From Marinomonas sp. SBI8L (GTDB lineage Bacteria; Pseudomonadota; Gammaproteobacteria; Pseudomonadales; Marinomonadaceae): a DNA stretch of 64,000 bases. Where the stretch lies: assembly GCF_001624705.1 (NCBI RefSeq), contig NZ_JSEO01000003.1:186001-250000 (forward strand), written 5' to 3'. Under the pieces are notes generated by a model. The model was not told where the DNA came from. It made no database searches and saw nothing but the letters and a program-made list of their open reading frames with translations. Shown here piece after piece: positions 1 through 64,000 of the stretch. A program made the position numbers and the translations under genes. How positions within the stretch are numbered: position 1 is the stretch's first letter; each line of letters starts with the position of its first letter.

Positions 1-86
1 TGGCGAAAAACAAAGTTGCGATTTTTAGTGTGCAGTTTGCTAGTCGTGATCTTGGCATAGTAGATATGCGTTTAACTTTGGATTAA
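1..86 (+). CDS. C-terminal end of an unidentified protein (cut by window start)
   Basis: The frame starting at base 3 stays open for 27 codons and ends at TAA 84-86, inside the right arm of a hairpin (66-92). The residues (…VAIFSVQFASRDLGIVDMRL…) look like ordinary coding sequence but are too few to identify a family. Frame 1 is also open for 19 codons, so the choice of frame rests on the stop being placed at the hairpin and on the better amino-acid composition. No function can be given. Confidence 0.35.
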   Translation, partial: AKNKVAIFSVQFASRDLGIVDMRLTLD

Positions 87-100
87 ACGCATATTTAAGT
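66..100. terminator. Hairpin between two converging genes
   Basis: The arms ATGCGTTTA (66-74) and TAAACGCAT (84-92) pair perfectly over 9 bp with a 9-nt loop. An AT-rich tail follows on the plus strand but there is no real T-run on either strand. The position between a plus-strand stop (86) and the minus-strand fau stop (108) suggests a shared weak terminator. Confidence 0.4.
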
Positions 101-107
101 ATTTATC

Positions 108-683
108 CTAATTCTTTTTTGTTGAGATATAGAGGCTGTCAGTGGCAATAGCATCAAGCGGGACATCCCAGCTTTCAATTGGCAAAGAATCAACTTTCTG
201 GCAATCATGCGCTAGCCCAACTAAAAGAGACTCTCTGGCTGCAAAGGTTTTATCGTAATAGCCGCCTCCCATGCCTAACCTGCCTCCTAAAATATCAAAG
301 CCAACTAGTGGCATAAAGACAAGTTTCATATCGGCACCCATTAGAGGGTTTTTATCGATAGGCTCTGCAATATTAAATTGGTTTTTTTGCCACTCGCATT
401 CGTTGTGGTAATGAGCAAATACTAGGGTTTCACCATTAAGGCATGGAAGGTAAGTTTTTATACTCTGCTGCCATAACCAATTACAAATATGGTGGGGTGA
501 TATCTCGCCATCATTTGCTAGGTAAAGGGCTACTTTGTCATTAGCCTTAAGCTGAGCTAGAGGTGAGTCAAGGTTTTGTATTAGCTGTTCGAATAGATTA
601 AGTGCAGCGGTTTCTTGTTGTGCTGGAGTAAGGGACTGACGATTTTGTCTTAATTGAGAGCGTAGGTTACTACGAAGAGTCAT
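108..683 (-). CDS. fau: 5-formyltetrahydrofolate cyclo-ligase (5,10-methenyl-THF synthetase)
   Basis: The enzyme converts 5-formyl-THF to 5,10-methenyl-THF using ATP, salvaging folate in the cytoplasm. The signature GGRLGMGGGYYDKTF near residues 130-145 is the nucleotide/folate-binding motif of the 5-FTHF cyclo-ligase family, and the length of 191 aa fits. I start at ATG 683-681 (MTLRSNLRS). A longer reading from 698 would begin inside the 3' end of 6S RNA, which ends around 688. As in other gammaproteobacteria, the gene lies directly downstream of ssrS and is probably co-transcribed with it, the 6S precursor serving as its leader. Confidence 0.92.
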   Translation of the reverse strand: MTLRSNLRSQLRQNRQSLTPAQQETAALNLFEQLIQNLDSPLAQLKANDKVALYLANDGEISPHHICNWLWQQSIKTYLPCLNGETLVFAHYHNECEWQKNQFNIAEPIDKNPLMGADMKLVFMPLVGFDILGGRLGMGGGYYDKTFAARESLLVGLAHDCQKVDSLPIESWDVPLDAIATDSLYISTKKN

Positions 684-687
684 GATA

Positions 688-865
688 GGGTTTCCCAAGT
701 TGCCGCACCGACTATAGGCCTTGAACCCAGTGGTTCAAGGAGGAAAGAATCGAGATTTTTAAGGCTTTCCGACGCACGGACATGCACACCAAACCCACAG
801 ACTCTTTCCAGGAGTATACTCATAGGCTCAAGGGCGTTAAGCCGATTCGTACAACCCAGGAAACG
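688..865 (-). ncRNA. ssrS: 6S RNA
   Basis: 6S RNA binds sigma-70 RNA polymerase in stationary phase. The evidence is positional and structural. It lies between zapA and fau, its conserved place. The 5' end GTTTCC (864-859) pairs with GGAAAC (695-690) at the 3' end to make the closing stem. Near the 3' side sits the family hallmark hairpin CCTTGAACC…GGTTCAAGG (720-741), almost identical to the E. coli one. A TATACT -10 element lies 7 nt before the inferred start. The estimated length of about 178 nt is typical. Both ends are inferred from pairing and may be off by a few bases. Confidence 0.9.
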
Positions 866-870
866 GGCAG

Positions 871-876
871 AGTATA
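871..876 (-). promoter_or_regulatory. -10 element of the ssrS promoter
   Basis: TATACT on the minus strand, 7 nt before the inferred first base of 6S RNA (864-865). The -35 region is A/T-tract DNA with no good TTGACA match, so this is a single-element call. Confidence 0.5.
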
Positions 877-1001
877 ATGTAAAAAAAATAAAAAAACACC
901 AGTGATACGCTTTTTTCAAAGCATTCTAAAACATAAAATGCCTTGGTTGAACGCTTTGTAATCAAGCCTGTTTAAAGCCTGATCAATGAGTTAGTTAAAA
1001 G

Positions 1002-1295
1002 CTAACCCACTTTAGATTTATTTGTTAACGCTGTATCTAATTGAGATGTTAATTCACGTAACTGTTGCTCATTTTTACGTGTGTATTTACGACTAGAAAG
1101 CATGTCGTGAGTAATATTTAGGGCAGCGATAATAGCGATCTTTTCCATACCAATGATTTTGCCGCTCGCTTTAATTTCTCGCATTTGATTATTAAGATAT
1201 TCTGCCGCATCTTGCAGTTCTGACTCATGCCCTTTAGGGCAGCTTATCTTAAATTCTTGACCCAGAATGTCGACTGAGACAGTTGGTTTTTCCAT
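1002..1295 (-). CDS. zapA: Cell division protein ZapA
   Basis: ZapA binds FtsZ and bundles protofilaments at the division ring. The 97-aa protein has the family layout: an N-terminal globular part (MEKPTVSVDILGQEFKISCP, then a conserved LNNQMREIKASGKI / EKIAIIAALNITHD core at about 33-65), then a helical coiled-coil tail rich in E, Q and L. The neighbouring ssrS-fau order supports it. It diverges from prfB; the intervening 145 bp must hold both promoters. Confidence 0.9.
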   Translation of the reverse strand: MEKPTVSVDILGQEFKISCPKGHESELQDAAEYLNNQMREIKASGKIIGMEKIAIIAALNITHDMLSSRKYTRKNEQQLRELTSQLDTALTNKSKVG

Positions 1296-1440
1296 GATGA
1301 TACCTTTTTATTAATCCGGCCTTAAAAAATGGTTTATTTTTAAGCATTGTAAGGCTAATAGGATTTTATGATGCTGGTAAATTCGTTACAATCGCAAGTT
1401 ACGAATATTTACCCTGATTTATAGCAAATTGAAGCCGAGT

Positions 1441-2536
1441 ATGGAAATCAATCCGATCATATCTAAGATAAAAGAACTGTCTGAGCGCTCCCTGACTCTT
1501 AGGGGGTATCTTTGACTATGAAACAAAGCAAGAACGACTTGAAGAAGTAACCCGAGAGCTTGAAGATCCTGATGTCTGGAATGATCCAGATTATGCTCAA
1601 AAGCTAGGGAAGGAACGTGCTGCACTTGAAGCAGTAGTCAGTGTATTAGATACCATGTCTAGTGGCTTAGTAGATGCTAAAGAATTACTAGATATGGCCG
1701 TTGAAGAAGACGATGAAGATTCGGTAGAAGCAGTCACTCTGGAGCTAGAAGAGCTTGAAGCTCAATTAGCTAAGTTAGAGTTTAGACGCATGTTCTCTCA
1801 AGAAATGGACCCAACTAATGCCTTCCTTGATATCCAGGCTGGATCTGGTGGAACAGAGGCTCAAGATTGGGCCAATATGTTGTTGCGTATGTATTTACGT
1901 TGGGGTGAAGATAAAGGTTTTAAAGTTGAGTTGATGGAAGTTTCAGCGGGTGATGTTGCAGGCATAAAATCTGCCACAATTCGCTTTGAAGGCGAGTATG
2001 CCTTTGGTTGGTTAAGAACAGAAACAGGTGTTCATCGCCTTGTTCGAAAATCACCTTTCGACTCGGGTAGTCGCCGCCATACTTCTTTTGCATCAGTATT
2101 TTTATCACCTGAAATTGATGACAATGTAGAAATTGAGATCAACCCAGCTGATATCCGAACCGATACTTATCGTTCGTCTGGTGCTGGTGGTCAGCACGTA
2201 AATACAACAGACTCTGCTGTGCGTATTACACATATGCCAACAGGGATAGTGGTGCAATGTCAGAACCAACGTTCGCAACATGCGAACCGTGACTTTGCCA
2301 TGAAGCAGTTGCGTGCCAAGCTTTATGAGTTTGAAATGAAAAAACGTACAGAAGCAGCACAAGCTGTGGAAGATACAAAATCTGATATCGGGTGGGGCAG
2401 TCAGATACGCTCTTACGTACTAGACTCATCTCGTATTAAAGATTTACGAACCGGTGTTGAAAGCTCAAACACGGGTTCAGTGTTAGACGGAAACCTAGAT
2501 CAATTTATTGTCGCGAGTTTGAAACAAGGCTTATAG
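1441..2536 (+). CDS. prfB: Peptide chain release factor 2, expressed by programmed +1 frameshift
   Basis: RF2 terminates translation at UGA and UAA. Translation starts at ATG 1441 ([15 protein letters not shown]…) and meets an in-frame TGA at 1513-1515 after 24 codons. The upstream context AGGGGGTATCTTTGAC (1501-1516) is the canonical RF2 shift site: an internal Shine-Dalgarno AGGGGG three bases before the slippery CTT, followed by TGA C. After a +1 shift, reading continues from GAC 1514-1516 to TAG 2534-2536. The downstream part carries the SPF anticodon-recognition tripeptide (RKSPFDSG) and the catalytic GGQ (SGAGGQHVN). The mature product is about 365 aa, normal for RF2. lysS follows, the usual prfB-lysS order. 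Confidence 0.96.
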
Positions 2537-2590
2537 CTTAATCTGAACTACCACGACTAAAACATTTTTAAGATGAGAATTTAAAACACC

Positions 2591-4090
2591 ATGGCCAATG
2601 AAAACAGCCCAGAACAAAGCGCTACTGAAGATAATAAATTGATTGCAGAGCGCCGTGCTAAATTAAATAGCATTCGTGAGCAAAGAAATGCTTACCCTAA
2701 CGATTTCCGTCGTGATGCTTATGCAGAAGATTTACAAAAAGAATTCGCAGATAAAGAAAAACCAGAACTTGAAGCCTTAGATCATAAGGTAAGTATTGCG
2801 GGCCGTATTGTGCGTAACCGTGGTGCTTTCATGTTACTTCAAGACATGTCTGGTCAGATCCAAGCTTATGTAAACCGTAAAGCTTTAAGCCCTGAATTAC
2901 TTGCGGATCAAAAAACTTGGGATCTAGGTGACATTGTTGGTATTAAAGGCCCTGTGCATAAATCGGGTAAAGGTGACCTTTATGTGGATATGCAAGAAGC
3001 TGTTTTATTAACTAAGGCGTTGCGTCCATTACCTGATAAGCATAAAGGCTTGGCAGATATGGAAACTCGCTACCGTCAGCGTTACGTTGACCTTATTGTG
3101 AACGAAGAGTCTCGTAAGACTTTCCAAATGCGTTCACAAATCGTGTCTACAATTCGTCGTTTCCTTGAAGATCGTCGTTTTACTGAAGTTGAAACACCTA
3201 TGATGCAAACGATTCCAGGTGGTGCTTCTGCACGTCCTTTCGTGACTCATCATAATGCGATGGATATGCAAATGTTCTTACGTATAGCGCCTGAACTTTA
3301 TTTAAAGCGTTTGGTTGTAGGTGGTTTTGAGCGAGTTTTCGAAATTAACCGTAACTTCAGAAACGAAGGTGTTTCAACTCGTCATAACCCAGAATTTACT
3401 ATGATAGAGTTTTACCAAGCTTATGCAGATTACAAGGATCTAATGGATCTGACAGAAGATATGCTGCGTGATGTTGCTGAAAAAGTGCTAGGTACAACTA
3501 AGGTAACTTATCAAGGTTCTGAGTATGATTTTGGTGCGCCATTTGTTCGTATGACAATGGTTGAGTCTATTTTGCACTATAACCCTGAATTAACTGAAGC
3601 AGATATCAGTACGCTGGAAGCAGCGACAGAAGTTGCTAAAAAGCTTGGTATTCAGGTTAAGCCTATTTGGGGGCTTGGTAAGCTACAGACTGAGATTTTT
3701 GAAGAGACAGCTGAATCTAAGTTAGACCAGCCAACTTTCATCACAGCTTATCCTGCAGAAGTATCTCCTTTGGCTCGCCGTAATGATGATAACCCTTTCA
3801 TTACTGATCGTTTTGAGTTCTTCGTGGGTGGTCGTGAGATTGCAAACGGTTTCTCTGAGCTTAACGACCCAGAAGATCAAGCGGATCGCTTTAATAAGCA
3901 GGTTGCTGAGAAGGATGCTGGTGATGATGAGGCTATGCATTTTGATGCCGATTACATTAATGCCCTTGAGCATGGTCTTCCGCCAACCGCTGGTGAAGGT
4001 ATTGGTATCGACCGTTTGGTTATGTTGTTTACCGATGCGCCTTCTATCCGTGACGTTATCTTGTTCCCGCATATGCGTCGCCAAGACTAG
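2591..4090 (+). CDS. lysS: Lysyl-tRNA synthetase, class II
   Basis: The enzyme charges tRNA-Lys with lysine. The 499-aa protein has an N-terminal OB-fold anticodon-binding domain (about 60-170, with the [15 protein letters not shown] core) and a class II catalytic domain with motif 2 ([26 protein letters not shown], cut here into parts: FRNEG…HNPEFT) and the C-terminal motif 3 [11 protein letters not shown]. Only 54 bp separate it from prfB, and a strong terminator follows, so the two likely form one unit. The ribosome-binding site before ATG 2591 is weak. Confidence 0.96.
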
Positions 4091-4113
4091 TCTAGAGTGC
4101 TTTAACGTTAAAC

Positions 4114-4145
4114 AATAAGGCCTCTTTTGAGGCCTTATTTATTTC
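4114..4145 (+). terminator. Rho-independent terminator after lysS
   Basis: A perfect 11-bp stem, AATAAGGCCTC (4114-4124) with GAGGCCTTATT (4129-4139), has a 4-nt TTTT loop and a T-rich tail. It separates prfB-lysS from hisC. Confidence 0.85.
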
Positions 4146-4213
4146 TAATACCGTTTTAAATATAGGATTAGCCCAAGTGCAGAATAGGCGCCTGGGTTCA
4201 TTTGGAGAGGATA

Positions 4214-5290
4214 ATGAGCCGTTTTTGGACCAATAAAATCGCAAACCTAGACCCTTATGTGCCAGGTGAGCAGCCACAAGATAAGCAATATATAAAGCTT
4301 AATACCAATGAAAGCCCTTATGGGCCTTCACCTAAAGCTATTGCTGCTATGCAAGAGCAAGTAAGTGATGATTTACGTTTATATCCAGACCCTAACTGCA
4401 TGCAGCTTAAAACAGCACTTGCAAATGCGTATGAGCTAGATACGAATCAAGTATTTGTAGGTAATGGTTCTGACGAGGTGCTGGCATTGGCATTTATGGG
4501 GTACTTCACTTCAAATGAAGGGCAGGCTAAACCGCTCGCTTTTGCAGATATTACTTATAGTTTTTATAAGGTTTATGCCAACTTGTATGGTATTGAACCT
4601 AAGTTGATTCCTTTAACCGATAATTTTGATATTGATATCAAACATTATCAAGATTTAGATGTGTCAGGTGTGGTTATTACTAACCCGAACGCTCCAACAG
4701 GTAAGGCATTGCCTTTGGCTGATATCGAGCAAGTTCTGATTGCTAACCCAGATAAGGTGGTATTAGTCGATGAGGCCTATGTTGATTTTGGTGCGCAAAG
4801 TGCGGTGACTCTAGTTAATCAATATGCAAACTTGTTAGTGGTACAAACCTTGTCTAAATCACGTGCTTTGGCGGGTATTCGTGTTGGTTACGCGCTAGGT
4901 CACCCTGATTTGATAGAAGGCTTAGAGAGGCTAAAAAATTCTTTTAACAGTTATCCTATTGATAGAGTTGCGCTTGCAGGCGCTGCTGCATCTGTTGAAG
5001 ACAGCGATTACCTTGCTGACTTATGTAATAAAACGATCAAAACACGAGGCGTGACGACTGAAGCGCTTGAAGCACTTGGTTTTTCAATCATTCCATCTTC
5101 AACTAACTTTGTATTTGTTACTCACCCAGATTACGAAGCAGAAAATATCTATCTGGCATTAAAAGAGGCCGGTGTTCTTGTTAGATACTTTGGTAAGAAA
5201 GCTAGGATTGATCAATACCTTCGAATTACCATAGGTACTGATGATGAAATGGCTGTATTGGTTACCGCTTTGAAAACAATTTGTTCTTAG
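4214..5290 (+). CDS. hisC: Histidinol-phosphate aminotransferase
   Basis: A PLP enzyme of histidine biosynthesis, fold type I. I see LNTNESPYGPSPKA near the N-terminus (substrate/PLP loop), NPNAPTGKALPL (the conserved Asn that contacts PLP), VDEAYVDFG (Asp of the PLP pyridine) and the lysine motif TLSKSRALAGIRVGYA. I start at ATG 4214 (MSRFWTN) because GGAGAGG (4204-4210) sits just upstream; the gene is 358 aa. It stands alone here and not in a his operon, which is common in pseudomonad relatives. A terminator closes it on both sides. Confidence 0.92.
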   Translation: MSRFWTNKIANLDPYVPGEQPQDKQYIKLNTNESPYGPSPKAIAAMQEQVSDDLRLYPDPNCMQLKTALANAYELDTNQVFVGNGSDEVLALAFMGYFTSNEGQAKPLAFADITYSFYKVYANLYGIEPKLIPLTDNFDIDIKHYQDLDVSGVVITNPNAPTGKALPLADIEQVLIANPDKVVLVDEAYVDFGAQSAVTLVNQYANLLVVQTLSKSRALAGIRVGYALGHPDLIEGLERLKNSFNSYPIDRVALAGAAASVEDSDYLADLCNKTIKTRGVTTEALEALGFSIIPSSTNFVFVTHPDYEAENIYLALKEAGVLVRYFGKKARIDQYLRITIGTDDEMAVLVTALKTICS

Positions 5291-5346
5291 AAAAAAAAGG
5301 CTCTAGTTGCTCTGATTTTTAATTAGAGCTTAGAGCCATTTTTTTA
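5291..5346. terminator. Bidirectional terminator between hisC and dxs
   Basis: Outer arms GGCTCTA (5299-5305) and TAGAGCC (5331-5337) and inner arms GCTCT / AGAGC form a bulged hairpin. An A-run (5291-5298) on one side and a T-run (5339-5345) on the other make it work in both directions for the converging hisC and dxs. Confidence 0.8.
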
Positions 5347-5373
5347 TAAAAAAGTATATCTGCTTGCCTGAGT

Positions 5374-7299
5374 TTATAGTTCAACAGCAGGCATAACTTG
5401 AGCCTTTTTTAGGCTTTCGACCTTATCCTCAATTTGTTTTTGAATCCCATCTTTATCAAGACCGACACGTTTAAGCATAGCACTGTGACTTGCATGTTCT
5501 TCATATTGATCAGGCAGTCCAATGTGTAAAGTTGGGCATTGGATATTTTTAGATAGTAAGAACTCACTTACAGCAGAACCTGCACCACCCATAACTGCAT
5601 TCTCTTCTATGGTAACAATAAGCTTATCGCCAGCTAATTTTAGCAGTGACGCTTCATCAAGAGGCTTAACAAAACGCATATCCAGTAAAGTTGCATCGAG
5701 TGCCTCAGCAGCTTGCATTGCTGTATGAGTCGGGCTACCAAAACCACAGATCAGAATATTTGCTTGCCCTGTGTGTAAAGTGCGAGATTTACCGATTGTT
5801 AAGGTGTTTAGACCTGAATCAATATTAGCACCAATACCTGTTCCTCTAGGATAGCGAACCGCTGCTGGACCTTTGTATTCATAACCTGTATGCAGCATCT
5901 TACGACATTCATCTTCATCTGATGGTGCCATAACAAGCATGTTGGGAATGCATCGTAAATAACTGAGGTCATAAACCCCGGCATGGGTAGGACCATCTTC
6001 ACCAACCAAACCTGCTCTATCTATTGCAAATAGCACATCAAGATTTTGCAGCGCCACATCGTGAATTAGCTGATCGTAGGCTCTTTGTAAAAAGGTGGAA
6101 TAAATGGCGACAACAGGTTTTACGCCATCACAAGCCATACCTGCAGCCAGTGTGACAGCATGTTGCTCAGCAATAGCGACATCGAAATAGCGATCAGGGA
6201 AACGCTCAGAAAACTCGATTAAGTCTGAACCTTCTTTCATGGCAGGTGTAATTGCCATTAAGCTTTCATCTTGTTCTGCGGCATCGCATAACCAGCGCCC
6301 AAAAATATTACTGTATTTAGGCTTGCTCTTAGTGTTTTCTGATTTTACTTGCGTTGCTGGCTCAGATTCAGGTTCTATTTTATTAATCGCATGGTAGCCA
6401 ATAGGGTCGCCTTCAGCAGGTTCAAAGCCTTTGCCCTTTTGGGTAATAACATGCAAAAGCTGAGGTCCAGATCTGTCTTTCATGTTAGAGATAGTGGTCA
6501 GTAGAAGGTCAATATCATGACCATCAATAGGACCGATATAATTAAAACCTAACTCCTCAAACAAAGTGCCAGGAGCAACCATGCCTTTCATATGCTCTTC
6601 TGCTTTACGGGCAAGTTCTAACGCTGAAGGGAGGCCTTTTAAAACTTTTCGGCCACTTTCACGCACAGTATCATAGGTTTTACTGGCCCAAATACGGGCA
6701 AAGTATTTAGATAAAGCACCAACAGGCTTAGAGATGGACATTTTGTTGTCATTCAATATGACCATCATGTCGGCATTCACATCACCAGCATGATTCAATG
6801 CTTCAAATGCCATGCCTGCTGACATTGCGCCATCACCGATAATTGCAACAGCCTTACGGTCAATCCCCATACGGTTAGCGGCTATCGACATGCCTAACGC
6901 AGCGCCGATTGAGGTACTTGAATGGCCAACTCCAAAAGTGTCGAATTCACTTTCATCTCTTTTAGGAAAGCCTGAAATCCCATGTTCGTGACGAATATTG
7001 AGTAGCTCTTCACGTCTACCTGTCAAAATTTTATGCGGGTAAGTCTGATGGCCCACATCCCAGACTAGTCTATCGTCGGGTGTGTTATAGATATAGTGAA
7101 GCGCAACAGTAAGCTCTATGACCCCAAGACCTGCGCCAAAGTGCCCACCAGTTTGCCCAACACTGTACAGCATAAATTCACGTAACTGTCTGACAAGCAC
7201 AGTCAGCTGATCTTTAGATAGCTCTCTTAAATCAGCAGGTGAGTTGATTTGGTCTAATAACGGCGTACTAGGACGCTGCGTTGGAATTTCTTCGAACAT
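5374..7299 (-). CDS. dxs: 1-deoxy-D-xylulose-5-phosphate synthase
   Basis: A ThDP enzyme that condenses pyruvate and glyceraldehyde-3-phosphate, the first step of the MEP isoprenoid pathway. Visible motifs: [18 protein letters not shown], the ThDP-binding stretch [18 protein letters not shown]…[17 protein letters not shown] with the catalytic Glu, and [15 protein letters not shown] in the transketolase pyrimidine domain. The length, 641 aa, is normal. I use ATG at 7299; a TTG two codons earlier is the alternative, and neither has a strong ribosome site. It is the last gene of xseB-ispA-dxs, 47 bp after ispA. Confidence 0.96.
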
Positions 7300-7346
7300 G
7301 GACAAGTTATTTTTTCACTTTAATGTCAAATTGGCGCGCTAGTATA

Positions 7347-8228
7347 TCAGTGGTTACGGTCAATAATATAGTTAGCTAGCTCTGTTAATGGTCGGCTTTT
7401 GTCACCAAACTCAGTTATTTGTTCAAGCGCTTCTTGATGAAGTCTTAAAACTAAAGCCTTTGCGCCATCTAACCCTAACAATTTAGGGTAAGTTGCTTTA
7501 TTGGCTTCAGCATCTGAAAACTGTGTTTTGCCTAAGGTTTCAGTATCGCTTGTTAGATCAATAATATCGTCTTGTACTTGAAAGGCTAATCCTATTGCGT
7601 GAGCATAAGCATCTAATTTAGCTAATACCTCTGGATTCGGGTTAGCTGTGGATAATGCTCCCATTCTAACGCTGGCTTTAATAAGGGCGCCAGTTTTATG
7701 AAGATGCATTAGCTCTAACTCTGCAAGGCTAATGTTCTTGTTCTCAGAACTAAGATCAATCATTTGACCCGTGATCATGCCATGACGCCCAGATGCCTTG
7801 GTTAGCTCTTGAATAAGGGTTAATTGCTTATCTGTATTTTTTAGCTCTGCTTGGGATAATAGTTCAAAAGCAAAGGTTTGCAGTGCATCGCCTGCTAAAA
7901 TTGCCGTCGCCTCGTCAAATTGTATATGACAGGTTGGCTTTCCACGCCTAAGATTATCATCATCCATAGCAGGTAAATCGTCATGAATAAGAGAGTATGC
8001 ATGGATAGATTCTATACTTGCAGCAGCCGCGTCAGTTAGAGATGAAATCTCACCAACAAGCTGAGCGCTGGCATAAGTTAGCATAGGGCGAATTCGCTTA
8101 CCGCCATTAAAAAGGCTGTAACGCATAGCATTATGTAGTTGATTTGCAGCTTCATAATCGCTAAGTTGTTGTTCTAAATATTGATCGACACGGTCTTGAG
8201 TATAAGTAGAAAATTGCTTTAGGTTCAC
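7347..8228 (-). CDS. ispA: (2E,6E)-farnesyl diphosphate synthase
   Basis: A polyprenyl synthase that adds IPP to DMAPP and GPP to make FPP. Both aspartate-rich motifs are present: DDLPAMDDDNLRRGKPT (FARM) and VQDDIIDLTSD (SARM). GGKRIRPML near residue 42 binds the pyrophosphate. The gene starts with GTG at 8228-8226, whose bases overlap the xseB stop TGA by three nucleotides (GTGA), an arrangement typical of translational coupling. The length of 293 aa is normal. Confidence 0.95.
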   Translation of the reverse strand: MNLKQFSTYTQDRVDQYLEQQLSDYEAANQLHNAMRYSLFNGGKRIRPMLTYASAQLVGEISSLTDAAAASIESIHAYSLIHDDLPAMDDDNLRRGKPTCHIQFDEATAILAGDALQTFAFELLSQAELKNTDKQLTLIQELTKASGRHGMITGQMIDLSSENKNISLAELELMHLHKTGALIKASVRMGALSTANPNPEVLAKLDAYAHAIGLAFQVQDDIIDLTSDTETLGKTQFSDAEANKATYPKLLGLDGAKALVLRLHQEALEQITEFGDKSRPLTELANYIIDRNH

Positions 8229-8467
8229 TGATTAGATTCCGGATCAAAAGGCTCTAAGCTTTCATTGCCTTGTTGTTCAAGCAAAATTTGTACTTTTTGC
8301 TCTGCTTGAGTGAGCACTGTTTGACAGTCTTTACTAAGTTTGACACCTTTTTCAAATGCTTTTAAAGCATCTTCTAAGGATAATTGATTTGACTCTAATT
8401 GACTGACAATGCTGTCTAATTCGACCAAATTATCTTCGAAGTGTCGAACGCTGGTTTTACGTGACAT
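8225..8467 (-). CDS. xseB: Exodeoxyribonuclease VII small subunit
   Basis: XseB partners with XseA in a single-strand exonuclease. The 80-aa protein has the family core FEDNLVELDSIVSQLESNQLSLEDALKAFEKG (here residues 10-41, quoted as FEDNLVELD…LSLEDALKAFEKG), which is helical and acidic. It is the first gene of the xseB-ispA-dxs operon and ends inside the ispA start codon. Confidence 0.93.
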   Translation of the reverse strand: MSRKTSVRHFEDNLVELDSIVSQLESNQLSLEDALKAFEKGVKLSKDCQTVLTQAEQKVQILLEQQGNESLEPFDPESNQ

Positions 8468-8636
8468 GGCTAGCTCTCTTTAAAAGACTACATTTTGTAA
8501 CAGAAAATTGAAAATTCTTCGAGCTTTCTGTCGTAAGTAATACAAAAATCTAGAGTAAGGGTCTAACCCTATCTCGTTACTTTAGTTTAGAATTGTACCA
8601 AGTTTGACATAGCAATCTACTCGTTAGGAGACTAGT

Positions 8637-9392
8637 TTGGATTTAGCAACGTTAGTCGGTTTGATTGGATCATTTGCGATCATCATTTCGGCAATCATAT
8701 TAGGTGGATCTGCAGGGATGTTTTTGGATCCTGCATCTATCCTGATTGTTTTAATAGGTTCTACCTTTGTTGTATTAATGCAATATCCTCTGAGTCAGTT
8801 CCTTGGCGCAGGTAAAGTCGCAGCGAAAGCCTTTATGTTCAAGAGTGTTCCTCTTGATGCACTTATTGATGAAATTTTTAACCTTGCCGATGCTGCTCGT
8901 AAAGGGGGCCTATTGTCATTGGAAGGCATGGATGTGAGTCACCCTTTTATGTCTAAGGGGATTCAGATGCTAGTGGATGGCCACGACGGTTCTGTGGTCA
9001 AAAGCCAGATGAATAAAGATATGAAAATGGCATTTGAACGCCATGATGCTGGTGCAAAAGTATTTAAAGCTTTTGGTGATACTGGTCCTGCGATGGGGAT
9101 GATAGGAACACTGATTGGTTTGGTACAGATGCTTGCAAACATGGATGATCCTAAGTCCATCGGTCCTGCGATGGCGGTTGCGCTTCTAACAACCCTCTAT
9201 GGCGCCATGTTGGCGAATATGTTTGCCCTACCTATACAAGCTAAGCTTGAGAAGCGTGCTAATGAAGAATTAATGGCACAACAACTAATTATTGATGCTC
9301 TGCTTGCTATTCAAGCTGGTCAAAACCCTCGTGTAATTGACGGTTTATTGAAAACCTATATTGCCGAAGGCAAACGTATTGAACGTGAATAA
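8637..9392 (+). CDS. pomA: Flagellar motor stator protein PomA (sodium type, MotA family)
   Basis: PomA forms the stator channel with PomB and pushes on the rotor. The 251-aa product has the MotA/PomA layout: two N-terminal membrane segments (about 5-50), a cytoplasmic loop, and two more near 150-200 (GPAMGMIGTLIGLVQMLANMDDP is the family signature, cited in part). Its length matches PomA (about 253) better than proton-type MotA (about 295). It starts at TTG 8637; AGGAG (8626-8630) six bases upstream supports this start. pomB follows after 30 bp. Confidence 0.92.
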   Translation: MDLATLVGLIGSFAIIISAIILGGSAGMFLDPASILIVLIGSTFVVLMQYPLSQFLGAGKVAAKAFMFKSVPLDALIDEIFNLADAARKGGLLSLEGMDVSHPFMSKGIQMLVDGHDGSVVKSQMNKDMKMAFERHDAGAKVFKAFGDTGPAMGMIGTLIGLVQMLANMDDPKSIGPAMAVALLTTLYGAMLANMFALPIQAKLEKRANEELMAQQLIIDALLAIQAGQNPRVIDGLLKTYIAEGKRIERE

Positions 9393-9422
9393 AAGCAATT
9401 TAGCTGCTGGATAACCTAACTC

Positions 9423-10427
9423 ATGAGTGATGAAGAAGAACCGGATTGCCCCGAATGTATAGAGGGGCTTCCTGCCTACATGGGAACATTTGCCGACTTG
9501 ATGTCGCTATTGATGTGTTTCTTTGTATTGCTGCTGTCTTTTGCCGAAATGGATGTATTAAAGTTCAAACAGCTTGCAGGTTCAATGCGAGAAGCTTTTG
9601 GTGTGCAAAAGCAAATTGAAGCTAAGTCTATTCCGACTGGTACCTCCATTATTGCTCAAGAGTTCAGTCCTGGTAAGCCAGAACCTACACCCATTAATGA
9701 AGTGCGTCAGAAGGTAGATGAAAGGCCTGAAAATACACTTGAGGTTCTTTGTAAACCTGGTGAATCTGAGTTAAATGAGAAAGAAGGTGCTGGTGCTCAA
9801 GGTCAACAACTTGTTGATAAATCTTCTGCTGATCTTGAGAGAGAAGAGCAAGTAAAACAAACAGAAGAAGATGCACAGCAAATATCCTCTGTTCTAAGGG
9901 AAGAAATCTCTAAAGGAACAGTAGAAGTTGAAACACAAGAGCGAACGATTACGATACGTCTAAAAGAAAAGGGTTCGTTTGAATCTGGTTCTGCCGAATT
10001 GAATTTTGACTTTATACCTATTATTGACATGATTCGTGATGTGTTAATTGGTATTGAAGGTACCATTGCGGTAGAAGGGCATACGGATAATATCCCAATC
10101 GTAAGTGGTCGATTTGGTTCTAACTGGCAGCTATCATCTGCCCGAGCTATTTCAGTAGCAGAAGAGTTATTTGCTACAGGTCAACTAGAGCAAAGCCGTT
10201 TTTCTGTAACAGGTTATGCTGATACTAGGCCACTTGCACCTAATGATACTTTTTTTAACAGGGCGAGTAATCGTCGCGTTGAATTGATTATCAAGCAAAA
10301 TGATCTATCGGCTGCTCGATTTAATAATGCTTTTGATAGCTTTAATAATGCTTTCCAAAACTCTGAAATCGAAGATAGCAATGATGATGCTGCTACTTTT
10401 GAGTTAACACCAGACGAAATATTCTAA
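9423..10427 (+). CDS. pomB: Flagellar motor stator protein PomB (MotB family)
   Basis: PomB anchors the stator to peptidoglycan and carries the ion-binding aspartate. The single membrane segment is at about 20-42; Asp25 in GTFADLMSLLM is the conserved ion-coordinating residue. A long acidic, Q-rich linker (about 80-165) precedes an OmpA-like domain at about 180-290, with EGHTDNIPI and SSARAISVAEEL. The 334-aa length is typical. It is coupled to pomA. Sodium use is inferred from similarity to PomAB and from the marine setting. Confidence 0.92.
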   Translation: MSDEEEPDCPECIEGLPAYMGTFADLMSLLMCFFVLLLSFAEMDVLKFKQLAGSMREAFGVQKQIEAKSIPTGTSIIAQEFSPGKPEPTPINEVRQKVDERPENTLEVLCKPGESELNEKEGAGAQGQQLVDKSSADLEREEQVKQTEEDAQQISSVLREEISKGTVEVETQERTITIRLKEKGSFESGSAELNFDFIPIIDMIRDVLIGIEGTIAVEGHTDNIPIVSGRFGSNWQLSSARAISVAEELFATGQLEQSRFSVTGYADTRPLAPNDTFFNRASNRRVELIIKQNDLSAARFNNAFDSFNNAFQNSEIEDSNDDAATFELTPDEIF

Positions 10428-10434
10428 CCTCGAA

Positions 10435-10472
10435 GCTTGATGACGGATCATTAATTGGATACGTCATCAAGC
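10435..10472. other. Inverted repeat at the pomB / lipoprotein convergence
   Basis: GCTTGATGACG (10435-10445) and CGTCATCAAGC (10462-10472) form a perfect 11-bp stem. The right arm and loop contain the last codons and the stop of the minus-strand lipoprotein gene. Neither side has a T-run, so terminator function is uncertain. Confidence 0.4.
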
Positions 10473-11236
10473 AATTCTTGATACTCAGAGAGTTTATCTA
10501 GGATAGATTGCCTTTGAGCCTCATCAGCTAATCGCCAAACTTGCATCCATTCTTCTCTTTCTGAATAGTCACCTGAATCGGAAGGGGTCAATGTTTCCAA
10601 CAAGAGTGCTTTTATTGCTTGTGACCTTGGCGTCTGCGCTTGCTTACTTGCTTCTTTAAAAGTGTCTAACCATGCTTGATTAGCGGCACGCCAGATAGGA
10701 GCTTGTACTTCTCTTTTTGCGTTGATGTTAGCCAGTATGTTTAATTGAGCTGGTTTTAATGTGCCATACCATTCCTCGAGCTCATCTTGCATCTTTTTGA
10801 TTTTCTCATCAGAAGTGAGTGGCTTTTTATCCGAATTAACTTCTTTGTCGAGTGCTTCGACGATTTGGGTATATTGACTATCTGATAGGCTATTTAATAA
10901 TGGAATTAAATGTGGACTAAGGTAAAACCTTACCTTACTCAAGAAAAATCTGATTTGTTGACGATAATAGTTTGCCCTTTCATCTGTCATCGTCTGTTGA
11001 GCAATATCCTGTTTAAACTCTGCCAGTACCACCTTATATTTTTCTATCTCATTACTTCTATGCCAAGCAACAAAATGTTTTGTTACTTCTGAGAGATGCA
11101 ATTTCTGAGACTTATCAAGGCTGACATAATCGGATGTGTACCAGAGCACCACATAATCTAGGTGTTTATAGGCGGTACTGCCCAGACTGCATGCCGTTAG
11201 GCTAATACTGAGAAAAATGATTAATAAAGTCTTCAT
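10451..11236 (-). CDS. DUF6279-type lipoprotein of unknown function
   Basis: The protein begins with a lipoprotein signal (MKTLLIIFLSISLTAC), so Cys16 should be lipidated and the 261-aa protein anchored in the envelope. The early sequence LDYVVLWYTSDYVSLDKSQ matches my memory of the DUF6279 family, whose members share a WY…DYV.L stretch after the lipobox. The rest is helical and charged with no catalytic motif that I recognise. I start at ATG 11236 because GGAAAG lies upstream; a longer reading from 11260 would bury the signal peptide. It converges with pomB and diverges from dapB. Confidence 0.7.
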   Translation of the reverse strand: MKTLLIIFLSISLTACSLGSTAYKHLDYVVLWYTSDYVSLDKSQKLHLSEVTKHFVAWHRSNEIEKYKVVLAEFKQDIAQQTMTDERANYYRQQIRFFLSKVRFYLSPHLIPLLNSLSDSQYTQIVEALDKEVNSDKKPLTSDEKIKKMQDELEEWYGTLKPAQLNILANINAKREVQAPIWRAANQAWLDTFKEASKQAQTPRSQAIKALLLETLTPSDSGDYSEREEWMQVWRLADEAQRQSILDKLSEYQELLDDVSN

Positions 11237-11337
11237 GTTTGCTTTCCGTGGCTTTAACACATACTCCTTATCTTATCCTAAATGCTGTCGGAAATAGCTG
11301 AGATTTTATTCTGTTTTTGTTATTGTTGGCGGCATAA

Positions 11338-12159
<822 letters not shown>

Positions 12160-12194
12160 CAGAGTAGCGCTATTCTTTAAGCAAAAAATGTCAC

Positions 12195-12230
12195 AAAAAA
12201 GGCCGTATTCAATGAATACGGCCTTTTTTA
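12195..12230. terminator. Bidirectional terminator between dapB and the SulP gene
   Basis: GGCCGTATTC (12201-12210) pairs with GAATACGGCC (12214-12223), flanked by an A-run and a T-run. The two genes converge here, so it serves both strands. Confidence 0.9.
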
Positions 12231-12253
12231 TTTTTATGACAGGTTTGGGGTGA

Positions 12254-13792
12254 TTAACCTAACTTGTCTGAGGCAACACTATAACTTGGATCTTCGATAT
12301 AGTTAACTTCTACTAGGTTACCTGCTTTTTTAAGTAGTAGTTGGCATTCGCGACTTAGGTGTCTGATATGTAAGCGTTTACCCGCCTTCTCATACCTATC
12401 TGCTAAAGCATCAATTGCTTCAAGGCCGGAGTGGTCAGCAACACGTGAACGCATGAATTCAACCACGACATCATCTGGGTCGTTTTTAGGGTCAAATAAC
12501 TCCATGAAGTTACTCACTGAGCCAAAGAAAAGAGGACCATCTAATTCATAAACTTTCCAGCCATTTTCATCAAGATAAGACTTGGTTTGAATGTGCTTTG
12601 CATGTTCCCAAGCAAATACCAGTGCCGCAACGATAACACCAACGAATACAGCAATGGCAAGGTCAGTGAATACTGTGACGGCTGAAACAAGCACGATAAT
12701 AAATGCATCTTGTTTTGGTATTTTTTTGATGATTCTAAAGCTAGACCATTCAAATGTACCGATAACAACCATGAACATAACACCCACAAGGGCTGCTAGA
12801 GGAATTTGTTCAATTAAGAAGGCACCAAACAAAATAAATAGCATTAGACCCACTGCTGCACTAATACCAGATAGTCGACCACGACCACCAGAATTAATGT
12901 TGATCATACTCTGGCCAATCATGGCGCAACCACCCATACCACCAAAGAAGCCTGTCACTATGTTTGCAGAGCCTTGGGCAATACATTCTTTGTTGCCACG
13001 ACCACGAGTTTCTGTCATTTCATCGATAAGACGTAATGTTAGCAGAGATTCAATCAGACCAATTGCTGCAAGAATGAAAGCGTAAGGCGCTATGATAGCC
13101 AGTGTTTCAAAGTTGAAAGGCACCATAGGAATAGAGAAACTTGGCAACCCACCTGCAATAGAGGCATTAATATCGCCTGTCATTGTGGCAACAAAATCAA
13201 CTACTGTTCTTGCTTCGAGGTTCAAGAAGGTTGATAAGAAGGTAACAAAAACAATGGCTGCTAATGACGAAGGAATAGCTGTAGTGAACTTAGGTAAAAA
13301 GTGAATGATCGCCATAGTTAATGCGACTAGTCCTAGCATGATGTAAAGCTCAGAACCCTGCATCCATACTAGTGCGCCTTCTGCATCAGGCACTTTAAAT
13401 TGGCCTAATTGGGCTAAGAAAATGACAATAGCAAGGCCATTAACAAAACCAAGCATCACTGGGTAAGGTACGATACGAATGAACTTACCTAGATGTAATA
13501 CCCCAGCAAGTACCTGAATGATCCCCATAAGGACAACAGTAGCGAATAGGTATTCAACCCCATGATTTGCTACTAAGGCGACCATGACGACAGCCAGCGC
13601 ACCGGTTGCACCAGAAATCATACCTGGACGGCCACCAAATGCCGCCGTGATAAAACCAACAATGGCTGCAGCGTATAGGCCAACAAGTGGGGCAACACCA
13701 GCAACAAAAGCAAATGCAACAGCCTCTGGGACTAGGGCAAGTGCGACCGTAAGACCCGATAATAAATCGTTCTTAATATTCGATTTAGACAT
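12254..13792 (-). CDS. SulP family inorganic anion transporter with STAS domain
   Basis: An inner-membrane SLC26/SulP carrier of 512 aa. The N-terminal two thirds hold about 12 hydrophobic segments, beginning [23 protein letters not shown], which resembles the conserved first helix; [26 protein letters not shown] (quoted in part) is the conserved helix-8 region. A cytoplasmic STAS domain follows at about 425-500 ([20 protein letters not shown]). The substrate cannot be told from sequence: sulfate, bicarbonate or a dicarboxylate are all known in the family. It stands alone between two intergenic regions. Confidence 0.88.
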
Positions 13793-13964
13793 TTAGTCAG
13801 AATCCTGATTGAGTTAGGAAGGAAGGCCGATGATTTTAGTTCAGTTTTTAGTCTGCTTCATCTAAAAATGCAATATTTTCGGAGAAAAATAGACCGAAAA
13901 CCATCATCGTCGTAAATTTGGCGCAAGTTTATCAGATTGACATGAGTCATCCAAATGTCATTAT

Positions 13965-15221
13965 TTATTGGCGTAACTGATGACCGCCAACTTCTTTACT
14001 TGAGTACATGGCAATGTCGGCTTTATGCAGAATCGCTTCGGCGCTGTGGCCACTTTCTGGCCAGTTGGCCATGCCTACACTGACTTTAATATAGATTTGA
14101 ATACCATTGATATCGACTGGTAAAGATAAGCTTTCAAGTAGGTTATCGGTTTGTTTAATTAAGTCTGCTTTATTGGTCGCTATCACGCAGAACTCATCAC
14201 CGCCTACTCGGGCTAAAAAACTGGACTCTAACGGTGAAAATACCAGAGTAAGTTGTTGTGAAAACTTAATTAAAACTTGATCGCCTATATGATGACCATG
14301 TTTATCGTTCACATTTTTAAAACCATCTAAATCAAAAAAGAGTAACGAAAAGGGGCGAAGGGCTTCTTGTTTGCAAAGTGCTTTAAGGTGTTTATTAAAG
14401 GAGGACCGGTTATTTAATTGAGTAATTGCATCAATATGAGCTTGCTGCCACATTTTAGTCTCATAATTTTTACGTTCTGTGATATCAAGTGCAACTCCAT
14501 CCCAGTGCACTTCTCCCTTTTTAATAGAAGGTTGCCCAGATATCGATAGCCAATAAGTTTCGCCAACAAGGTTAATCGCTTCAATATCAAAGTGATAAGG
14601 CTGCATAGAGTGTGCTGATTTTCGCATGATTTTCAGCAGTTCTGGGAAAGCATCTACATTAAACGAGTTGATAAGCTCATGAACTCTTTGTTCCTGAGGC
14701 TTTTCTGCATTGGCATAAATATGCTCTAAGCCATAGCTTAAAAAGTAGGTGAGAATCGAACCTGAGGAGGTGAGCTTGGATTGAAAAATCATGCCGGGTA
14801 AGTTGTCTGCAACTCTTTGTAGCAATAAGGTTTTATCATGCTCTTGTTGTTTTTTAAGCTGACGTTTCTGTTGTTCTACTTGATCTGATAAAGAGTTAAA
14901 TGCGGTTGCAAGTTGATAAAATTCTGTCGTGCGTAACTTCTCTAAAGGGATTTTATTCTTTGAATGATGTATGTGTTTAGCTGCTGCAACAAAGGGTTGA
15001 ATGGTATGGTCTAAATAACGCGCAAGCTTTTTAGCAATCAGAATATTCATCAATATTAGAGCTGCGACAAAAGCAAAATCTATGGAGAGAAACTCACCTG
15101 TAAAGTCTAAGGTTTCAACTCTAATAAGAAGCCAAAGAAATAGGGCAGTAATAGGCAGGCAAGATAAAAGAGATACGCTGATTAATACAAGCTTTTGTAA
15201 TGGAATATGTGCTTCCGCCAT
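13965..15221 (-). CDS. Membrane-bound PAS-like/GGDEF diguanylate cyclase
   Basis: The predicted product makes cyclic di-GMP. Two membrane segments lie at about 9-33 and 47-65; a helical HAMP-like linker (67-130) leads to a PAS-like domain (about 135-250, ending in the typical GVALDITERK) and a GGDEF domain. GGDEF at 340-344 is intact, with FFDLDGFKNVND upstream. The inhibitory I-site (RxxD five residues before GGDEF) is replaced by LESS, so product inhibition at that site is unlikely. It lies downstream of regA on the same strand, 75 bp away, and may share transcription with regB-regA. Confidence 0.9.
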   Translation of the reverse strand: MAEAHIPLQKLVLISVSLLSCLPITALFLWLLIRVETLDFTGEFLSIDFAFVAALILMNILIAKKLARYLDHTIQPFVAAAKHIHHSKNKIPLEKLRTTEFYQLATAFNSLSDQVEQQKRQLKKQQEHDKTLLLQRVADNLPGMIFQSKLTSSGSILTYFLSYGLEHIYANAEKPQEQRVHELINSFNVDAFPELLKIMRKSAHSMQPYHFDIEAINLVGETYWLSISGQPSIKKGEVHWDGVALDITERKNYETKMWQQAHIDAITQLNNRSSFNKHLKALCKQEALRPFSLLFFDLDGFKNVNDKHGHHIGDQVLIKFSQQLTLVFSPLESSFLARVGGDEFCVIATNKADLIKQTDNLLESLSLPVDINGIQIYIKVSVGMANWPESGHSAEAILHKADIAMYSSKEVGGHQLRQ

Positions 15222-15296
15222 TGCTTCTCTCTTTTACTTTTTAACTAGATCTTCTCCATAGTTTACTAAATACTTAATGTTTATGTGGAATTAAAT

Positions 15297-15824
15297 TTAA
15301 TGTGTTGCGGGATGCTTTTGTAGCTTTCGTTGTAATGTACGTCTATGCATGCCCAGTGCTCTTGCTGTTGCAGAAATATTGCCATTATTTTCTGCCATCA
15401 CTCTATGGATATGTTCCCACTCTAATCTATCAACAGATAAAGGTTTGCTTGCTATGCAAACTTCTTCGGTGTTGTTGCCAAGTAGTGCAGCATAGATATC
15501 ATCCCCAGAAGCAGGTTTGCATAAATAATCTTGTGCACCTCGTTTAATCGCTTCAACGGTTGTAGGAATACTGGCATAGCCTGTTAACACAACAACTTTT
15601 AAGTCGGCCTGTATTTCAAGTAATTTGGTTAAAATGGCAAGGCCAGATTCTTGTTCCAGCTTTAAATCTAAAGTGGCATAGGTAAAGCTCTTTTCTTTTA
15701 AAGCTAGGCAAGCTTCGTCACCATTCATTGCTGTTGAAACCTCTAAACCTCGGCGTTCCATAGCGCGTTTTAAGGTAGAGGTAAGTACTTCGTCGTCATC
15801 AATGATTAGTAGGTTCGTATTCAT
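15297..15824 (-). CDS. regA: Response regulator of the RegA/PrrA/ActR family
   Basis: This is the DNA-binding partner of the redox kinase next door. The receiver domain (about 1-115) has the acidic pair DDDE at 9-12, phospho-acceptor Asp53 (TLDLKL) and Lys103 (CKPAS). A linker precedes a Fis-type helix-turn-helix at the C-terminus (GNISATARALGMHRRTLQRKL). This short receiver plus Fis HTH layout, 175 aa, is characteristic of RegA/PrrA. It follows regB after 26 bp on the same strand. Targets are likely respiratory or redox genes, by family knowledge only. Confidence 0.88.
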   Translation of the reverse strand: MNTNLLIIDDDEVLTSTLKRAMERRGLEVSTAMNGDEACLALKEKSFTYATLDLKLEQESGLAILTKLLEIQADLKVVVLTGYASIPTTVEAIKRGAQDYLCKPASGDDIYAALLGNNTEEVCIASKPLSVDRLEWEHIHRVMAENNGNISATARALGMHRRTLQRKLQKHPATH

Positions 15825-15850
15825 CTTATTAATTTGTTTTCCAAACAGGC

Positions 15851-17095
15851 TTATTGCTTCTCAGCAAAAGGAATTGTTATACGGGTTAAGGTACCGCCTT
15901 CTTCGACGGGATAAAGGGCGACTGTGCCGCCTCGTCTTGCAACAGAGGCATTAGAAAGGAAAAAACCAATACCCATACCATCTTTAGTGGTAGTGAGCTG
16001 CTGCCCTAAACGCTCTAAAACTTGGTTAGAAATACCTGCGCCATGATCTTTTATAGTGAGAATAAACTCTTCAAGATTCCACTTAGCTTTAATTTCGATC
16101 GAATTAGGGTTCGCATCTGCAGCATTATTAAGAAGGTTTAAAAAGGCTTGGTCCAATGTTGGATCGACACGAATATAAGGCGACTCACCTGATTTAGCCT
16201 GATAATCAAGGCTGACATCAGGTCTTAATATACGCCACTTATCTAGAATTTTTTCCATATATTGAGTCGCAAGTGTAATGTCATTATGCCAGTGTTCATT
16301 AATTCTAGCCTCTTCAGATAGATTGCGAAGAATTTTAGTGCAGTTATCTAGCTGGTTTTTTAATTGTAGAACATCTTGATGAGCTGTTTCATTGTCCTTT
16401 ATCTCAACGATGAGCTCTTCAATAATTAATTTCATGCTATTTAAAGGTGTTCCCAGTTCGTGAGCTGTCCCTGCTGCATGGGTTGCAATAGCGAGTATTT
16501 GTTCGTCTTGTAGTAGGTGTTCACGGCTGTCAGATAACCAATTTTGTTGGCGTTTCATATAGCCCACTATGTGTGTGATAAAGCCGGCAATAAAGATGCT
16601 ACACATGACAAAGTTAAACCAGAGGGCAAACTGTGACAGGTTTAAGTTTTGATTTTCTTCGGTGAACTCTGGCAATGGGAGGTTATAAAGACTTAAAAAG
16701 CTAAAGGCAATAATCGCGCTGATAGCGACACAGGCAACATAATTTAAAGGCAAAACTACGGCAGCAATACTTAAGGGGACTAGAAAGTAAAAGATAAAGG
16801 GGTTATCACTACCGCCACTTAAATAAAAGATAGCACTGAGCTCAATGATATCTAATAGGATTTGAAACAAGTATGACTTATTGCCGGGTAATTCAGGGTT
16901 ACGTAGTTGTACCCATAGAATGCCATTGATTAAAGCATAAACGGCAATCACAGCCGCCATGATGGCAGTATGTTCGACACTATCGAAATATAGAAAGATG
17001 ACAAGGACACAAACCGCTTGCCCCATTATGGCAATGGCTCTTAATTGAAGTAGAACTCGCCAATTATGTCTTGGTTCTAATGCTGGATTATCCAT
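15851..17095 (-). CDS. regB: RegB/PrrB-type redox sensor histidine kinase
   Basis: A membrane kinase of 414 aa with six hydrophobic segments in residues 20-180. It carries the family's quinone-sensing motif GGSDNPF (94-100; consensus GGxxNPF). The H-box is HELGTPL with His212. Cys252 in DNCTKIL aligns with the redox-active cysteine of RegB. The ATPase domain ends with DHGAGIS and GMGIGFFLSNASVARRGG. Together with regA it should form a two-component pair that responds to respiratory redox state. Confidence 0.9.
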   Translation of the reverse strand: MDNPALEPRHNWRVLLQLRAIAIMGQAVCVLVIFLYFDSVEHTAIMAAVIAVYALINGILWVQLRNPELPGNKSYLFQILLDIIELSAIFYLSGGSDNPFIFYFLVPLSIAAVVLPLNYVACVAISAIIAFSFLSLYNLPLPEFTEENQNLNLSQFALWFNFVMCSIFIAGFITHIVGYMKRQQNWLSDSREHLLQDEQILAIATHAAGTAHELGTPLNSMKLIIEELIVEIKDNETAHQDVLQLKNQLDNCTKILRNLSEEARINEHWHNDITLATQYMEKILDKWRILRPDVSLDYQAKSGESPYIRVDPTLDQAFLNLLNNAADANPNSIEIKAKWNLEEFILTIKDHGAGISNQVLERLGQQLTTTKDGMGIGFFLSNASVARRGGTVALYPVEEGGTLTRITIPFAEKQ

Positions 17096-17251
17096 AACTT
17101 CCCCTCGAGTAGACTTGCCTAGTTGGATAGGTGTGAGAGCTAACTTCGTGTTTCAATTAAGTTATTATAAGCGAATTATTAAGGAGATGAAGAATTAGTA
17201 TTCAGTTCTTAAGAAAAGGATGATGTTTGCAGGAATAGTTTGGATAAACCA

Positions 17252-17282
17252 AGCTTGGGTTAGTGTCTTACTAACCCAAGCT
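17252..17282 (-). terminator. Terminator-like hairpin after proV
   Basis: AGCTTGGGTTAG (17252-17263) pairs perfectly with CTAACCCAAGCT (17271-17282), loop 7 nt. It lies 13 bp past the proV stop. The tail on the minus strand (TGGTTTATCC) is only weakly T-rich. Confidence 0.6.
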
Positions 17283-17295
17283 GGCTTTGGCTAGA

Positions 17296-18507
17296 TTAGG
17301 ACTCTAGCACTTGAGCAATTTCTGATCTTGGAATTGTGCCGACCAACTTACCATCTTTACAGGTAACAGGTAGAGCAAAGTTATGACCCAAGGCTTCAGG
17401 GATAGCTGATTGCAATGATTGGGTTGGCGATACGCTAGGAACCTTGATTAAAAGCTCATCACAGCATATGTCCGCGTTACTATCATTCGCTGCGGCTTGC
17501 TCTAATTGAGAGCGAGTAACGACACCTTGATAACCTTCATTATTACAAACGAAACCATATTCTTGTTGGCTAGCGTTTAATGAATTGATGGCTGACTCAA
17601 CACTTTGTGATTCCAATGTATTGTTGACGTTTTGCATTAGGGTTTGTGTGCTTAGTGCTCGTGCGCGGTTAACGTCTTTAACAAAAGCCTCAACATAGTC
17701 ATCAGCAGGGCTGAGTAAGATATCAACTGGTTTACCAACTTGAGATAGAATGCCATCTTTTAAGATAGCGATACGATCGCCGATACGTAATGCTTCATCT
17801 AAATCATGGGTGATAAAGATAATTGTCTTTTTCAGTTTTGCTTGTAGCTCGATCAATTGATCTTGCATCTCACTACGGATCAAGGGATCAAGTGCTGAGA
17901 ATGCTTCATCCATCAAGAGAATTTCAGCATTAGTACATAAGGCTCTGGCAAGGCCAACCCTTTGTTGCTGACCACCTGATAGCTGCGCTGGGTATTGATC
18001 ACCATAACCTGCTAAACCAACAGTTTCTAACCATTGGCTAGCACTTGCTAAGCGTTCTGTTTTATCAACATTTTGAATCGCTAAACCATAGGCAACATTG
18101 TCAATGACAGTACGATGGGGCATTAAACCAAAGTGTTGGAATACCATAGACATCTTGTGACGACGGAACTGGATCAATTCATCATCTGTAAGTTTCATGA
18201 TGTCTTCGCCTTCAACTTTGATTTGACCTTCTGTTGGATCGATCAAACGGTTGAAGTGTCGGATCATTGTCGATTTACCTGAGCCAGATAGACCCATAAT
18301 AACGAAAATTTCACCACGTTTTACATCAAGATTAATGTCTCTTAAGCCGACTGTATGGCCCGTTTCAGCAAGCACCTCGTCTTTACTTTTGCCGGCCTTA
18401 ACCATAGGTAATACAGACTTAGCCTTATTACCAAATACTTGATACAAACCACTAATTTCGATCAGAGTTTCGTTTTCTTCTGTAGAGGCCTTATTTAAAT
18501 CAGTCAT
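17296..18507 (-). CDS. proV: Glycine betaine/proline ABC transporter, ATP-binding protein
   Basis: The ATPase of an osmoprotectant importer. It has Walker A GLSGSGKST, signature LSGGQQQRVGLARAL, Walker B ILLMDEAFSALD and the His loop FITHDLDEA. A C-terminal extension (about 280-403) looks like the CBS pair that senses ionic strength in ProV/OpuA. At 403 aa it matches E. coli ProV. Its start overlaps the proW stop by 8 bp, and the operon reads proX-proW-proV. Confidence 0.92.
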   Translation of the reverse strand: MTDLNKASTEENETLIEISGLYQVFGNKAKSVLPMVKAGKSKDEVLAETGHTVGLRDINLDVKRGEIFVIMGLSGSGKSTMIRHFNRLIDPTEGQIKVEGEDIMKLTDDELIQFRRHKMSMVFQHFGLMPHRTVIDNVAYGLAIQNVDKTERLASASQWLETVGLAGYGDQYPAQLSGGQQQRVGLARALCTNAEILLMDEAFSALDPLIRSEMQDQLIELQAKLKKTIIFITHDLDEALRIGDRIAILKDGILSQVGKPVDILLSPADDYVEAFVKDVNRARALSTQTLMQNVNNTLESQSVESAINSLNASQQEYGFVCNNEGYQGVVTRSQLEQAAANDSNADICCDELLIKVPSVSPTQSLQSAIPEALGHNFALPVTCKDGKLVGTIPRSEIAQVLES

Positions 18508-19399
18508 TATTCATGCCTCCTAGGTGTTTTTGAGTGCGTTTTGCATAGGTTTGAGATACTCGGTCGAAGATGATTGCCAATGCAACTATGGCTAAACCAT
18601 TGAATAAACCTAGGGTGAAATATTGGTTAGTAATAGATTTTAGAACCGGTTGCCCTAAACCTTTAACCCCTATCATGGAAGCCACTACAACCATGGCAAG
18701 TGCCATCATAATGGTTTGGTTGATACCGGCCATGATAGTCGGCATAGCAAGAGGAAGCTGGATGCCAAATAATCTTTGTTTAGCTGTGGCTCCAAATGCC
18801 GTTGCCGCTTCAAGGGTTTCTTTGTTAACTAGGCGAATCCCTAAGTTAGTTAATCGAATAACAGGTGGAACAGCATAGATAATTACCGCGATAACCCCTG
18901 GGATTTTACCTATACCCAATAGCATAACAACAGGGATGAGATAAACGAATGCTGGCATGGTTTGCATGACATCGAGTATGGGAGTGACTATAGCTTGTAC
19001 TCGATTAGAGCGAGACATGAGTATGCCAGTAGGTATGCCTATACCAATAGAAAGTAAGGTACAGACAGTAATAATACTGAGTGTTCGCATAGTGTCATCC
19101 CACATGCCTAATACGCCAATGGCGATTAGAGAGGCAAAGACACCTGTGCAAAGTTTCCAAGAACGGCTTGCACCATATACGATCGCAAGGATTACGCCTA
19201 TGGTTAGCCACCAAGGAGAGGCAATAAGGAGCTTTTCAAACCAAATTAAAAATGTAAGAAGAGGGTCAAAAAGGCTTTCAATAGTATCGCCGTAATTGCG
19301 AGAGAATTCCCTATAAGCACCATCGAGAGTTTTACGGATGGCAATCAGATCGCCACGTTCTAGTTGTGGAAATTTACTTAACCAAGAAGTATCTGACAT
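18500..19399 (-). CDS. proW: Glycine betaine/proline ABC transporter, permease
   Basis: The inner-membrane permease, 299 aa with about six membrane segments. The permease signature EAATAFGATAKQRLFGIQLP (the EAA loop that docks on ProV) lies near residues 198-217. It is shorter than E. coli ProW (about 354 aa), lacking part of the periplasmic N-terminal tail, as in many OpuAB-like proteins. It overlaps proV and is 91 bp downstream of proX. Confidence 0.92.
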   Translation of the reverse strand: MSDTSWLSKFPQLERGDLIAIRKTLDGAYREFSRNYGDTIESLFDPLLTFLIWFEKLLIASPWWLTIGVILAIVYGASRSWKLCTGVFASLIAIGVLGMWDDTMRTLSIITVCTLLSIGIGIPTGILMSRSNRVQAIVTPILDVMQTMPAFVYLIPVVMLLGIGKIPGVIAVIIYAVPPVIRLTNLGIRLVNKETLEAATAFGATAKQRLFGIQLPLAMPTIMAGINQTIMMALAMVVVASMIGVKGLGQPVLKSITNQYFTLGLFNGLAIVALAIIFDRVSQTYAKRTQKHLGGMNND

Positions 19400-19490
19400 A
19401 GTGAATGTCGCCTCGTTTATCTTGTTGCAAAAAAACTATTTATAGCCTCTACCTAACTGAGTTAGGTAGAGGAGACTAGCGTATTTAAGA

Positions 19491-20486
19491 TTAGTTTAAT
19501 GAAGCTTTAATCTTGCTAGCTACATCAGCAGAAACCCATGTAGTCCACATTTCTTCATTATTTTTTAGGAAGTATTCAGCAGCAATTTCACCGTCTGCTT
19601 GGTTGTATTCCATCCAAGCCAACAATACATTCATTTTATTGTTGGTAAATGAACGCTTGGTGAAATAATCATAGGCAGCAGGTTCGCGTTTAGCGAAGTC
19701 TTCAGTTGTCATAGTTTTAACTGGTGCTGGTGGCCACATGCTTGGGCGAGGCTCAAGGCAGTCTTCTTGTGTCAGACAAGTCGTGAAGTGTTCTTCATCA
19801 ATGCCTGAACCAAAATCAACTTTCACCATTTCATACTTACCTAGAACGGCAGTAGGTGCCCAGTAGTAACCTAACCAACCTTGTCCACGCTCATAAGCAC
19901 GTGCAATGGCACCAGATAAACCTGCAGAAGAACCTGGATCGATAATATCAAAGCCTGCTTCTTCCATACCTAATGCAACATAAAGGTTGTTAGTAGAGAT
20001 TTGGCAGTTCCAACCAGCAGGGCAGCTATATAGAGCGCCTAGGCTGTCATCTTCAGGGTGCTTAAATAGTTGAGGGTTTTTTAATACACCTTCAATAGTC
20101 GCTAAAGAGCTGTCCATTTCGACTAGATACTTAGGTACCCAGAAACCTTCTTCACCGCCGTCTGATAAAGAGTTACCTGCAAAACGTAAACGTTTATCAT
20201 CGACACCTTTTTGTAGGGCATCACGCATGGCGTTACTCCACATTTCTGGTGCCACATCCGGCTCGCCTTTTTCAATCATGGAAGCACCTGTTGGCATAGT
20301 ATCGCCAGGGATCAGTTCGATCTCGCAACCATAACCTTCTTCGAGGATGTATTTATCAATATTCGCCATCAAAGAGGCTGAGTTCCAGTTCATATCAGCG
20401 ATCGTAATCTCACCACATGAATCGGCAGCAAAACTTGCAGAACTTAATAAGACCATAGCTCCAGCGACAAAAGTTTGTTTATGCAT
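19491..20486 (-). CDS. proX: Glycine betaine-type periplasmic substrate-binding protein
   Basis: The periplasmic receptor of the transporter. A Sec signal peptide (MHKQTFVAGAMVLLSSASFA) is cleaved near residue 20. The mature part matches the OpuAC/ProX family, including GEPDVAPEMW and GYYWAPTAVLGKY, where aromatic residues would cage the quaternary ammonium. It is 331 aa. Being first in proX-proW-proV, it is likely the most highly expressed. Betaine versus choline or carnitine cannot be settled from sequence. The adjacent MarR gene is a plausible regulator. Confidence 0.9.
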   Translation of the reverse strand: MHKQTFVAGAMVLLSSASFAADSCGEITIADMNWNSASLMANIDKYILEEGYGCEIELIPGDTMPTGASMIEKGEPDVAPEMWSNAMRDALQKGVDDKRLRFAGNSLSDGGEEGFWVPKYLVEMDSSLATIEGVLKNPQLFKHPEDDSLGALYSCPAGWNCQISTNNLYVALGMEEAGFDIIDPGSSAGLSGAIARAYERGQGWLGYYWAPTAVLGKYEMVKVDFGSGIDEEHFTTCLTQEDCLEPRPSMWPPAPVKTMTTEDFAKREPAAYDYFTKRSFTNNKMNVLLAWMEYNQADGEIAAEYFLKNNEEMWTTWVSADVASKIKASLN

Positions 20487-20650
20487 AGAGGGGTACCTTT
20501 TTTGTTTAATTGTTCTATTTAAGGAGATGATTAGTGTTCAAAACATTGAATAGTTTACATCTCTAATTATTAGTGCGCAAATTAATTCAGTAAACGAGCA
20601 AGACGTTGTTTGTTAAAGGTTAGTCGTGATTGGGTAAGTTTTGATCAAAT

Positions 20651-20678
20651 AAAAAAAAGCCCTTAAAAATAAGGGCTT
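20651..20678 (-). terminator. Terminator after the MarR gene
   Basis: On the minus strand AAGCCCTTA (20678-20670) pairs with TAAGGGCTT (20665-20657), followed by eight T residues (20658-20651). It sits 32 bp beyond the marR stop and should separate marR from proX. Confidence 0.85.
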
Positions 20679-20709
20679 CTTTGTTGAGTCTTAAAAGTAG
20701 AAATGCTAT

Positions 20710-21189
20710 TTAAAAAGTATCGCTTGAAACTTCACTTAATGGAGCTGTGTCGATGTTTTCTGCATCCATCATGCTGGCGATTCTTTGTAGGGTGGAAAGA
20801 ATTTGATTTTTTTCCCAGCTTTCTAAATCTTCAAAGCGGTCTATAAACTTCTCATTTAATAAAGGTGGCGCATTATCTAACATGCAGCGACCTTCTTCTG
20901 TTAGGCGTGCATTGACAATTCGTTTGTCTTTCTGGGCTCTAACGCGCTCTACTAACACCCTGTCCTCTAAGCGATTAAGGATAGTTGTGACTGTTGCTTG
21001 GCTTAATGAGACATTATCTGAGATGCGTTTTACAGTCACATCCCCTAATTCATGGATAGCACTCAATACCATAATTTGGGGTATGGTAAGGCCGCACTTC
21101 TTAACAACCCGCTTGGATTGCAAATCAGTCGCTCTTATTACTCGGCGTAAGTTAATAAGCACATCATGTAATTGTTGTGAATCAGGCAT
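20710..21189 (-). CDS. MarR family transcriptional regulator
   Basis: A 159-aa winged-helix regulator. The DNA-binding core is at about 30-100: LTIPQIMVLSAIHELGDVTV, ISDNVSLSQATVTTILNRLE (recognition helix) and the wing VRAQKDKRIVNARLTEEG with the conserved DKR. It sits upstream of the betaine transporter on the same strand but has its own terminator. MarR/GbsR-type repressors control betaine and choline uptake in several bacteria, so regulation of proXWV is a reasonable inference. Confidence 0.85.
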   Translation of the reverse strand: MPDSQQLHDVLINLRRVIRATDLQSKRVVKKCGLTIPQIMVLSAIHELGDVTVKRISDNVSLSQATVTTILNRLEDRVLVERVRAQKDKRIVNARLTEEGRCMLDNAPPLLNEKFIDRFEDLESWEKNQILSTLQRIASMMDAENIDTAPLSEVSSDTF

Positions 21190-21595
21190 AATTACTTTCT
21201 ATACAGCTTAAGATGAGTGTTAAAAATAGTTCGCGGATTATAGGGCTTTGTGCGAACGGTGCAATAGATTTTAGAACTAATAAAAACATTCAATTCTAAT
21301 GATTAGATATCAAAATATTATAGTCGTAACTAAATTTATTCAAATGCGGATAAAATGTAAATAACATTTAATCATTCCTGCTAATTTAACTTAAGCTTTC
21401 TCTTAATTCGGTAGGTTCGTTATAGGCTCTGAGGCGGGAAGACTTAATCGCAACTCCCTTAAAAGAGCAGACTAAGAAGAGATAACTTAATCGCTGCTTC
21501 CCTTGGCTATTAGGCTGATTAAGAAAATCCATTATCTATATAGGGTTTTGTCTACTAGTATTAATTATCACAGGCAGGGGCAGGAGTAAGTGATA
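21190..21595 (+). promoter_or_regulatory. Spacer with long direct repeats upstream of a 35-codon ORF
   Basis: This 406-bp spacer has no gene that I recognise. It holds a direct repeat: ACTTAATCGC at 21442-21451 and again at 21485-21494, each followed by similar C/T-rich sequence ending in CCCTT, with starts 43 bp apart. A further related stretch (GGCTGATTAAG) follows at about 21514-21524. The repeats lie 100-150 bp ahead of the ATG at 21596. They could be operator sites or parts of a structured leader RNA. I could not match them to a known riboswitch. Confidence 0.4.
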
Positions 21596-21703
21596 ATGGA
21601 ATTAAAACAATCTGAACAAGAAACCAGGCAAGAAGGCTTTAGGTTTTTAAACGGCTTAGTGGATGTGTTAATACAAAGTTACGAAAGCTATGCCATGAAA
21701 TAA
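21596..21703 (+). CDS. Possible 35-residue small protein
   Basis: A short frame from ATG 21596 to TAA 21701-21703. AGGAG (about 21582-21586) lies about 10 bases before the ATG. The product starts acidic and polar (MELKQSEQETRQEGF), then has a short hydrophobic amphipathic stretch (FLNGLVDVLIQSY). A strong terminator follows 43 bp later, so a promoter-RBS-ORF-terminator unit is complete. It converges with the SNF transporter gene. I do not recognise the family; it could equally be a leader peptide or chance. Confidence 0.45.
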   Translation: MELKQSEQETRQEGFRFLNGLVDVLIQSYESYAMK

Positions 21704-21746
21704 GACCTTATTTACACTATAAACATGGGTTAACTTTAAAAACAAA

Positions 21747-21778
21747 AAAGCCCCAAGCTTATACAAGCTTGGGGCTTT
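21747..21778. terminator. Bidirectional terminator between small ORF and SNF transporter
   Basis: A perfect 14-bp stem: AAAGCCCCAAGCTT (21747-21760) and AAGCTTGGGGCTTT (21765-21778), loop ATAC, with an A-run before it. Converging transcripts on both sides would use it. Confidence 0.88.
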
Positions 21779-21796
21779 AAAATGCGTAGTAGGTAT

Positions 21797-23146
21797 TTAT
21801 TTAAGGTTTAAAACAAATACGATACTTACTGCAATAGGCGCTACGAAACGTACTGTAAACAACCATACTGTATGAAGGCTTTCAGAGATAGCTGTTTCTT
21901 CAAGGCTGACTTTCTTAGATACAACCCAACCTGCAAATAGCGCAGTCAAAATACCACCTAACGGTAGCATGATGTTAGCTGTTGCATAATCAAGAAGATC
22001 GAACATGTTCTTACCGAACAGTTTGAACTCAGACCATTCGTTAAAGGCTAGTAGGCAAGAAATACCAATTGCCCAAACGATTACACCAAGAATAATTGAT
22101 GCTTTAACACGAGACCATTTTAGTTTTTCTACTAGGTAAGCAACTGTTGGCTCAAGTAGAGAGATAGCTGATGTCCAAGCTGCTACACCGACTAGTAAGA
22201 AGAACATGAAGCCAAATATTTGACCACCAGGCATCTGACCGAAGGCAACGGGTAAACTAACAAACATCAATCCTGGGCCTGCACCTGGGTCCATATTGTT
22301 GGCAAAGATGATTGGGAAAATAGCTAGGCCAGCAATCAAAGCAACAACAGTATCAAGTACAGCAATGGTGATTACTGTATTACCGATAGAGGCTTTTTTC
22401 GGCATATAAGCACCGTATGCCATTATGGTACCCATACCTAGTGATAAGGTGAAGAAAGAGTGGCCAAGAGCAATTAGTACCGCATCCCAAGATAGTTCAC
22501 TTGCATCGAAATGGAACATGAAGTCAAAGCCTTCAGCGAAACCATCAGTCGTTGCAGAGTAACCAAGCAAGATAATAAGCAATACAAACAGAGCTGGCAT
22601 CAAGATACGTGTAGCACGCTCTAGACCCTTATTTACACCACCGATAACAACCACAACTGTCATAATGGCAAACACTGTGTGCCAAAGTAGCATGGTTTTA
22701 GGATCGCCTAGTAAACCGTTAAAGATCTCTCCGGCTTTGTCAGAGCTTGCACCTACAAATTCACCGCTTCCCATTAGGGCGATATAATGAAGTACCCAAC
22801 CCGCTACAACAGAGTAGAATGAGAAAATCATCACACCCGCTAGCATTCCCATTAGGCCAAGAATAGACCAGTTAGTAGACTTGTTTGCTTCTTTAGCGAG
22901 TTCAGTGATCGCATTGATTGGGCTTTTACGTGCACGGCGGCCGATAAAGACTTCCGCCATCATGATAGGCACGCCCACGAGAAGAATACATACTAGGTAC
23001 ATAAGTACGAATGCGCCACCGCCATTCTCACCAGTGATGTAAGGGAATTTCCAGATATTACCTAGGCCAACAGCAGAACCTGTTGCCGCCAAAATAAAGA
23101 TCCAACGGCTCGCCCATGTGCCGTGTATAGATTGTTTTTCTTGCAT
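21797..23146 (-). CDS. Sodium:neurotransmitter symporter (SNF/NSS) family transporter
   Basis: An inner-membrane, sodium-coupled amino-acid or amine transporter of 449 aa with 11-12 hydrophobic segments. The family's first helix is clear at about 17-36: ATGSAVGLGNIWKFPYITGE (unwound GLGN sodium/substrate site). A second sodium-site helix appears at about 230-255 (FFTLSLGMGTIMAYGAYM). The length resembles bacterial MhsT/TyT1-type members. The substrate is not predictable. It is monocistronic. Confidence 0.9.
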   Translation of the reverse strand: MQEKQSIHGTWASRWIFILAATGSAVGLGNIWKFPYITGENGGGAFVLMYLVCILLVGVPIMMAEVFIGRRARKSPINAITELAKEANKSTNWSILGLMGMLAGVMIFSFYSVVAGWVLHYIALMGSGEFVGASSDKAGEIFNGLLGDPKTMLLWHTVFAIMTVVVVIGGVNKGLERATRILMPALFVLLIILLGYSATTDGFAEGFDFMFHFDASELSWDAVLIALGHSFFTLSLGMGTIMAYGAYMPKKASIGNTVITIAVLDTVVALIAGLAIFPIIFANNMDPGAGPGLMFVSLPVAFGQMPGGQIFGFMFFLLVGVAAWTSAISLLEPTVAYLVEKLKWSRVKASIILGVIVWAIGISCLLAFNEWSEFKLFGKNMFDLLDYATANIMLPLGGILTALFAGWVVSKKVSLEETAISESLHTVWLFTVRFVAPIAVSIVFVLNLK

Positions 23147-23410
23147 AGTTATCTCAACTTATTATCAGTTATCTCATTTTTATATATGAGTTTTTAAGGT
23201 TGCAGCAAATCAGCTAAAGCTAAAATCAAGGTGTGACATTCCCACATGACACGCTGTTTTTAGCACCCTTTATGGGGGGCTTTATGTGCAGGACGGCGAT
23301 TATTTCAAAAACACGCTCTAATAAGCAACATCTATCTAGAGGATAGTGCTCAGTTTTTGTGCATTTGTAGAGAAAGTGACGTTATATTCGGTATTTTAAG
23401 AAACTTTTGA

Positions 23411-24457
23411 TCAAATTTTGTACTTTTTGAGGAGTTTGGTTAACGCTTCTGTCAGCTCTGTTGGAATTACGTAAGGCGTTGCATAGCAAGCTTGCTCTAA
23501 TTGCCCTGCCGTTTGGGTAATATCGTGGAAACCAAAGTTACCACCGCTACCTTTTAGTGCATGGGCTAGGCGTGCTAATTGTGAGGTGTCTTGAGTCTTT
23601 ATTGTTGCATCTATATCGTCGATATATTGCTGTAGGCTTTGTTGGTAGGTGTGAGTTAAAGCATCTAATTCAGCTGAATCAATTTCAATGTTTTCAGTAT
23701 GGCTTTGAAAATCAAGATATTGCGCTAATATCTCGTCTAGTTTGCTCCTATCTATTGGTTTAGCTAACCAAGCATTAAAGCCTAGTTCTAATAAATGGCT
23801 TACTTCGTGATCAAAAACTTGAGCCGTAAAAGCTATGATAGGTGTTTCACAAGCTGTGGAGCGTATTAACTCTAATGCCTCTATCCCATCCATAACAGGC
23901 ATTTGAATATCAAGGAAAATTAAATCGAACTCTTGCTCTAGCGTTGCTTGTAATGCCAATTCGCCGTTTTCAGCGGTACAGACCTTGTGTCCCATTTTTT
24001 CTAATAATAACTGCATAATTTGACGGTTATCTGGGTTGTCGTCAGCACACAATATAAGTTTGTGGTTTTTTATTTCGGATAGGCTGCCTAATTGAAAGGA
24101 GAGTTCAAGGCTTGTTTCGCTCTTTGTGATTGTTATTGCATCAATGGTAGCGCTGCTTTGTGTTAACTTCTCCATGCTTTCGCCTTGCCAGATAACGTCG
24201 GATAAGTTTTCTATGCTAAGGCTCGCATTAAGTGAGTCGATTGCTTGAAACTGGAGTGTGCTTGCTGAGGTTGAATAGTTCTCTAGATGAATTTGAATAA
24301 TAGCGATAAAGAGTCTTTGCCAGTCATCACCTTGAGAGGTTTCACACAAGTCAAAAACTTCTTGTCCACTTATTTTAAGCGCTATCTCAGCGCGCTTTGC
24401 CTTCTTACTTAAACGTCTTTCACACTTGTCTAAAATCTCAAGAATCTTGCTCGCCAT
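23411..24457 (-). CDS. Receiver-HPt phosphorelay protein with degenerate N-terminal region
   Basis: Domains in order: an N-terminal part (1-130), a receiver (about 132-250) and an HPt domain (about 260-345). The receiver has acidic pair ADDN at 138-141, Asp183 (FLDIQMPVMDG) and Lys233 (AKPID). HPt His299 lies in HALKGSGGNFGF. The N-terminal part looks like a worn histidine-kinase ATPase domain (DDWQRLFIAIIQIHLEN resembles the DxxRLxQILxNLLxNA start, and LELSFQLGS its end), but the N-, G1- and G2-box residues are missing. No H-box is present. It would be a phosphate intermediate and not a kinase. It follows the next gene by 5 bp. Confidence 0.8.
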   Translation of the reverse strand: MASKILEILDKCERRLSKKAKRAEIALKISGQEVFDLCETSQGDDWQRLFIAIIQIHLENYSTSASTLQFQAIDSLNASLSIENLSDVIWQGESMEKLTQSSATIDAITITKSETSLELSFQLGSLSEIKNHKLILCADDNPDNRQIMQLLLEKMGHKVCTAENGELALQATLEQEFDLIFLDIQMPVMDGIEALELIRSTACETPIIAFTAQVFDHEVSHLLELGFNAWLAKPIDRSKLDEILAQYLDFQSHTENIEIDSAELDALTHTYQQSLQQYIDDIDATIKTQDTSQLARLAHALKGSGGNFGFHDITQTAGQLEQACYATPYVIPTELTEALTKLLKKYKI

Positions 24458-24462
24458 AAGAA

Positions 24463-24840
24463 TTACTTCCTGCCATATTTTTTTAAAATAAAGTCAATTT
24501 TATTCAAGGTAAAAGGCTTCACTAAGAAGGCTTTAGCGCCTAGTTTCTTCGCTTTAACAATGTTCTCAACCGTATTGTTAGCAGAAAACATGACTATCGT
24601 TGTGCTGGGTGAAAGCTGTAAGAATTTAGGGATAAGTGTCGTGCCTTGTTGGTCAGGCAAGTCGATATCCAGAAAAATAATATCTGGCCTTAAGTAGGTC
24701 ATGGTGCGAAGTGCTTGTTTAGCATTGGCTGCATCGTGAATTTCATAAGTGCCTAGATGATGCAGTGACTGTTTTAAAAACTGTCTTACAGAAGAAACAT
24801 CATCAACAATTAATATGGAGCTTTCGACTTTGCGATGCAT
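24463..24840 (-). CDS. Single-domain response regulator (CheY-like)
   Basis: A stand-alone receiver of 125 aa, with acidic pair DD at 13-14, phospho-acceptor Asp58 (FLDIDLPD), a Ser/Thr switch residue (MFSANN) and Lys108 (LVKPF). No output domain follows. I start at ATG 24840 (MHRKVESS), with AGGG a few bases upstream; a longer reading from 24861 exists. It is transcribed just ahead of the receiver-HPt gene, suggesting a two-protein phosphorelay whose kinase lies elsewhere. Confidence 0.82.
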   Translation of the reverse strand: MHRKVESSILIVDDVSSVRQFLKQSLHHLGTYEIHDAANAKQALRTMTYLRPDIIFLDIDLPDQQGTTLIPKFLQLSPSTTIVMFSANNTVENIVKAKKLGAKAFLVKPFTLNKIDFILKKYGRK

Positions 24841-25011
24841 ATAGCGCCCTAACAGGATCAAATTTCAATATAAGTATCTGGGGAAGGCATGATTGACTAT
24901 CTTATTAGTCGTTTATCTATTCACTTGTTTGAACGGATTATTAGAGTTTAGCCTTCCCTAGATCTTTCCGTTTATCCATGAGGATAATGAAGACATTAGT
25001 TTAGCTAAAAA

Positions 25012-25054
25012 AAATCCATAATAATGCCTATTAACTTAGCATTATTATGGATTT
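25012..25054. terminator. Terminator of the urease operon
   Basis: A 16-bp perfect stem, AAATCCATAATAATGC (25012-25027) and GCATTATTATGGATTT (25039-25054), loop 11 nt. On the minus strand it is followed by eight T residues, fitting the end of ureJ. Confidence 0.8.
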
Positions 25055-25085
25055 ATGGAGGATTTTCTGGTTTTTCGCTTAGGTC

Positions 25086-25667
25086 TTATGCACCAACAGC
25101 AAGAAAAACACCAGATAGCGCAATCAGGCTACCTGTCATACGAGAGACAAGCTTTTGGTTAAGAGGCTCAATTGCTTTATTAAATGCCACACCAATTAGG
25201 TGGAAGAAGATTGAAGCAGCTGCGAACCCCATGGCAAAGCCTGTTGCGTGGGCATCAGCAGGCAGTTCCATTCCGTGAGCGGCGCCATGGAAAAAAGCAA
25301 ATACAGCCACTAAACCACTACTAAATACCAAAGGTAGGCGAGCAGAAAAGGCCAGTACTAATCCTAAAAAGATAACAGAGGCAATGATACCTTGTTCAAT
25401 ATAAGGAATACTCATGCCAGCGATGGCTAAGCCAAAGCCAATAATCATAGTCCCAACAAAGGCAAACGGCGCGGCAAAAATAGCTTTACCACCTAAACGC
25501 GCACCCCAAAGGCCAACTGCAAACATGGCAATTAGATGATCAAATCCCATCATAGGGTGAAGGAAACCTGACATAAAAGGCATGCTAGCCTCATGGCCTG
25601 AGTGTGCAAAAGCGCCAGATGTTATGCTGGCTAATGCAGCAATCACAAGAAAGTGACTCTTTCTCAT
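25086..25667 (-). CDS. ureJ: HupE/UreJ-type nickel permease
   Basis: A membrane protein of about 193 aa with a signal-like first helix (MRKSHFLVIAALASITSGAFA), then the HupE/UreJ hallmark HPMMGFDHLIAMFAVGLWGA, with conserved His and Asp that bind metal, and a second motif FHGAAHGMELP. Being in a urease operon, it most likely imports nickel. I start at ATG 25667 because GGAG precedes it at a good distance; the reading from 25682 has no better support. It is the last gene, 29 bp after ureG. Confidence 0.88.
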   Translation of the reverse strand: MRKSHFLVIAALASITSGAFAHSGHEASMPFMSGFLHPMMGFDHLIAMFAVGLWGARLGGKAIFAAPFAFVGTMIIGFGLAIAGMSIPYIEQGIIASVIFLGLVLAFSARLPLVFSSGLVAVFAFFHGAAHGMELPADAHATGFAMGFAAASIFFHLIGVAFNKAIEPLNQKLVSRMTGSLIALSGVFLAVGA

Positions 25668-25696
25668 TGGGGAATTCTCCATAATAAAGTGTTTAA

Positions 25697-26347
25697 TTAG
25701 ACCACAGCCTTAGCAGCGGGAATGGTTTTGGATTCTAACATGCCTAGCTGAATGATGAGTTGAATTATATCGTCTAAACCTTCGGCTTTTTTCAAGTTGG
25801 CAAAGATGAAGGGTTTATCTCCACGCATTCTTCTCGCATCAGTATCCATTACATCCAGCGACGCACCTACTAGAGGAGCGAGATCCGTTTTATTAATGAT
25901 TAATAGATCGGATTTGGTGATACCTGGGCCGCCTTTACGAGGGATTTTATCGCCCGCCGATACATCGATCACATAAATAGTGAGATCAGACAGTTCTGGG
26001 CTAAATGTGGCGCTAAGATTGTCTCCGCCACTTTCGACAAAAACAAGATCAAGCTCGCCATGACGTTCCATCAAGGTATCAATTGCAGCAAGATTCATAG
26101 AGGCATCTTCACGTATGGCTGTATGAGGACAGCCACCTGTTTCAACGCCTATGATTCTGTCGGCGGATAATGCTTCATGATGAGTTAGGAATTTAGCATC
26201 TTCTTGGGTGTAAATATCATTGGTTACCACGGCGAGATCATAATGCTCTCTTAAAGCACTACATAAAGATCTAAGTAGAGCAGTCTTACCTGACCCTACA
26301 GGACCACCTACGCCAATTCTTAAACATTGTTTTTTTGTTGCAGACAT
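25697..26347 (-). CDS. ureG: Urease accessory GTPase UreG
   Basis: UreG uses GTP to deliver nickel to apo-urease with UreD and UreF. The P-loop [12 protein letters not shown], the Cys-Pro-His metal site ([19 protein letters not shown], quoted in part), [16 protein letters not shown] and [11 protein letters not shown] (base specificity) are all present in a 216-aa protein. The gene lies between ureF and ureJ with short spacers. Confidence 0.96.
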
Positions 26348-26380
26348 AGCCTTTCCTTTTAAATGTGTTAGTTGGCTGAT

Positions 26381-27052
26381 TTAGGATCTAAATAGCCTCG
26401 AATATTGTTGCTCATGGCGAGCGCTTAAAATGGCAAGCATAGGTAAGCCTGCTCCTATATCTTGCGTAGCAAGTGTTTGCGCATGATTAATCGCTGCGGG
26501 AATATAGGCTTGCAATTGACCTAATAAAATCTGTGCTTGGGTTTGTCCTAAAGGCACCAACTTGGTGGCAGCAGCGACTTGGTTTTCTAACCATGACCAG
26601 CTAAAACCAAGTGCGGCGAGTTGATAATCTATTTGCCAATTAACGCAGGCCAGAGCAAATAAACTCACAAAGCTTACCTCGTCTCCTTTTTTAAATGGGG
26701 AGCTTATTTCTAAATTGGTCAGTAAGCGCCCTAATGCCTCTCCCATTGCTGTATCAGTCAGCCTTAATTCCTTACTTTCACGACAGGCCAGAGCAAGTTG
26801 GTTTAAATCAAGGAGAGCGTGCCAGTCTTCTGCTTTGCAGGCCTTGATTGCGTGACACAAGATAGCCAGGTCTAGCTGGCTAACACTTTGTTCTAACTGT
26901 GTCTTTATCCAGTCATGTACTTGTTCTTGGTTTTGAACCAGACCAAGGTCAATTGCAAACTCCATTCCTTGAGAAAAGGAATAGCCACCAACAGGCAAGC
27001 TAGCACTGCTTAATTGCAGCAATCTTAGTAGGCTAGTGTCCGTGGTGAGCAT
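26381..27052 (-). CDS. ureF: Urease accessory protein UreF
   Basis: UreF bridges UreD and UreG in the activation complex. The start of the fold shows the UreF hallmark LLQLSSASLPVGGYSFSQGMEFAI (SLPVGGYSFS core). The 223-aa all-helical protein continues with DLAILCHA and ends …ILSARHEQQYSRLFRS. I start at ATG 27052 (MLTTDT), preceded by GGAG; it overlaps the end of ureE by 20 bp. The longer reading to 27088 would extend further into ureE. Confidence 0.92.
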   Translation of the reverse strand: MLTTDTSLLRLLQLSSASLPVGGYSFSQGMEFAIDLGLVQNQEQVHDWIKTQLEQSVSQLDLAILCHAIKACKAEDWHALLDLNQLALACRESKELRLTDTAMGEALGRLLTNLEISSPFKKGDEVSFVSLFALACVNWQIDYQLAALGFSWSWLENQVAAATKLVPLGQTQAQILLGQLQAYIPAAINHAQTLATQDIGAGLPMLAILSARHEQQYSRLFRS

Positions 27053-27476
27053 CTTTATACGCTCCGGACTCAGGCACAAAAATGACATTTTTGCGGCTTA
27101 TCTCAAGACCAAGATTTTGTAGCATTTCTTCTAGTACATGATCTGGGCTAATACGTAACCAAAGCTCACCAATTTCTATTTTGACGTGACGGTTACCTAA
27201 GTGATAACAGGCTTTACTAAAGGTATGCCAATCATCACACCTAGCCTGACAAACTTCTTCTATCATGCCTTGTACTTGGACGTATTTGCCGCATTCAGAT
27301 TTTAAGTATTCGCCAACTTCTAAGGTTTTGCCTCTTTCTAAAAAGATGCGAACTTCTTCGCCATTTTTACCGAATAGTTTGAGGCGGCCCTTTGTTCTTT
27401 GTTCATGGCTTAGCTCAACTTGGGTATGAAGTGGCTGGTGGCAATGAGTGCCTAGTCTTTGATAAATTTCTAGCAT
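27033..27476 (-). CDS. ureE: Urease accessory nickel chaperone UreE
   Basis: UreE binds nickel and passes it to UreG. At 147 aa the protein has the N-terminal peptide-binding domain and the C-terminal metal-binding domain, with CYHLGNRHVKIEIGE (conserved His) near residue 95. The tail (KDAHHGH) is a short His cluster and not the long poly-His tail of Klebsiella UreE. It starts 10 bp after the ureBC stop and overlaps ureF. Confidence 0.93.
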   Translation of the reverse strand: MLEIYQRLGTHCHQPLHTQVELSHEQRTKGRLKLFGKNGEEVRIFLERGKTLEVGEYLKSECGKYVQVQGMIEEVCQARCDDWHTFSKACYHLGNRHVKIEIGELWLRISPDHVLEEMLQNLGLEISRKNVIFVPESGAYKDAHHGH

Positions 27477-27486
27477 GTTTAGCTCC

Positions 27487-29544
27487 TTAAAATAGGCAAT
27501 AAAGTTGAGCCAATGGCAGCTCTTTGGCAGGTTCGCAGGTAAGCAGCTCAGTATCTGCTTTTACTTCATAGGTTTGTGAATCCACGCTAATGTTTGGCAA
27601 CCAATCGTTTAATATCATGTCTTTCTTAGAAAGGTCGCGAGTGTTTTTACAAGCCACCAAGGTACGCTCTAATTGCAGCTCTTCTTGAATGCCATTATCG
27701 AGTGCAGCTTGTGAGACAAAGGTAAGTGATGTCTTAGCACTGGCTTTACCAAAAGAGCCGAACATAGGGCGATAATGCACAGGTTGAGGTGTTGGAATAG
27801 AGGCATTAGGATCGCCCATTGGGGCATTTGCTATCATGCCGCCTTTGATTATAAGTGAGGGCTTTATACCAAAAAATGCGGGTTTCCAAAGTACTAGATC
27901 TGCTAACTTTCCGGCTTCGATTGAGCCTACTTCATGGGCGATACCATGGGTAATGGCAGGGTTTATTGTGTATTTTGCAATATAGCGTCTAGCTCTGTAA
28001 TTATCAGCGCCAAGCTCAGTGTCTTCTTTTAAGAAACCAAACTGCTGTTTCATTTTATGAGCGGTTTGCCAGGTTCGTGTGACGACTTCACCTACTCGTC
28101 CCATTGCTTGGGAGTCTGAGGAGATCATACTGAATGCGCCTCTATCATGCAGGATGTCTTCTGCTGCTATGGTTTCTTTACGAATGCGAGAGTCAGCAAA
28201 AGCCACGTCTTCAGCAATACTTGAGTCGAGATGGTGGCAAACCATCAGCATGTCTAAATGCTCATCAACCGTGTTATGCGTATAGGGGCGTGTTGGATTG
28301 GTAGAGGAGGGTAATACATTGGCATGGGCGCAGGCTTGAATAATATCAGGTGCGTGGCCGCCTCCAGCTCCTTCTGTGTGATAAGTGTGAATGACTCTGT
28401 TTTTAAAAGCGCCCAAAGTTGAGTCAACAAAACCTGACTCGTTTAAAGTGTCTGTATGAATGGCGACTTGTACATCATATTTGTCAGCAATGGTTAAACA
28501 GTTGTCGATAGAAGCGGGAGTCGTGCCCCAATCTTCATGAAGTTTCAGGCCGCAAGCCCCTGCTTTTAATTGTTCTTCCAATGCATCGGGGAGGCTGGCG
28601 TTTCCTTTTCCCAAAAAGCCTAAATTCATTGGCATGTTATCAGTTGCTTGTAACATCTTATGCATGTTCCAAGCACCTGGTGTTACAGTAGTTGCATTAG
28701 TCCCTGTCGCTGGCCCTGTGCCGCCACCTATCATGGTCGTAACGCCAGAGGTGAGAGCTTCTTCGATCTGCTGTGGACAGATAAAGTGGATATGTGCATC
28801 TATACCGCCAGCCGTTAAAATAGAGCCTTCACCAGCGATGACTTCTGTTCCTGGGCCTATATTGATAGTGACATTGTCTTGGATGTCTGGGTTACCTGCT
28901 TTTCCGACTTTATACACACGGCCATCTTTGATGCCAACATCGGCTTTGACGATTCCCCAATAATCCAGAATGAGCGCATTGGTAATGACAAGATCAACAC
29001 TTTGCTCACGGATAACCTGACTTTGTCCCATACCATCTCGAATGACTTTACCACCGCCAAACTTAACTTCATCCCCATAGGTGGTCAGGTCGTTCTCCAC
29101 TTGAATCCAAATATCGGTATTGGCTAAACGAACTTGATCGCCTGTGGTTGGGCCAAACATCTGCGCATAACTTTCCCTGTCCATACTGGCTTCATAATCA
29201 CTGCTATAGTCGTCTGTTTGCTCAGTAACTGCTGTGGCTTCCAGAGGGCCCATTATTTCGCCACGAAAGCCATAGATGGTTTTACTGCCTGCATACTCAA
29301 CCAACTCAACACTTCGTGCTTGGCTAGGCTCAAACCTTACCGCCGTGCCTGATGCAATATTTAAGCGATAGCCTTTTGTTGCTTCGCGGTTAAAAGATAG
29401 GGCAGGGTTAACTTCATAGAAATGATAGTGTGAGCCAATTTGAACTGGCCTATCGCCTGTGTTTTGTACTGTGATTTTTATTTTCTTACGGCCTTCATTT
29501 AAGATGATCTTGTCTTGACCGACTTTAATCTCACCTGGAATCAT
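27487..29544 (-). CDS. ureBC: Urease beta-alpha fusion (UreB-UreC), catalytic subunit
   Basis: One open frame of 685 codons encodes both the beta subunit and the alpha subunit of urease, which hydrolyses urea to ammonia and carbamate. Residues 1-101 are UreB (MIPGEIKVG…[15 protein letters not shown]). A polar linker (about 102-120: [15 protein letters not shown]) joins it to UreC, which would begin at Met121 ([16 protein letters not shown]) and is then 565 aa, the usual size. The nickel ligands are intact: His251, His253, carbamylated Lys334 (GLKLHEDWG), His363, His389, and flap Cys436-His437. UreB and UreC are separate genes in most bacteria. No strong ribosome site precedes Met121. Confidence 0.93.
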
Positions 29545-29576
29545 GTGTCCTCCTTTAAATGCAGTTAAGAACGCCG

Positions 29577-29879
29577 TTAATTAATCGGGTTATGTACTGT
29601 GACTAACTTGGTGCCATCAGGAAACGTGGCTTCTACCTGTACTTCAGGGATAAGCTCTATTACCCCATCCATCACCTGTTCAGCTGTTAACAGGGTTTTG
29701 CCAAAGCTCATGAGTTGAGCCACGGTTTGTCCATCCCTTGCACCTTCTATGATCTCCATCGTGATATAGGCCATAGCTTCTGGGTAATTGAGTTTTAAAC
29801 CACGGTTAAGCCTGCGCTCTGCCAGTAAGGCAGCGGTAAAGACTAATAATTTATCTTTTTCTCTAGGGAGTAATTCCAT
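29577..29879 (-). CDS. ureA: Urease gamma subunit
   Basis: The small gamma subunit of the urease trimer. ATG 29879 ([12 protein letters not shown]) gives the standard 100 aa; AGGA lies about 8 bases upstream. The family core [17 protein letters not shown] and EGARDG are present, and the C-terminus reads [14 protein letters not shown]. It lies between ureD and ureBC and is not fused to UreB as it is in Helicobacter. Confidence 0.95.
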
Positions 29880-29892
29880 CTTGTTATCCTTA

Positions 29893-30837
29893 TTAAGTAG
29901 CCCAAATGCGAGGAATGCAGGCATCTCTGTTTAGCAAAAAAGGGCGTATTTTTTGCCAGCAGCTTAAGAAAAGCTGTTTAGCTTGTTCTGAGGAGTCGCC
30001 AAGGTAGCGAATCAGTAAAAACTCACCGGTTAAACTGACACTTGCCATCGCATGGGTCTGTGCTTGATTTAAGTGTTCGCAGTCCTGCTGTAATGCATTA
30101 ATCACCCTATCTAAAGTGTTTGTTTCTTGTGGTTTGTTTGGCTCGTTAATGCAAGGGCCTGCCACCATAAGTGCATTGACGCTTTGTTGATTAAAGCCTG
30201 CTTGTTGGCTTAATAAATGAAATGAATTTTTGTTGATTAGGTTTTTTTCTCGAAACTTGATTTGACCCTGTTGGCGAATTTCGAATGTTTGGCTGACTTG
30301 CCCACTCGTAAAGGTTTGGTCGCTTGCGGGGAGACCAAAGCAAGTGACTTCCCAACCGATAAAGTGAGCATTTTTAGCAAGGTCAACTTGCGTCATTAGT
30401 TTGGTATTGGCATCAGGGTAGAGAATCGTTTCTTGTGGTAGCCATTCTAGACTGGCACTTTCACCAACATGAAAGAGGTTATTTTGAGACTGTAAACTTT
30501 TATCTTGTCTGGCTCGATAAACTCGCCCTGCGCCAGGTGTTGTTAAAAGCAAGTGAGCATTTGCTTCTTGATGGCAGCTAAAGTTTAGCGTATCGCCAGA
30601 CACTAACCCACCAGGCGGGTGCAGTATATAAAGGTGAGCGAGATCTTTTCCTTCTGGATAAAAAGGTTTTTGTACATAAAGAGGGCCTTGATGAGCGCAA
30701 GATTTTAAAACCACACCTCGTAGGGTAGAGGCTAATGTAAGATCAAGAAAAGCATGCCACTGGCTAGTCTTGCTATCCGTTTTAACCATACTGTTTTGAC
30801 GCTTATTATTGTTTGTATTTATCAGAGTTAGGCTCAT
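29893..30837 (-). CDS. ureD: Urease accessory protein UreD (UreH)
   Basis: UreD is the scaffold that docks UreF-UreG onto urease. The conserved stretches [20 protein letters not shown] and [16 protein letters not shown] are diagnostic, and [10 protein letters not shown] follows. The start is uncertain: ATG 30837 (MSLTLINT, 314 aa) and ATG 30789 (MVKTDSK, 298 aa) are both plausible, with neither having an ideal ribosome site. A start at 30891 would overlap the proposed sigma-54 -12 element. It is the first gene of the urease operon. Confidence 0.88.
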
Positions 30838-30887
30838 TAAGTTACAACAGTCCTTGCAGAAGAAAGTCATTAGATAGACTGTTAGTA

Positions 30888-30902
30888 GCAATTAATATTC
30901 CA
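30888..30902 (-). promoter_or_regulatory. Sigma-54-like promoter upstream of ureD
   Basis: On the minus strand TGGAATATTAATTGC has GG and GC exactly 10 bp apart, the -24/-12 spacing of RpoN promoters (consensus TGGCAC-N5-TTGC). The -12 TTGC is perfect; the -24 half matches 4 of 6. Transcription would start near 30876, about 40 bp before ureD ATG 30837. Confidence 0.5.
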
Positions 30903-30956
30903 ATATCTATAAACCTTGAAATTTTTGTATCTTTCTTAGCAATCATCTGTGTTCTG

Positions 30957-30974
30957 TGCACTAGATTGGTCGCA
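30957..30974. promoter_or_regulatory. NtrC-like binding site 1
   Basis: TGCACTAGATTGGTCGCA resembles the NtrC dyad TGCAC(C/T)-N4-TGGTGCA, matching except for one extra C in the right arm. It lies about 90 bp upstream of the proposed ureD start of transcription, a normal enhancer distance for NtrC. Confidence 0.45.
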
Positions 30975-31008
30975 TCAAGAGTGCCTTGATTGAATATGTT
31001 AGGTTTAT

Positions 31009-31025
31009 GGCGCTTTTTTGGTGCA
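31009..31025. promoter_or_regulatory. NtrC-like binding site 2
   Basis: GGCGCTTTTTTGGTGCA has a perfect TGGTGCA right half-site and a 4-of-6 left half with the proper spacing. A weaker third copy (TTAGTGCA after a T-tract) is at about 31058-31076. Tandem sites support NtrC-type activation of the urease operon. Confidence 0.4.
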
Positions 31026-31178
31026 TTTTAAGTAAGGTGTTTGGATGGAGCGGATTTTGTGCTTTTTTTTAGTGCAGCTTTACTCTTTAGCTATTTTTAG
31101 TAGTTCTTATTTTTTTGGTAGGTAAATTTAATCGTTATCTAATAAATGAATAATTATTCTCTTTTTATATTCGATAGA

Positions 31179-31197
31179 TTGCACATAAAGTGCACAA
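31179..31197. promoter_or_regulatory. Palindrome between ureD and the RelA/SpoT-like gene
   Basis: TTGCACATAAAGTGCACAA is a near-perfect dyad (TTGCAC … GTGCA(C)AA). It is close to the NtrC word but has a spacer two bases shorter. It lies 112 bp before the first RelA/SpoT-like gene and could be an operator for it. Confidence 0.35.
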
Positions 31198-31308
31198 ATT
31201 GATTTTATAGTGGGCCAATAGCCTTATCTATCAACGAATTTTTATGGGGTAGTTAACTCAAATGAAAGGCCTTATTGAGTACCCGCTGCCTTTTAAAAGG
31301 AGATTAAT

Positions 31309-32664
31309 ATGCCAACAATATCAGAGTTAGCATCTGCAAAAGCAGGTTTAAAAGCACCAAGTACCCAGCGTATTGCACCGACGATTGTTCCTGAAATGTC
31401 GATTCCACAAATTATTGACTCTTTAAATAGTGATGTGGCATCTAAAAAGAGAAAAGTCATTGAGCGACTTAGTCAGGATAAATACCTCACTCAGGGGTAC
31501 CCATTATTAAATAGAGAAGCTTATACAAATGCGGTAAATCTTCTGCAAGAAAAAATCGCTAGTCATGATGGCAGTATTTGTAAGAAGTTTTTAACCATGT
31601 TTGGTCCCTATGTTGATATCGAAGCCGATAGAAAAATTCTACAGCTATTAACTGACCCAAACGCGTATCAAAAATATGTTTCTGAGGGGACTCTTCAACG
31701 GGAGAAAAGAGGGTGGTCTGGTGAGAGTGTCATTAAAGATAAAAAGGGAACAGAAAAGACAGTTAAAGATTCAAGTTTGAAATTCAAAGACAAGAGTGAT
31801 GTTGCTAATACAAAATATAAACTGAAAATTTTATTCATGCAGTTTGAAAGGATGAAAGTGGCTCAATCTGAGTTACTGACTTTATGCAAAGAGGTTTCCT
31901 CTTTGTTCAATGGCAAGCTATCCACGCCACCAGGTGCCTTCCATGGTTTAAAAAGCTTTAGTGGTGCGTTAGATAAAATAACCAATAGGGAGAGGTCATC
32001 AGATTTTGGAGATTTAAAAGATGTTGCTCGAATGACGGTTGAGTTTGAAGATGAGCATGCGATGAACTTGGCCAGAGCATATTTAGAAGATGGAAAAGAG
32101 TTTGAGCAAATAAAAGGTTATGCCAAAGCCCTAAAAAACAGGTATGGCACTTCGGAGAAAGGTTCGGTTCATAATAGCAAAGCGTTGAAATCAGGTTATC
32201 AAGATATCAAATTTTTCCTTAAATTGAGTAACGGTATTATTGGCGAACTTCAGCTGAACACTAAAGGTATGTTGATAGCGAAAGAAAAAGAGCATCTTAT
32301 TTATGACCTAACACGTGCAGCCCCTAAGGGGACAGAGAAGGGCGCGGGTTTTACGCTGAATAATAAAGAAGATTTACTCGATCACCTAGTGCATAAGTTG
32401 AATGATGAGTGGTTTGTATTCGTTGGTCAAAGAGCGCCAAAGACACTCACTAAACTTTATACCATGAAGGCGATGATGGCTCGCATGGCCAAAAGGCCAG
32501 TAAAAGGAAGTTTTACTGTATTAAAACAAGAAGTGGAGGCTATGAACGTTATTAGTCGTCTTATGTATACACAGATAGGTAAAGGAGAGGGCGTTAAACT
32601 TGGAACGAGTATTCCTCAATCAGGATCAACCTTTAGTAAGGTATCTCGTTATTTCTTCTCATAA
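31309..32664 (+). CDS. RelA/SpoT-synthetase-like protein, copy 1 (function unknown)
   Basis: A 451-aa soluble protein with no signal peptide or membrane segment. Residues 210-335 resemble a RelA/SpoT nucleotidyltransferase domain: GLKSFSGALDKITNRE (compare RxKSxxSxxxK), GDLKDVARMTVEF (compare DxxGxR; Asp238, Arg241), KSGYQDIKFF (compare GYxSxH) and GELQLNTKG (compare ExQxRT; Glu313, Gln315). The N-terminal half (about 45-130, LTQGYPLLN…VDIEADRKILQLLTD) is unknown to me. A strong AAAAGGAG precedes ATG 31309. It has a diverged paralogue directly downstream. Whether it makes (p)ppGpp or another nucleotide is open. Confidence 0.6.
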   Translation: MPTISELASAKAGLKAPSTQRIAPTIVPEMSIPQIIDSLNSDVASKKRKVIERLSQDKYLTQGYPLLNREAYTNAVNLLQEKIASHDGSICKKFLTMFGPYVDIEADRKILQLLTDPNAYQKYVSEGTLQREKRGWSGESVIKDKKGTEKTVKDSSLKFKDKSDVANTKYKLKILFMQFERMKVAQSELLTLCKEVSSLFNGKLSTPPGAFHGLKSFSGALDKITNRERSSDFGDLKDVARMTVEFEDEHAMNLARAYLEDGKEFEQIKGYAKALKNRYGTSEKGSVHNSKALKSGYQDIKFFLKLSNGIIGELQLNTKGMLIAKEKEHLIYDLTRAAPKGTEKGAGFTLNNKEDLLDHLVHKLNDEWFVFVGQRAPKTLTKLYTMKAMMARMAKRPVKGSFTVLKQEVEAMNVISRLMYTQIGKGEGVKLGTSIPQSGSTFSKVSRYFFS

Positions 32665-32933
32665 GTTAGATTGTCGCTCACCCTAAATGTGGTGAGCTTC
32701 TCTGTTTCTTTTCGTGTCAGCATGCATCTCTTGTTACAAAATCCCCTAGTTAAACTTCTGCTTCTTTGGTTAACTGCACATTTAATCCATAAACTTCTAA
32801 TACAATGAAAATGGGCAAGTTTATCAAGCATTTCTAATGGTTAGCTTAGTGCTGAATAAATGAAACTTAGCCAAATTGAGTCAGATTTAATTCAAGGATA
32901 GCAGGTAACTGCGAGTAATAAGGGCAGCCAATT

Positions 32934-34280
32934 ATGACGATTACTAGTAGTGTATTGGCCTCGCAAAAAGAGGACGCGCTACAGCAAAAACTGAATGCCT
33001 CCATGCGAAAAAAGTACTCAGGGCAAAGGGCTTATTTGAAGAAAAAGTCTCCTGAGGAATTGATTAAGCAGTCTCTGAGATTAGATGAGATAGAGGTGGC
33101 TGCGCGTAAAAGTCACGGCAAAGTAATGAAGCGTTTAGATTTAAGTACTCATCTTAGCCAAGGCTACCCTTTGCTGAACCAAGATGCTTATGCTGCTGCG
33201 GTGAAAATGCTGCAAGAAAAAATTCGTGGCCATGACAATAGCGTCTGTGCCAGATGGTTGTCGCTTTTTGGTCCCCACGTCGATATTGAAGCAGATCGAA
33301 AAATTCTCATTATGTTGACGGATCCAAGTGCCATTGAGAACTATGTGCCAGAGGAAACTCGTAAACGCTTAAAAGAAGGTTATGCGCTTACTAGCCGTGA
33401 TAGGCGCCATGTTGCCAATACTAAGTTCAAAATGAAATCTCTTTTCATGCAGTTTGAGCGAATGAAACTGGCTCAAGCCCAACTAGTCTCCCTTTCAAAG
33501 GATTTGGCTGCTGAGTTTCATGGCCGCATCTCTTGCCCTCCTGGCGCATTCCAGGGTCTTAAAAGCTTTAATGGCGCGCTTGATAAAATTACCAATCGAG
33601 AAAGAGAGTCTGACTTTGGCGACCTAAAAGATATCGCTAGAATGACGGTCGAATTTGATAATGAATTTGATATGAATATGGCCCGTCAAAAGGTAGAAGG
33701 CAGTGATGAATTTAAAAAAATTCGTCAATATGCCAAATCTCTAAAGAACCGTTATGGAACTTCTTCTAGTGGGGATGAAAGTGATCCACATAATTCTGGC
33801 GCACTTAAGTCTGGTTACCAAGATATTAAGTTCTTCTTGCCAATGGATAACGGCATAATTGGGGAGCTTCAGCTTAATACCAAAGGTATGTTAGTCGCTA
33901 AGGCCAAGGAACATTTGATTTACGATTTAATGCGAGCTGCGCCAAAAGGCACGGTGAATGGCTCAGGCTTTACCGTTAATAATCCTGATGTACTAAAGCC
34001 AGTCATGAATAAAATGAATGATGACTGGTTTAAGTTCGTTGGTACTAAGGCGCCTATGACACGGCAGTACCTAATCACAATGCGTATTATGATTGCCAGA
34101 CTGGTAAAAAACCAAGGACGCTCTTTAACGATAACCAAAGCGGAAGTAGCAGCAATGAGTGCCGTGAGTAAACTCATGTATGCTCAAATTGGTAAAGGCC
34201 ATAATATCCCAAAATCGGGTTCTAATCCGCCCGAATCAATTTCTATGTATCGACGCATTTGTAACTACTTCTTTTCTTAA
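32934..34280 (+). CDS. RelA/SpoT-synthetase-like protein, copy 2 (function unknown)
   Basis: A 448-aa paralogue of the preceding gene; most residues in the last 300 positions agree by eye. The same motifs recur: GLKSFNGALDKITNRE (Lys210, Lys218), GDLKDIARMTVEF (Asp233, Arg236), KSGYQDIKFF (294-295) and GELQLNTKG (Glu311, Gln313). Both copies end in YFFS. The extreme N-terminus (1-60) differs and is rich in Lys and Glu, suggesting separate partners or regulation. A 269-bp spacer separates the copies, so each may have its own promoter. No partner antitoxin-size gene is adjacent. Confidence 0.6.
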   Translation: MTITSSVLASQKEDALQQKLNASMRKKYSGQRAYLKKKSPEELIKQSLRLDEIEVAARKSHGKVMKRLDLSTHLSQGYPLLNQDAYAAAVKMLQEKIRGHDNSVCARWLSLFGPHVDIEADRKILIMLTDPSAIENYVPEETRKRLKEGYALTSRDRRHVANTKFKMKSLFMQFERMKLAQAQLVSLSKDLAAEFHGRISCPPGAFQGLKSFNGALDKITNRERESDFGDLKDIARMTVEFDNEFDMNMARQKVEGSDEFKKIRQYAKSLKNRYGTSSSGDESDPHNSGALKSGYQDIKFFLPMDNGIIGELQLNTKGMLVAKAKEHLIYDLMRAAPKGTVNGSGFTVNNPDVLKPVMNKMNDDWFKFVGTKAPMTRQYLITMRIMIARLVKNQGRSLTITKAEVAAMSAVSKLMYAQIGKGHNIPKSGSNPPESISMYRRICNYFFS

Positions 34281-34382
34281 GCAGGTTTGAAACACCAAGA
34301 TAGTTTGACCTTTGTTTAGTTGAGTCTGTTAGGCTAGTGGTTTTAAAGTAGCGAGTCTGAACGGCTAGCTTATGAGGGTTAA

Positions 34383-34994
34383 ATGCGCGCAGATACACTT
34401 GTTATTCTTGATTTTGAAACCACAGGATTATCACCAGATCAAGGTGATAGGGCCATTGAAATTGGTGCAGTAAAGCTAGAAGCTGGTCAGCCCGTTGCTG
34501 AATTTCAAGCACTGATGAACCCAGGTTTCAGGGTGAGTCGTTTTATTGAAGACTATACTGGAATCAGTAATGGGCTTTTGTCTGAAGCAGCACCTTGTGC
34601 CGAGGTTATGCGTGATTTCGCAGACTTTATTGGCAAGGATAACCTCATTGCTCATAACGCCTCATTTGATCGTCGTTTTCTAGACGCAGAACTTGCGCGA
34701 TTGTCGCTAAATTATCAGGGGGAATTTGCCTGCTCCTTATTGTTAGCCAGACGGATTTTTCAAGATGCACCTAACCATAAGCTGGGAAGCTTGGTGGATT
34801 TTGCCAATATCCCCGTTGAAGGTAATTTCCACCGAGCTTTATATGATGCCCAAATGACTGCCAAAGTTTGGCTAGCTATGCTTGAAAGTATCGGTGAGCG
34901 CTATGGTATATTCGATTTGAGCTTTGAACAGATACAGCTGCTCTGTAAAACATCTAAAAAAGATATTCATAAGAAACTAAATAGTTGGCGTTAA
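34383..34994 (+). CDS. DnaQ-like 3'-5' exonuclease
   Basis: A DEDDh-type exonuclease of 203 aa. Exo I is LDFETTG (Asp10, Glu12), Exo II HNASFDRRFL, and Exo III FHRALYDAQMT with the His of DEDDh. It resembles the proofreading subunit family but lacks the polymerase-binding C-terminal region of DnaQ epsilon, so it is more likely a repair or RNA-processing exonuclease, or an accessory epsilon homologue. GAGGG lies before ATG 34383. Confidence 0.82.
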   Translation: MRADTLVILDFETTGLSPDQGDRAIEIGAVKLEAGQPVAEFQALMNPGFRVSRFIEDYTGISNGLLSEAAPCAEVMRDFADFIGKDNLIAHNASFDRRFLDAELARLSLNYQGEFACSLLLARRIFQDAPNHKLGSLVDFANIPVEGNFHRALYDAQMTAKVWLAMLESIGERYGIFDLSFEQIQLLCKTSKKDIHKKLNSWR

Positions 34995-35064
34995 GTTGTT
35001 AACCTAGTTCAATGAGACAGTGCGGACTGCTTTACTCTGTTAGGTGTTATGGTATCGCTGTAAT

Positions 35065-35100
35065 AAAAAATCAGCCAAAGCAGGCTTTGCTTTGGCTGAT
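35065..35100 (-). terminator. Terminator after the ferric-reductase-like gene
   Basis: ATCAGCCAAAGC (35070-35081) and GCTTTGGCTGAT (35089-35100) form a perfect 12-bp stem. Reading on the minus strand it ends in a T-run (35070-35065). A second hairpin, CTGTTAATA/TATTAACAG (35104-35132), stands between it and the gene. Confidence 0.8.
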
Positions 35101-35156
35101 GCTCTGTTAATAACTGAAGGGAGTATTAACAGAAGAGGTTGTTATTGATCTGAAAA

Positions 35157-36542
35157 CTATTGTTGAGTAAAAGGTAGCCTAGCCCAAACTTGTTTAATTT
35201 TTGGAAAACGAGCAAGCAAAACTTTTAAGATCCAGCTGACGATAGGATTTAACCCTATACCAGAGCGAATTTCGAATACTTCATAATGGAAGTTGCGACT
35301 AGGTACAGACTCGCTTTTAAACCAATCTTGTAAGGTTTTTCTTAGCTTGCTTGGACCACAGAAAGAAATGGACGCTTTCTTAAGCTCGAAACCAATACTT
35401 TCTTTAATTAAGTTAAGGCTAATACGTTTGCCTAGTGATGACTCACAAAGGTGCACATGAAAACGTGAACATCTAGCTGCAATTTTCTCTAATTCTTCTA
35501 GATGAATCGCTTGCTGTTTACTTTGAACACAGTAGAAAAGATGAGTCTCTTTATCACTGCTTTCTTTTTGTTCTGATAAAGCTTGAGCCATAGCGACAAA
35601 CGGTGTGATACCTATGCCTGCTGCAATCCATACCTCATTACGTTTACCTAGCTTCTTACCAAAATGGCCGTAAGCTTTACTGACATTAGCTGTTATACCG
35701 ATTTCTAAATGCTTAGGAAGCGCTTTTGTGTAATCACCCAAAGCCTTAATACTGAATCTTAAGTTGCCCTCTTGGTTAGGTGCTTTGCTAATCGTAAATG
35801 GGTGGATTTCCTTTAGTTTCGCGTGATCAAATGAAATAAAAGAGAATTGACCCGCTTGATGACGAATGCCTTTTTGTATTGGCGCTAACTCAAAGCTAAC
35901 AATATCTCCTGTAAGGTCTTTACTGATGACTTTGTATTGGCGAGTGCCCTTTAATGGGTTGTGGCTCTTTGATGCTCTAGCAAAACCTGAAGAGAGAGTA
36001 TAAAGGTAAGATAAGATCCCTAAACCACATATACTAAGGACGTAAAGCCCCAAAGGTGAAGTGAGATCAAAAGGTTTTGGCATCCAAGCAAAATGTAAAA
36101 CAGATAAGACAAAGAGAACGCCAATAAACTTATGGGTAAACTTCCAAAGTGCATAAGGAATGAGTGTAATGACTGTGATTAAAAGTAAAACCTGTAAACC
36201 ATCAAATCCCAGTCCGCCTAAGTCTTCAGCCAACTCTCCCATGCTAGGAGAGCCTAGACTTTTAATTTCAGCGTCTATCTGATCATGTAAAAAAATGACA
36301 GCGAGTGAGCCAAGACCTAACCACTTATGAAAGACATAAGACTTGTCTAAGCCACCAAAAAGGCTTTCTACGAGTTTAAAGCGAGTGGCTAAAATATAGC
36401 AGTAGGACATACCTAATAAGGCAACGATTCCTAAGTATTGACTGAAAGCCGCATCCATGGGCACGCCAGAATAGCTTTGCATCACACCTAAACCAGGTAT
36501 GATTAAGCAAGTTGTGATAAGGATGCATATAGCAATAAACAT
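35157..36542 (-). CDS. Ferric-reductase-like transmembrane flavoprotein
   Basis: A 461-aa membrane protein. The N-terminal half has about six hydrophobic segments with two His pairs spaced as heme ligands (FHKWLGLGSLAVIFLHD and FTHKFIGVLFVLSVLHF). The C-terminal half is a ferredoxin-reductase type module: FAD site HPFTISKAP, NAD(P)-site AAGIGITPF and SFCGPSKLR near the end. Such proteins move electrons from NAD(P)H across the membrane, to ferric iron or oxygen. The acceptor here is unknown. It lies opposite the next gene. Confidence 0.82.
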   Translation of the reverse strand: MFIAICILITTCLIIPGLGVMQSYSGVPMDAAFSQYLGIVALLGMSYCYILATRFKLVESLFGGLDKSYVFHKWLGLGSLAVIFLHDQIDAEIKSLGSPSMGELAEDLGGLGFDGLQVLLLITVITLIPYALWKFTHKFIGVLFVLSVLHFAWMPKPFDLTSPLGLYVLSICGLGILSYLYTLSSGFARASKSHNPLKGTRQYKVISKDLTGDIVSFELAPIQKGIRHQAGQFSFISFDHAKLKEIHPFTISKAPNQEGNLRFSIKALGDYTKALPKHLEIGITANVSKAYGHFGKKLGKRNEVWIAAGIGITPFVAMAQALSEQKESSDKETHLFYCVQSKQQAIHLEELEKIAARCSRFHVHLCESSLGKRISLNLIKESIGFELKKASISFCGPSKLRKTLQDWFKSESVPSRNFHYEVFEIRSGIGLNPIVSWILKVLLARFPKIKQVWARLPFTQQ

Positions 36543-36667
36543 AGTTAATTTACCAAGACAGTTCTGAAATTCTCAACATCTTAAAGGCGCAAGCTTAAGG
36601 TTATATTAAGGGATAGCATTTGAGCTTGCTTTTATGTTTACAGAAGTTTTACTTGAAGGCGTGACTA

Positions 36668-37150
36668 ATGAAAAAAATTATAGTGTTTGGCAATTCTTCA
36701 TCGGGTAAGTCAACTTTGGCAAAAAAGTTAAGTGTGATTGATAAGTTAGCCCATTTAGATTTGGATACATTAGCTTGGCAAGAGGGAGGAGAAACACCTC
36801 AAAGACGCCCTCTCGATGAATCCAAAGGTATGATAGATACTTTTATAAAGCAACATGATGAGTGGGTAATTGAAGGTTGCTACAGTGACTTATTAGCTTT
36901 AATTAGTCATGAAGCTAATCAAGCTTTCTTTTTGAACTTGCCTTTAAACGAGTGTATTGAAAACGCTAAAAATAGGCCCTGGGAGCCCCATAAATATGAG
37001 TCAAAACAAGCCCAAGATGACAATCTAAACTTTTTGATTGAATGGATGAAAGCTTACGATACCCGTACAGATTGTTTTTCCAGAGTGGCTCATATGGCCC
37101 TATATGAATCATTTAAAGGCCAAAAGAGCATCTTGGTGAGTAACGATTAA
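36668..37150 (+). CDS. P-loop nucleotide kinase-like protein
   Basis: A 160-aa protein with Walker A GNSSSGKST at 8-16 and a likely LID/substrate region (NRPWEPHKYES). It belongs to the AAA/adenylate-kinase-like superfamily, such as topology-modulation or shikimate-kinase-like proteins. HLDLDTLAWQEGGETPQR matches the substrate-facing strand of small kinases of this group. The substrate is unknown. No operon partner: it is flanked by genes on the opposite strand. Confidence 0.65.
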   Translation: MKKIIVFGNSSSGKSTLAKKLSVIDKLAHLDLDTLAWQEGGETPQRRPLDESKGMIDTFIKQHDEWVIEGCYSDLLALISHEANQAFFLNLPLNECIENAKNRPWEPHKYESKQAQDDNLNFLIEWMKAYDTRTDCFSRVAHMALYESFKGQKSILVSND

Positions 37151-37168
37151 GATTAAAGCTAGGAAGGT

Positions 37169-38449
37169 TTACTCTGTGATAAGGGACAGTTTGCTTTTTA
37201 ACTGATGATAAGCTTGGCTTTGGCGATCCTCTGGTTGGCATAGGCTTAACATGTCGTCAATAAAGTAGTTTAACGCGCGCCTTTCTATCGCTTGGATACC
37301 AGATTGCTGATAGCCCTCAAGCATCTGATATTTTGATGCAGCGCCGAAGTCACCAAATAAAATATCGCCTTGATGGTTGATAAGTACATTGTGAGCATAC
37401 AGGTCACCATGGCTGACTTTGTATTCAATTAGATGATCCACTAAACTTTCTAGCTGCTGTACTATGTGTTCAATCTGTTTGATACTAAAGCTTTGACCCT
37501 GAGTAAATGTGTCACGAGTGCAGGTTTCAAGGCTAGGTGGCTGACCTAAATTTATATAGTCCGTTGGAATGAGCTCCATCACAAGGGCGGAGCAGTCAGC
37601 TTCTTTAATTTGAGCTAAGGGTTTTACAAGGTTAGGATGCAATCCTGTTGATAGGCAGGCATCCAATTCGTCTTCTGGGTAACCATCACTGGTCACTTCA
37701 CCTTTAAACACCTTAATGGCTACTTCATTTGGAAGATGGTTCTCACTAGAGTTGGTGGCTCTATAGATAACACCAGAGGCTCCTTTGCCTAAAACTTCAT
37801 AGAAACTAAATGTGTCTCTTTTAAGTATTTTAATTCTGTCTTCAATGGCAGAGGTCTCACAAAAAGGATTACCTGCAAAAGCTAGCCAAGCAAGTTTTGG
37901 TAAATCAAGTAGGGCATCTGGAAAGGATGTTAATGCATTAGCTGATAAACGAATTAGTCCTAATTTATGACAATTAGAAATAGATTGAGGTATATAAGTT
38001 AGCTGGTTTCCGGATAAAGCAAGCTTTTCTAGATTATTAAGTTGACCTAACTTCTCTGGCAATTCTGCGATTTTATTATCAGTCAAAATTAACCAGCGAG
38101 TTTGTAATGGTAATGAGCTTGCTGGTACTTGGGTAATCTTATTCGATTTAAAGCCTATCATCTCAAGATTTTGACAAAGAGATAGCATGGGAGGAAGACA
38201 AGTAAATTCATTATTTGAACAAAATAGAATCTTTAGCTTCTTCAATCTATTGAGATCTTGGGGTAATTCACTTAGTTGATTGTTGGATAGATCCAGTACT
38301 TCGAGGCTATCAGCTAGGTCAAAAATTTCAGCTGGAAATTGGCTAAGGTTCTCACTCAGGTTTAAGCGAACTGTACCCTTAAGTTCACCATTTTTTAATT
38401 GCTTTAGCGTCTGCACTCTAACTTCCCATGATAATTGTTGGCGCATCAT
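37169..38449 (-). CDS. Leucine-rich-repeat protein kinase
   Basis: A fusion of leucine-rich repeats and a eukaryotic-type protein kinase, 426 aa, no membrane segment. About seven LRRs span residues 25-200 (repeats of LxxLxLSxNQLxxLP). The kinase begins near 215: Gly loop VLGKGASGVIYR (220-230), Lys246 (AIKVF), catalytic HGDLYAHNVLI (His347, Asp349, Asn354) and DFGAAS (Asp367). HGD replaces the usual HRD. Residues needed for catalysis look intact. The C-terminal lobe is short. The target is unknown. Confidence 0.85.
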   Translation of the reverse strand: MMRQQLSWEVRVQTLKQLKNGELKGTVRLNLSENLSQFPAEIFDLADSLEVLDLSNNQLSELPQDLNRLKKLKILFCSNNEFTCLPPMLSLCQNLEMIGFKSNKITQVPASSLPLQTRWLILTDNKIAELPEKLGQLNNLEKLALSGNQLTYIPQSISNCHKLGLIRLSANALTSFPDALLDLPKLAWLAFAGNPFCETSAIEDRIKILKRDTFSFYEVLGKGASGVIYRATNSSENHLPNEVAIKVFKGEVTSDGYPEDELDACLSTGLHPNLVKPLAQIKEADCSALVMELIPTDYINLGQPPSLETCTRDTFTQGQSFSIKQIEHIVQQLESLVDHLIEYKVSHGDLYAHNVLINHQGDILFGDFGAASKYQMLEGYQQSGIQAIERRALNYFIDDMLSLCQPEDRQSQAYHQLKSKLSLITE

Positions 38450-38507
38450 AACAAGCTAAGAGGGCTGAGAATAGTTTCTCTTCCCTCCTTAGGTAAAAGT
38501 ATTTGCT

Positions 38508-39410
38508 CTATTGTTCTAAGGACAGTTCGCTGAGTTTCAGCTTAATATAATCTTGCATATATTCTTTTAAACGCTTGGCTCTTGGATTAAGCAAGCGACC
38601 CGTAGACCAGACGGCAAAGAGTTCTCTTTCTGGGCCTTTCCAGTCTTTTAAAATGTGTACCAGACGCCCTGAGGCAAGATGATTTCTTGCTTCATTAATA
38701 GGTAAGAGTGAAACCCCTAGTCCGTCGCATACAAATTGGGTAATTAGGCTGATGTCATTTGTCAGTGTGGATATTTTTGGGTGATATACACAGCTTTTTC
38801 CTGTGCTCATTTGGTTGAGTTGCCAGTTAGGTAAGGTATGGGTCGCTAGTAAAGTATGCCACTCAAGCTCCTCTAGCGTTTTTGGTTCACCTTTTTGCTC
38901 TATGTAGCTTGGTGCTGCCACGAATAAAGTGGACAGACTTCCTAGCTTTTTTTGATAAAGCTGAGAGTCACTTTGTGGGCCGATGCGAAGAGCAATATCT
39001 GCTTTAGCTGCTAGAAGGTCTTCTCTTTGATTATTGAGTTGAAGCTCTAATCGAATGTCTGGATATTGTTTGATAAAGCCTGACCACATAGGTTGTAAAA
39101 AGCCCAATGAAATATTGGTGGGAGTGAAGACTTTTAAGCTGCCGCATGTTTCTTGGCTTTCCATGTCGAGCGCATTTTTAGAGGCTTCTAATTGCTCGAA
39201 TAAAGGTGCATAGGTTTGATAATAGTTTTGTCCTTCAGGCGTTAAGATAAACTGTCTTGCTGAACGATGAACTAATTGGGTACTGAGGGTCTGCTCAAGT
39301 TTTTGTAGGCGTCTCGTGATAGTGGCGGCAGACATGTTTAGTTTTATCGCGGCTTTTGCTAAACCTTGGTGTTGAACAATTTGGATAAAGAGGTTGAGGT
39401 CGTCGTACAT
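38508..39410 (-). CDS. LysR family transcriptional regulator
   Basis: A 300-aa LTTR: an N-terminal winged HTH (FIQIVQHQGLAKAAIKLNMSAATITRRLQKLEQTL, quoted as LAKAAIKLNMSAATITRRL) and a periplasmic-binding-like effector domain from about 90. It diverges from the DUF2798 gene (39530), so that 119-bp gap may hold its operator, and DUF2798 is the natural first candidate target. The effector is unknown. Confidence 0.88.
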   Translation of the reverse strand: MYDDLNLFIQIVQHQGLAKAAIKLNMSAATITRRLQKLEQTLSTQLVHRSARQFILTPEGQNYYQTYAPLFEQLEASKNALDMESQETCGSLKVFTPTNISLGFLQPMWSGFIKQYPDIRLELQLNNQREDLLAAKADIALRIGPQSDSQLYQKKLGSLSTLFVAAPSYIEQKGEPKTLEELEWHTLLATHTLPNWQLNQMSTGKSCVYHPKISTLTNDISLITQFVCDGLGVSLLPINEARNHLASGRLVHILKDWKGPERELFAVWSTGRLLNPRAKRLKEYMQDYIKLKLSELSLEQ

Positions 39411-39529
39411 AAATCACTCAGGTTTGTTTATGATTTCATATGTGCAATTTGTTGTTCTAATTTTGTCTATATAAAACAATAATGCAAATAAATATACTTT
39501 AAGCCTGTTTGAATTGTTAGGAAACAACA

Positions 39530-39742
39530 ATGAAAGAGCGCTTGATTTTTACCCTTATTATGTCTTTTCAACTGTCACTATTAATGAGCTTCTGGGTGAC
39601 CTGGTTCAATATTGGCTGGACTGAGGTATTTATATTTAGCTGGCTTAAAGCGTTTGCTTTTGCTTGGCCATTAGCCATGGTGATTTCTTTTATAGTTACC
39701 CCTTTGTCGCAAAAGTTGACAATAAAGTTATCGGCAAGATAA
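39530..39742 (+). CDS. DUF2798 small membrane protein
   Basis: A 70-aa protein of two hydrophobic helices (about 5-28 and 33-58): RLIFTLIMSFQLSLLMSFWVT and FAFAWPLAMVISFIVTPL. This matches the DUF2798 layout, including the W…F.W…F.WP pattern and a C-terminal basic end. AGGAAAC precedes the ATG. It diverges from the LysR gene above. Confidence 0.8.
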   Translation: MKERLIFTLIMSFQLSLLMSFWVTWFNIGWTEVFIFSWLKAFAFAWPLAMVISFIVTPLSQKLTIKLSAR

Positions 39743-39778
39743 GAGTTATCGTGTCTTATGGCTACTGGAGTGAAAGAA

Positions 39779-39805
39779 GGAAGGTACAAGATAATCGTAC
39801 CTTCC
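39779..39805. terminator. Hairpin between DUF2798 and the ATPase gene
   Basis: GGAAGGTAC (39779-39787) and GTACCTTCC (39797-39805) form a perfect 9-bp stem. The genes converge here. Only a weak T-rich tail follows on either strand. Confidence 0.55.
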
Positions 39806-39812
39806 TAAGAGA

Positions 39813-41249
39813 CTAGCTTTGCTTTTTATCTAATTTAAGGTGTCTGTTGATGCCTTTGATCTTATCTTCAGCATGGTGGTTAACGTAAATAACAGTGGTT
39901 TCGCTACCAGCACAAATCTTCTCAATGAGAGCTAATACAAGTTGTCTATTGATATCATCTAAGCCAAGGCAAGGTTCATCAAGAATCAATAGTGGTGGGT
40001 GTTTTACCATGGCACGAGCAATTAAGATAAGCCTTTGGTCACCGTAGGACAGTTGGTTGAAAGGCTGATCTGCTTTGTGGCTCATTCCTAATAGGGCTAA
40101 CCATTGGTTGGCAATGTCTTTTTCTACATCACTGCTTTTATTGTACAAACCAATGCTGTCGTAAAAGCCTGAAATAATCACATTTCTTAGACTTGTCCCT
40201 ACTCTATATTCCCACTGTAACGCAGTCGAGACATAGCCTATATATTGTTTGATCTGCCAAATACTTTCGCCGTTGCCTCGCTTAAAACCAAATACAAAAA
40301 TATCATTTACATAACATTGTGGGTGGTCACCTGTAATGAGGGATAAAAGAGCTGTTTTACCACTGCCGTTAGGGCCGCTTAATTGCCAGTGTTCCTGTTG
40401 TTTTATACGCCAATCAATACCATCAAGAATGGTGGTGTCAGCATATTTCACTTGAATTTTATTAAGGTCAACAAGGGGCTCTGTTGGGTCTAAGTTTTCT
40501 AATAGTGACGCGCTGCTTGCTGGTGGGATACTAAGATCTGTCGTTTTTAAATGCATTAGCTGATAAAGGTCGGCATAGGCTTCTTTATCTTGGGTACTTA
40601 CTTGATGAGTAAGTTGCCCATTTTCGACGTAAGCCACATGGCTTGTAAAGGCTGGAAACTCGTCAAAACGATTGAGTACCATGATAATTTGAATCTGATC
40701 TTTAATCTGCTCTAGATAGCTTTGCAGCATATCTAATGTATCTGCGTCTAAGCCATCAAAAGGTTCATCTAAAACAAGTAACTCGGGTTCGCTTGCTAAT
40801 GCTCTGATCAGCATTACCTTACGGCTTTCACCTGTAGAGAGTTTGCGAAAAGCGCGATCAAGTAGATACTCAAGTTTGAATTCACTTACAAGGCGTTCAA
40901 CTAACCCTGGATTAGTCGGCTTAGCTTGTTCACCTTCTAGTATCTCTCTTACTGGAGTACCTAAGGCGACAACATCCATAATGTCTGCGTCATCCTTTTT
41001 TAGCTCTGCTGTAATCAGTTCTGCTTGTGCTTCAAATGAGACTATTGCGACTTTTTCAGGTAAGCCAGAGAGTTCACCTGAACTAATATCCCCATAGCCG
41101 CATAAGCTGGCTGCCAGTGCAGACTTTCCTGCTCCGTTGCTTCCCGTGATAACCCAATGTTGTTCTGGCTCAATCGTCCAGTTTACAGTGTTTAATATGA
41201 AATCATTATCGAATTGAACAGATAGGTCACGAGCTTTAATGGTGTACAT
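39813..41249 (-). CDS. Double ATP-binding cassette protein (ModF-like)
   Basis: Two ABC ATPase domains in one 478-aa chain: Walker A GSNGAGKSAL (about 36) and GPNGSGKTAL, signatures STGESRKVMLIRAL and SYGDQRLILIARAM, Walker B LLVLDEPFDGLD and LLILDEPCLGLD. The layout and length match ModF (PhrA), a cytoplasmic ATPase once linked to molybdate genes and without a known permease partner. There is no permease gene next to it. ModF function is itself poorly known. Confidence 0.82.
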   Translation of the reverse strand: MYTIKARDLSVQFDNDFILNTVNWTIEPEQHWVITGSNGAGKSALAASLCGYGDISSGELSGLPEKVAIVSFEAQAELITAELKKDDADIMDVVALGTPVREILEGEQAKPTNPGLVERLVSEFKLEYLLDRAFRKLSTGESRKVMLIRALASEPELLVLDEPFDGLDADTLDMLQSYLEQIKDQIQIIMVLNRFDEFPAFTSHVAYVENGQLTHQVSTQDKEAYADLYQLMHLKTTDLSIPPASSASLLENLDPTEPLVDLNKIQVKYADTTILDGIDWRIKQQEHWQLSGPNGSGKTALLSLITGDHPQCYVNDIFVFGFKRGNGESIWQIKQYIGYVSTALQWEYRVGTSLRNVIISGFYDSIGLYNKSSDVEKDIANQWLALLGMSHKADQPFNQLSYGDQRLILIARAMVKHPPLLILDEPCLGLDDINRQLVLALIEKICAGSETTVIYVNHHAEDKIKGINRHLKLDKKQS

Positions 41250-41518
41250 TGATCTCTCTTTATCAAAAAATTCAAATACCCTATTGTAGCCTGAAACCTA
41301 CTAGTAACAGCTGTTGAATTTGTCTTAAATAACAGTCATTTATTTTAATATAGTCGGTTCGAATAGGGTTTCATGCTATAGGCTTTAATAAGATAGTTTC
41401 TATTTTAAATGGCTAAAAAACGACACTTTTAATATTGATTTATCTAAAAACGACGTTTTTGAGTTGAGTGTAATGTACCTTTTAAAGAGAGCGATTAGGC
41501 AAAAACAACTTTTCCTGC

Positions 41519-41983
41519 TTATTTTTTTGGTTTTTTACGAATGTAGATTTCCTTTTTGACTTTAGCGATTAGCTCTCCTGATTCATCTCGAATATGCACT
41601 TCATATTCAGGTAAATACTTAGCACCTGTCTCCGTATTTTGTTTTATTTGATCTAGCATGGTTTGGCTAATATGAAAGCGACAAGAGACCTTACCTTTGC
41701 CTGGTTTGATAAAATCTATTTCGGCTTTGCTGTCCCAAACGAGATAATCCCTCCCCAATATTTGCATTAACATCAGCATAAACCAAGGATCAGTCATGGC
41801 GAATAGGCTACCGCCGAAATGCGTACCGACATAGTTTCTATTGTACCAACGAAGTGGCATATCCACTTGTAAATGCTGGAAGTCTCGGCTGATCGAAGAA
41901 ACTTTAATCCCAGTAAAAAGATAAGGAGGGTAGAGGTTAATCAAATGACGAAATAAGGTGCTTGGGTGTATGAGTTGTTTCAT
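41519..41983 (-). CDS. DUF4442 hotdog-fold protein
   Basis: A 154-aa protein with the hotdog-type signature RNYVGTHFGGSLFAMTDPWFML (quoted: YVGTHFGGSLFAM), close to acyl-CoA thioesterase-like DUF4442/YiiD C-terminal domains. The family often carries an acidic or polar residue on the central helix; here Asp in MTDPW. No acyl substrate can be named. A 270-bp spacer separates it from the ModF-like gene upstream. Confidence 0.7.
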   Translation of the reverse strand: MKQLIHPSTLFRHLINLYPPYLFTGIKVSSISRDFQHLQVDMPLRWYNRNYVGTHFGGSLFAMTDPWFMLMLMQILGRDYLVWDSKAEIDFIKPGKGKVSCRFHISQTMLDQIKQNTETGAKYLPEYEVHIRDESGELIAKVKKEIYIRKKPKK

Positions 41984-42646
41984 TTAGAACTGCCTTCATT
42001 ACAAATTTCCCTGCTTAGATCTCAGGGATTGTCTTAGATCAAAGAATGGGAATATAGTGATTTTTTCGAGACTTAGGCAATAACAAGGGGGATCAACTTT
42101 CCTAGCAAATTGAACCAAAGCATAGGTTTAATCAAATAAAAGGCAGGTAGTTATCCGTGTTTAATTCACAATATTAGCGCTATAAAGTGGTGTAAACGAA
42201 TCTCATTCTACTGTTTTAACAAGATATGAATAATAAGATGTAATAGAAAAATTTAAAATTTCATGGGATATTTTTATGCATTTTGTCTTAGCTTTTTGGC
42301 TCAGTGAATAAATTGCAACACTAAAACTGAATCAGTTATCAGTTTTGTCAAATGGTCGTAAAAGTAGGCATTGAGAGGCCTGTTTAATTACTCAGAGTAA
42401 TAGTGATAAATAGTTTGCTAAATACTTTCGTTATTTTGACTATAATTTTACATCTAGTGGGTGCGTTCTCCTCGCAGCGGGCTCAATTTCTGCTAGTTAG
42501 TTGATACCCAAATGGGCTGGTGGTAACGTATTTTTCTGCTAACTGAATTTTTTTAAATATTTGATTATGTAAATTAACGTAAAAAGTACTAACTTTATAT
42601 GGTTTCGTATTCATTTATTTAACTGAAGAATATGTTGAGGTAGAAA
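41984..42646. other. Long spacer, no gene recognised
   Basis: A 663-bp AT-rich gap between the DUF4442 gene and the AhpD-like gene. I find no open frame with a convincing ribosome site, no terminator-class hairpin with a T-run, and no repeat shared with elsewhere in the window. An RNA gene without obvious features cannot be excluded. Confidence 0.4.
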
Positions 42647-43129
42647 ATGGAAGATCGAGTCAATTTAGGTAAAGCAAGTCCTGTTATGTATAAGTCTGTG
42701 GTGCAGCTCGATTGTATCGCAACTCAGTTCATTGAAGATGCTGGAATAGATGAAGGCTTTAGCCATCTATTAAAGCTGCGCGCTTCACAAATCAATCAAT
42801 GTGCTTTCTGTATTCGATTGCACAGTAAAGATGCCTCAGATAGTGGCGAACCTATTGAACGTATTAGTTTAGTCTCCGCCTGGCGGGAGTCCCTATATTT
42901 TGATAATAAAGAAAAGGCAGCCTTAGAGTTACTAGAGTCCATTACATTAATTTCTCAGGGCCAAGTACCTGATACTGTGTATAAAGCCGCCACCAAGGTA
43001 TTAACAAAAGCACAAATTGCCGCAATAGAATGGCTTAGTATTGTTATTAACACTTGGAATCGTGTGGCGATATCCAGCCGTTATCCTGTTTTACCAGCTA
43101 ACCCTGATTTGAATTTACAATTTACCTAA
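42647..43129 (+). CDS. AhpD-like / carboxymuconolactone decarboxylase family protein
   Basis: A 160-aa helical protein with the redox motif CAFC at 52-55 followed by His59 (CAFCIRLHSKDA), the AhpD-type active site (CxxC-x3-H). The rest is all-helical, as in AhpD. It probably acts as a peroxidase or disulfide reductase, but the reductant and substrate are unknown. GAGG lies a few bases before ATG 42647. It is monocistronic. Confidence 0.8.
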   Translation: MEDRVNLGKASPVMYKSVVQLDCIATQFIEDAGIDEGFSHLLKLRASQINQCAFCIRLHSKDASDSGEPIERISLVSAWRESLYFDNKEKAALELLESITLISQGQVPDTVYKAATKVLTKAQIAAIEWLSIVINTWNRVAISSRYPVLPANPDLNLQFT

Positions 43130-43354
43130 CATTATTATTTAGCCAAATGGCTTAAAGAATTGCTTTATCACATAAAGCGCTAAAAATAGCGAGAGAACAT
43201 AAAGGACATACAAAGTGTTAGCTTTAAAAAAGAGCTGACATTAAATTATTACCTGGAGGTAAGGAAGCTTGTTAACCAAGCCTAATACAGTCTAAGTAAT
43301 TAAAGCCTTACGACTCCACCATTAGTCAGAATCTAGTTAGTAGATAACTAGCAT

Positions 43355-43383
43355 AAAAAAAGGAAGCCAAGCTTCCTTTTTTT
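43355..43383. terminator. Bidirectional terminator after the AhpD-like gene
   Basis: AAAAAAAGGAAGC (43355-43367) pairs with GCTTCCTTTTTTT (43371-43383), loop CAA. It separates the AhpD-like gene from ytoQ, which converges. Confidence 0.88.
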
Positions 43384-43406
43384 ATGGATGAGTATTGCCT
43401 ATCAGC

Positions 43407-43853
43407 CTATGAAGGCTGGCAAATGTACTCTAAGATGCTGACAACTTGCTCTGGTGTTTCTGTTACCGCTAGCGCTTGTGCATCCACTTCTTTTAGTGGG
43501 TGTGTTAGCTCTGGAGAGTGCATGGTAATGAGAGACTTACCCAATGCAACGGCTGTGCCTGCATCAAATGCCGCATTCCATTGTTTGTACTTATCACCAA
43601 AACGTACCACAACAATATCTGACTGTTTGATCATATTATTAATGCGGATAGCATTAATTTTGACGGCTTTATGGTCTTTCCAGAAGGCTTTATCTTCTTC
43701 GCCTAAAATCACAGAGCCTACTTCGTCACTTGATTCATGATGGCAGTTAGGGGCAAAAATGGTAACAGGAAGGTTTTTTTCAGCGATGCCTTTTTTAATC
43801 TGATCACGCCAATCCGAGTGAATCTCACCGGATAAATAAACATTATATTGCAT
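43407..43853 (-). CDS. ytoQ: YtoQ family protein
   Basis: A 148-aa protein that begins MQYNVYLSGEIHSDWRDQI, the recognisable YtoQ start, and continues with TIFAPNCHHESSDEVG and a nucleoside 2-deoxyribosyltransferase-like RFGDKYKQWNAAFDAGTAVALGK. The YtoQ family's function is unknown; the fold is related to 2-deoxyribosyltransferases. AGGAGA precedes the ATG. Confidence 0.8.
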   Translation of the reverse strand: MQYNVYLSGEIHSDWRDQIKKGIAEKNLPVTIFAPNCHHESSDEVGSVILGEEDKAFWKDHKAVKINAIRINNMIKQSDIVVVRFGDKYKQWNAAFDAGTAVALGKSLITMHSPELTHPLKEVDAQALAVTETPEQVVSILEYICQPS

Positions 43854-44104
43854 TTTTATCTCCTAGCTTAGAGCCTTCACGGCTCATCAATAATGGCTTC
43901 ATTTTAGTGAAACTAGGCCTTAATTGGTATGCAATCATAATCCTTATCCCAAATCTCGATTTCATATAGTGGTTTTAAATCAAGATATGAAAGTATTAAG
44001 CACCTTTTGTGAATATTTTGAATTTGATTATTCGCTTGTAATTTTCTGTCTATGAGATGATTTTTCTGAAAGACCCGAAGGGCGTGGTCTAAAAGCCCTA
44101 TCTT

Positions 44105-44398
44105 ATGAATACTGAAGTTATCATCTTTGCTTATTAGCTCTTATTTGCCGCAGCAATAGGACGTGTGATTTATATACGTAAAAAAATTATTGTGCCGACA
44201 TTAAAAGAGTATGATGCTGATTATCAGGAGTACTTTAGTCCTGTTAAGCAGAAAGAGCAGTTGCAAGAATACAAAAATATATGCGTCACGCATCAATTAA
44301 CGAATAAGTATTGGCGTTATATGGAGTTAAGTAAAAAGCTACATTTTGTGTTGTTTCTTGGCTGGATAGCCGTTGTGGCTATCTTTAGTGAGCCTTAG
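44105..44398 (+). pseudogene. Small membrane protein gene interrupted by an in-frame TAG
   Basis: From ATG 44105 one frame reads MNTEVIIFAY, then TAG (44135-44137), then LLFAAAIGRVIYIRKKIIVP and on to TAG 44396-44398. Across the stop the reading resembles one membrane helix (VIIFAY-stop-LLFAAAIGRVIYI), followed by a charged cytoplasmic part and a C-terminal hydrophobic segment (FVLFLGWIAVVAIF). This suggests a nonsense mutation in a roughly 97-codon gene. Alternatively a 77-residue protein could start at GTG 44165, though that start has no clear ribosome site. The family is unknown to me. Confidence 0.5.
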
Positions 44399-44454
44399 TG
44401 TCTGAATAGGGTAGAGAAAGACGCAGCGTGATTGATGTGAATTAATTTTCGCAA

Positions 44455-44486
44455 AAAAAAGCCAAGACCTAGGTCTTGGCTTTTTT
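44455..44486. terminator. Terminator before the IS3 element
   Basis: A self-complementary stretch, AAAAAAGCCAAGACC (44455-44469) with GGTCTTGGCTTTTTT (44472-44486), centred on TA. The IS starts 8 bp further on, so the element inserted just past a transcription terminator. Confidence 0.85.
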
Positions 44487-44494
44487 AATCTACT

Positions 44495-44522
44495 TGTCCC
44501 GTCCTGAATAAGGTTGTCACTT
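44495..44522 (+). repeat. Left terminal inverted repeat of the IS3 element
   Basis: A 28-bp terminal repeat beginning TGTCCCGTCC and ending TTGTCACTT. It is 21/28 identical to the reverse complement of 45767-45794; the shared cores are GTCCTGA, AGGTTG and CACTT. Confidence 0.85.
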
Positions 44523-44546
44523 CCAATTAATCATTTGGAGAGTGTT

Positions 44547-44948
44547 ATGCAATCAACATCTAAGCGTACTCAGCGCGACTATTCACTCGCTTTTAAATTA
44601 TCGATTGTCGATCAGGTAGAAAAAGGCGAATTAACTTATAAACAAGCTCAAGATAAGTACGGCATTCAAGGTTGCTCTACTGTTTTAGTTTGGCTTCGTA
44701 AGCATGGCAAGCTAGATTGGTCTTTAGGGACTCCCCCTTTTTTTCTAAAAGGTAGTCATATGAAAGATCAAAAAACAGAACAAACACCCGAGCAACGCAT
44801 TAAAGAACTCGAACAAAAACTGGCTGAAACACAATTGAAAGCTGAGTTCTTTGAGGCTGTCGTCACCGTTATGAAACGTGATTATGGTGTCAGCTTGCCA
44901 AAAAAGCAGCAAGAGATGTTATCCAAGAAAAAAAGATCAAAGCATTAA
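44547..44948 (+). CDS. IS3 transposase OrfA (HTH protein)
   Basis: A 133-aa protein with an N-terminal helix-turn-helix (YSLAFKLSIVDQVEKGELTYKQAQDKYGI, quoted in part: LTYKQAQDKYGI) and a C-terminal leucine/glutamine coiled coil (RIKELEQKLAETQLKAEFFEA). It starts at ATG 44547 because GGAG precedes it. The gene ends in a run of seven A followed by G (44928-44934), the usual -1 slippage site, from which reading enters orfB. Confidence 0.88.
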   Translation: MQSTSKRTQRDYSLAFKLSIVDQVEKGELTYKQAQDKYGIQGCSTVLVWLRKHGKLDWSLGTPPFFLKGSHMKDQKTEQTPEQRIKELEQKLAETQLKAEFFEAVVTVMKRDYGVSLPKKQQEMLSKKKRSKH

Positions 44949-44950
44949 CC

Positions 44951-45759
44951 GTGACTCAGTCATGTGTGTTTTTGAACATAAGCAGACAAGCCTATTATAA
45001 ACAGTGTCGTTGTGCCTTAGAAAAGGAGCAACGCAATGAAGAGATCATTCGTTTTATTCGAACTAAGCGAATGCAACACCCCAGAATGGGTGGGCGTAAG
45101 CTTCTTTATTTTATGAAGCAGAACAAAGCGTTATCTAATGCGATAGGTCGAGACAAGCTGTTTCAGTTAATGAGAGAAGCACGACTGCTAGTGCCATGTC
45201 GTCGGGCATATCATAAAACCACCCAAAGCAATCATCGCTTTTGGTGTCATCCCAACTTAATCAAAGCAAGTAAAGATCAGGTTGTTGTGAATAAGCCAAA
45301 GCAAGTATGGGTGGCCGATATTACCTACTTACCGGTACGAGAAGGGCAGGCCTATCTTAGTTTGATTACCGATATGTTCTCACGAAAAATAGTAGGCCAT
45401 TATGTGCATAGTAGTCTTAAAACATGTGATGTTGTGATTGCCTTAAAGAAAGCAATTAAGTGCGCAGGAGATGTAAGGGGGCTTGTTCATCACTCTGATA
45501 GAGGTATCCAATACTGTTCGGCAATGTATCAAGCAATACATAATAAATACGGTATTCGTTGCTCAATGACAGATGGTTATGATTGCTATCAGAATGCGTT
45601 AGCAGAAAGAGTTAACGGAATTTTGAAGTATTAGAAAAGCCGATGAATTTACAGGAGGCGAAGAAAATGGTGAAAGAATCAATCACACTTTATAATGAAA
45701 GTAGGCCGCATTTAAGCCTAAAATACAAAACGCCCGATGAGGTGCATCGAGCGTTTTAA
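44951..45759 (+). pseudogene. IS3 transposase OrfB, frameshifted near its C-terminus
   Basis: The catalytic DDE transposase. The first part has VWVADITYL (first Asp), VHHSDRGIQYCS (second Asp) and NALAERVNGILK (Glu). After …NGILKY the frame hits TAG at 45632-45634. The expected ending, LEKPMNLQEAKKMVKES…LSLKYKTPDEVHRAF, is intact in another frame (45631-45759), so 3n+1 bases were lost (perhaps seven) near 45630. The last 43 residues are cut off from the catalytic part. In the natural OrfAB protein, upstream residues KKIKALTVTQSC join via the slip site at 44928. Confidence 0.85.
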
Positions 45760-45766
45760 CTGAAAT

Positions 45767-45794
45767 AAGTGTCAACCTATATCAGGACTAGTCA
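45767..45794 (-). repeat. Right terminal inverted repeat of the IS3 element
   Basis: Reverse complement begins TGACTAGTCC and ends TTGACACTT, pairing with the left repeat. The base after it begins the second copy of the ACT target duplication. Confidence 0.85.
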
Positions 45795-45809
45795 ACTTAA
45801 AGAAACCGA

Positions 45810-47285
45810 TTAAACGATTTTTTTCATGTCAGCCATGTGGCCACGTAGAACATCACCGATAGCTTCAACTGGGTGTGAACGAAGTGCTTTGTTTACTTCG
45901 ATCAAACGAGCGTTATCAACACCCGTTTCGCTTGATTCTAGACCACGACCAATTACGTCAGTCTTGATGTCTTTCATGAAGTCAGCAAGAAGAGGTAGGC
46001 AAGCGTGGTTGTATAGGTAACAACCGTATTCTGCAGTATCAGAGATAGTTGCGTTCATTTCGTAAAGCTTCTTACGCGCAATAGTGTTAGCGATAAGTGG
46101 TGTTTCGTGTAGAGACTCGTAGTAAGCAGAGTCAGCAACGATACCAGCAGCTGTCATAGTTTCGAAAGCAAGCTCAACACCCGCTTTAACCATAGCAACC
46201 ATCAAGATGCCATTGTCGAAGAACTCTTGTTCAGTGATTTCAACATCGCCTGCTGGTGTTTTTTCGAAGTTAGTTTCAGCAGTCTCTGCACGCCAGCCTA
46301 GTAGGTTAACGTCATCATTAGCCCAATCTTCCATCATAACGCGAGAGAAAGTACCGTTGATGATGTCATCTTGGTGCTTGTTGTATAGAGGGCGCATGAT
46401 GACTTTCAACTCTTCAGAAAGATCAAATGCTTTGATCTTAGCTGGGTTAGAAAGACGATCTAGCATGTTAGTTACGCCGCCGTATTTAAGCGCTTCAGTA
46501 ACAACTTCCCAGCCGTATTGTACAAGTTTAGATGCGTAGCCTGCGTCAACACCTTCTTCAACCATTTTGTCGAAGCAAAGGATAGAACCAGTTTGCAACA
46601 TACCACAAAGGATAGTTTGCTCACCCATAAGGTCAGATTTAACTTCGGCAATGAAAGAAGACATAAGAACACCAGCTTTATGACCACCAGTACCTACAGC
46701 GTAAGCTTTCGCTAGTGCAAGACCTTCACCTTTAGGATCATTGTCTTCGTGTACAGCAATTAGTGTTGGAACACCAAAACCACGAACATATTCGTTACGA
46801 ACTTCAGAACCTGGGCACTTAGGTGCAACCATGATTACTGTTAGGTCGTCACGGATTTGCATGCCTTCTTCAACAATGTTGAAACCGTGAGAGTAAGAAA
46901 GACAAGCGCCTTCTTTCATAAGAGGCATTACAGCATTTACAACAGGAGTGTGTTGCTTATCTGGTGTTAGGTTAAGAACTACGTCTGCAGTTGGGATAAG
47001 GTCTTCATAAGTACCAACAACAAAACCGTTCTCAGTTGCATTTTTCCAAGACTGACGTTTTTCAGCAATTGCAGCAGGACGTAGAGCATAAGCAACATCA
47101 CAGCCACTATCACGTAGGTTAAGACCCTGTGCTAGACCTTGTGCACCACAGCCGATAACGACCATTTTTTTGCCTTTAAGGGCTTCAACGCCATCACTGA
47201 ACTCGTCCATAGACATGAAACGACATTTTGCTAATTGCTCTAATTGCTCGCGTAGCGGCAAAGTATTGAAATAGTTGTTAGACAT
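45810..47285 (-). CDS. ilvC: Ketol-acid reductoisomerase, class II
   Basis: IlvC isomerises and reduces acetolactate and acetohydroxybutyrate with NADPH in valine, isoleucine and leucine synthesis. At 491 aa it is the long class II form with a duplicated C-terminal domain, as in E. coli. [17 protein letters not shown] is the dinucleotide-binding start, and [20 protein letters not shown] the conserved substrate region. AGGATAG precedes ATG 47285. The gene is intact despite the IS element 15 bp after its stop. Confidence 0.96.
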
Positions 47286-47403
47286 GAAACTATCCTAAAA
47301 ATTTAAAAAAATGGTAAATGTTTTGTCTTGGGGAAAATCACTTTTCCTCAATATGGAGCTCACTCTACAGAAAGCTTTGTTTTGTGTATATTGATATATT
47401 CTC

Positions 47404-47427
47404 ATTATAGTGTTGCATTTATTGCAA
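47404..47427. promoter_or_regulatory. ilvC promoter -10 and adjacent palindrome
   Basis: On the minus strand TATAAT (47409-47404) lies 119 bp before the ilvC start. Directly upstream is TTGCATTTATTGCAA (47413-47427), a dyad TTGC-N7-GCAA of the sort bound by LysR regulators; IlvY is the obvious candidate by knowledge of E. coli. No ilvY gene is in the window. Confidence 0.35.
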
Positions 47428-47558
47428 TATAAAGACGAGTCAATTTTATTAGTTGAAACAGGTTAATTGCTGAATGAAATTTGAAGCACTTTCTCACTTA
47501 ATGATGAATGTGATAACGTGCAAGTTAGATAACTTAGACAGGAATACAGGAAGTGACC

Positions 47559-48386
47559 ATGTCAAACCCATCTCTTAAATATAAACTGCTATTAATGATT
47601 GCCAGCTTATCCTTAACGGCTTGTAGTCATCCTCAAACACAAAGTAATGAGGCTCCTCAGGCGAACCAAATCCCTTATTTTGAAAGCTATTCAGCTGCCA
47701 TTATTGAGCCTAAGTTAGTGCGCTCTTCTATCGCTATTGAAAAGCAATTGAATGACAGGCAAGGCGTACCTATGCCACCAGGGGAAGAAAGCGTCAAAAT
47801 TGTCCCTGGTACCCAGCCAATCATTATTACTGCACCACACTCAGTGAGGCCATTTCGTAATGGTAAGTATCGTTTTTCAGATGGCGGCGCAACAGCCGCT
47901 TATGCAATTGCATTAGCTGAACTTGTTGGTGCCCATGTTATTTATGCTAATTATGAAAATGGCACTGATCCAAATTACCTTGATGATAATGAGTTTAAGC
48001 GTGAACTTGCTGGCCTAATAGAGCAGGTTAACCCTGTGTTAGTACTAGATATTCATGGTAGTAATCCAATGCGCTCCTATGATCTTGATATAGGTACCAT
48101 GAATGGTGAGTCTTTGTTAGGACAGGAAGCATTAGTCACGGATCTGATTGACACCTTAGCCAAAGAAGGCATTTTTAGTATTTCGTATAACCGCTTTAGT
48201 GCCAGCAAGCAGCAGACAATTGCTAAATTTGCCAGTAAAAGAGGTGTGCCGACTTTGCAACTAGAAGTGAATGCTACCTATTTGATGCCAAGTGAAGGTC
48301 ATATTGAAGCACAAAGGTATGCCATTTTATTACAGGCATTTAGCCGTTATATCTCCAACAGTGTTCTGAGTAAGCCAGTTGAGTGA
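47559..48386 (+). CDS. Lipoprotein with N-formylglutamate-amidohydrolase-like domain
   Basis: A 275-aa exported lipoprotein: lipobox SLTAC with Cys22. The fold looks like an N-formylglutamate amidohydrolase / peptidase-M14-like domain: ITAPHSVRPF (compare the family's S.PH..), a DIHGSN metal site (His), and LQLEVNATYL (Glu). It probably hydrolyses an amide, perhaps of a peptidoglycan or amino-acid derivative, in the envelope; the substrate is not known. ATG 47559 follows AGGAAG. It stands alone and diverges from ilvC. Confidence 0.72.
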   Translation: MSNPSLKYKLLLMIASLSLTACSHPQTQSNEAPQANQIPYFESYSAAIIEPKLVRSSIAIEKQLNDRQGVPMPPGEESVKIVPGTQPIIITAPHSVRPFRNGKYRFSDGGATAAYAIALAELVGAHVIYANYENGTDPNYLDDNEFKRELAGLIEQVNPVLVLDIHGSNPMRSYDLDIGTMNGESLLGQEALVTDLIDTLAKEGIFSISYNRFSASKQQTIAKFASKRGVPTLQLEVNATYLMPSEGHIEAQRYAILLQAFSRYISNSVLSKPVE

Positions 48387-48440
48387 GGGCTTTATTGAAA
48401 TTAATGCGATGAATTTTATTTAGCACGGAGCAAGAGATGT

Positions 48441-48473
48441 AAAAAAGGCAGATGCGATGCATCTGCCTTTTTT
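48441..48473. terminator. Bidirectional terminator between the lipoprotein and chemoreceptor genes
   Basis: AAAAAAGGCAGATGC (48441-48455) and GCATCTGCCTTTTTT (48459-48473), loop GAT. Both genes converge here. Confidence 0.9.
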
Positions 48474-48490
48474 ATGATTGATCTTATTAA

Positions 48491-50113
48491 TTAAGAGACT
48501 TTGAACTGTTTGATAAGGTCTTTCAGTTCGTGCGCTAACTGGTTTAGGTTTAAGCTGGCTTCTTTGGTTTGCTCAGCCCCTATGTTTGTTTGCTTTGTCA
48601 TCTCACTGATCTGATTAACATTCTGATAAATATCATCGGTCACAGCACTTTGCTCTTCGGTAGAGCTGGCAATTAAAGAATTTTGCTCGTTAATGTCGTG
48701 AATTGCACTGTTAATTCCCATCAAGATATCACTGGTTGTTTTTGCTTTGTCAGTTGCTAAGCCTGCCGTTGATTGGCTTTGTTCCATAACAGATACCGCT
48801 TCTCTAGAATCTGTTTGCAGCTTTAAAATCATCTGATTGATTTCTTCAGTAGACGATTGGGTTTTGCTGGCAAGGTTACGTACTTCGTCTGCGACAACGG
48901 CAAAACCACGACCTTGTTCACCAGCGCGTGCAGCTTCTATCGCTGCGTTTAAAGCTAGTAGGTTGGTTTGTTCGGCAATCCCTTGAATCACATCTAGAAT
49001 AGAGCCAATTTCCTCACTGTTCTTTTCTACTTGAGCAATCACCACACCCGCTTCACCAACATTTTTCGATAAAACGCCGATCTCTTCAATTGTGTCTTGC
49101 ATGGCTTCAAGGCCCTGCTGAGTGCGGCTATTGATATCTACCGTTGATGCAGATGCTGAGTTTGCATTATGTGCGACATCTTTAATCGACTGGCTCATCT
49201 GATGAGAAGCAGTTGCTAGTAATTGTGTTTTATCAGACTGATCTCTTACTGCTGCTGTGGTTTGCTCTGTAATAGCAGAAGTTTGCTGTGAGGTTGCAGA
49301 AAGCTGTAGTACCACATCAGATACTTGATGTAGGCTATTCTGAAATTTACCTAACATGCCGTTAATCGCATCAGCAGTTTGAGCAATTTCAGTTTTATTA
49401 TTGATGCTGACCCTTGCTGTTAAGTCTGATTCTGTTTCGATACGCGTAATGCTGTTAGTTAGCATATTCAGTGGACGCAGTATGTTGTTAAGTAAAACAA
49501 TGGCAATTAAAACGCCAAACGAAACGGCAAAAGCGACAATGATTATGCCTGTTGTGATGGCGTTTTCGCGAGTTTGGCCTGCTCTTTCACGATAGACTTC
49601 AGCGTTATGTACTGAGAAGGTGATGATTCTTTCTAACTCTTTATCAAGGTCGTGTAGTTTTTTTTCGGCTAAATCTATTTGATTTTGAGCAGTATCAGTT
49701 GATAAGTCCTTTATTGCTAGAATCTCTTCTTCTAATTCAATCCAGTCTTCGAAATGCTCAATACTGCTTTTGATTTGTCTTTGCACCTCATCACCCTTGG
49801 CTCTTTCTTGGACCAGTTTAAGGTCTTTCATGATGAGGTCTTCTAAGTGATGAATCTTATCTTTTGACTCTTGCGTTTGAACCAGAGCATGTCGATTTTT
49901 CTCTACCAGTAATTCTAGTTGTGTTAATTCAACTTCAGCTGTTAATGAAGATCGCGTCACTGTGAAAGGGTGATCAAATACTTCTTCAGTCAAATGGCTT
50001 AAATTAGACATTTGGTAAAAGGAAAATGAACCCAGAGCAATAACAATAGAAATAAGTAAAGCTAATCCAAAAACAAGCTGTTGTTTGATCGTGAGTCGCT
50101 TCAAAATTGACAT
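48491..50113 (-). CDS. Methyl-accepting chemotaxis protein
   Basis: A 540-aa chemoreceptor: membrane segment at about 12-32, an extracellular four-helix-bundle sensor to about 190, a second segment near 190-210, a HAMP domain, then the coiled-coil signalling domain. The hairpin tip [21 protein letters not shown] is the conserved MCP signature. The ligand is unknown. No pentapeptide CheR tether is seen at the C-terminus (…LIKQFKVS). A FliA-like promoter lies upstream. Confidence 0.93.
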
Positions 50114-50150
50114 TATGATTCCTGTGATTGTAAGGGAGCCTAAGAGGCGG

Positions 50151-50177
50151 TTATAGGCCGCAAAAATAGGAAGTTAA
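50151..50177 (-). promoter_or_regulatory. FliA (sigma-28)-like promoter of the chemoreceptor gene
   Basis: On the minus strand TTAA-N15-GCCTATAA resembles the FliA consensus TAAA-N15-GCCGATAA: 7 of 8 in the -10 and 3 of 4 in the -35, with exact spacing. Transcription would start near 50144, about 30 bp before the ATG. FliA control of chemoreceptors is well known. Confidence 0.5.
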
Positions 50178-50528
50178 TTTGTGGCGCTATTTTAGGGTAT
50201 TTAATTTTTGTTTGTACTAAAAATTGTAACTGCTTGATGCAAAAAAAGAATAAGTCTTCCTATCTTGCTCATCATAAAAGATGGAAAATTCGCTTCTTTT
50301 ATCGATTTTTACTTCATTAGCCTGCTTTTAGTGTGATTTTTGAACAAAAACAAAGTGAGTCTGGTTCATTTAAAAAGCGAGAATGTTATTTTTATTTAAT
50401 GTGATGGCTAAAAAACGCACATTAAACCTTTTGCCAGAGAAATGATCAAGGCTTTAAAACATGTGGTATGTAAAAAGTAAATGTTAGTTATTACTAATTT
50501 AAAGCAAGCACTTAGCTAATTGTTTTAA
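50178..50528. other. Spacer, nothing further recognised
   Basis: A 351-bp AT-rich gap upstream of the chemoreceptor promoter and past the LysR stop. I note only a word GGCTAAAAAACG (about 50406-50417) shared with the spacer at 41411. No gene or terminator with a T-run stands out. Confidence 0.4.
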
Positions 50529-51407
50529 CTATATTAGGCTAATCAGTTTTTCTAAGCGCTTATTTGAAAGAGGTGTTTTTAAGGAAATGATATGAGACTG
50601 AAATCGATAAGGTGTACCCGTAACTGGAACCTGTATTAAACGACCTTGGCTGATTTCTTCAGAGACAACGCATTTGGGTAATAAGCCAACGCCCATTTTG
50701 CCAATTAAGCAGCGTTTTATCACCTCAACATTTGAAAAGCTTTGCCTTGGCGATAGTGTTAAACCTGTTTCATTAAAATGCTTATCTGCAGACTTTCGAT
50801 AACTACAGGCTTCTTCTGTTGTAATAAGAGGGTATTGGTTGAGTTCTTCTAAGGTGAACGACTTGTGAGTCGCTAGGTATTCAGGATGCGCCACATAAAT
50901 GACTTCTTCTTCAAAGTGTAAGTTTGAAGACCAATCTTTTTGTACTTTGCTAAGGTTAGAAGCCTCTGTCATGATAAGTGCTGCGTCAATGTCTGCTTGC
51001 CTCAGAGCCGTCTCATAATCATAGGGTTCATGAATCAATATAACTTCAAGCTCTGGTTCACTTGTCTGTAACTTTTCGATAATTGCAGGTAATCGGTAAA
51101 TACATAAAGAACTTGGGGCGAAAACTCTGATACTGCCTTTTAGGCCTGTTTGATAGGTTTGTGCTAGTTGCTTTATTTGGAACTCTTGAGCACAAAACGC
51201 CTGAAAACTAGGTAATAAAGACTGGCCTGCCTGAGTTAGCTGGATGTTTCTCCCTTTAGTTTCAAATAGATCGATCCCCAATTCAATTGCCAACTCTTTT
51301 AACTGGGCAGAAATGCTTGATGGCGCTAAGTGCAGAACCTTAGAAGCCTGATTAATGCTGCCATATTGAATTACAGTTAAAAGGCTGCGTACTTGTTTGG
51401 GTGTCAT
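50529..51407 (-). CDS. LysR family transcriptional regulator
   Basis: A 292-aa LTTR with HTH GSINQASKVLHLAPSSISAQLKEL (quoted: NQASKVLHLAPSSISAQLK) at about 15-40, then the two-lobed effector domain. It diverges from the glutathione transferase gene, with a 123-bp gap that contains two TTCGCTTTT-type words (51420-51470) as candidate operators. Regulation of that neighbour is an inference. Confidence 0.88.
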   Translation of the reverse strand: MTPKQVRSLLTVIQYGSINQASKVLHLAPSSISAQLKELAIELGIDLFETKGRNIQLTQAGQSLLPSFQAFCAQEFQIKQLAQTYQTGLKGSIRVFAPSSLCIYRLPAIIEKLQTSEPELEVILIHEPYDYETALRQADIDAALIMTEASNLSKVQKDWSSNLHFEEEVIYVAHPEYLATHKSFTLEELNQYPLITTEEACSYRKSADKHFNETGLTLSPRQSFSNVEVIKRCLIGKMGVGLLPKCVVSEEISQGRLIQVPVTGTPYRFQSHIISLKTPLSNKRLEKLISLI

Positions 51408-51530
51408 TATGAATGCCTATATTTCGCTTTTTACGAATGATGTGTTCGGTATTATTCGCTTTTATATCATAGTTTTTCAGCCTAGCATGAGACTTTACTT
51501 AACCACAAATTTTATAAAGGGGTTTGTTAA

Positions 51531-52199
51531 ATGGAATTGTTTATTGCTTATAAGAATTACTCTTCTTGGTCTTTAAGGCCTTGGCTGGCTATGAAGGTGG
51601 CAGGATTGGCTTTTGAGGAAACCATTTTCCCTTTTTATCACGATACATCATTAACAGATTTTGCTAAGCAAGAGGCAATACCAGCAAGTGTGCCTATTCT
51701 AAAGATTGATAATCAAATTGTCTGGGATTCAATGGCAATTATGGAGGTGTTAGCTGATACCTACCCTGAAGCTAATTTATGGCCAGAAGCTAAAGCTTGG
51801 CGAGCATTGGCGCGTTCTGCCTCTGCGGAGATGCACTCTGGCTTTATGGGATTAAGAAGCCAGTTTCCGATGAATTGTCGTCGTCAAACTAAGGTGAATG
51901 CTAATACGGAGAGTTTGAAGGATATCTCTCGATTAGCGGCACTATGGAAAAAGTTTTATCAAGCGGATGAGGTGTTGTCGGCAAGTCGAAGTGAAGGGCC
52001 ATTTTTGTGTGGTGCCTTTTCAATTGTTGATGCCATGTATGCGCCTGTTATGTGGCGTATTAGAAACTACGGTCTATTTGTTAGTTATGAGTTTGAGGCT
52101 TGGTCTGAGGCCATGTTTGTACTACCTGCTATGCAAGAATGGTTGCGAGCAGCTCAAGCGGAAGAGTGGGATATAGCCGCTTATGATGCAGTTGAATAA
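51531..52199 (+). CDS. Glutathione S-transferase family protein
   Basis: A 222-aa protein with an N-terminal thioredoxin-like GST domain (MELFIAYKNYSSWSLRPWLA; Ser in SSWSLRPW is the likely glutathione-activating residue) and PASVPILKIDN…VWDSMAIMEVLADTYPE (the cis-Pro and the glutathione-binding Asp-Ser). A helical C-terminal domain follows. The substrate is unknown. It is divergent from the LysR gene and ends in a terminator. Confidence 0.88.
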   Translation: MELFIAYKNYSSWSLRPWLAMKVAGLAFEETIFPFYHDTSLTDFAKQEAIPASVPILKIDNQIVWDSMAIMEVLADTYPEANLWPEAKAWRALARSASAEMHSGFMGLRSQFPMNCRRQTKVNANTESLKDISRLAALWKKFYQADEVLSASRSEGPFLCGAFSIVDAMYAPVMWRIRNYGLFVSYEFEAWSEAMFVLPAMQEWLRAAQAEEWDIAAYDAVE

Positions 52200-52214
52200 A
52201 ATCTTTGGTTGAAT

Positions 52215-52253
52215 AAAAAAACCGGAGCCATTCATAATGGTTCCGGTTTTTTT
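52215..52253. terminator. Bidirectional terminator after the GST gene
   Basis: A-run then ACCGGAGCCATT and AATGGTTCCGGT then T-run, one G-T pair, loop CAT (52215-52253). It separates the converging GST and Rieske genes. Confidence 0.88.
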
Positions 52254-52308
52254 AATCTACTTAGTTGTTCTAGTCTTTTGCTAAAGAGCTATGTCTACTA
52301 GGCGATTG

Positions 52309-53562
52309 TTATAGGTCTTTAGCAAGCTGATCTGCGTACCAATCAATAAAGTTGATAACACCAAACTCATAAGTTGGATGATATGGACCAGGCTGATAGG
52401 CAATAGAGTTGATGCCTTCTTGTGAGCGTTCAGCAAGATCTCTGTCTTGTTGGTTGGTTTGATCCCAAACATGGCGCATACGCTCCACATCATAATCAAC
52501 CCCTTCCACAGCATCTTTGTGAACAATCCACTTAGTTGTCACTAAGGTTTTTTGTGGTCCCAAAGGCAATACTCTAAAGGTAATCAGGTGGTCACCTTGG
52601 AAGTGGTTCCAAGAGTTAGGTAGGTGCAAGAAACGCATTGCGCCCATATCTTCATCTGGAATGTTACCAAGTAGTTTGCTACAAGCACGTTTGCCATCCA
52701 TTGTCATAGACACTACGCCGTTTAGTAATGGCATACGGACGATACGGTTTCTTAGGCCTTCTTCAATGTGCTTATAAGGAACACCAAGCTTTTCCCATTT
52801 TGCTTCTTTTTCAGCACATAGGGCTTTAAATTCATCTGTCGCTCTTGGGTCTGTGGTGTCATCAAACTCAATCAAAGAGTTTAATAGTTCAGGGTGAGAA
52901 CCATTACAGTGGTAACACTCACGGTTATTCTCAACAACCAGCTTCCAGTTAGCGTCTTCCATGATGTGGCTTTCAACTGCAACTTTTGCATTTTCTAAGT
53001 CATGAATACCAATGTGTGCCTGCGCTTTTTCAGCAAATGCACCAAATGGTTCTGGATCTTCTGCCAAGTTAACAAAAATATAACCTTGCAGAACTTCGAC
53101 TGAAATTGGGTGTAGGCTGAATTCTTTTTTCTCAAACCCTTCTGTTTGCTCCATAGAGTTAGCAAAAAGAAGTTGTCCATCTAGTTCATATGTCCATTGG
53201 TGGTATGGGCAAACAAGCTTAGCGACTTTACCTGAATCACCAAGAACCACCTTGTGGCCACGGTGACGGCAAGTGTTGTGATAACCTTGAATCTTGCCTT
53301 CTTTGTCGCGCACTAAAAAGATAGGGTTTTGACCTATTTCCAAGGTCATATAATTACCGGTTTTAGGGATCTCACATGTCAGGCCTGCAAAAATCCAGCT
53401 TTTGCAGAATATCTCAGACATGTCTAAGTCGAAAATCTCCTGAGAGTTATAGAAGGGAGCTTCTAAACTGTAATTCGGCTTGCGAGTTTCGATTAACGCC
53501 TTTACGTCTTCTCGAGAGAGGGAAGGGTTAGTGATGTCAGTTAGTTTTATTGTATTACCCAT
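52309..53562 (-). CDS. Rieske non-heme iron oxygenase, betaine/choline type (GbcA-like)
   Basis: A 417-aa oxygenase alpha subunit. The Rieske cluster ligands are Cys98-x-His100 (CRHRGH) and Cys118-x2-His121 (CPYHQW). The mononuclear iron site is ENNRECYHCNGSHPEL with His218 and His223. Overall it resembles glycine-betaine demethylase GbcA and choline monooxygenase, so oxidation of a quaternary amine is likely, fitting the betaine importer at 17-20 kb. The usual ferredoxin reductase partner (GbcB) is not adjacent. Substrate is an inference. Confidence 0.8.
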   Translation of the reverse strand: MGNTIKLTDITNPSLSREDVKALIETRKPNYSLEAPFYNSQEIFDLDMSEIFCKSWIFAGLTCEIPKTGNYMTLEIGQNPIFLVRDKEGKIQGYHNTCRHRGHKVVLGDSGKVAKLVCPYHQWTYELDGQLLFANSMEQTEGFEKKEFSLHPISVEVLQGYIFVNLAEDPEPFGAFAEKAQAHIGIHDLENAKVAVESHIMEDANWKLVVENNRECYHCNGSHPELLNSLIEFDDTTDPRATDEFKALCAEKEAKWEKLGVPYKHIEEGLRNRIVRMPLLNGVVSMTMDGKRACSKLLGNIPDEDMGAMRFLHLPNSWNHFQGDHLITFRVLPLGPQKTLVTTKWIVHKDAVEGVDYDVERMRHVWDQTNQQDRDLAERSQEGINSIAYQPGPYHPTYEFGVINFIDWYADQLAKDL

Positions 53563-53933
53563 TGCGACTTCCTCATTAAATATTGGGGCTTGAATGACTT
53601 AGAGTTCAAGCAAAATTAAAGGTGTAAAGCGTCGTCGCTTTCTCTCGATTATAGTAATTATTTGTATATTGACCCGTTTGTTTTTGAGTCAATTTGTTGC
53701 TTTAAAAGCGTGTGTGCGACTGCGTGAATTCTCGCTTTGAGTGGTTTTTATGGGAATGTTCAAAAACGACGTAAATTTATCTGTTTTCACCTATGGAGGT
53801 CGTTTTTAGTAGCAAGTGACGCTATGTCGAAATAAACAAATATGAGGTGCTAAAAATAGGCTTTTATTGGGCTGTGTAGTAGGAGAGTAATCGCCATAAA
53901 CCGAGATGGGATGATGGCGAATATAAATCTTTG
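53563..53933. other. Spacer upstream of the Rieske gene with AAAAACGAC inverted repeat
   Basis: A 371-bp gap. The notable feature is AAAAACGAC at 53762-53770 and its complement GTCGTTTTT at 53799-53807, an inverted pair 28 bp apart, about 200 bp before the Rieske gene start. No gene is recognised. It may be an operator. Confidence 0.4.
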
Positions 53934-54407
53934 TTATGCAGGGAGAGGTAGTACGGTTTGATGTTTGATTTGATCAAGTATAACAGTTGATTTTACTTGG
54001 CTAACGCCAGAAAGAGAGACAAGTTTATCCATCATGAAATCAGAAAAACTTTTAAGATCAGCACTCACAACTCTTAATAGATAATCCGTGTCACCTGTAA
54101 CAGAGTAACACTCCAAAATATTATCTATTTTATTGACTTCATTTTGGAAGGCTATGGCCGTTTTATCACCTTTTTTGTCTAAGGTAACATTTACAAAAGC
54201 CATAACATTAAAGCCAAGACTACTAGGGTTTAAGTGAGTAATATAATTTTCGATCAACCCGCTTTGTTCAAGACGCTGTAAACGTCTAGAGCATTGAGAT
54301 GGGGATAAGCTGACAGTTTCTGATAAGGCGACATTTGATAGACGTGCGTTCTTTTGCAGCGCCTTTAAAAGCCTCCAATCATAATGGTCAAGTTCTATAG
54401 CTTGCAT
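53934..54407 (-). CDS. Lrp/AsnC family transcriptional regulator
   Basis: A 157-aa feast/famine regulator: N-terminal HTH (LDHYDWRLLKALQKNARLSNVAL, quoted as LLKALQKNARLSNVAL; SPSQCSRRLQRLEQSG) and a C-terminal RAM ligand-binding domain (about 70-150, with VTGDTDYLLRVV). It sits upstream of the Rieske gene on the same strand, 371 bp away, and may control it or purine genes; neither is established. Confidence 0.9.
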   Translation of the reverse strand: MQAIELDHYDWRLLKALQKNARLSNVALSETVSLSPSQCSRRLQRLEQSGLIENYITHLNPSSLGFNVMAFVNVTLDKKGDKTAIAFQNEVNKIDNILECYSVTGDTDYLLRVVSADLKSFSDFMMDKLVSLSGVSQVKSTVILDQIKHQTVLPLPA

Positions 54408-54577
54408 GTACTCTCCTAAACTAACATCTTATAGATATTGAGCAAAGTGACTGTCTTCGCTTTGTAATCAATAAGTTATTCCATTATTTTTGATTCTACT
54501 GGTTTAGTGTAAAAGATAAAGACCAATAGTGTCCTATAGTGAAAAAGTTATTCTCTTTACGGCGAACTTACAATTGC

Positions 54578-54603
54578 CTACCAAACTTCTTTAAGCTTGG
54601 TAG
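54578..54603. other. Short inverted repeat near the purK end
   Basis: CTACCAA (54578-54584) and TTGGTAG (54597-54603) with a near-matching inner CTT…AAG. No T-run is present, so it is only a possible attenuating or terminating hairpin between purK and the lrp gene. Confidence 0.3.
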
Positions 54604-54671
54604 GGCTAAAGAAGGGAGCACGTTATCAGCATATATTATACATTACTAATTAAAGTGCCCCAACCTCAATA

Positions 54672-55736
54672 CTATGACAAATGCGTGCTTAACCAAGCTA
54701 AAGCTTTATCATAAGGTGCTGGTAAATCTTCAAGCTCTGTTAGTGCTTTTTTAAGTGCAGCGTTATCACCACTACAGAAGTTTAAATGGCCCACTTTACG
54801 GCCCACTCGTACTTCCTTCTTATACCAATATAGCTCTAAACCTGAGATTGCCAACCAATTATAATTAACGGGTACACCAATTAGATTAACCATCATGCTT
54901 TGGTTTTTTATCTGGGCTTGTGCCAGAGGTAAACCCGCAACCGCGCGCATATGGTTTTCAAATTGGTCGACACTTGCACCAGCTTGAGTCCAGTGGCCGC
55001 TGTTATGCACTCTAGGTGCTAACTCATTAATCATAAGTTGATCGCCAACACGGAAACATTCCATTGCCATCACACCAACATAATCCAAGTCATTCATAAG
55101 CTTGGCTAGCATCTCTTCAGCTTTTGCTTGTAATGGTGCTAAGCGTTTTAATGGTGCGATAGACGCATACAAGATGCCGTTAATATGTAGGTTCAGAGTC
55201 AAAGGATAGAAAAAAGTTTCACCAGACTTGCCTCTTACACCAACAATAGAAACTTCTTCATCAAATGCAATGCCTTGTTCTGCGATCGCACAGCCTTTCC
55301 AGTCATTAGGTACTGGACTAGGTTCTGATGATTTTAGCCAGTGTTGACCTTTACCGTCATAACCACCACGGCGTTGTTTTAACAAAACGCGCTCACCTAA
55401 ATCCTGGTGTAGTTGTTCTGCACTAGTCTCTTCTGTTACCGGGAACCAAGGTGCTGTGGATAGCTCAAGTTTGTCTAGTAATTGCTTTTGCGTTAAACGG
55501 TCAGCTAGCTGAGGAAAAGTCTGTAAATTAACAAAGTTAGCGTGTGTTGCTAATTGGTTAGTCGCTGTGGTGCTAGGCCACTCTTCTCTCTCTGCTGTGA
55601 CAATGTCATTAGCGGCTAAGCTAAGCTGCGCTTGGCTTTCAATATCAACCGCTTCAACGTCAAGTCCAAGCGGGTTTGCAGCCTGTTTAAGCATGGCGCC
55701 AAGTTGCCCTGCACCTAATACCCATATCTTAGACAT
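54672..55736 (-). CDS. purK: N5-carboxyaminoimidazole ribonucleotide synthase
   Basis: PurK carboxylates AIR with bicarbonate and ATP in purine synthesis. The 354-aa protein has an N-terminal Rossmann region (VLGAGQLGAMLKQAA) and an ATP-grasp domain with LLKQRRGGYDGKGQ and INELAPRVHNSGHWTQ. Its ATG (55736-55734) shares one base with the purE stop TAA, so the two are coupled. Confidence 0.95.
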   Translation of the reverse strand: MSKIWVLGAGQLGAMLKQAANPLGLDVEAVDIESQAQLSLAANDIVTAEREEWPSTTATNQLATHANFVNLQTFPQLADRLTQKQLLDKLELSTAPWFPVTEETSAEQLHQDLGERVLLKQRRGGYDGKGQHWLKSSEPSPVPNDWKGCAIAEQGIAFDEEVSIVGVRGKSGETFFYPLTLNLHINGILYASIAPLKRLAPLQAKAEEMLAKLMNDLDYVGVMAMECFRVGDQLMINELAPRVHNSGHWTQAGASVDQFENHMRAVAGLPLAQAQIKNQSMMVNLIGVPVNYNWLAISGLELYWYKKEVRVGRKVGHLNFCSGDNAALKKALTELEDLPAPYDKALAWLSTHLS

Positions 55737-56227
55737 TAGGCCTCCCTTGGGTCTGGATTAGCAAGAACTGTGTCTGTTTGCTCAGCGCGGAAAGCTTGGA
55801 TACGAGCGGTAAGCTCTGGATCTGTAATAGCTAGGATTTGGCAAGCTAGAAGACCTGCGTTAAATGCACCTGCTGTCCCTATAGCCAAAGTACCAACGGC
55901 AACGCCTTTAGGCATTTGAGCGATAGACAATAAACTATCCATGCCACTAAGTGCTTTACTTTGTACCGGTACACCCAGAACAGGTAGGTGAGTATGTGCT
56001 GCTACCATGCCTGGTAAATGTGCTGCGCCACCTGCGCCACCGATAATAACTTGAATACCTTTGTCTGCTGCTTGTTCAGAGAATTCTGCCAGTTTTACTG
56101 GTGTTCTATGGGCTGAGACAACTTCCACATGATATGGGACCTGAAGCTGGTCCATGATTTGAGCGGCGCCTTCCATAGTAGGCCAGTCACTTTTTGATCC
56201 CATGATGAGGGCAACTTTAGCTTGCAA
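55736..56227 (-). CDS. purE: N5-carboxyaminoimidazole ribonucleotide mutase
   Basis: PurE moves the carboxyl of N5-CAIR to C4. The 163-aa protein begins TTG 56227 ([15 protein letters not shown]); AGGAG lies about 7 bases upstream and gives a better start than the longer reading to 56275. Class I signatures [27 protein letters not shown] and [14 protein letters not shown] are all present. It precedes purK. Confidence 0.95.
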
Positions 56228-56542
56228 AGTAATTCTCCTATAGCACGTTTCCAACCTGGTGGGGGTTCTATTCACTGAGTCGAAACGTTTATATGTGATA
56301 GATAGATTGTTCGGTCGAGCTGTTTTTACACCTAAATTACAGTGAATGCCGGCTGCGGTTCAGGTGTAAGGATATTGCGGCGCTAATATAGCCGATTATG
56401 GGCTTGTGAGCGAGAGAAACAGGGAGTTTAAGTATGATTCATAAAAAAATTAATTATCAATAAAGTGAATGTTGAATATTTATTTAAATGATGTTTATAT
56501 TTTGCAAATAGAATTAATAACTTAGCAAAAGTGCAGAGCGAA

Positions 56543-57469
56543 ATGACAACACAGAACTATTTTCGATCCTTAGATAAATATCGTGCATATGAGGATGTTA
56601 TTCACGACCTATTGGCCTCTATTTTAACTAGCTTAGATAGTGAAGCTCTGTTGAATGAGCCCAAGTCTCAAGCAGAAACGATTTCACAGCTGAGCCGCGC
56701 TTACCCTTTTGTCGAGCTGATTTATTGTTTGGATGCCAATGGTATTCAGCAGCAAGAGACAGTGTATAGCCCTATGGTGAGTGCAAGAGGGCGGCGCTCC
56801 TTTAGTAAGGGCAGCGACCGTAGCCGCAGACCCTACTTTTTGGCAGCACAAGAAAGCCAAAGTAAAGTGGTGGTAACTCAGCCTTATCTGTCTTCAGCGA
56901 CGCATCAATTAGCCCTTTCTTCTGTACAGCATGTCATTTCCTCTGATGGCAAAGATATGGGTTACCTAGTGATTAATTTTAGCTTGATGCGCTTATTGTC
57001 TTATTTGTTAGGAGACGGACTAAGGAATCGAATGCACCCTCTGTTTCAGGCTATTTATAGCTTGATAGGTGGCTCTTTAATTCTCGTTTCCTTGTGGCTT
57101 CTAGCGGCTGCTTTTATGTCGTTAGTGAAGGGGTTTTCACTATTAGAGGATACAACGAGTAACTCATTTAGTGTGGTGGTCATGATTACCTTAGGTTTAG
57201 CCATTTTCGACTTAGGTAAAACCATATTAGAAGAGGAAGTGCTGGTGAGTAAGGATATTAACCACTATAACTCCACAAGACGGACCATAATGCGCTTTAT
57301 GTCGGCTATCATCATTGCGGTATCGATTGAAGCACTTTTGCTTATGTTCAAGTCTGTGTTGAATCCTGCTAATGGGCAGCTGATGAATGGGGTTTGGATG
57401 TTGTTTTCGGGGGTGGGGTTGCTCGCTGGCTTAGGTGTGTATTTAAAATTGAGCCGCGATAGTGAATAG
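56543..57469 (+). CDS. PDC-domain (dCACHE-like) membrane protein
   Basis: A 308-aa protein: an N-terminal sensor part (about 5-155) with IYCLDANGIQQQETVY…SKGSDRSRRPYFLAAQES, which resembles PDC/CACHE signal-sensing domains, followed by about four membrane segments (from 165). No kinase, GGDEF or chemotaxis output domain is seen. I use ATG 56543; a GTG at 56531 is an alternative and neither has a strong ribosome site. It might be a sensor partner or a membrane protein of unknown role. It stands alone between purE and mgsA. Confidence 0.6.
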   Translation: MTTQNYFRSLDKYRAYEDVIHDLLASILTSLDSEALLNEPKSQAETISQLSRAYPFVELIYCLDANGIQQQETVYSPMVSARGRRSFSKGSDRSRRPYFLAAQESQSKVVVTQPYLSSATHQLALSSVQHVISSDGKDMGYLVINFSLMRLLSYLLGDGLRNRMHPLFQAIYSLIGGSLILVSLWLLAAAFMSLVKGFSLLEDTTSNSFSVVVMITLGLAIFDLGKTILEEEVLVSKDINHYNSTRRTIMRFMSAIIIAVSIEALLLMFKSVLNPANGQLMNGVWMLFSGVGLLAGLGVYLKLSRDSE

Positions 57470-57471
57470 CG

Positions 57472-57509
57472 AGTAAATAGAGACAATGCAGCCATTGTCT
57501 CTATTTACT
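57472..57509. terminator. Long hairpin between the PDC gene and mgsA
   Basis: A perfect 17-bp stem, AGTAAATAGAGACAATG (57472-57488) and CATTGTCTCTATTTACT (57493-57509), loop CAGC. No T-run follows, but the genes converge here and the stem is very stable. Confidence 0.5.
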
Positions 57510-57542
57510 ATGACCTAGGTACAGCTAAAAAATCATCAAAAG

Positions 57543-58004
57543 CTAGTCATCAATTCGAGCGGCGAGATAAGCGTCGTAATCAGGTACTGCTCTGTCATAT
57601 TCACCGGCAAGCAAAGGTGAAGAGATTAAAAAGTTAGCCGAGCTCACACTACAGGCAATCGGGATATTCCACACCGCAGCGACTCTCAGTAAAGCTTTAA
57701 TGTCTGGGTCATGTGGCATCGGCTCAAAAGGGTCCCAGAAGAAGATAAGTATGTCGATTTTACCTTCTGCAATCATGCCGCCAAGTTGCTGATCACCGCC
57801 CAGTGGGCCACTGATTAAAGGGGTTACTGCAACGCCAAGTTGTTTTTGTAATAGGTTTCCCGTCGTGCCAGTTGCTAACAGTTTATGGCCTACTAGCTTG
57901 TCTTTGTGGGTATCGGCCCAGTCAATTAATTCACCCTTCATGTTGTCATGGGCAACAAGGGCAATGTTTTTAATTGCGCCAGTAGTCGCTTGTTTCTTTT
58001 GCAT
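57543..58004 (-). CDS. mgsA: Methylglyoxal synthase
   Basis: MgsA converts dihydroxyacetone phosphate to methylglyoxal and phosphate, bypassing glycolysis when phosphate is low. ATG 58004 (MQKKQATTG), after GGAG, gives 153 aa, the E. coli size. Motifs: [39 protein letters not shown] (with the active-site Asp) and [14 protein letters not shown]. It lies downstream of pyk with a terminator between. Confidence 0.95.
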
Positions 58005-58045
58005 CTTTGTTCTCCAAACTTGGCATGTATCTGCTCTTAAAAGCA

Positions 58046-58079
58046 AAATAGCCCAGCTTGATACCAAGCTGGGCTATTT
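58046..58079. terminator. Terminator after pyk
   Basis: AAATAGCCCAGCTTG (58046-58060) and CAAGCTGGGCTATTT (58065-58079), loop ATAC, 15 bp perfect. It lies between the pyk stop and the mgsA start. Confidence 0.85.
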
Positions 58080-58106
58080 ATCATAACAACTAACGTCGTC
58101 TTGTGC

Positions 58107-59552
58107 TTAGTGAACGTCACCAATGCGAACAATCTTCATCGCATTTGTTGTACCAAAGCTCACCAAGTGGTCGCCTTTGGTTAAGATCACTAGATCACCA
58201 TCTTTTACTAAACCTTGAGCCTTAAGTGCGTCAACCAAACCTTGGTTTAGGTTGTCACGATTGTATTCCTTAGAAGGGAAGGCAATCGGTGTCACACCAC
58301 GATAAAGGGCAACACGGTTAAGGGCTTCTTGATTAGGAGAAAGCGCATAAATAGGTAGACCAGAACTGATACGAGACATCAATAATGGTGTTGTGCCAGA
58401 TTCAGTCAAGCTTATGATGGCAGACACACCTTCAAGGTGGTTAGCGGCATACATAGCAGACATGGCAATGGTTTCGTCAATGCTTGTAAAAGTAACATCT
58501 AAACGGTGCTTAGAGCGGTTGATTGCAGGTTGTTTCTCAGCACCTTTACAAACGCGCACCATGGTTTGGATTACTTCTTCTGGATAATCACCTGCTGCTG
58601 TTTCAGCAGAAAGCATCACAGCATCTGTTCCATCCAGTACGGCGTTAGCAACGTCAAATACTTCCGCACGAGTTGGCATAGCACTTGTGATCATGGTTTC
58701 CATCATTTGGGTCGCTGTGATCACAGGGCGGTTCAATTGACGACAACGCTTGATCATGTGTTTTTGTACACCGATCAACTCAGCATCACCAATTTCAACA
58801 CCAAGGTCACCACGAGCAACCATAACCGCGTCAGATGCTAGGATAATAGCGTCTAGTGTTTCGTTATCTGCAACGGCTTCAGCGCGTTCTACTTTTGATA
58901 CTATGCCTGTTTCAAGGCCTGCTGCTTTAGCTAGGCTGCGTGCCTCTTCGATATCTTCTGCACTACGTGGGAAAGAAACCGCTAGGTAATCTGCCTTAAG
59001 TGCTGCTGCTGTTTTGATATCTTCTTTGTCTTTATCTGTCAGTGCTGCAGCAGATAAGCCACCACCTTGACGGTTGATACCTTTATTGTTTGATAATGGA
59101 CCACCAACAATAACTTTAGTAATAACTTCTTGGCCTTTAACTTCCAGTACTTCAAGTACTACACGACCGTCATCTAGCAATAAAATGTTGCCAGGTTCTG
59201 AGTCGGTTGCTAGTTGTGGGTAATCAATACCAACACGGGTTTCATCACCGTTATTCTTATCAAAACCTACATCTAGAACAAAAGTGTCACCATCGTTAAG
59301 GTTAACTTTCGTATTTTTAAAGCGGGCAATACGAATTTTAGGGCCTTGTAAGTCACCTAGAATTGCAACGTGTTTGCCATTCTTAGCCGCCATTTCACGG
59401 ACGATTTTGGCGCGATTAATATGATCTTCTGGTTGACCGTGTGAGAAGTTAAGGCGGAAAACATTTGCGCCCGCATTAATCAGCTTCTCTATCATTTCTG
59501 GAGAGCTAGAAGCTGGACCTAATGTTGCGACAATTTTTGTTCTACGAGTCAT
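58107..59552 (-). CDS. pyk: Pyruvate kinase
   Basis: Pyruvate kinase makes pyruvate and ATP from PEP. The 481-aa protein has [48 protein letters not shown] and the active-site [10 protein letters not shown]. It follows gap with 79 bp between them on the same strand; both act in lower glycolysis. Length is that of PykA-type enzymes; effector control cannot be read from sequence. Confidence 0.95.
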
Positions 59553-59602
59553 ATTAATATTACCAAGATAAAAAATTAGAAGAGGGGGTTATAAGATAGG
59601 GA

Positions 59603-59624
59603 AAGGGCTGCGTCAGCAGCCCTT
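59603..59624 (-). terminator. Hairpin between gap and pyk
   Basis: AAGGGCTGC (59603-59611) and GCAGCCCTT (59616-59624), loop GTCA. It lies 8 bp past the gap stop, and a partial T-tract follows. It may reduce readthrough from gap into pyk. Confidence 0.5.
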
Positions 59625-59631
59625 AAACCAA

Positions 59632-60645
59632 TTACTTAGCATTCATCAAAGCAATGGTGTTATCCAACATTCTGTTAGAGAAGCCCCATTCGTTATCATA
59701 CCAAGCCATCACTTTCACTAGCTTGCCTTGAACACGTGTCTGAGTCGCATCAAAGTTTGAAGTGAAAGTGCTGTGGTTAAAGTCGCTAGATACTAGAGGC
59801 TCATTGTTAACCGCTAATACTTGAGCCAAAGTTGCATCGTTTGCAATGGCATCAGCAATGATCTGGTTTACTTCTTCAGCAGTTGTTTCACGCGGCGCTA
59901 AGAAAGTTAAGTCAACCAAAGAGACATTGATAGTAGGTACACGTACCGCCATACCATCAAATTTACCTGCTAGTTCAGGAACAACTAAGCCAACCGCAGC
60001 TGCTGCGCCTGTTTTAGTTGGGATCATGTTCATTGCTGCAGCACGGGCACGGTAAAGGTCTTCATGATAAACATCAGATAGACGCTGATCATTCGTGTAA
60101 GCGTGAATTGTTGTCATCAAGCCACTTTCAATACCAAGTTGGTCGTTAAGTGGTTTAGCGATAGGTGCTAGGCAGTTTGTGGTGCAAGATGCGTTAGAAA
60201 TAACAGTCATGTCAGAGGTTAAAACCTCTTGGTTAACACCGTATACAACCGTTGCGTCAACGTTTTTACCTGGTGCAGAGATGATTACTTTTTTTGCACC
60301 AGCTTCAATGTGTGCACTTGCTTTGACTTTTTCTGCAAAGAAACCAGTACATTCATAAACCACATCTACCCCAATTTCTTTCCAAGGTAGGTTTGCTGGG
60401 TCACGTTCTGAAAGCGTTAGGATTTTATCATCGTTGATGTAAAGCGCTTCTGCATCGAAATCAACTTTCGCGTTAAAACGACCATGTACAGTATCGTATT
60501 TAGTTAGATGAGCATTGATTTTAGAGTCACCTAGATCATTGATAGCAACAACTTGGATCTGATCTCGTTTATCTGACTCATATAGAGCTCGTAAAATATT
60601 GCGCCCAATGCGTCCGTATCCATTGATGGCTACTTTAATCGTCAT
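59632..60645 (-). CDS. gap: Glyceraldehyde-3-phosphate dehydrogenase
   Basis: GAPDH oxidises glyceraldehyde-3-phosphate with NAD. Motifs: [18 protein letters not shown], the NAD-type NDLGD, and the active site [15 protein letters not shown] with the catalytic Cys, then HAYTNDQR. At 337 aa it is normal. I use ATG 60645 after AGAGG; a GTG six bases earlier is an alternative. It diverges from edd across a spacer with HexR-like sites. The glycolytic or gluconeogenic role cannot be decided. Confidence 0.93.
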
Positions 60646-60881
60646 ACACACCTCTAAAACTTGTTGTGAAATTTATAAATAAATTCGATTTCGAAAACTA
60701 TATGTGCGAATTCTATTGATTTCTGATGTAAAAATACAACATTTTAATCAATTTTTATCAAATAGCTGACGAAAACCACTTATTTTGTCGTTTTATTTAT
60801 TTAATTAAAGACGACTGTCATCAAATAAGCATACTCAATAGGGCATATTATACGCTAAATGTGACAATTATAAATTCTTTT

Positions 60882-60896
60882 CGTAAATTAATTACA
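60882..60896. promoter_or_regulatory. HexR-like operator 1 between gap and edd
   Basis: CGTAAATTAATTACA matches the HexR dyad TGTARTNNNAYTACA at all but two fixed positions. HexR is a known repressor/activator of Entner-Doudoroff and glycolytic genes in gammaproteobacteria. Confidence 0.5.
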
Positions 60897-60942
60897 GAAA
60901 TAAGAGTTTTATTCTGAAAAAATAAAGAAATTATGATTTTTT

Positions 60943-60957
60943 TGTAGTAAAGTTACG
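60943..60957. promoter_or_regulatory. HexR-like operator 2 between gap and edd
   Basis: TGTAGTAAAGTTACG matches the same consensus at all but two fixed positions. It lies 61 bp downstream (start to start) of site 1 and 61 bp before the edd ATG. Confidence 0.5.
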
Positions 60958-61017
60958 AAATTGAGAATTTAAGCAGGCAATCCCTCTTTATTAGGGTGAG
61001 CAAAGAAGAGTGACCTT

Positions 61018-62844
61018 ATGAATCCCACAGTGTTAAAAGTTACCAATACCATTATAGAGCGCAGTAAAACATTACGAGCTCAGTACCTCAAGGATATGGA
61101 GCAGGCTCGCGCTCAAGGGCCACATAGAGGCAAATTATCTTGTGGTAACTTAGCGCATGGTTTTGCTGCCTGTAATTCAGGTGACAAACAAAAGCTAACC
61201 CTGATGAATGAAGCCAATATCGGTATTGTTACTTCTTATAATGACATGTTGTCTGCGCATCAACCTTATGAAGTTTATCCGGATAAAATCCGTCAAGCTG
61301 TGCATGACATGGGTTCTGTCGCTCAGGTCGCAGGCGGTGTACCCGCTATGTGTGATGGGGTGACTCAAGGTCAAGACGGCATGGAACTGAGTTTGTTTAG
61401 CCGTGACAATATTGCACAAGGTGCAGCGATTGCACTTTCTCACAATATGTTTGATGCCGCTGTTTACCTAGGTATTTGTGACAAAATCGTTCCTGGTCTT
61501 TTGATGGCTGCACTACGCTTTGGCCACTTACCTAGCCTATTTATTCCTGCTGGTCCTATGCACTCTGGTATTACCAACGCACAAAAAGCGGCAGTAAGAC
61601 AAAAATTTGCCATTGGTGAAGCGACCCGTGATGAGCTGTTAGAAGCAGAATCGGCTTCTTATCATAGTGCGGGTACCTGTACTTTTTATGGTACTGCTAA
61701 CTCAAACCAACTTTTAGTCGAGCTAATGGGCCTACAGTTACCCGGTTCGTCTTTTGTGAACCCAACTGATCCATTACGTGACGCTCTAACCACTTATGCA
61801 GCTCAACTTTCGACAAAAATTACAGCATTAGGCAGTGATTACCGCCCTATGTATGAAATCGTCGATGAACGTAGCATAGTCAATTCAATTGTTGGCTTGT
61901 TAGCAACAGGCGGTTCAACTAATCACACTATGCATATTGTCGCCTATGCTCGTGCTGCTGGCATTATCATCACTTGGGACGACTTTGCAGAGCTTAGTAA
62001 AGTGGTACCTTTGTTGACTCGTATTTATCCAAATGGTCCTGCTGATATTAACCACTTCCATGCAGCAGGCGGCATGGCTTTCCTTGTTAAACAACTGATT
62101 GCAGGTGGTTTGGTTCATGAAGATGTAAATACCATCATGGGTAAAGGTTTAACTCATTACACCAAAGAGCCTTTCCTAGATAACGACAAACTCGTATGGC
62201 GTGATGGTACGCCAGATAGTTTAGATGAAGAGGTTGTAAGGCCAATTACAGCACCTTTTAGTAAGGAAGGTGGTTTATCTCTGTTAACCGGTAATCTAGG
62301 TCGAGCTGTGATTAAAGTATCAGCCGTAAAAGAAGAAAACCGTGTAATCGAAGCGCCAGCGGCTGTTTTCCACAGTCAGCATGAACTGGCAGATGCCATT
62401 ATCAATGGTGAGCTTAAAAGAGATTGTGTCGCGGTTGTTCGATTCCAAGGCCCTCAAGCGATTGGCATGCCTGAATTACATAAATTAACCCCTTATCTAG
62501 GTAATCTTCAGGATCAAGGCTACAAGGTTGCCTTAGTGACTGATGGTCGTATGTCCGGCGCATCAGGCAAGGTACCAGCAGCGATTCACCTTACACCAGA
62601 AGCGGCAGCAGGTGGTGCGATTGGTCGTATTCAGGATGGTGATATGGTTCGTCTTGATGCAAATACAGGTGAGCTAAGCTTATTAATTGATAGTCAAAAC
62701 CTTGCTCATCGTGAGCAAGCTAAACATGACCTTGCTGCTTCTCATCAAGGCATGGGACGTGAATTTTTTGTGGCACAAAGAGCCATGGTGACAGGTGCAG
62801 AAGAAGGGGCGACTAGCTTGTTTCCTTCCCTTAACCTGTCATAA
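61018..62844 (+). CDS. edd: Phosphogluconate dehydratase (Entner-Doudoroff)
   Basis: Edd dehydrates 6-phosphogluconate to KDPG. The 608-aa protein is an IlvD/Edd-family iron-sulfur enzyme: [35 protein letters not shown] (Cys ligand), [14 protein letters not shown] (Cys ligand) and [14 protein letters not shown]. The Cys in each stretch should hold the [4Fe-4S] cluster. The eda and zwf genes are not in the window. A terminator follows. Confidence 0.95.
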
Positions 62845-62888
62845 CTTTTCCTCTGACGGCTAACACTTGTGTTAGTGTCTGGTGTTTT

Positions 62889-62915
62889 AGGCCTACGTTT
62901 GTAGGCCTTTTTTTT
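62889..62915 (+). terminator. Rho-independent terminator after edd
   Basis: AGGCCTAC (62889-62896) and GTAGGCCT (62901-62908), loop GTTT, then a run of T residues. A small hairpin CTAACAC/GTGTTAG (62860-62875) precedes it. Confidence 0.88.
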
Positions 62916-62993
62916 GCTTAAAATAAATGCTAACTGTCATTATGTTGTGTGTTTTGTATAGAATGGCAGGCTCACATCCTTGAAGAGAAGAAG

Positions 62994-64000
62994 ATGAATA
63001 AACGACAGGCGACATCGGCAGATGTCGCAGCATTAGCGGGGGTTTCTCAATCAACCGTATCACGTAGTTTTGATGAAAAAAGCCGGATTTCAGCCGCGAC
63101 ACGTGACCGTGTTTTTGCCGCGGCGAAAGAGCTTGGTTATCAAGTAAATAAGGCTGCACAGACCATGATAAAGCAGCGCAGTGATTTGGTTGGCTTAGTG
63201 ACTGCGGGCTTAGAAGATCCCTTTCGATCTGAATTTTTAAATCAGCTCGTGATTGAAGTGCAAAGACAAGGCTTTCGTCCCATGGTGATAGATGTTACCC
63301 ATAACCAAGGTATCGATTCCTCATTACAAGCCTTGATGCAATATCAGCTAAGTGGTGTTGTTATCACCTCTGGATCACCTAGTGAAAGCATAGTTCAAGA
63401 GTTTGTTAGCCGTTCTGTACCTGTGATTTTAGTGAATCGTGCCGATCAAGAAAGCAATCTGTCAGGCGTTGATATTGTGAATATTGATAATGTCGGCGGC
63501 GGTGAACTTGCTGCAAAATCCTTGATACAATCTGGTTGTGAAAATCTCATGGTCGTAAGGGCAAAAGCCAGTAGCTATTCAAGTCTCATGCGCACTAAAG
63601 GATTTATTCAGCAAGTTAGCTCTCATTCTGCTATCAAGACCTTAAATATCACTGAGGTGGAATCTGAAACAAGTGATTATGAGGGAGGTTATCAGCTAGC
63701 GGGTCAGTTACTGGCAAAGCAAGAGGTACCTGATGGGGTCTTTTTCTGTATGGATCATATTGCCTGTGGTTTCATGGATGCGGCCCGAAAAGAGTTCCAT
63801 CTTTCCATCCCTCAAGATATGAGCTTGATAGGTTTTGATGACATTCGCCTTGCAAGTTATCAATCCTATGCACTGACGACTATTAAGCAATGTCCAAAAC
63901 TCGTTTCTAAAGCTGTGGTTGATAACTTAGTCAAAAGGCTAGATGAACCATCTTCTAGCCCCATGTATCAAGTCGTGCCTGTTACCTTGATTCGAAGAGA
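62994..64000 (+). CDS. LacI family transcriptional regulator (cut by window end)
   Basis: From ATG 62994 the frame is open to the window edge (335 complete codons). The HTH is TSADVAALAGVSQSTVSRSF, typical of LacI/GalR, followed by the hinge region and a periplasmic-binding-like core (NRADQESNLSGVD, SLIGFDDIRLASY near the end). At 335+ residues it should be almost complete. GAAGAGAAG precedes the ATG. Being just after edd, it might respond to gluconate or a sugar, like GntR; this is an inference. Confidence 0.85.
   Translation, partial: MNKRQATSADVAALAGVSQSTVSRSFDEKSRISAATRDRVFAAAKELGYQVNKAAQTMIKQRSDLVGLVTAGLEDPFRSEFLNQLVIEVQRQGFRPMVIDVTHNQGIDSSLQALMQYQLSGVVITSGSPSESIVQEFVSRSVPVILVNRADQESNLSGVDIVNIDNVGGGELAAKSLIQSGCENLMVVRAKASSYSSLMRTKGFIQQVSSHSAIKTLNITEVESETSDYEGGYQLAGQLLAKQEVPDGVFFCMDHIACGFMDAARKEFHLSIPQDMSLIGFDDIRLASYQSYALTTIKQCPKLVSKAVVDNLVKRLDEPSSSPMYQVVPVTLIRR

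What the first reader, a model, noticed from the sequence alone, without database searches (positions are those of the whole stretch)
31309..34280. Tandem paralogous RelA/SpoT-like proteins with unknown N-terminal domains
Two neighbouring genes of 451 and 448 codons share most of their last 300 residues. In both, residues about 210-335 line up with the RelA/SpoT synthetase pattern: LKS..GALDKI, DLKD(V/I)ARMTVEF, KSGYQDIK and ELQLNT. No hydrolase, TGS or ACT domain is seen, and the 200-residue N-terminal half is unfamiliar. Small alarmone synthetases are usually about 200-250 aa. These could be alarmone or (p)ppApp-type enzymes, toxins or secreted effectors. The assignment rests on motif reading only.
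Basis: partly seen in the sequence, partly recalled or inferred. Interest (0 to 1): 0.7.

Follow-up and report, generated by a model that had tools for sequence, protein, structure and literature searches.

The report
Alarmone-synthetase-like type VI secretion cargo pair
Two neighbouring genes of a marine bacterium encode proteins built around what looks like the enzyme fold that makes bacterial alarm nucleotides, and relatives elsewhere sit inside the gene clusters of a molecular injection machine, so they are probably injected enzymes, unusual in having no recognisable protective gene beside them.

Summary
Observation confirmed: two tandem ORFs (451 and 448 aa), 56% identical over 430 aligned columns, alike along most of their length, in a Marinomonas genome with a third paralog. 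A RelA/SpoT synthetase domain is supported by: the third paralog's match to Pfam RelA_SpoT (E 3e-5, just under the cut-off); Tas1/Apk1, a type VI (T6SS) (p)ppApp synthetase, as sole PDB hit of the family profile (E 0.005, 0.003); a phage-bridged profile whose 14 PDB hits are all alarmone synthetases, Tas1 at 9e-16; a low-confidence model whose 50 listed PDB matches are all of this fold; and invariant catalytic D, R, E and Q. Against: A and B themselves miss PF04607, and the family did not match the genome's own RelA/SpoT. New is the context: of 16 bacterial family genes examined, A and B included, 8 lie inside T6SS clusters, and none has a recognisable immunity gene in its flanking gaps. Best reading: orphan T6SS cargo effectors with an alarmone-synthetase domain and an N-terminal part of unknown function. 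Product, export and target are not shown. New variant of a known kind.

The parts
31309..32664 (+). Gene A, 451 aa: RelA/SpoT-like synthetase protein
   Evidence: relatives
31309..31908 (+). A residues 1-200: N-terminal part of unknown function; residues about 40-200 are shared by the family
   Evidence: Pfam: nothing over its cut-off; 23-59% identity to the other ten members of A4 over A residues 40-200
31921..32343 (+). A residues 205-345: RelA/SpoT-type synthetase (SYNTH) domain. K215, K223, D238, R241, K276, Y297, E313, Q315, H329, Y332 and R336 are invariant in the 11-member alignment A4
   Evidence: residue roles from PMC12691689
32344..32661 (+). A residues 346-451: C-terminal tail, mostly predicted helix
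   Evidence: AlphaFold model, which covers A residues 155-435 only; no Pfam hit at E 1
32934..34280 (+). Gene B, 448 aa: tandem paralog of A
32934..33518 (+). B residues 1-195: N-terminal part, partly alike to A's (53% over A residues 40-200)
33531..33962 (+). B residues 200-343: synthetase domain, 74% identical to A's
33963..34277 (+). B residues 344-448: C-terminal tail
32665..32933 (.). 269-bp gap between A and B; longest ORFs 60 aa (-) and 45 aa (+), so no recognisable immunity gene; one weak terminator-like hairpin at 32676-32697 (3 such hits in the scanned stretch, 3.3 expected by shuffling)

Best explanation
A and B are orphan type VI secretion cargo effectors. Their C-terminal two thirds carry a RelA/SpoT-type pyrophosphokinase (SYNTH) domain of the Tas1/Apk1 kind, which moves the beta-gamma pyrophosphate of ATP to the 3'-OH of an acceptor nucleotide (GTP/GDP or ATP/ADP) and so floods or drains the recipient's purine pool. 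The N-terminal ~200 residues would serve for loading on the VgrG/PAAR spike or for holding the enzyme inactive in the producer. Shown: homology of the domain, intact key residues, purifying selection, and the T6SS-cluster location of relatives, including the closest relatives of the genome's third paralog. Inferred: catalysis, acceptor, export of A and B themselves, role of the N-terminal part, target cell.
For: Domain: third paralog (L006) hits PF04607 at E 3.3e-5, 24.6 bits against a cut-off of 27. Family profile against PDB gives a single hit, Tas1 6OX6, E 0.0052 with 7 rows and 0.0032 with 11 rows. A4 vs phage relatives 98.3%, P 2e-14; the phage protein of PHB04 passes PF04607 with 30.6 bits. 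A6 profile (A, B, L007 + 15 phage rows) vs PDB: Tas1 9.3e-16, all 14 hits at E<=10 are alarmone synthetases. AlphaFold model of A 155-435: the 50 listed of 316 Foldseek hits are all alarmone or tRNA-pyrophosphokinase synthetases, best SaEAS 8VX3 E 1.8e-4, Tas1 2.7e-3. Unrelated control: A4 vs a DUF6931 alignment 0.1%. Residues: D238, R241, E313, Q315 correspond to D121/R124/E182/Q184 of SaEAS, with the D-x-x-R spacing of Tas1 and SaEAS; in the genome's RelA and SpoT I read D-x4-R by eye. T6SS: in 3 genomes RSH-vgrG-DUF6931-PAAR beside tssM; in 5 more (4 Marinomonas, Vibrio THAF190c) a distant RSH gene sits between PAAR and tssA; A4 vs that cargo (2 rows) 98.4%. Tree: the third paralog pair groups with the three spike-operon genes (100/99). 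Own genome and MED121 each have three TssC-family genes at two places; at one of them each has VgrG-DUF6931-PAAR-TssA with no RSH in between.
Against: Of the 16 genes, 8 lie outside T6SS clusters in the stretches held: A, B, their two MED121 orthologs, the third-paralog pair, the Vibrio THAF191d gene and one G584 gene. No T6SS targeting domain was found in Pfam; MIX, FIX and RIX were not tested as such. No immunity gene in the gaps at any of 16 genes, unlike Tas1/Tis1. A and B alone do not match PF04607. A4 vs own RelA/SpoT: 0.4%, with cargo rows 0.6%. The structure model is weak (pLDDT 63, pTM 0.56; best hit TM 0.42 by query length) and leans on phage rows. Asn370 of Apk1 is a lysine (K301) here; the counterpart of Lys353 is not settled by the alignments. 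With 13 rows the PDB search also lists an unrelated protein, Shroom, at E 0.035. The T6SS link is by neighbourhood only.
Confidence: 0.6

Rival explanations
1. Intracellular alarmone synthetases: large stress-response enzymes in which the N-terminal part is a sensor that controls (p)ppGpp or (p)ppApp synthesis in the producer itself; no export.
For: A, B and the third paralog have no T6SS genes in the stretches held around them and no immunity gene in their gaps; B and the third paralog lie at the same place in MED121. A (p)ppGpp product could be cleared by the genome's SpoT (established knowledge).
Against: The nearest homologs of the third paralog sit in spike operons; the distribution is patchy, 2 of 49 Marinomonas genomes with close relatives plus one with a distant cargo gene, 6 of 49 with the wide profile, unlike a housekeeping regulator; the nearest solved structures are exported or toxic enzymes.
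Confidence: 0.22
2. Anti-eukaryotic effectors of another route (type III secretion): the genome has a likely non-flagellar T3SS, and alarmone-synthetase-like domains occur in XopAD-type T3SS effectors.
For: SctC over its cut-off in G000; XopAD link stated in PMC12691689, section 9 read.
Against: MED121 carries all three family genes but no SctC over cut-off (its genome is 96% complete); three other Marinomonas with SctC over cut-off (G009, G018, G020) lack close relatives of A and B; the T6SS links of relatives are direct.
Confidence: 0.07
3. toxSAS of a toxin-antitoxin module or fused phage-defence protein (CapRel-like), pyrophosphorylating tRNA or ATP, with the N-terminal part as built-in antitoxin.
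For: Same fold; Foldseek lists CapRel among the hits.
Against: No antitoxin-sized ORF over 71 aa in the gaps at 16 of 16 genes, though shorter ORFs exist; PADLOC finds nothing in A or B; D-x-x-R spacing is that of Tas1/SaEAS, while in FaRel2 the adenine-binding R95 follows the catalytic D90 by five (passages).
Confidence: 0.06
4. Catalytically dead or repurposed SYNTH fold, for example a structural adaptor of the spike.
For: Only four catalytic positions can be equated with confidence; Asn370 of Apk1 is replaced by Lys.
Against: All four are invariant in the 13-member alignment together with K276, Y297, H329, Y332 and R336; strong purifying selection in the catalytic part of B; the own T6SS cluster lacks an RSH gene at that place, so it is not an obligatory part.
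Confidence: 0.05

Closest known systems
Tas1/Apk1 of Pseudomonas aeruginosa (PDB 6OX6), T6SS (p)ppApp synthetase effector
   Same: SYNTH domain with the same D-x-x-R, GY and GE[LI]Q[LV]N motifs; T6SS association of family members; only PDB hit of the family profile
   Different: Tas1 has the immunity protein Tis1 (passages); here no immunity gene was found in the gaps. These have their own N-terminal part without a PAAR match. Asn370 is K301 here.
Exported alarmone synthetases (EAS: SaEAS 8VX3, VpEAS, AaEAS; PMC12691689)
   Same: Best structural match is SaEAS; same D, R, E, Q; SaEAS and VpEAS loci also lack immunity genes
   Different: SaEAS and VpEAS carry Sec signal peptides and AaEAS an LXG domain; by eye A and B have no hydrophobic N-terminal segment. 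That paper's survey lists Rhs/PAAR-domain proteins for T6SS; free-standing cargo genes of this kind are not described in the sections I read.
Phage RelA_SpoT-domain proteins (Bordetella phage PHB04 and IMG/VR relatives)
   Same: Synthetase core alignable at 98.3% hhalign probability
   Different: Different N-terminal part; in PHB04, the only one whose neighbours I looked at, the gene follows the portal gene
Long RelA/SpoT and small alarmone synthetases (YjbM, YwaC, RelP)
   Same: Fold and general motif order
   Different: No HD/TGS/ACT; D-x4-R in the own RelA and SpoT by eye instead of D-x-x-R; direct profile match to own RelA/SpoT not significant

Membership tests
RelA/SpoT homolog (RSH) synthetase superfamily | Homology to SYNTH domains by profile | tested here: met
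   Third paralog E 3.3e-5 to PF04607 though 2.4 bits under the curated cut-off; family profile to Tas1 E 0.003-0.005; bridged profile 9e-16, 14 of 14 hits RSH. Results against: A and B alone miss PF04607; own RelA/SpoT not matched
RelA/SpoT homolog (RSH) synthetase superfamily | SYNTH fold | tested here: inconclusive
   The 50 listed of 316 Foldseek hits are all RSH-type synthetases, but the model has pLDDT 63 and the best hit TM 0.42/0.55
RelA/SpoT homolog (RSH) synthetase superfamily | Catalytic Asp and ATP-site Arg, Glu, Gln | tested here: met
   D238, R241, E313, Q315 invariant in 13 of 13. Of two further ATP-site residues named for Apk1, Asn370 is Lys here and the counterpart of Lys353 is unsettled
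Tas1/Apk1-like exported alarmone synthetases | Linked to a secretion system or carrying an export signal | tested here: inconclusive
   Family: 8 of 16 genes in T6SS clusters. A and B themselves: no T6SS gene matched in the window, no known export domain
Tas1/Apk1-like exported alarmone synthetases | Nucleotide 3'-pyrophosphokinase activity | not testable with these tools
   needs biochemistry
T6SS antibacterial effector-immunity pair (as Tas1-Tis1) | Immunity gene adjacent | tested here: not met
   16 of 16 genes: no ORF over 71 aa in the gaps on either side; the larger neighbouring genes were not tested for immunity function
T6SS cargo effector | T6SS-dependent secretion | not testable with these tools
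   needs a tssM or hcp mutant assay
Toxin-antitoxin toxSAS | Adjacent or fused antitoxin | tested here: not met
   a fused N-terminal antitoxin of unknown kind is not excluded
Long RSH (RelA/SpoT) | HD, TGS and ACT/RRM domains | tested here: not met

The most novel reading that the evidence does not exclude
A lineage of T6SS-delivered alarmone synthetases that needs no immunity protein, because the enzyme is held inactive by its own N-terminal part until delivery, or because its prey are eukaryotic grazers or competitors lacking an alarmone hydrolase; in marine bacteria it has escaped its spike operon and multiplied as orphan tandem copies.
Probability: 0.35. Interest if true: 0.75.

Novelty: new variant of a known kind. 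Interest (0 to 1): 0.52.

Why it matters
The one characterised T6SS alarmone synthetase named in the text I read, Tas1/Apk1, comes with an immunity protein. A spike-operon family without a recognisable one, with a shared N-terminal part, makes testable how a producer survives a nucleotide-draining enzyme and whether alarmone synthesis is used against eukaryotes. It also extends the exported alarmone synthetase idea of 2025 to free-standing T6SS cargo in marine Gammaproteobacteria.

Tried and rejected
AlphaFold on full-length A with only B and the MED121 ortholog of B gave pLDDT 43 and was not used. Viral scan with the close family only: 74 stretches matched a pattern, none a relative; with the third paralog as query no phage record matched. 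T3SS route: weakened by MED121 lacking SctC over cut-off. Defence-system reading: PADLOC gave nothing for 4 of 5 proteins (A, B, third paralog, L047 cargo) and one 16.6-bit hit in L048 (PDC-M08B, E 0.0022), not followed. NCBIfam gave nothing for A or B; PHROGs only hits at E 0.03 or worse. Weak Pfam hits to DUF357, C2_TCB1, BAG, Dpoe2NT and Allexi_40kDa were all under cut-off and judged chance. Direct hhalign of the family against the own RelA/SpoT pair failed; it is reported as a result against. Paper searches: 'alarmone synthetase' + 'type VI secretion' + Marinomonas, 0 papers; DUF6931 + 'type VI secretion', 0 papers; some searches were seen as listings. Of single papers I saw: PMC12691689 abstract, introduction, sections 5, 6, 9 and passages; PMC11782079 passages; PMC10435454 passages. 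The RIX motif was not tested. Class sampling: 1 of 369 genomes, the own one, by single sequence; 4 of 369 by the profile, the three others weak (E 4.6e-6, 0.0016, 0.0088) and not followed. These three, and two further Vibrio records with the same match figures as THAF191d (THAF191c and THAF64), are not among the 16 genes counted. In one search two gene ends were set wrongly (PAAR in L038 and L102) and a 67-aa ORF served as the neighbour in L050; one search gives the right PAAR ends, and in L050 the next larger frames (136 aa on the other strand, 140 aa overlapping it) lie over 600 bp off, with only 31- and 67-aa ORFs between.
Full report
What is there. Gene A (31309-32664, 451 aa) and gene B (32934-34280, 448 aa) are adjacent on the + strand, 269 bp apart, and identical in 240 of 430 aligned columns, 56%. 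The likeness covers most of the N-terminal half too: 53% over A residues 40-200, 74% over 201-345, 50% over 346-425. The window is part of a 5.2-Mb genome, G000. G036, which the tool places in the same genus, has a contig of exactly the length of the Marinomonas sp. MED121 record, so I take the genome to be a Marinomonas. G000 holds a third paralog (C2:87997-88800, 392-aa frame, 40% identical to A over residues 156-427). MED121 has orthologs of all three; B and the third paralog keep their neighbours, the ortholog of A lies elsewhere. B against its MED121 ortholog has pS 0.757 and pN 0.061, the third-paralog pair 0.787 and 0.115, A against its ortholog 0.698 and 0.294: selection on the proteins is purifying, weakest in A.

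Is it a RelA/SpoT synthetase? A and B alone do not match PF04607, and of the 11 full-length relatives (alignment A4) only 2 do at E<=0.1, the better being the genome's third paralog (E 3.3e-5, 24.6 bits, cut-off 27). The family profile has one hit in the whole PDB at E<=10, Tas1 (E 0.0052 with 7 rows; 0.0032 with 11 rows); with two T6SS cargo rows added Tas1 stays first (0.0038) and an unrelated protein, Shroom, appears at 0.035. The family aligns to phage proteins at 98.3%, and a profile of A, B, L007 and 15 phage rows hits Tas1 at 9.3e-16; all 14 hits up to E 10 are alarmone synthetases. 13 of those 18 rows match PF04607 at E<=0.01; the three bacterial rows do not, so the strength of that result leans on the phage rows. 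The phage profile reaches the genome's RelA/SpoT pair at 71%, whereas the family itself does not (0.4%; 0.6% with cargo rows). An unrelated control alignment gave 0.1%. The second AlphaFold model (A residues 155-435) has pLDDT 63 and pTM 0.56; there were 316 PDB matches at E<=10, and the best 50, which are listed, are all alarmone or tRNA-pyrophosphokinase synthetases, led by the exported synthetase SaEAS (E 1.8e-4; Tas1 2.7e-3). Taken together I put the SYNTH assignment at about 0.93.

Active site. PMC12691689 (abstract, introduction, sections 5, 6, 9 and passages seen) gives the ATP-site residues of SaEAS/Apk1 as R124/R330, E182/E382, Q184, N169/N370, K154/K353, and D121 as the residue whose change inactivates SaEAS. 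The profile alignment (chain numbers plus 21 give the paper's numbers, my count) equates A R241 with R330, E313 with E382, Q315 with the Gln two residues on, and D238 with the Asp three before R330. All four are invariant in 13 of 13 aligned bacterial proteins. Asn370 is K301 here, and the counterpart of Lys353 is not settled; K276 is invariant nearby. The Asp-to-Arg spacing of three is that of Tas1 and SaEAS; in the genome's own RelA and SpoT I read five by eye, and in FaRel2 it is five (D90, R95, passages).

Context: T6SS genes. Pfam confirms the partners in L048, and tblastn with the L048 proteins finds them in L049 and L050. Four Marinomonas genomes (G009, G020, G028, G043) and Vibrio sp. 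THAF190c carry a more distant RSH gene (346-373 aa) between PAAR and tssA, in the order vgrG-DUF6931-PAAR-RSH-tssA-hcp-tssB-tssC, 5 of 5. The family matches that cargo (two rows) at 98.4%. G000 and MED121 have the same kind of T6SS cluster, but with no RSH between PAAR and tssA. So the synthetase looks like an accessory of this spike, sometimes inside the cluster, sometimes orphan. In the tree of 11 rows the third paralog of G000/MED121 groups with the spike-operon genes of G584/G440/G463 (100/99); A, B and their orthologs are split from the other seven (100/100). The program warns of long branches, among them the Vibrio gene, the second G584 gene and the MED121 ortholog of A. Thus A and B themselves are tied to the T6SS only through the family.

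No immunity gene. Sixteen bacterial genes were examined: the 11 of A4 and the 5 PAAR-tssA cargo genes. In the gaps on either side the longest ORF outside neighbouring genes is 71 aa (corrected), and the five PAAR-tssA genes are packed with gaps of 25-28 bp to PAAR and 14-26 bp to tssA. Larger neighbours were not tested for immunity function. Tas1 has Tis1; SaEAS and VpEAS have no immunity gene and are kept harmless by Sec export. By eye A and B have no signal peptide; no predictor was run.

Distribution. Single-sequence search: 3 of 49 Marinomonas, of which one is only a distant cargo gene; wide profile: 6 of 49; 1 of 369 genomes of the class, the own one, and 4 of 369 with the first profile, three of them weak. 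In the plasmid collection A finds three Vibrio records and the third paralog four, the fourth being THAF190c. A finds one phage, present as two records; the third paralog finds none. The PHB04 gene follows the portal gene.

Mechanism. Most likely A and B load on a VgrG-PAAR spike, enter a neighbouring cell and transfer pyrophosphate from ATP to a purine nucleotide. The acceptor cannot be read from sequence. How the producer protects itself is open: an N-terminal self-inhibitory part, an activator found only in the target, hydrolysis of a (p)ppGpp product by SpoT, or a eukaryotic target. The T3SS of G000 is an unlikely route because MED121 has the genes without an SctC over cut-off.

Known or new. 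It belongs, by homology, with Tas1/Apk1 and the exported alarmone synthetases, but as free-standing T6SS cargo without a recognisable immunity gene and with its own N-terminal part it is a new variant. 

Noticed in passing
L013 4020-6285 (Bordetella phage PHB04): A RelA_SpoT-domain protein is encoded right after the portal gene; one small gene further on lies a 192-aa gene annotated as bifunctional (p)ppGpp synthetase/hydrolase that by eye looks like a small HD-type hydrolase: a possible phage synthetase-hydrolase pair. Relatives of the first protein occur in IMG/VR contigs; their neighbours were not looked at.
   Followed up: partly
G000 C9:104027-112306 (L023, L028, L034): The genome carries a likely non-flagellar type III secretion system: SctC over cut-off, as in 4 of 49 Marinomonas genomes, and an ATPase of that kind nearby, under its own cut-off.
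   Followed up: partly
window 37169-38449 (-): Leucine-rich repeats fused to a protein-kinase domain; by eye a like protein is encoded in MED121 (L007 10035-11273).
   Followed up: no
G000 C67 (L065), G036 C5 (L069), L101-L103: T6SS clusters with two neighbouring TssC-family genes, the second only 23-25% identical to a TssC query that the first matches at about 85% or more.
   Followed up: no
L038, L047, L101, L102, L103 cargo genes: These PAAR-tssA cargo proteins share an extra C-terminal block of about 60 residues that A and B lack (aligned for L047 and L038, by eye for the others).
   Followed up: no
DUF6931 genes of L038, L047, L048, L049, L050, L101, L102, L103: A DUF6931 (PF22011) gene lies between vgrG and PAAR in 8 of 8 T6SS loci (Pfam for L047, L048, L050); it may be a spike adaptor or chaperone. 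The search DUF6931 + type VI secretion found no open-access paper.
   Followed up: partly
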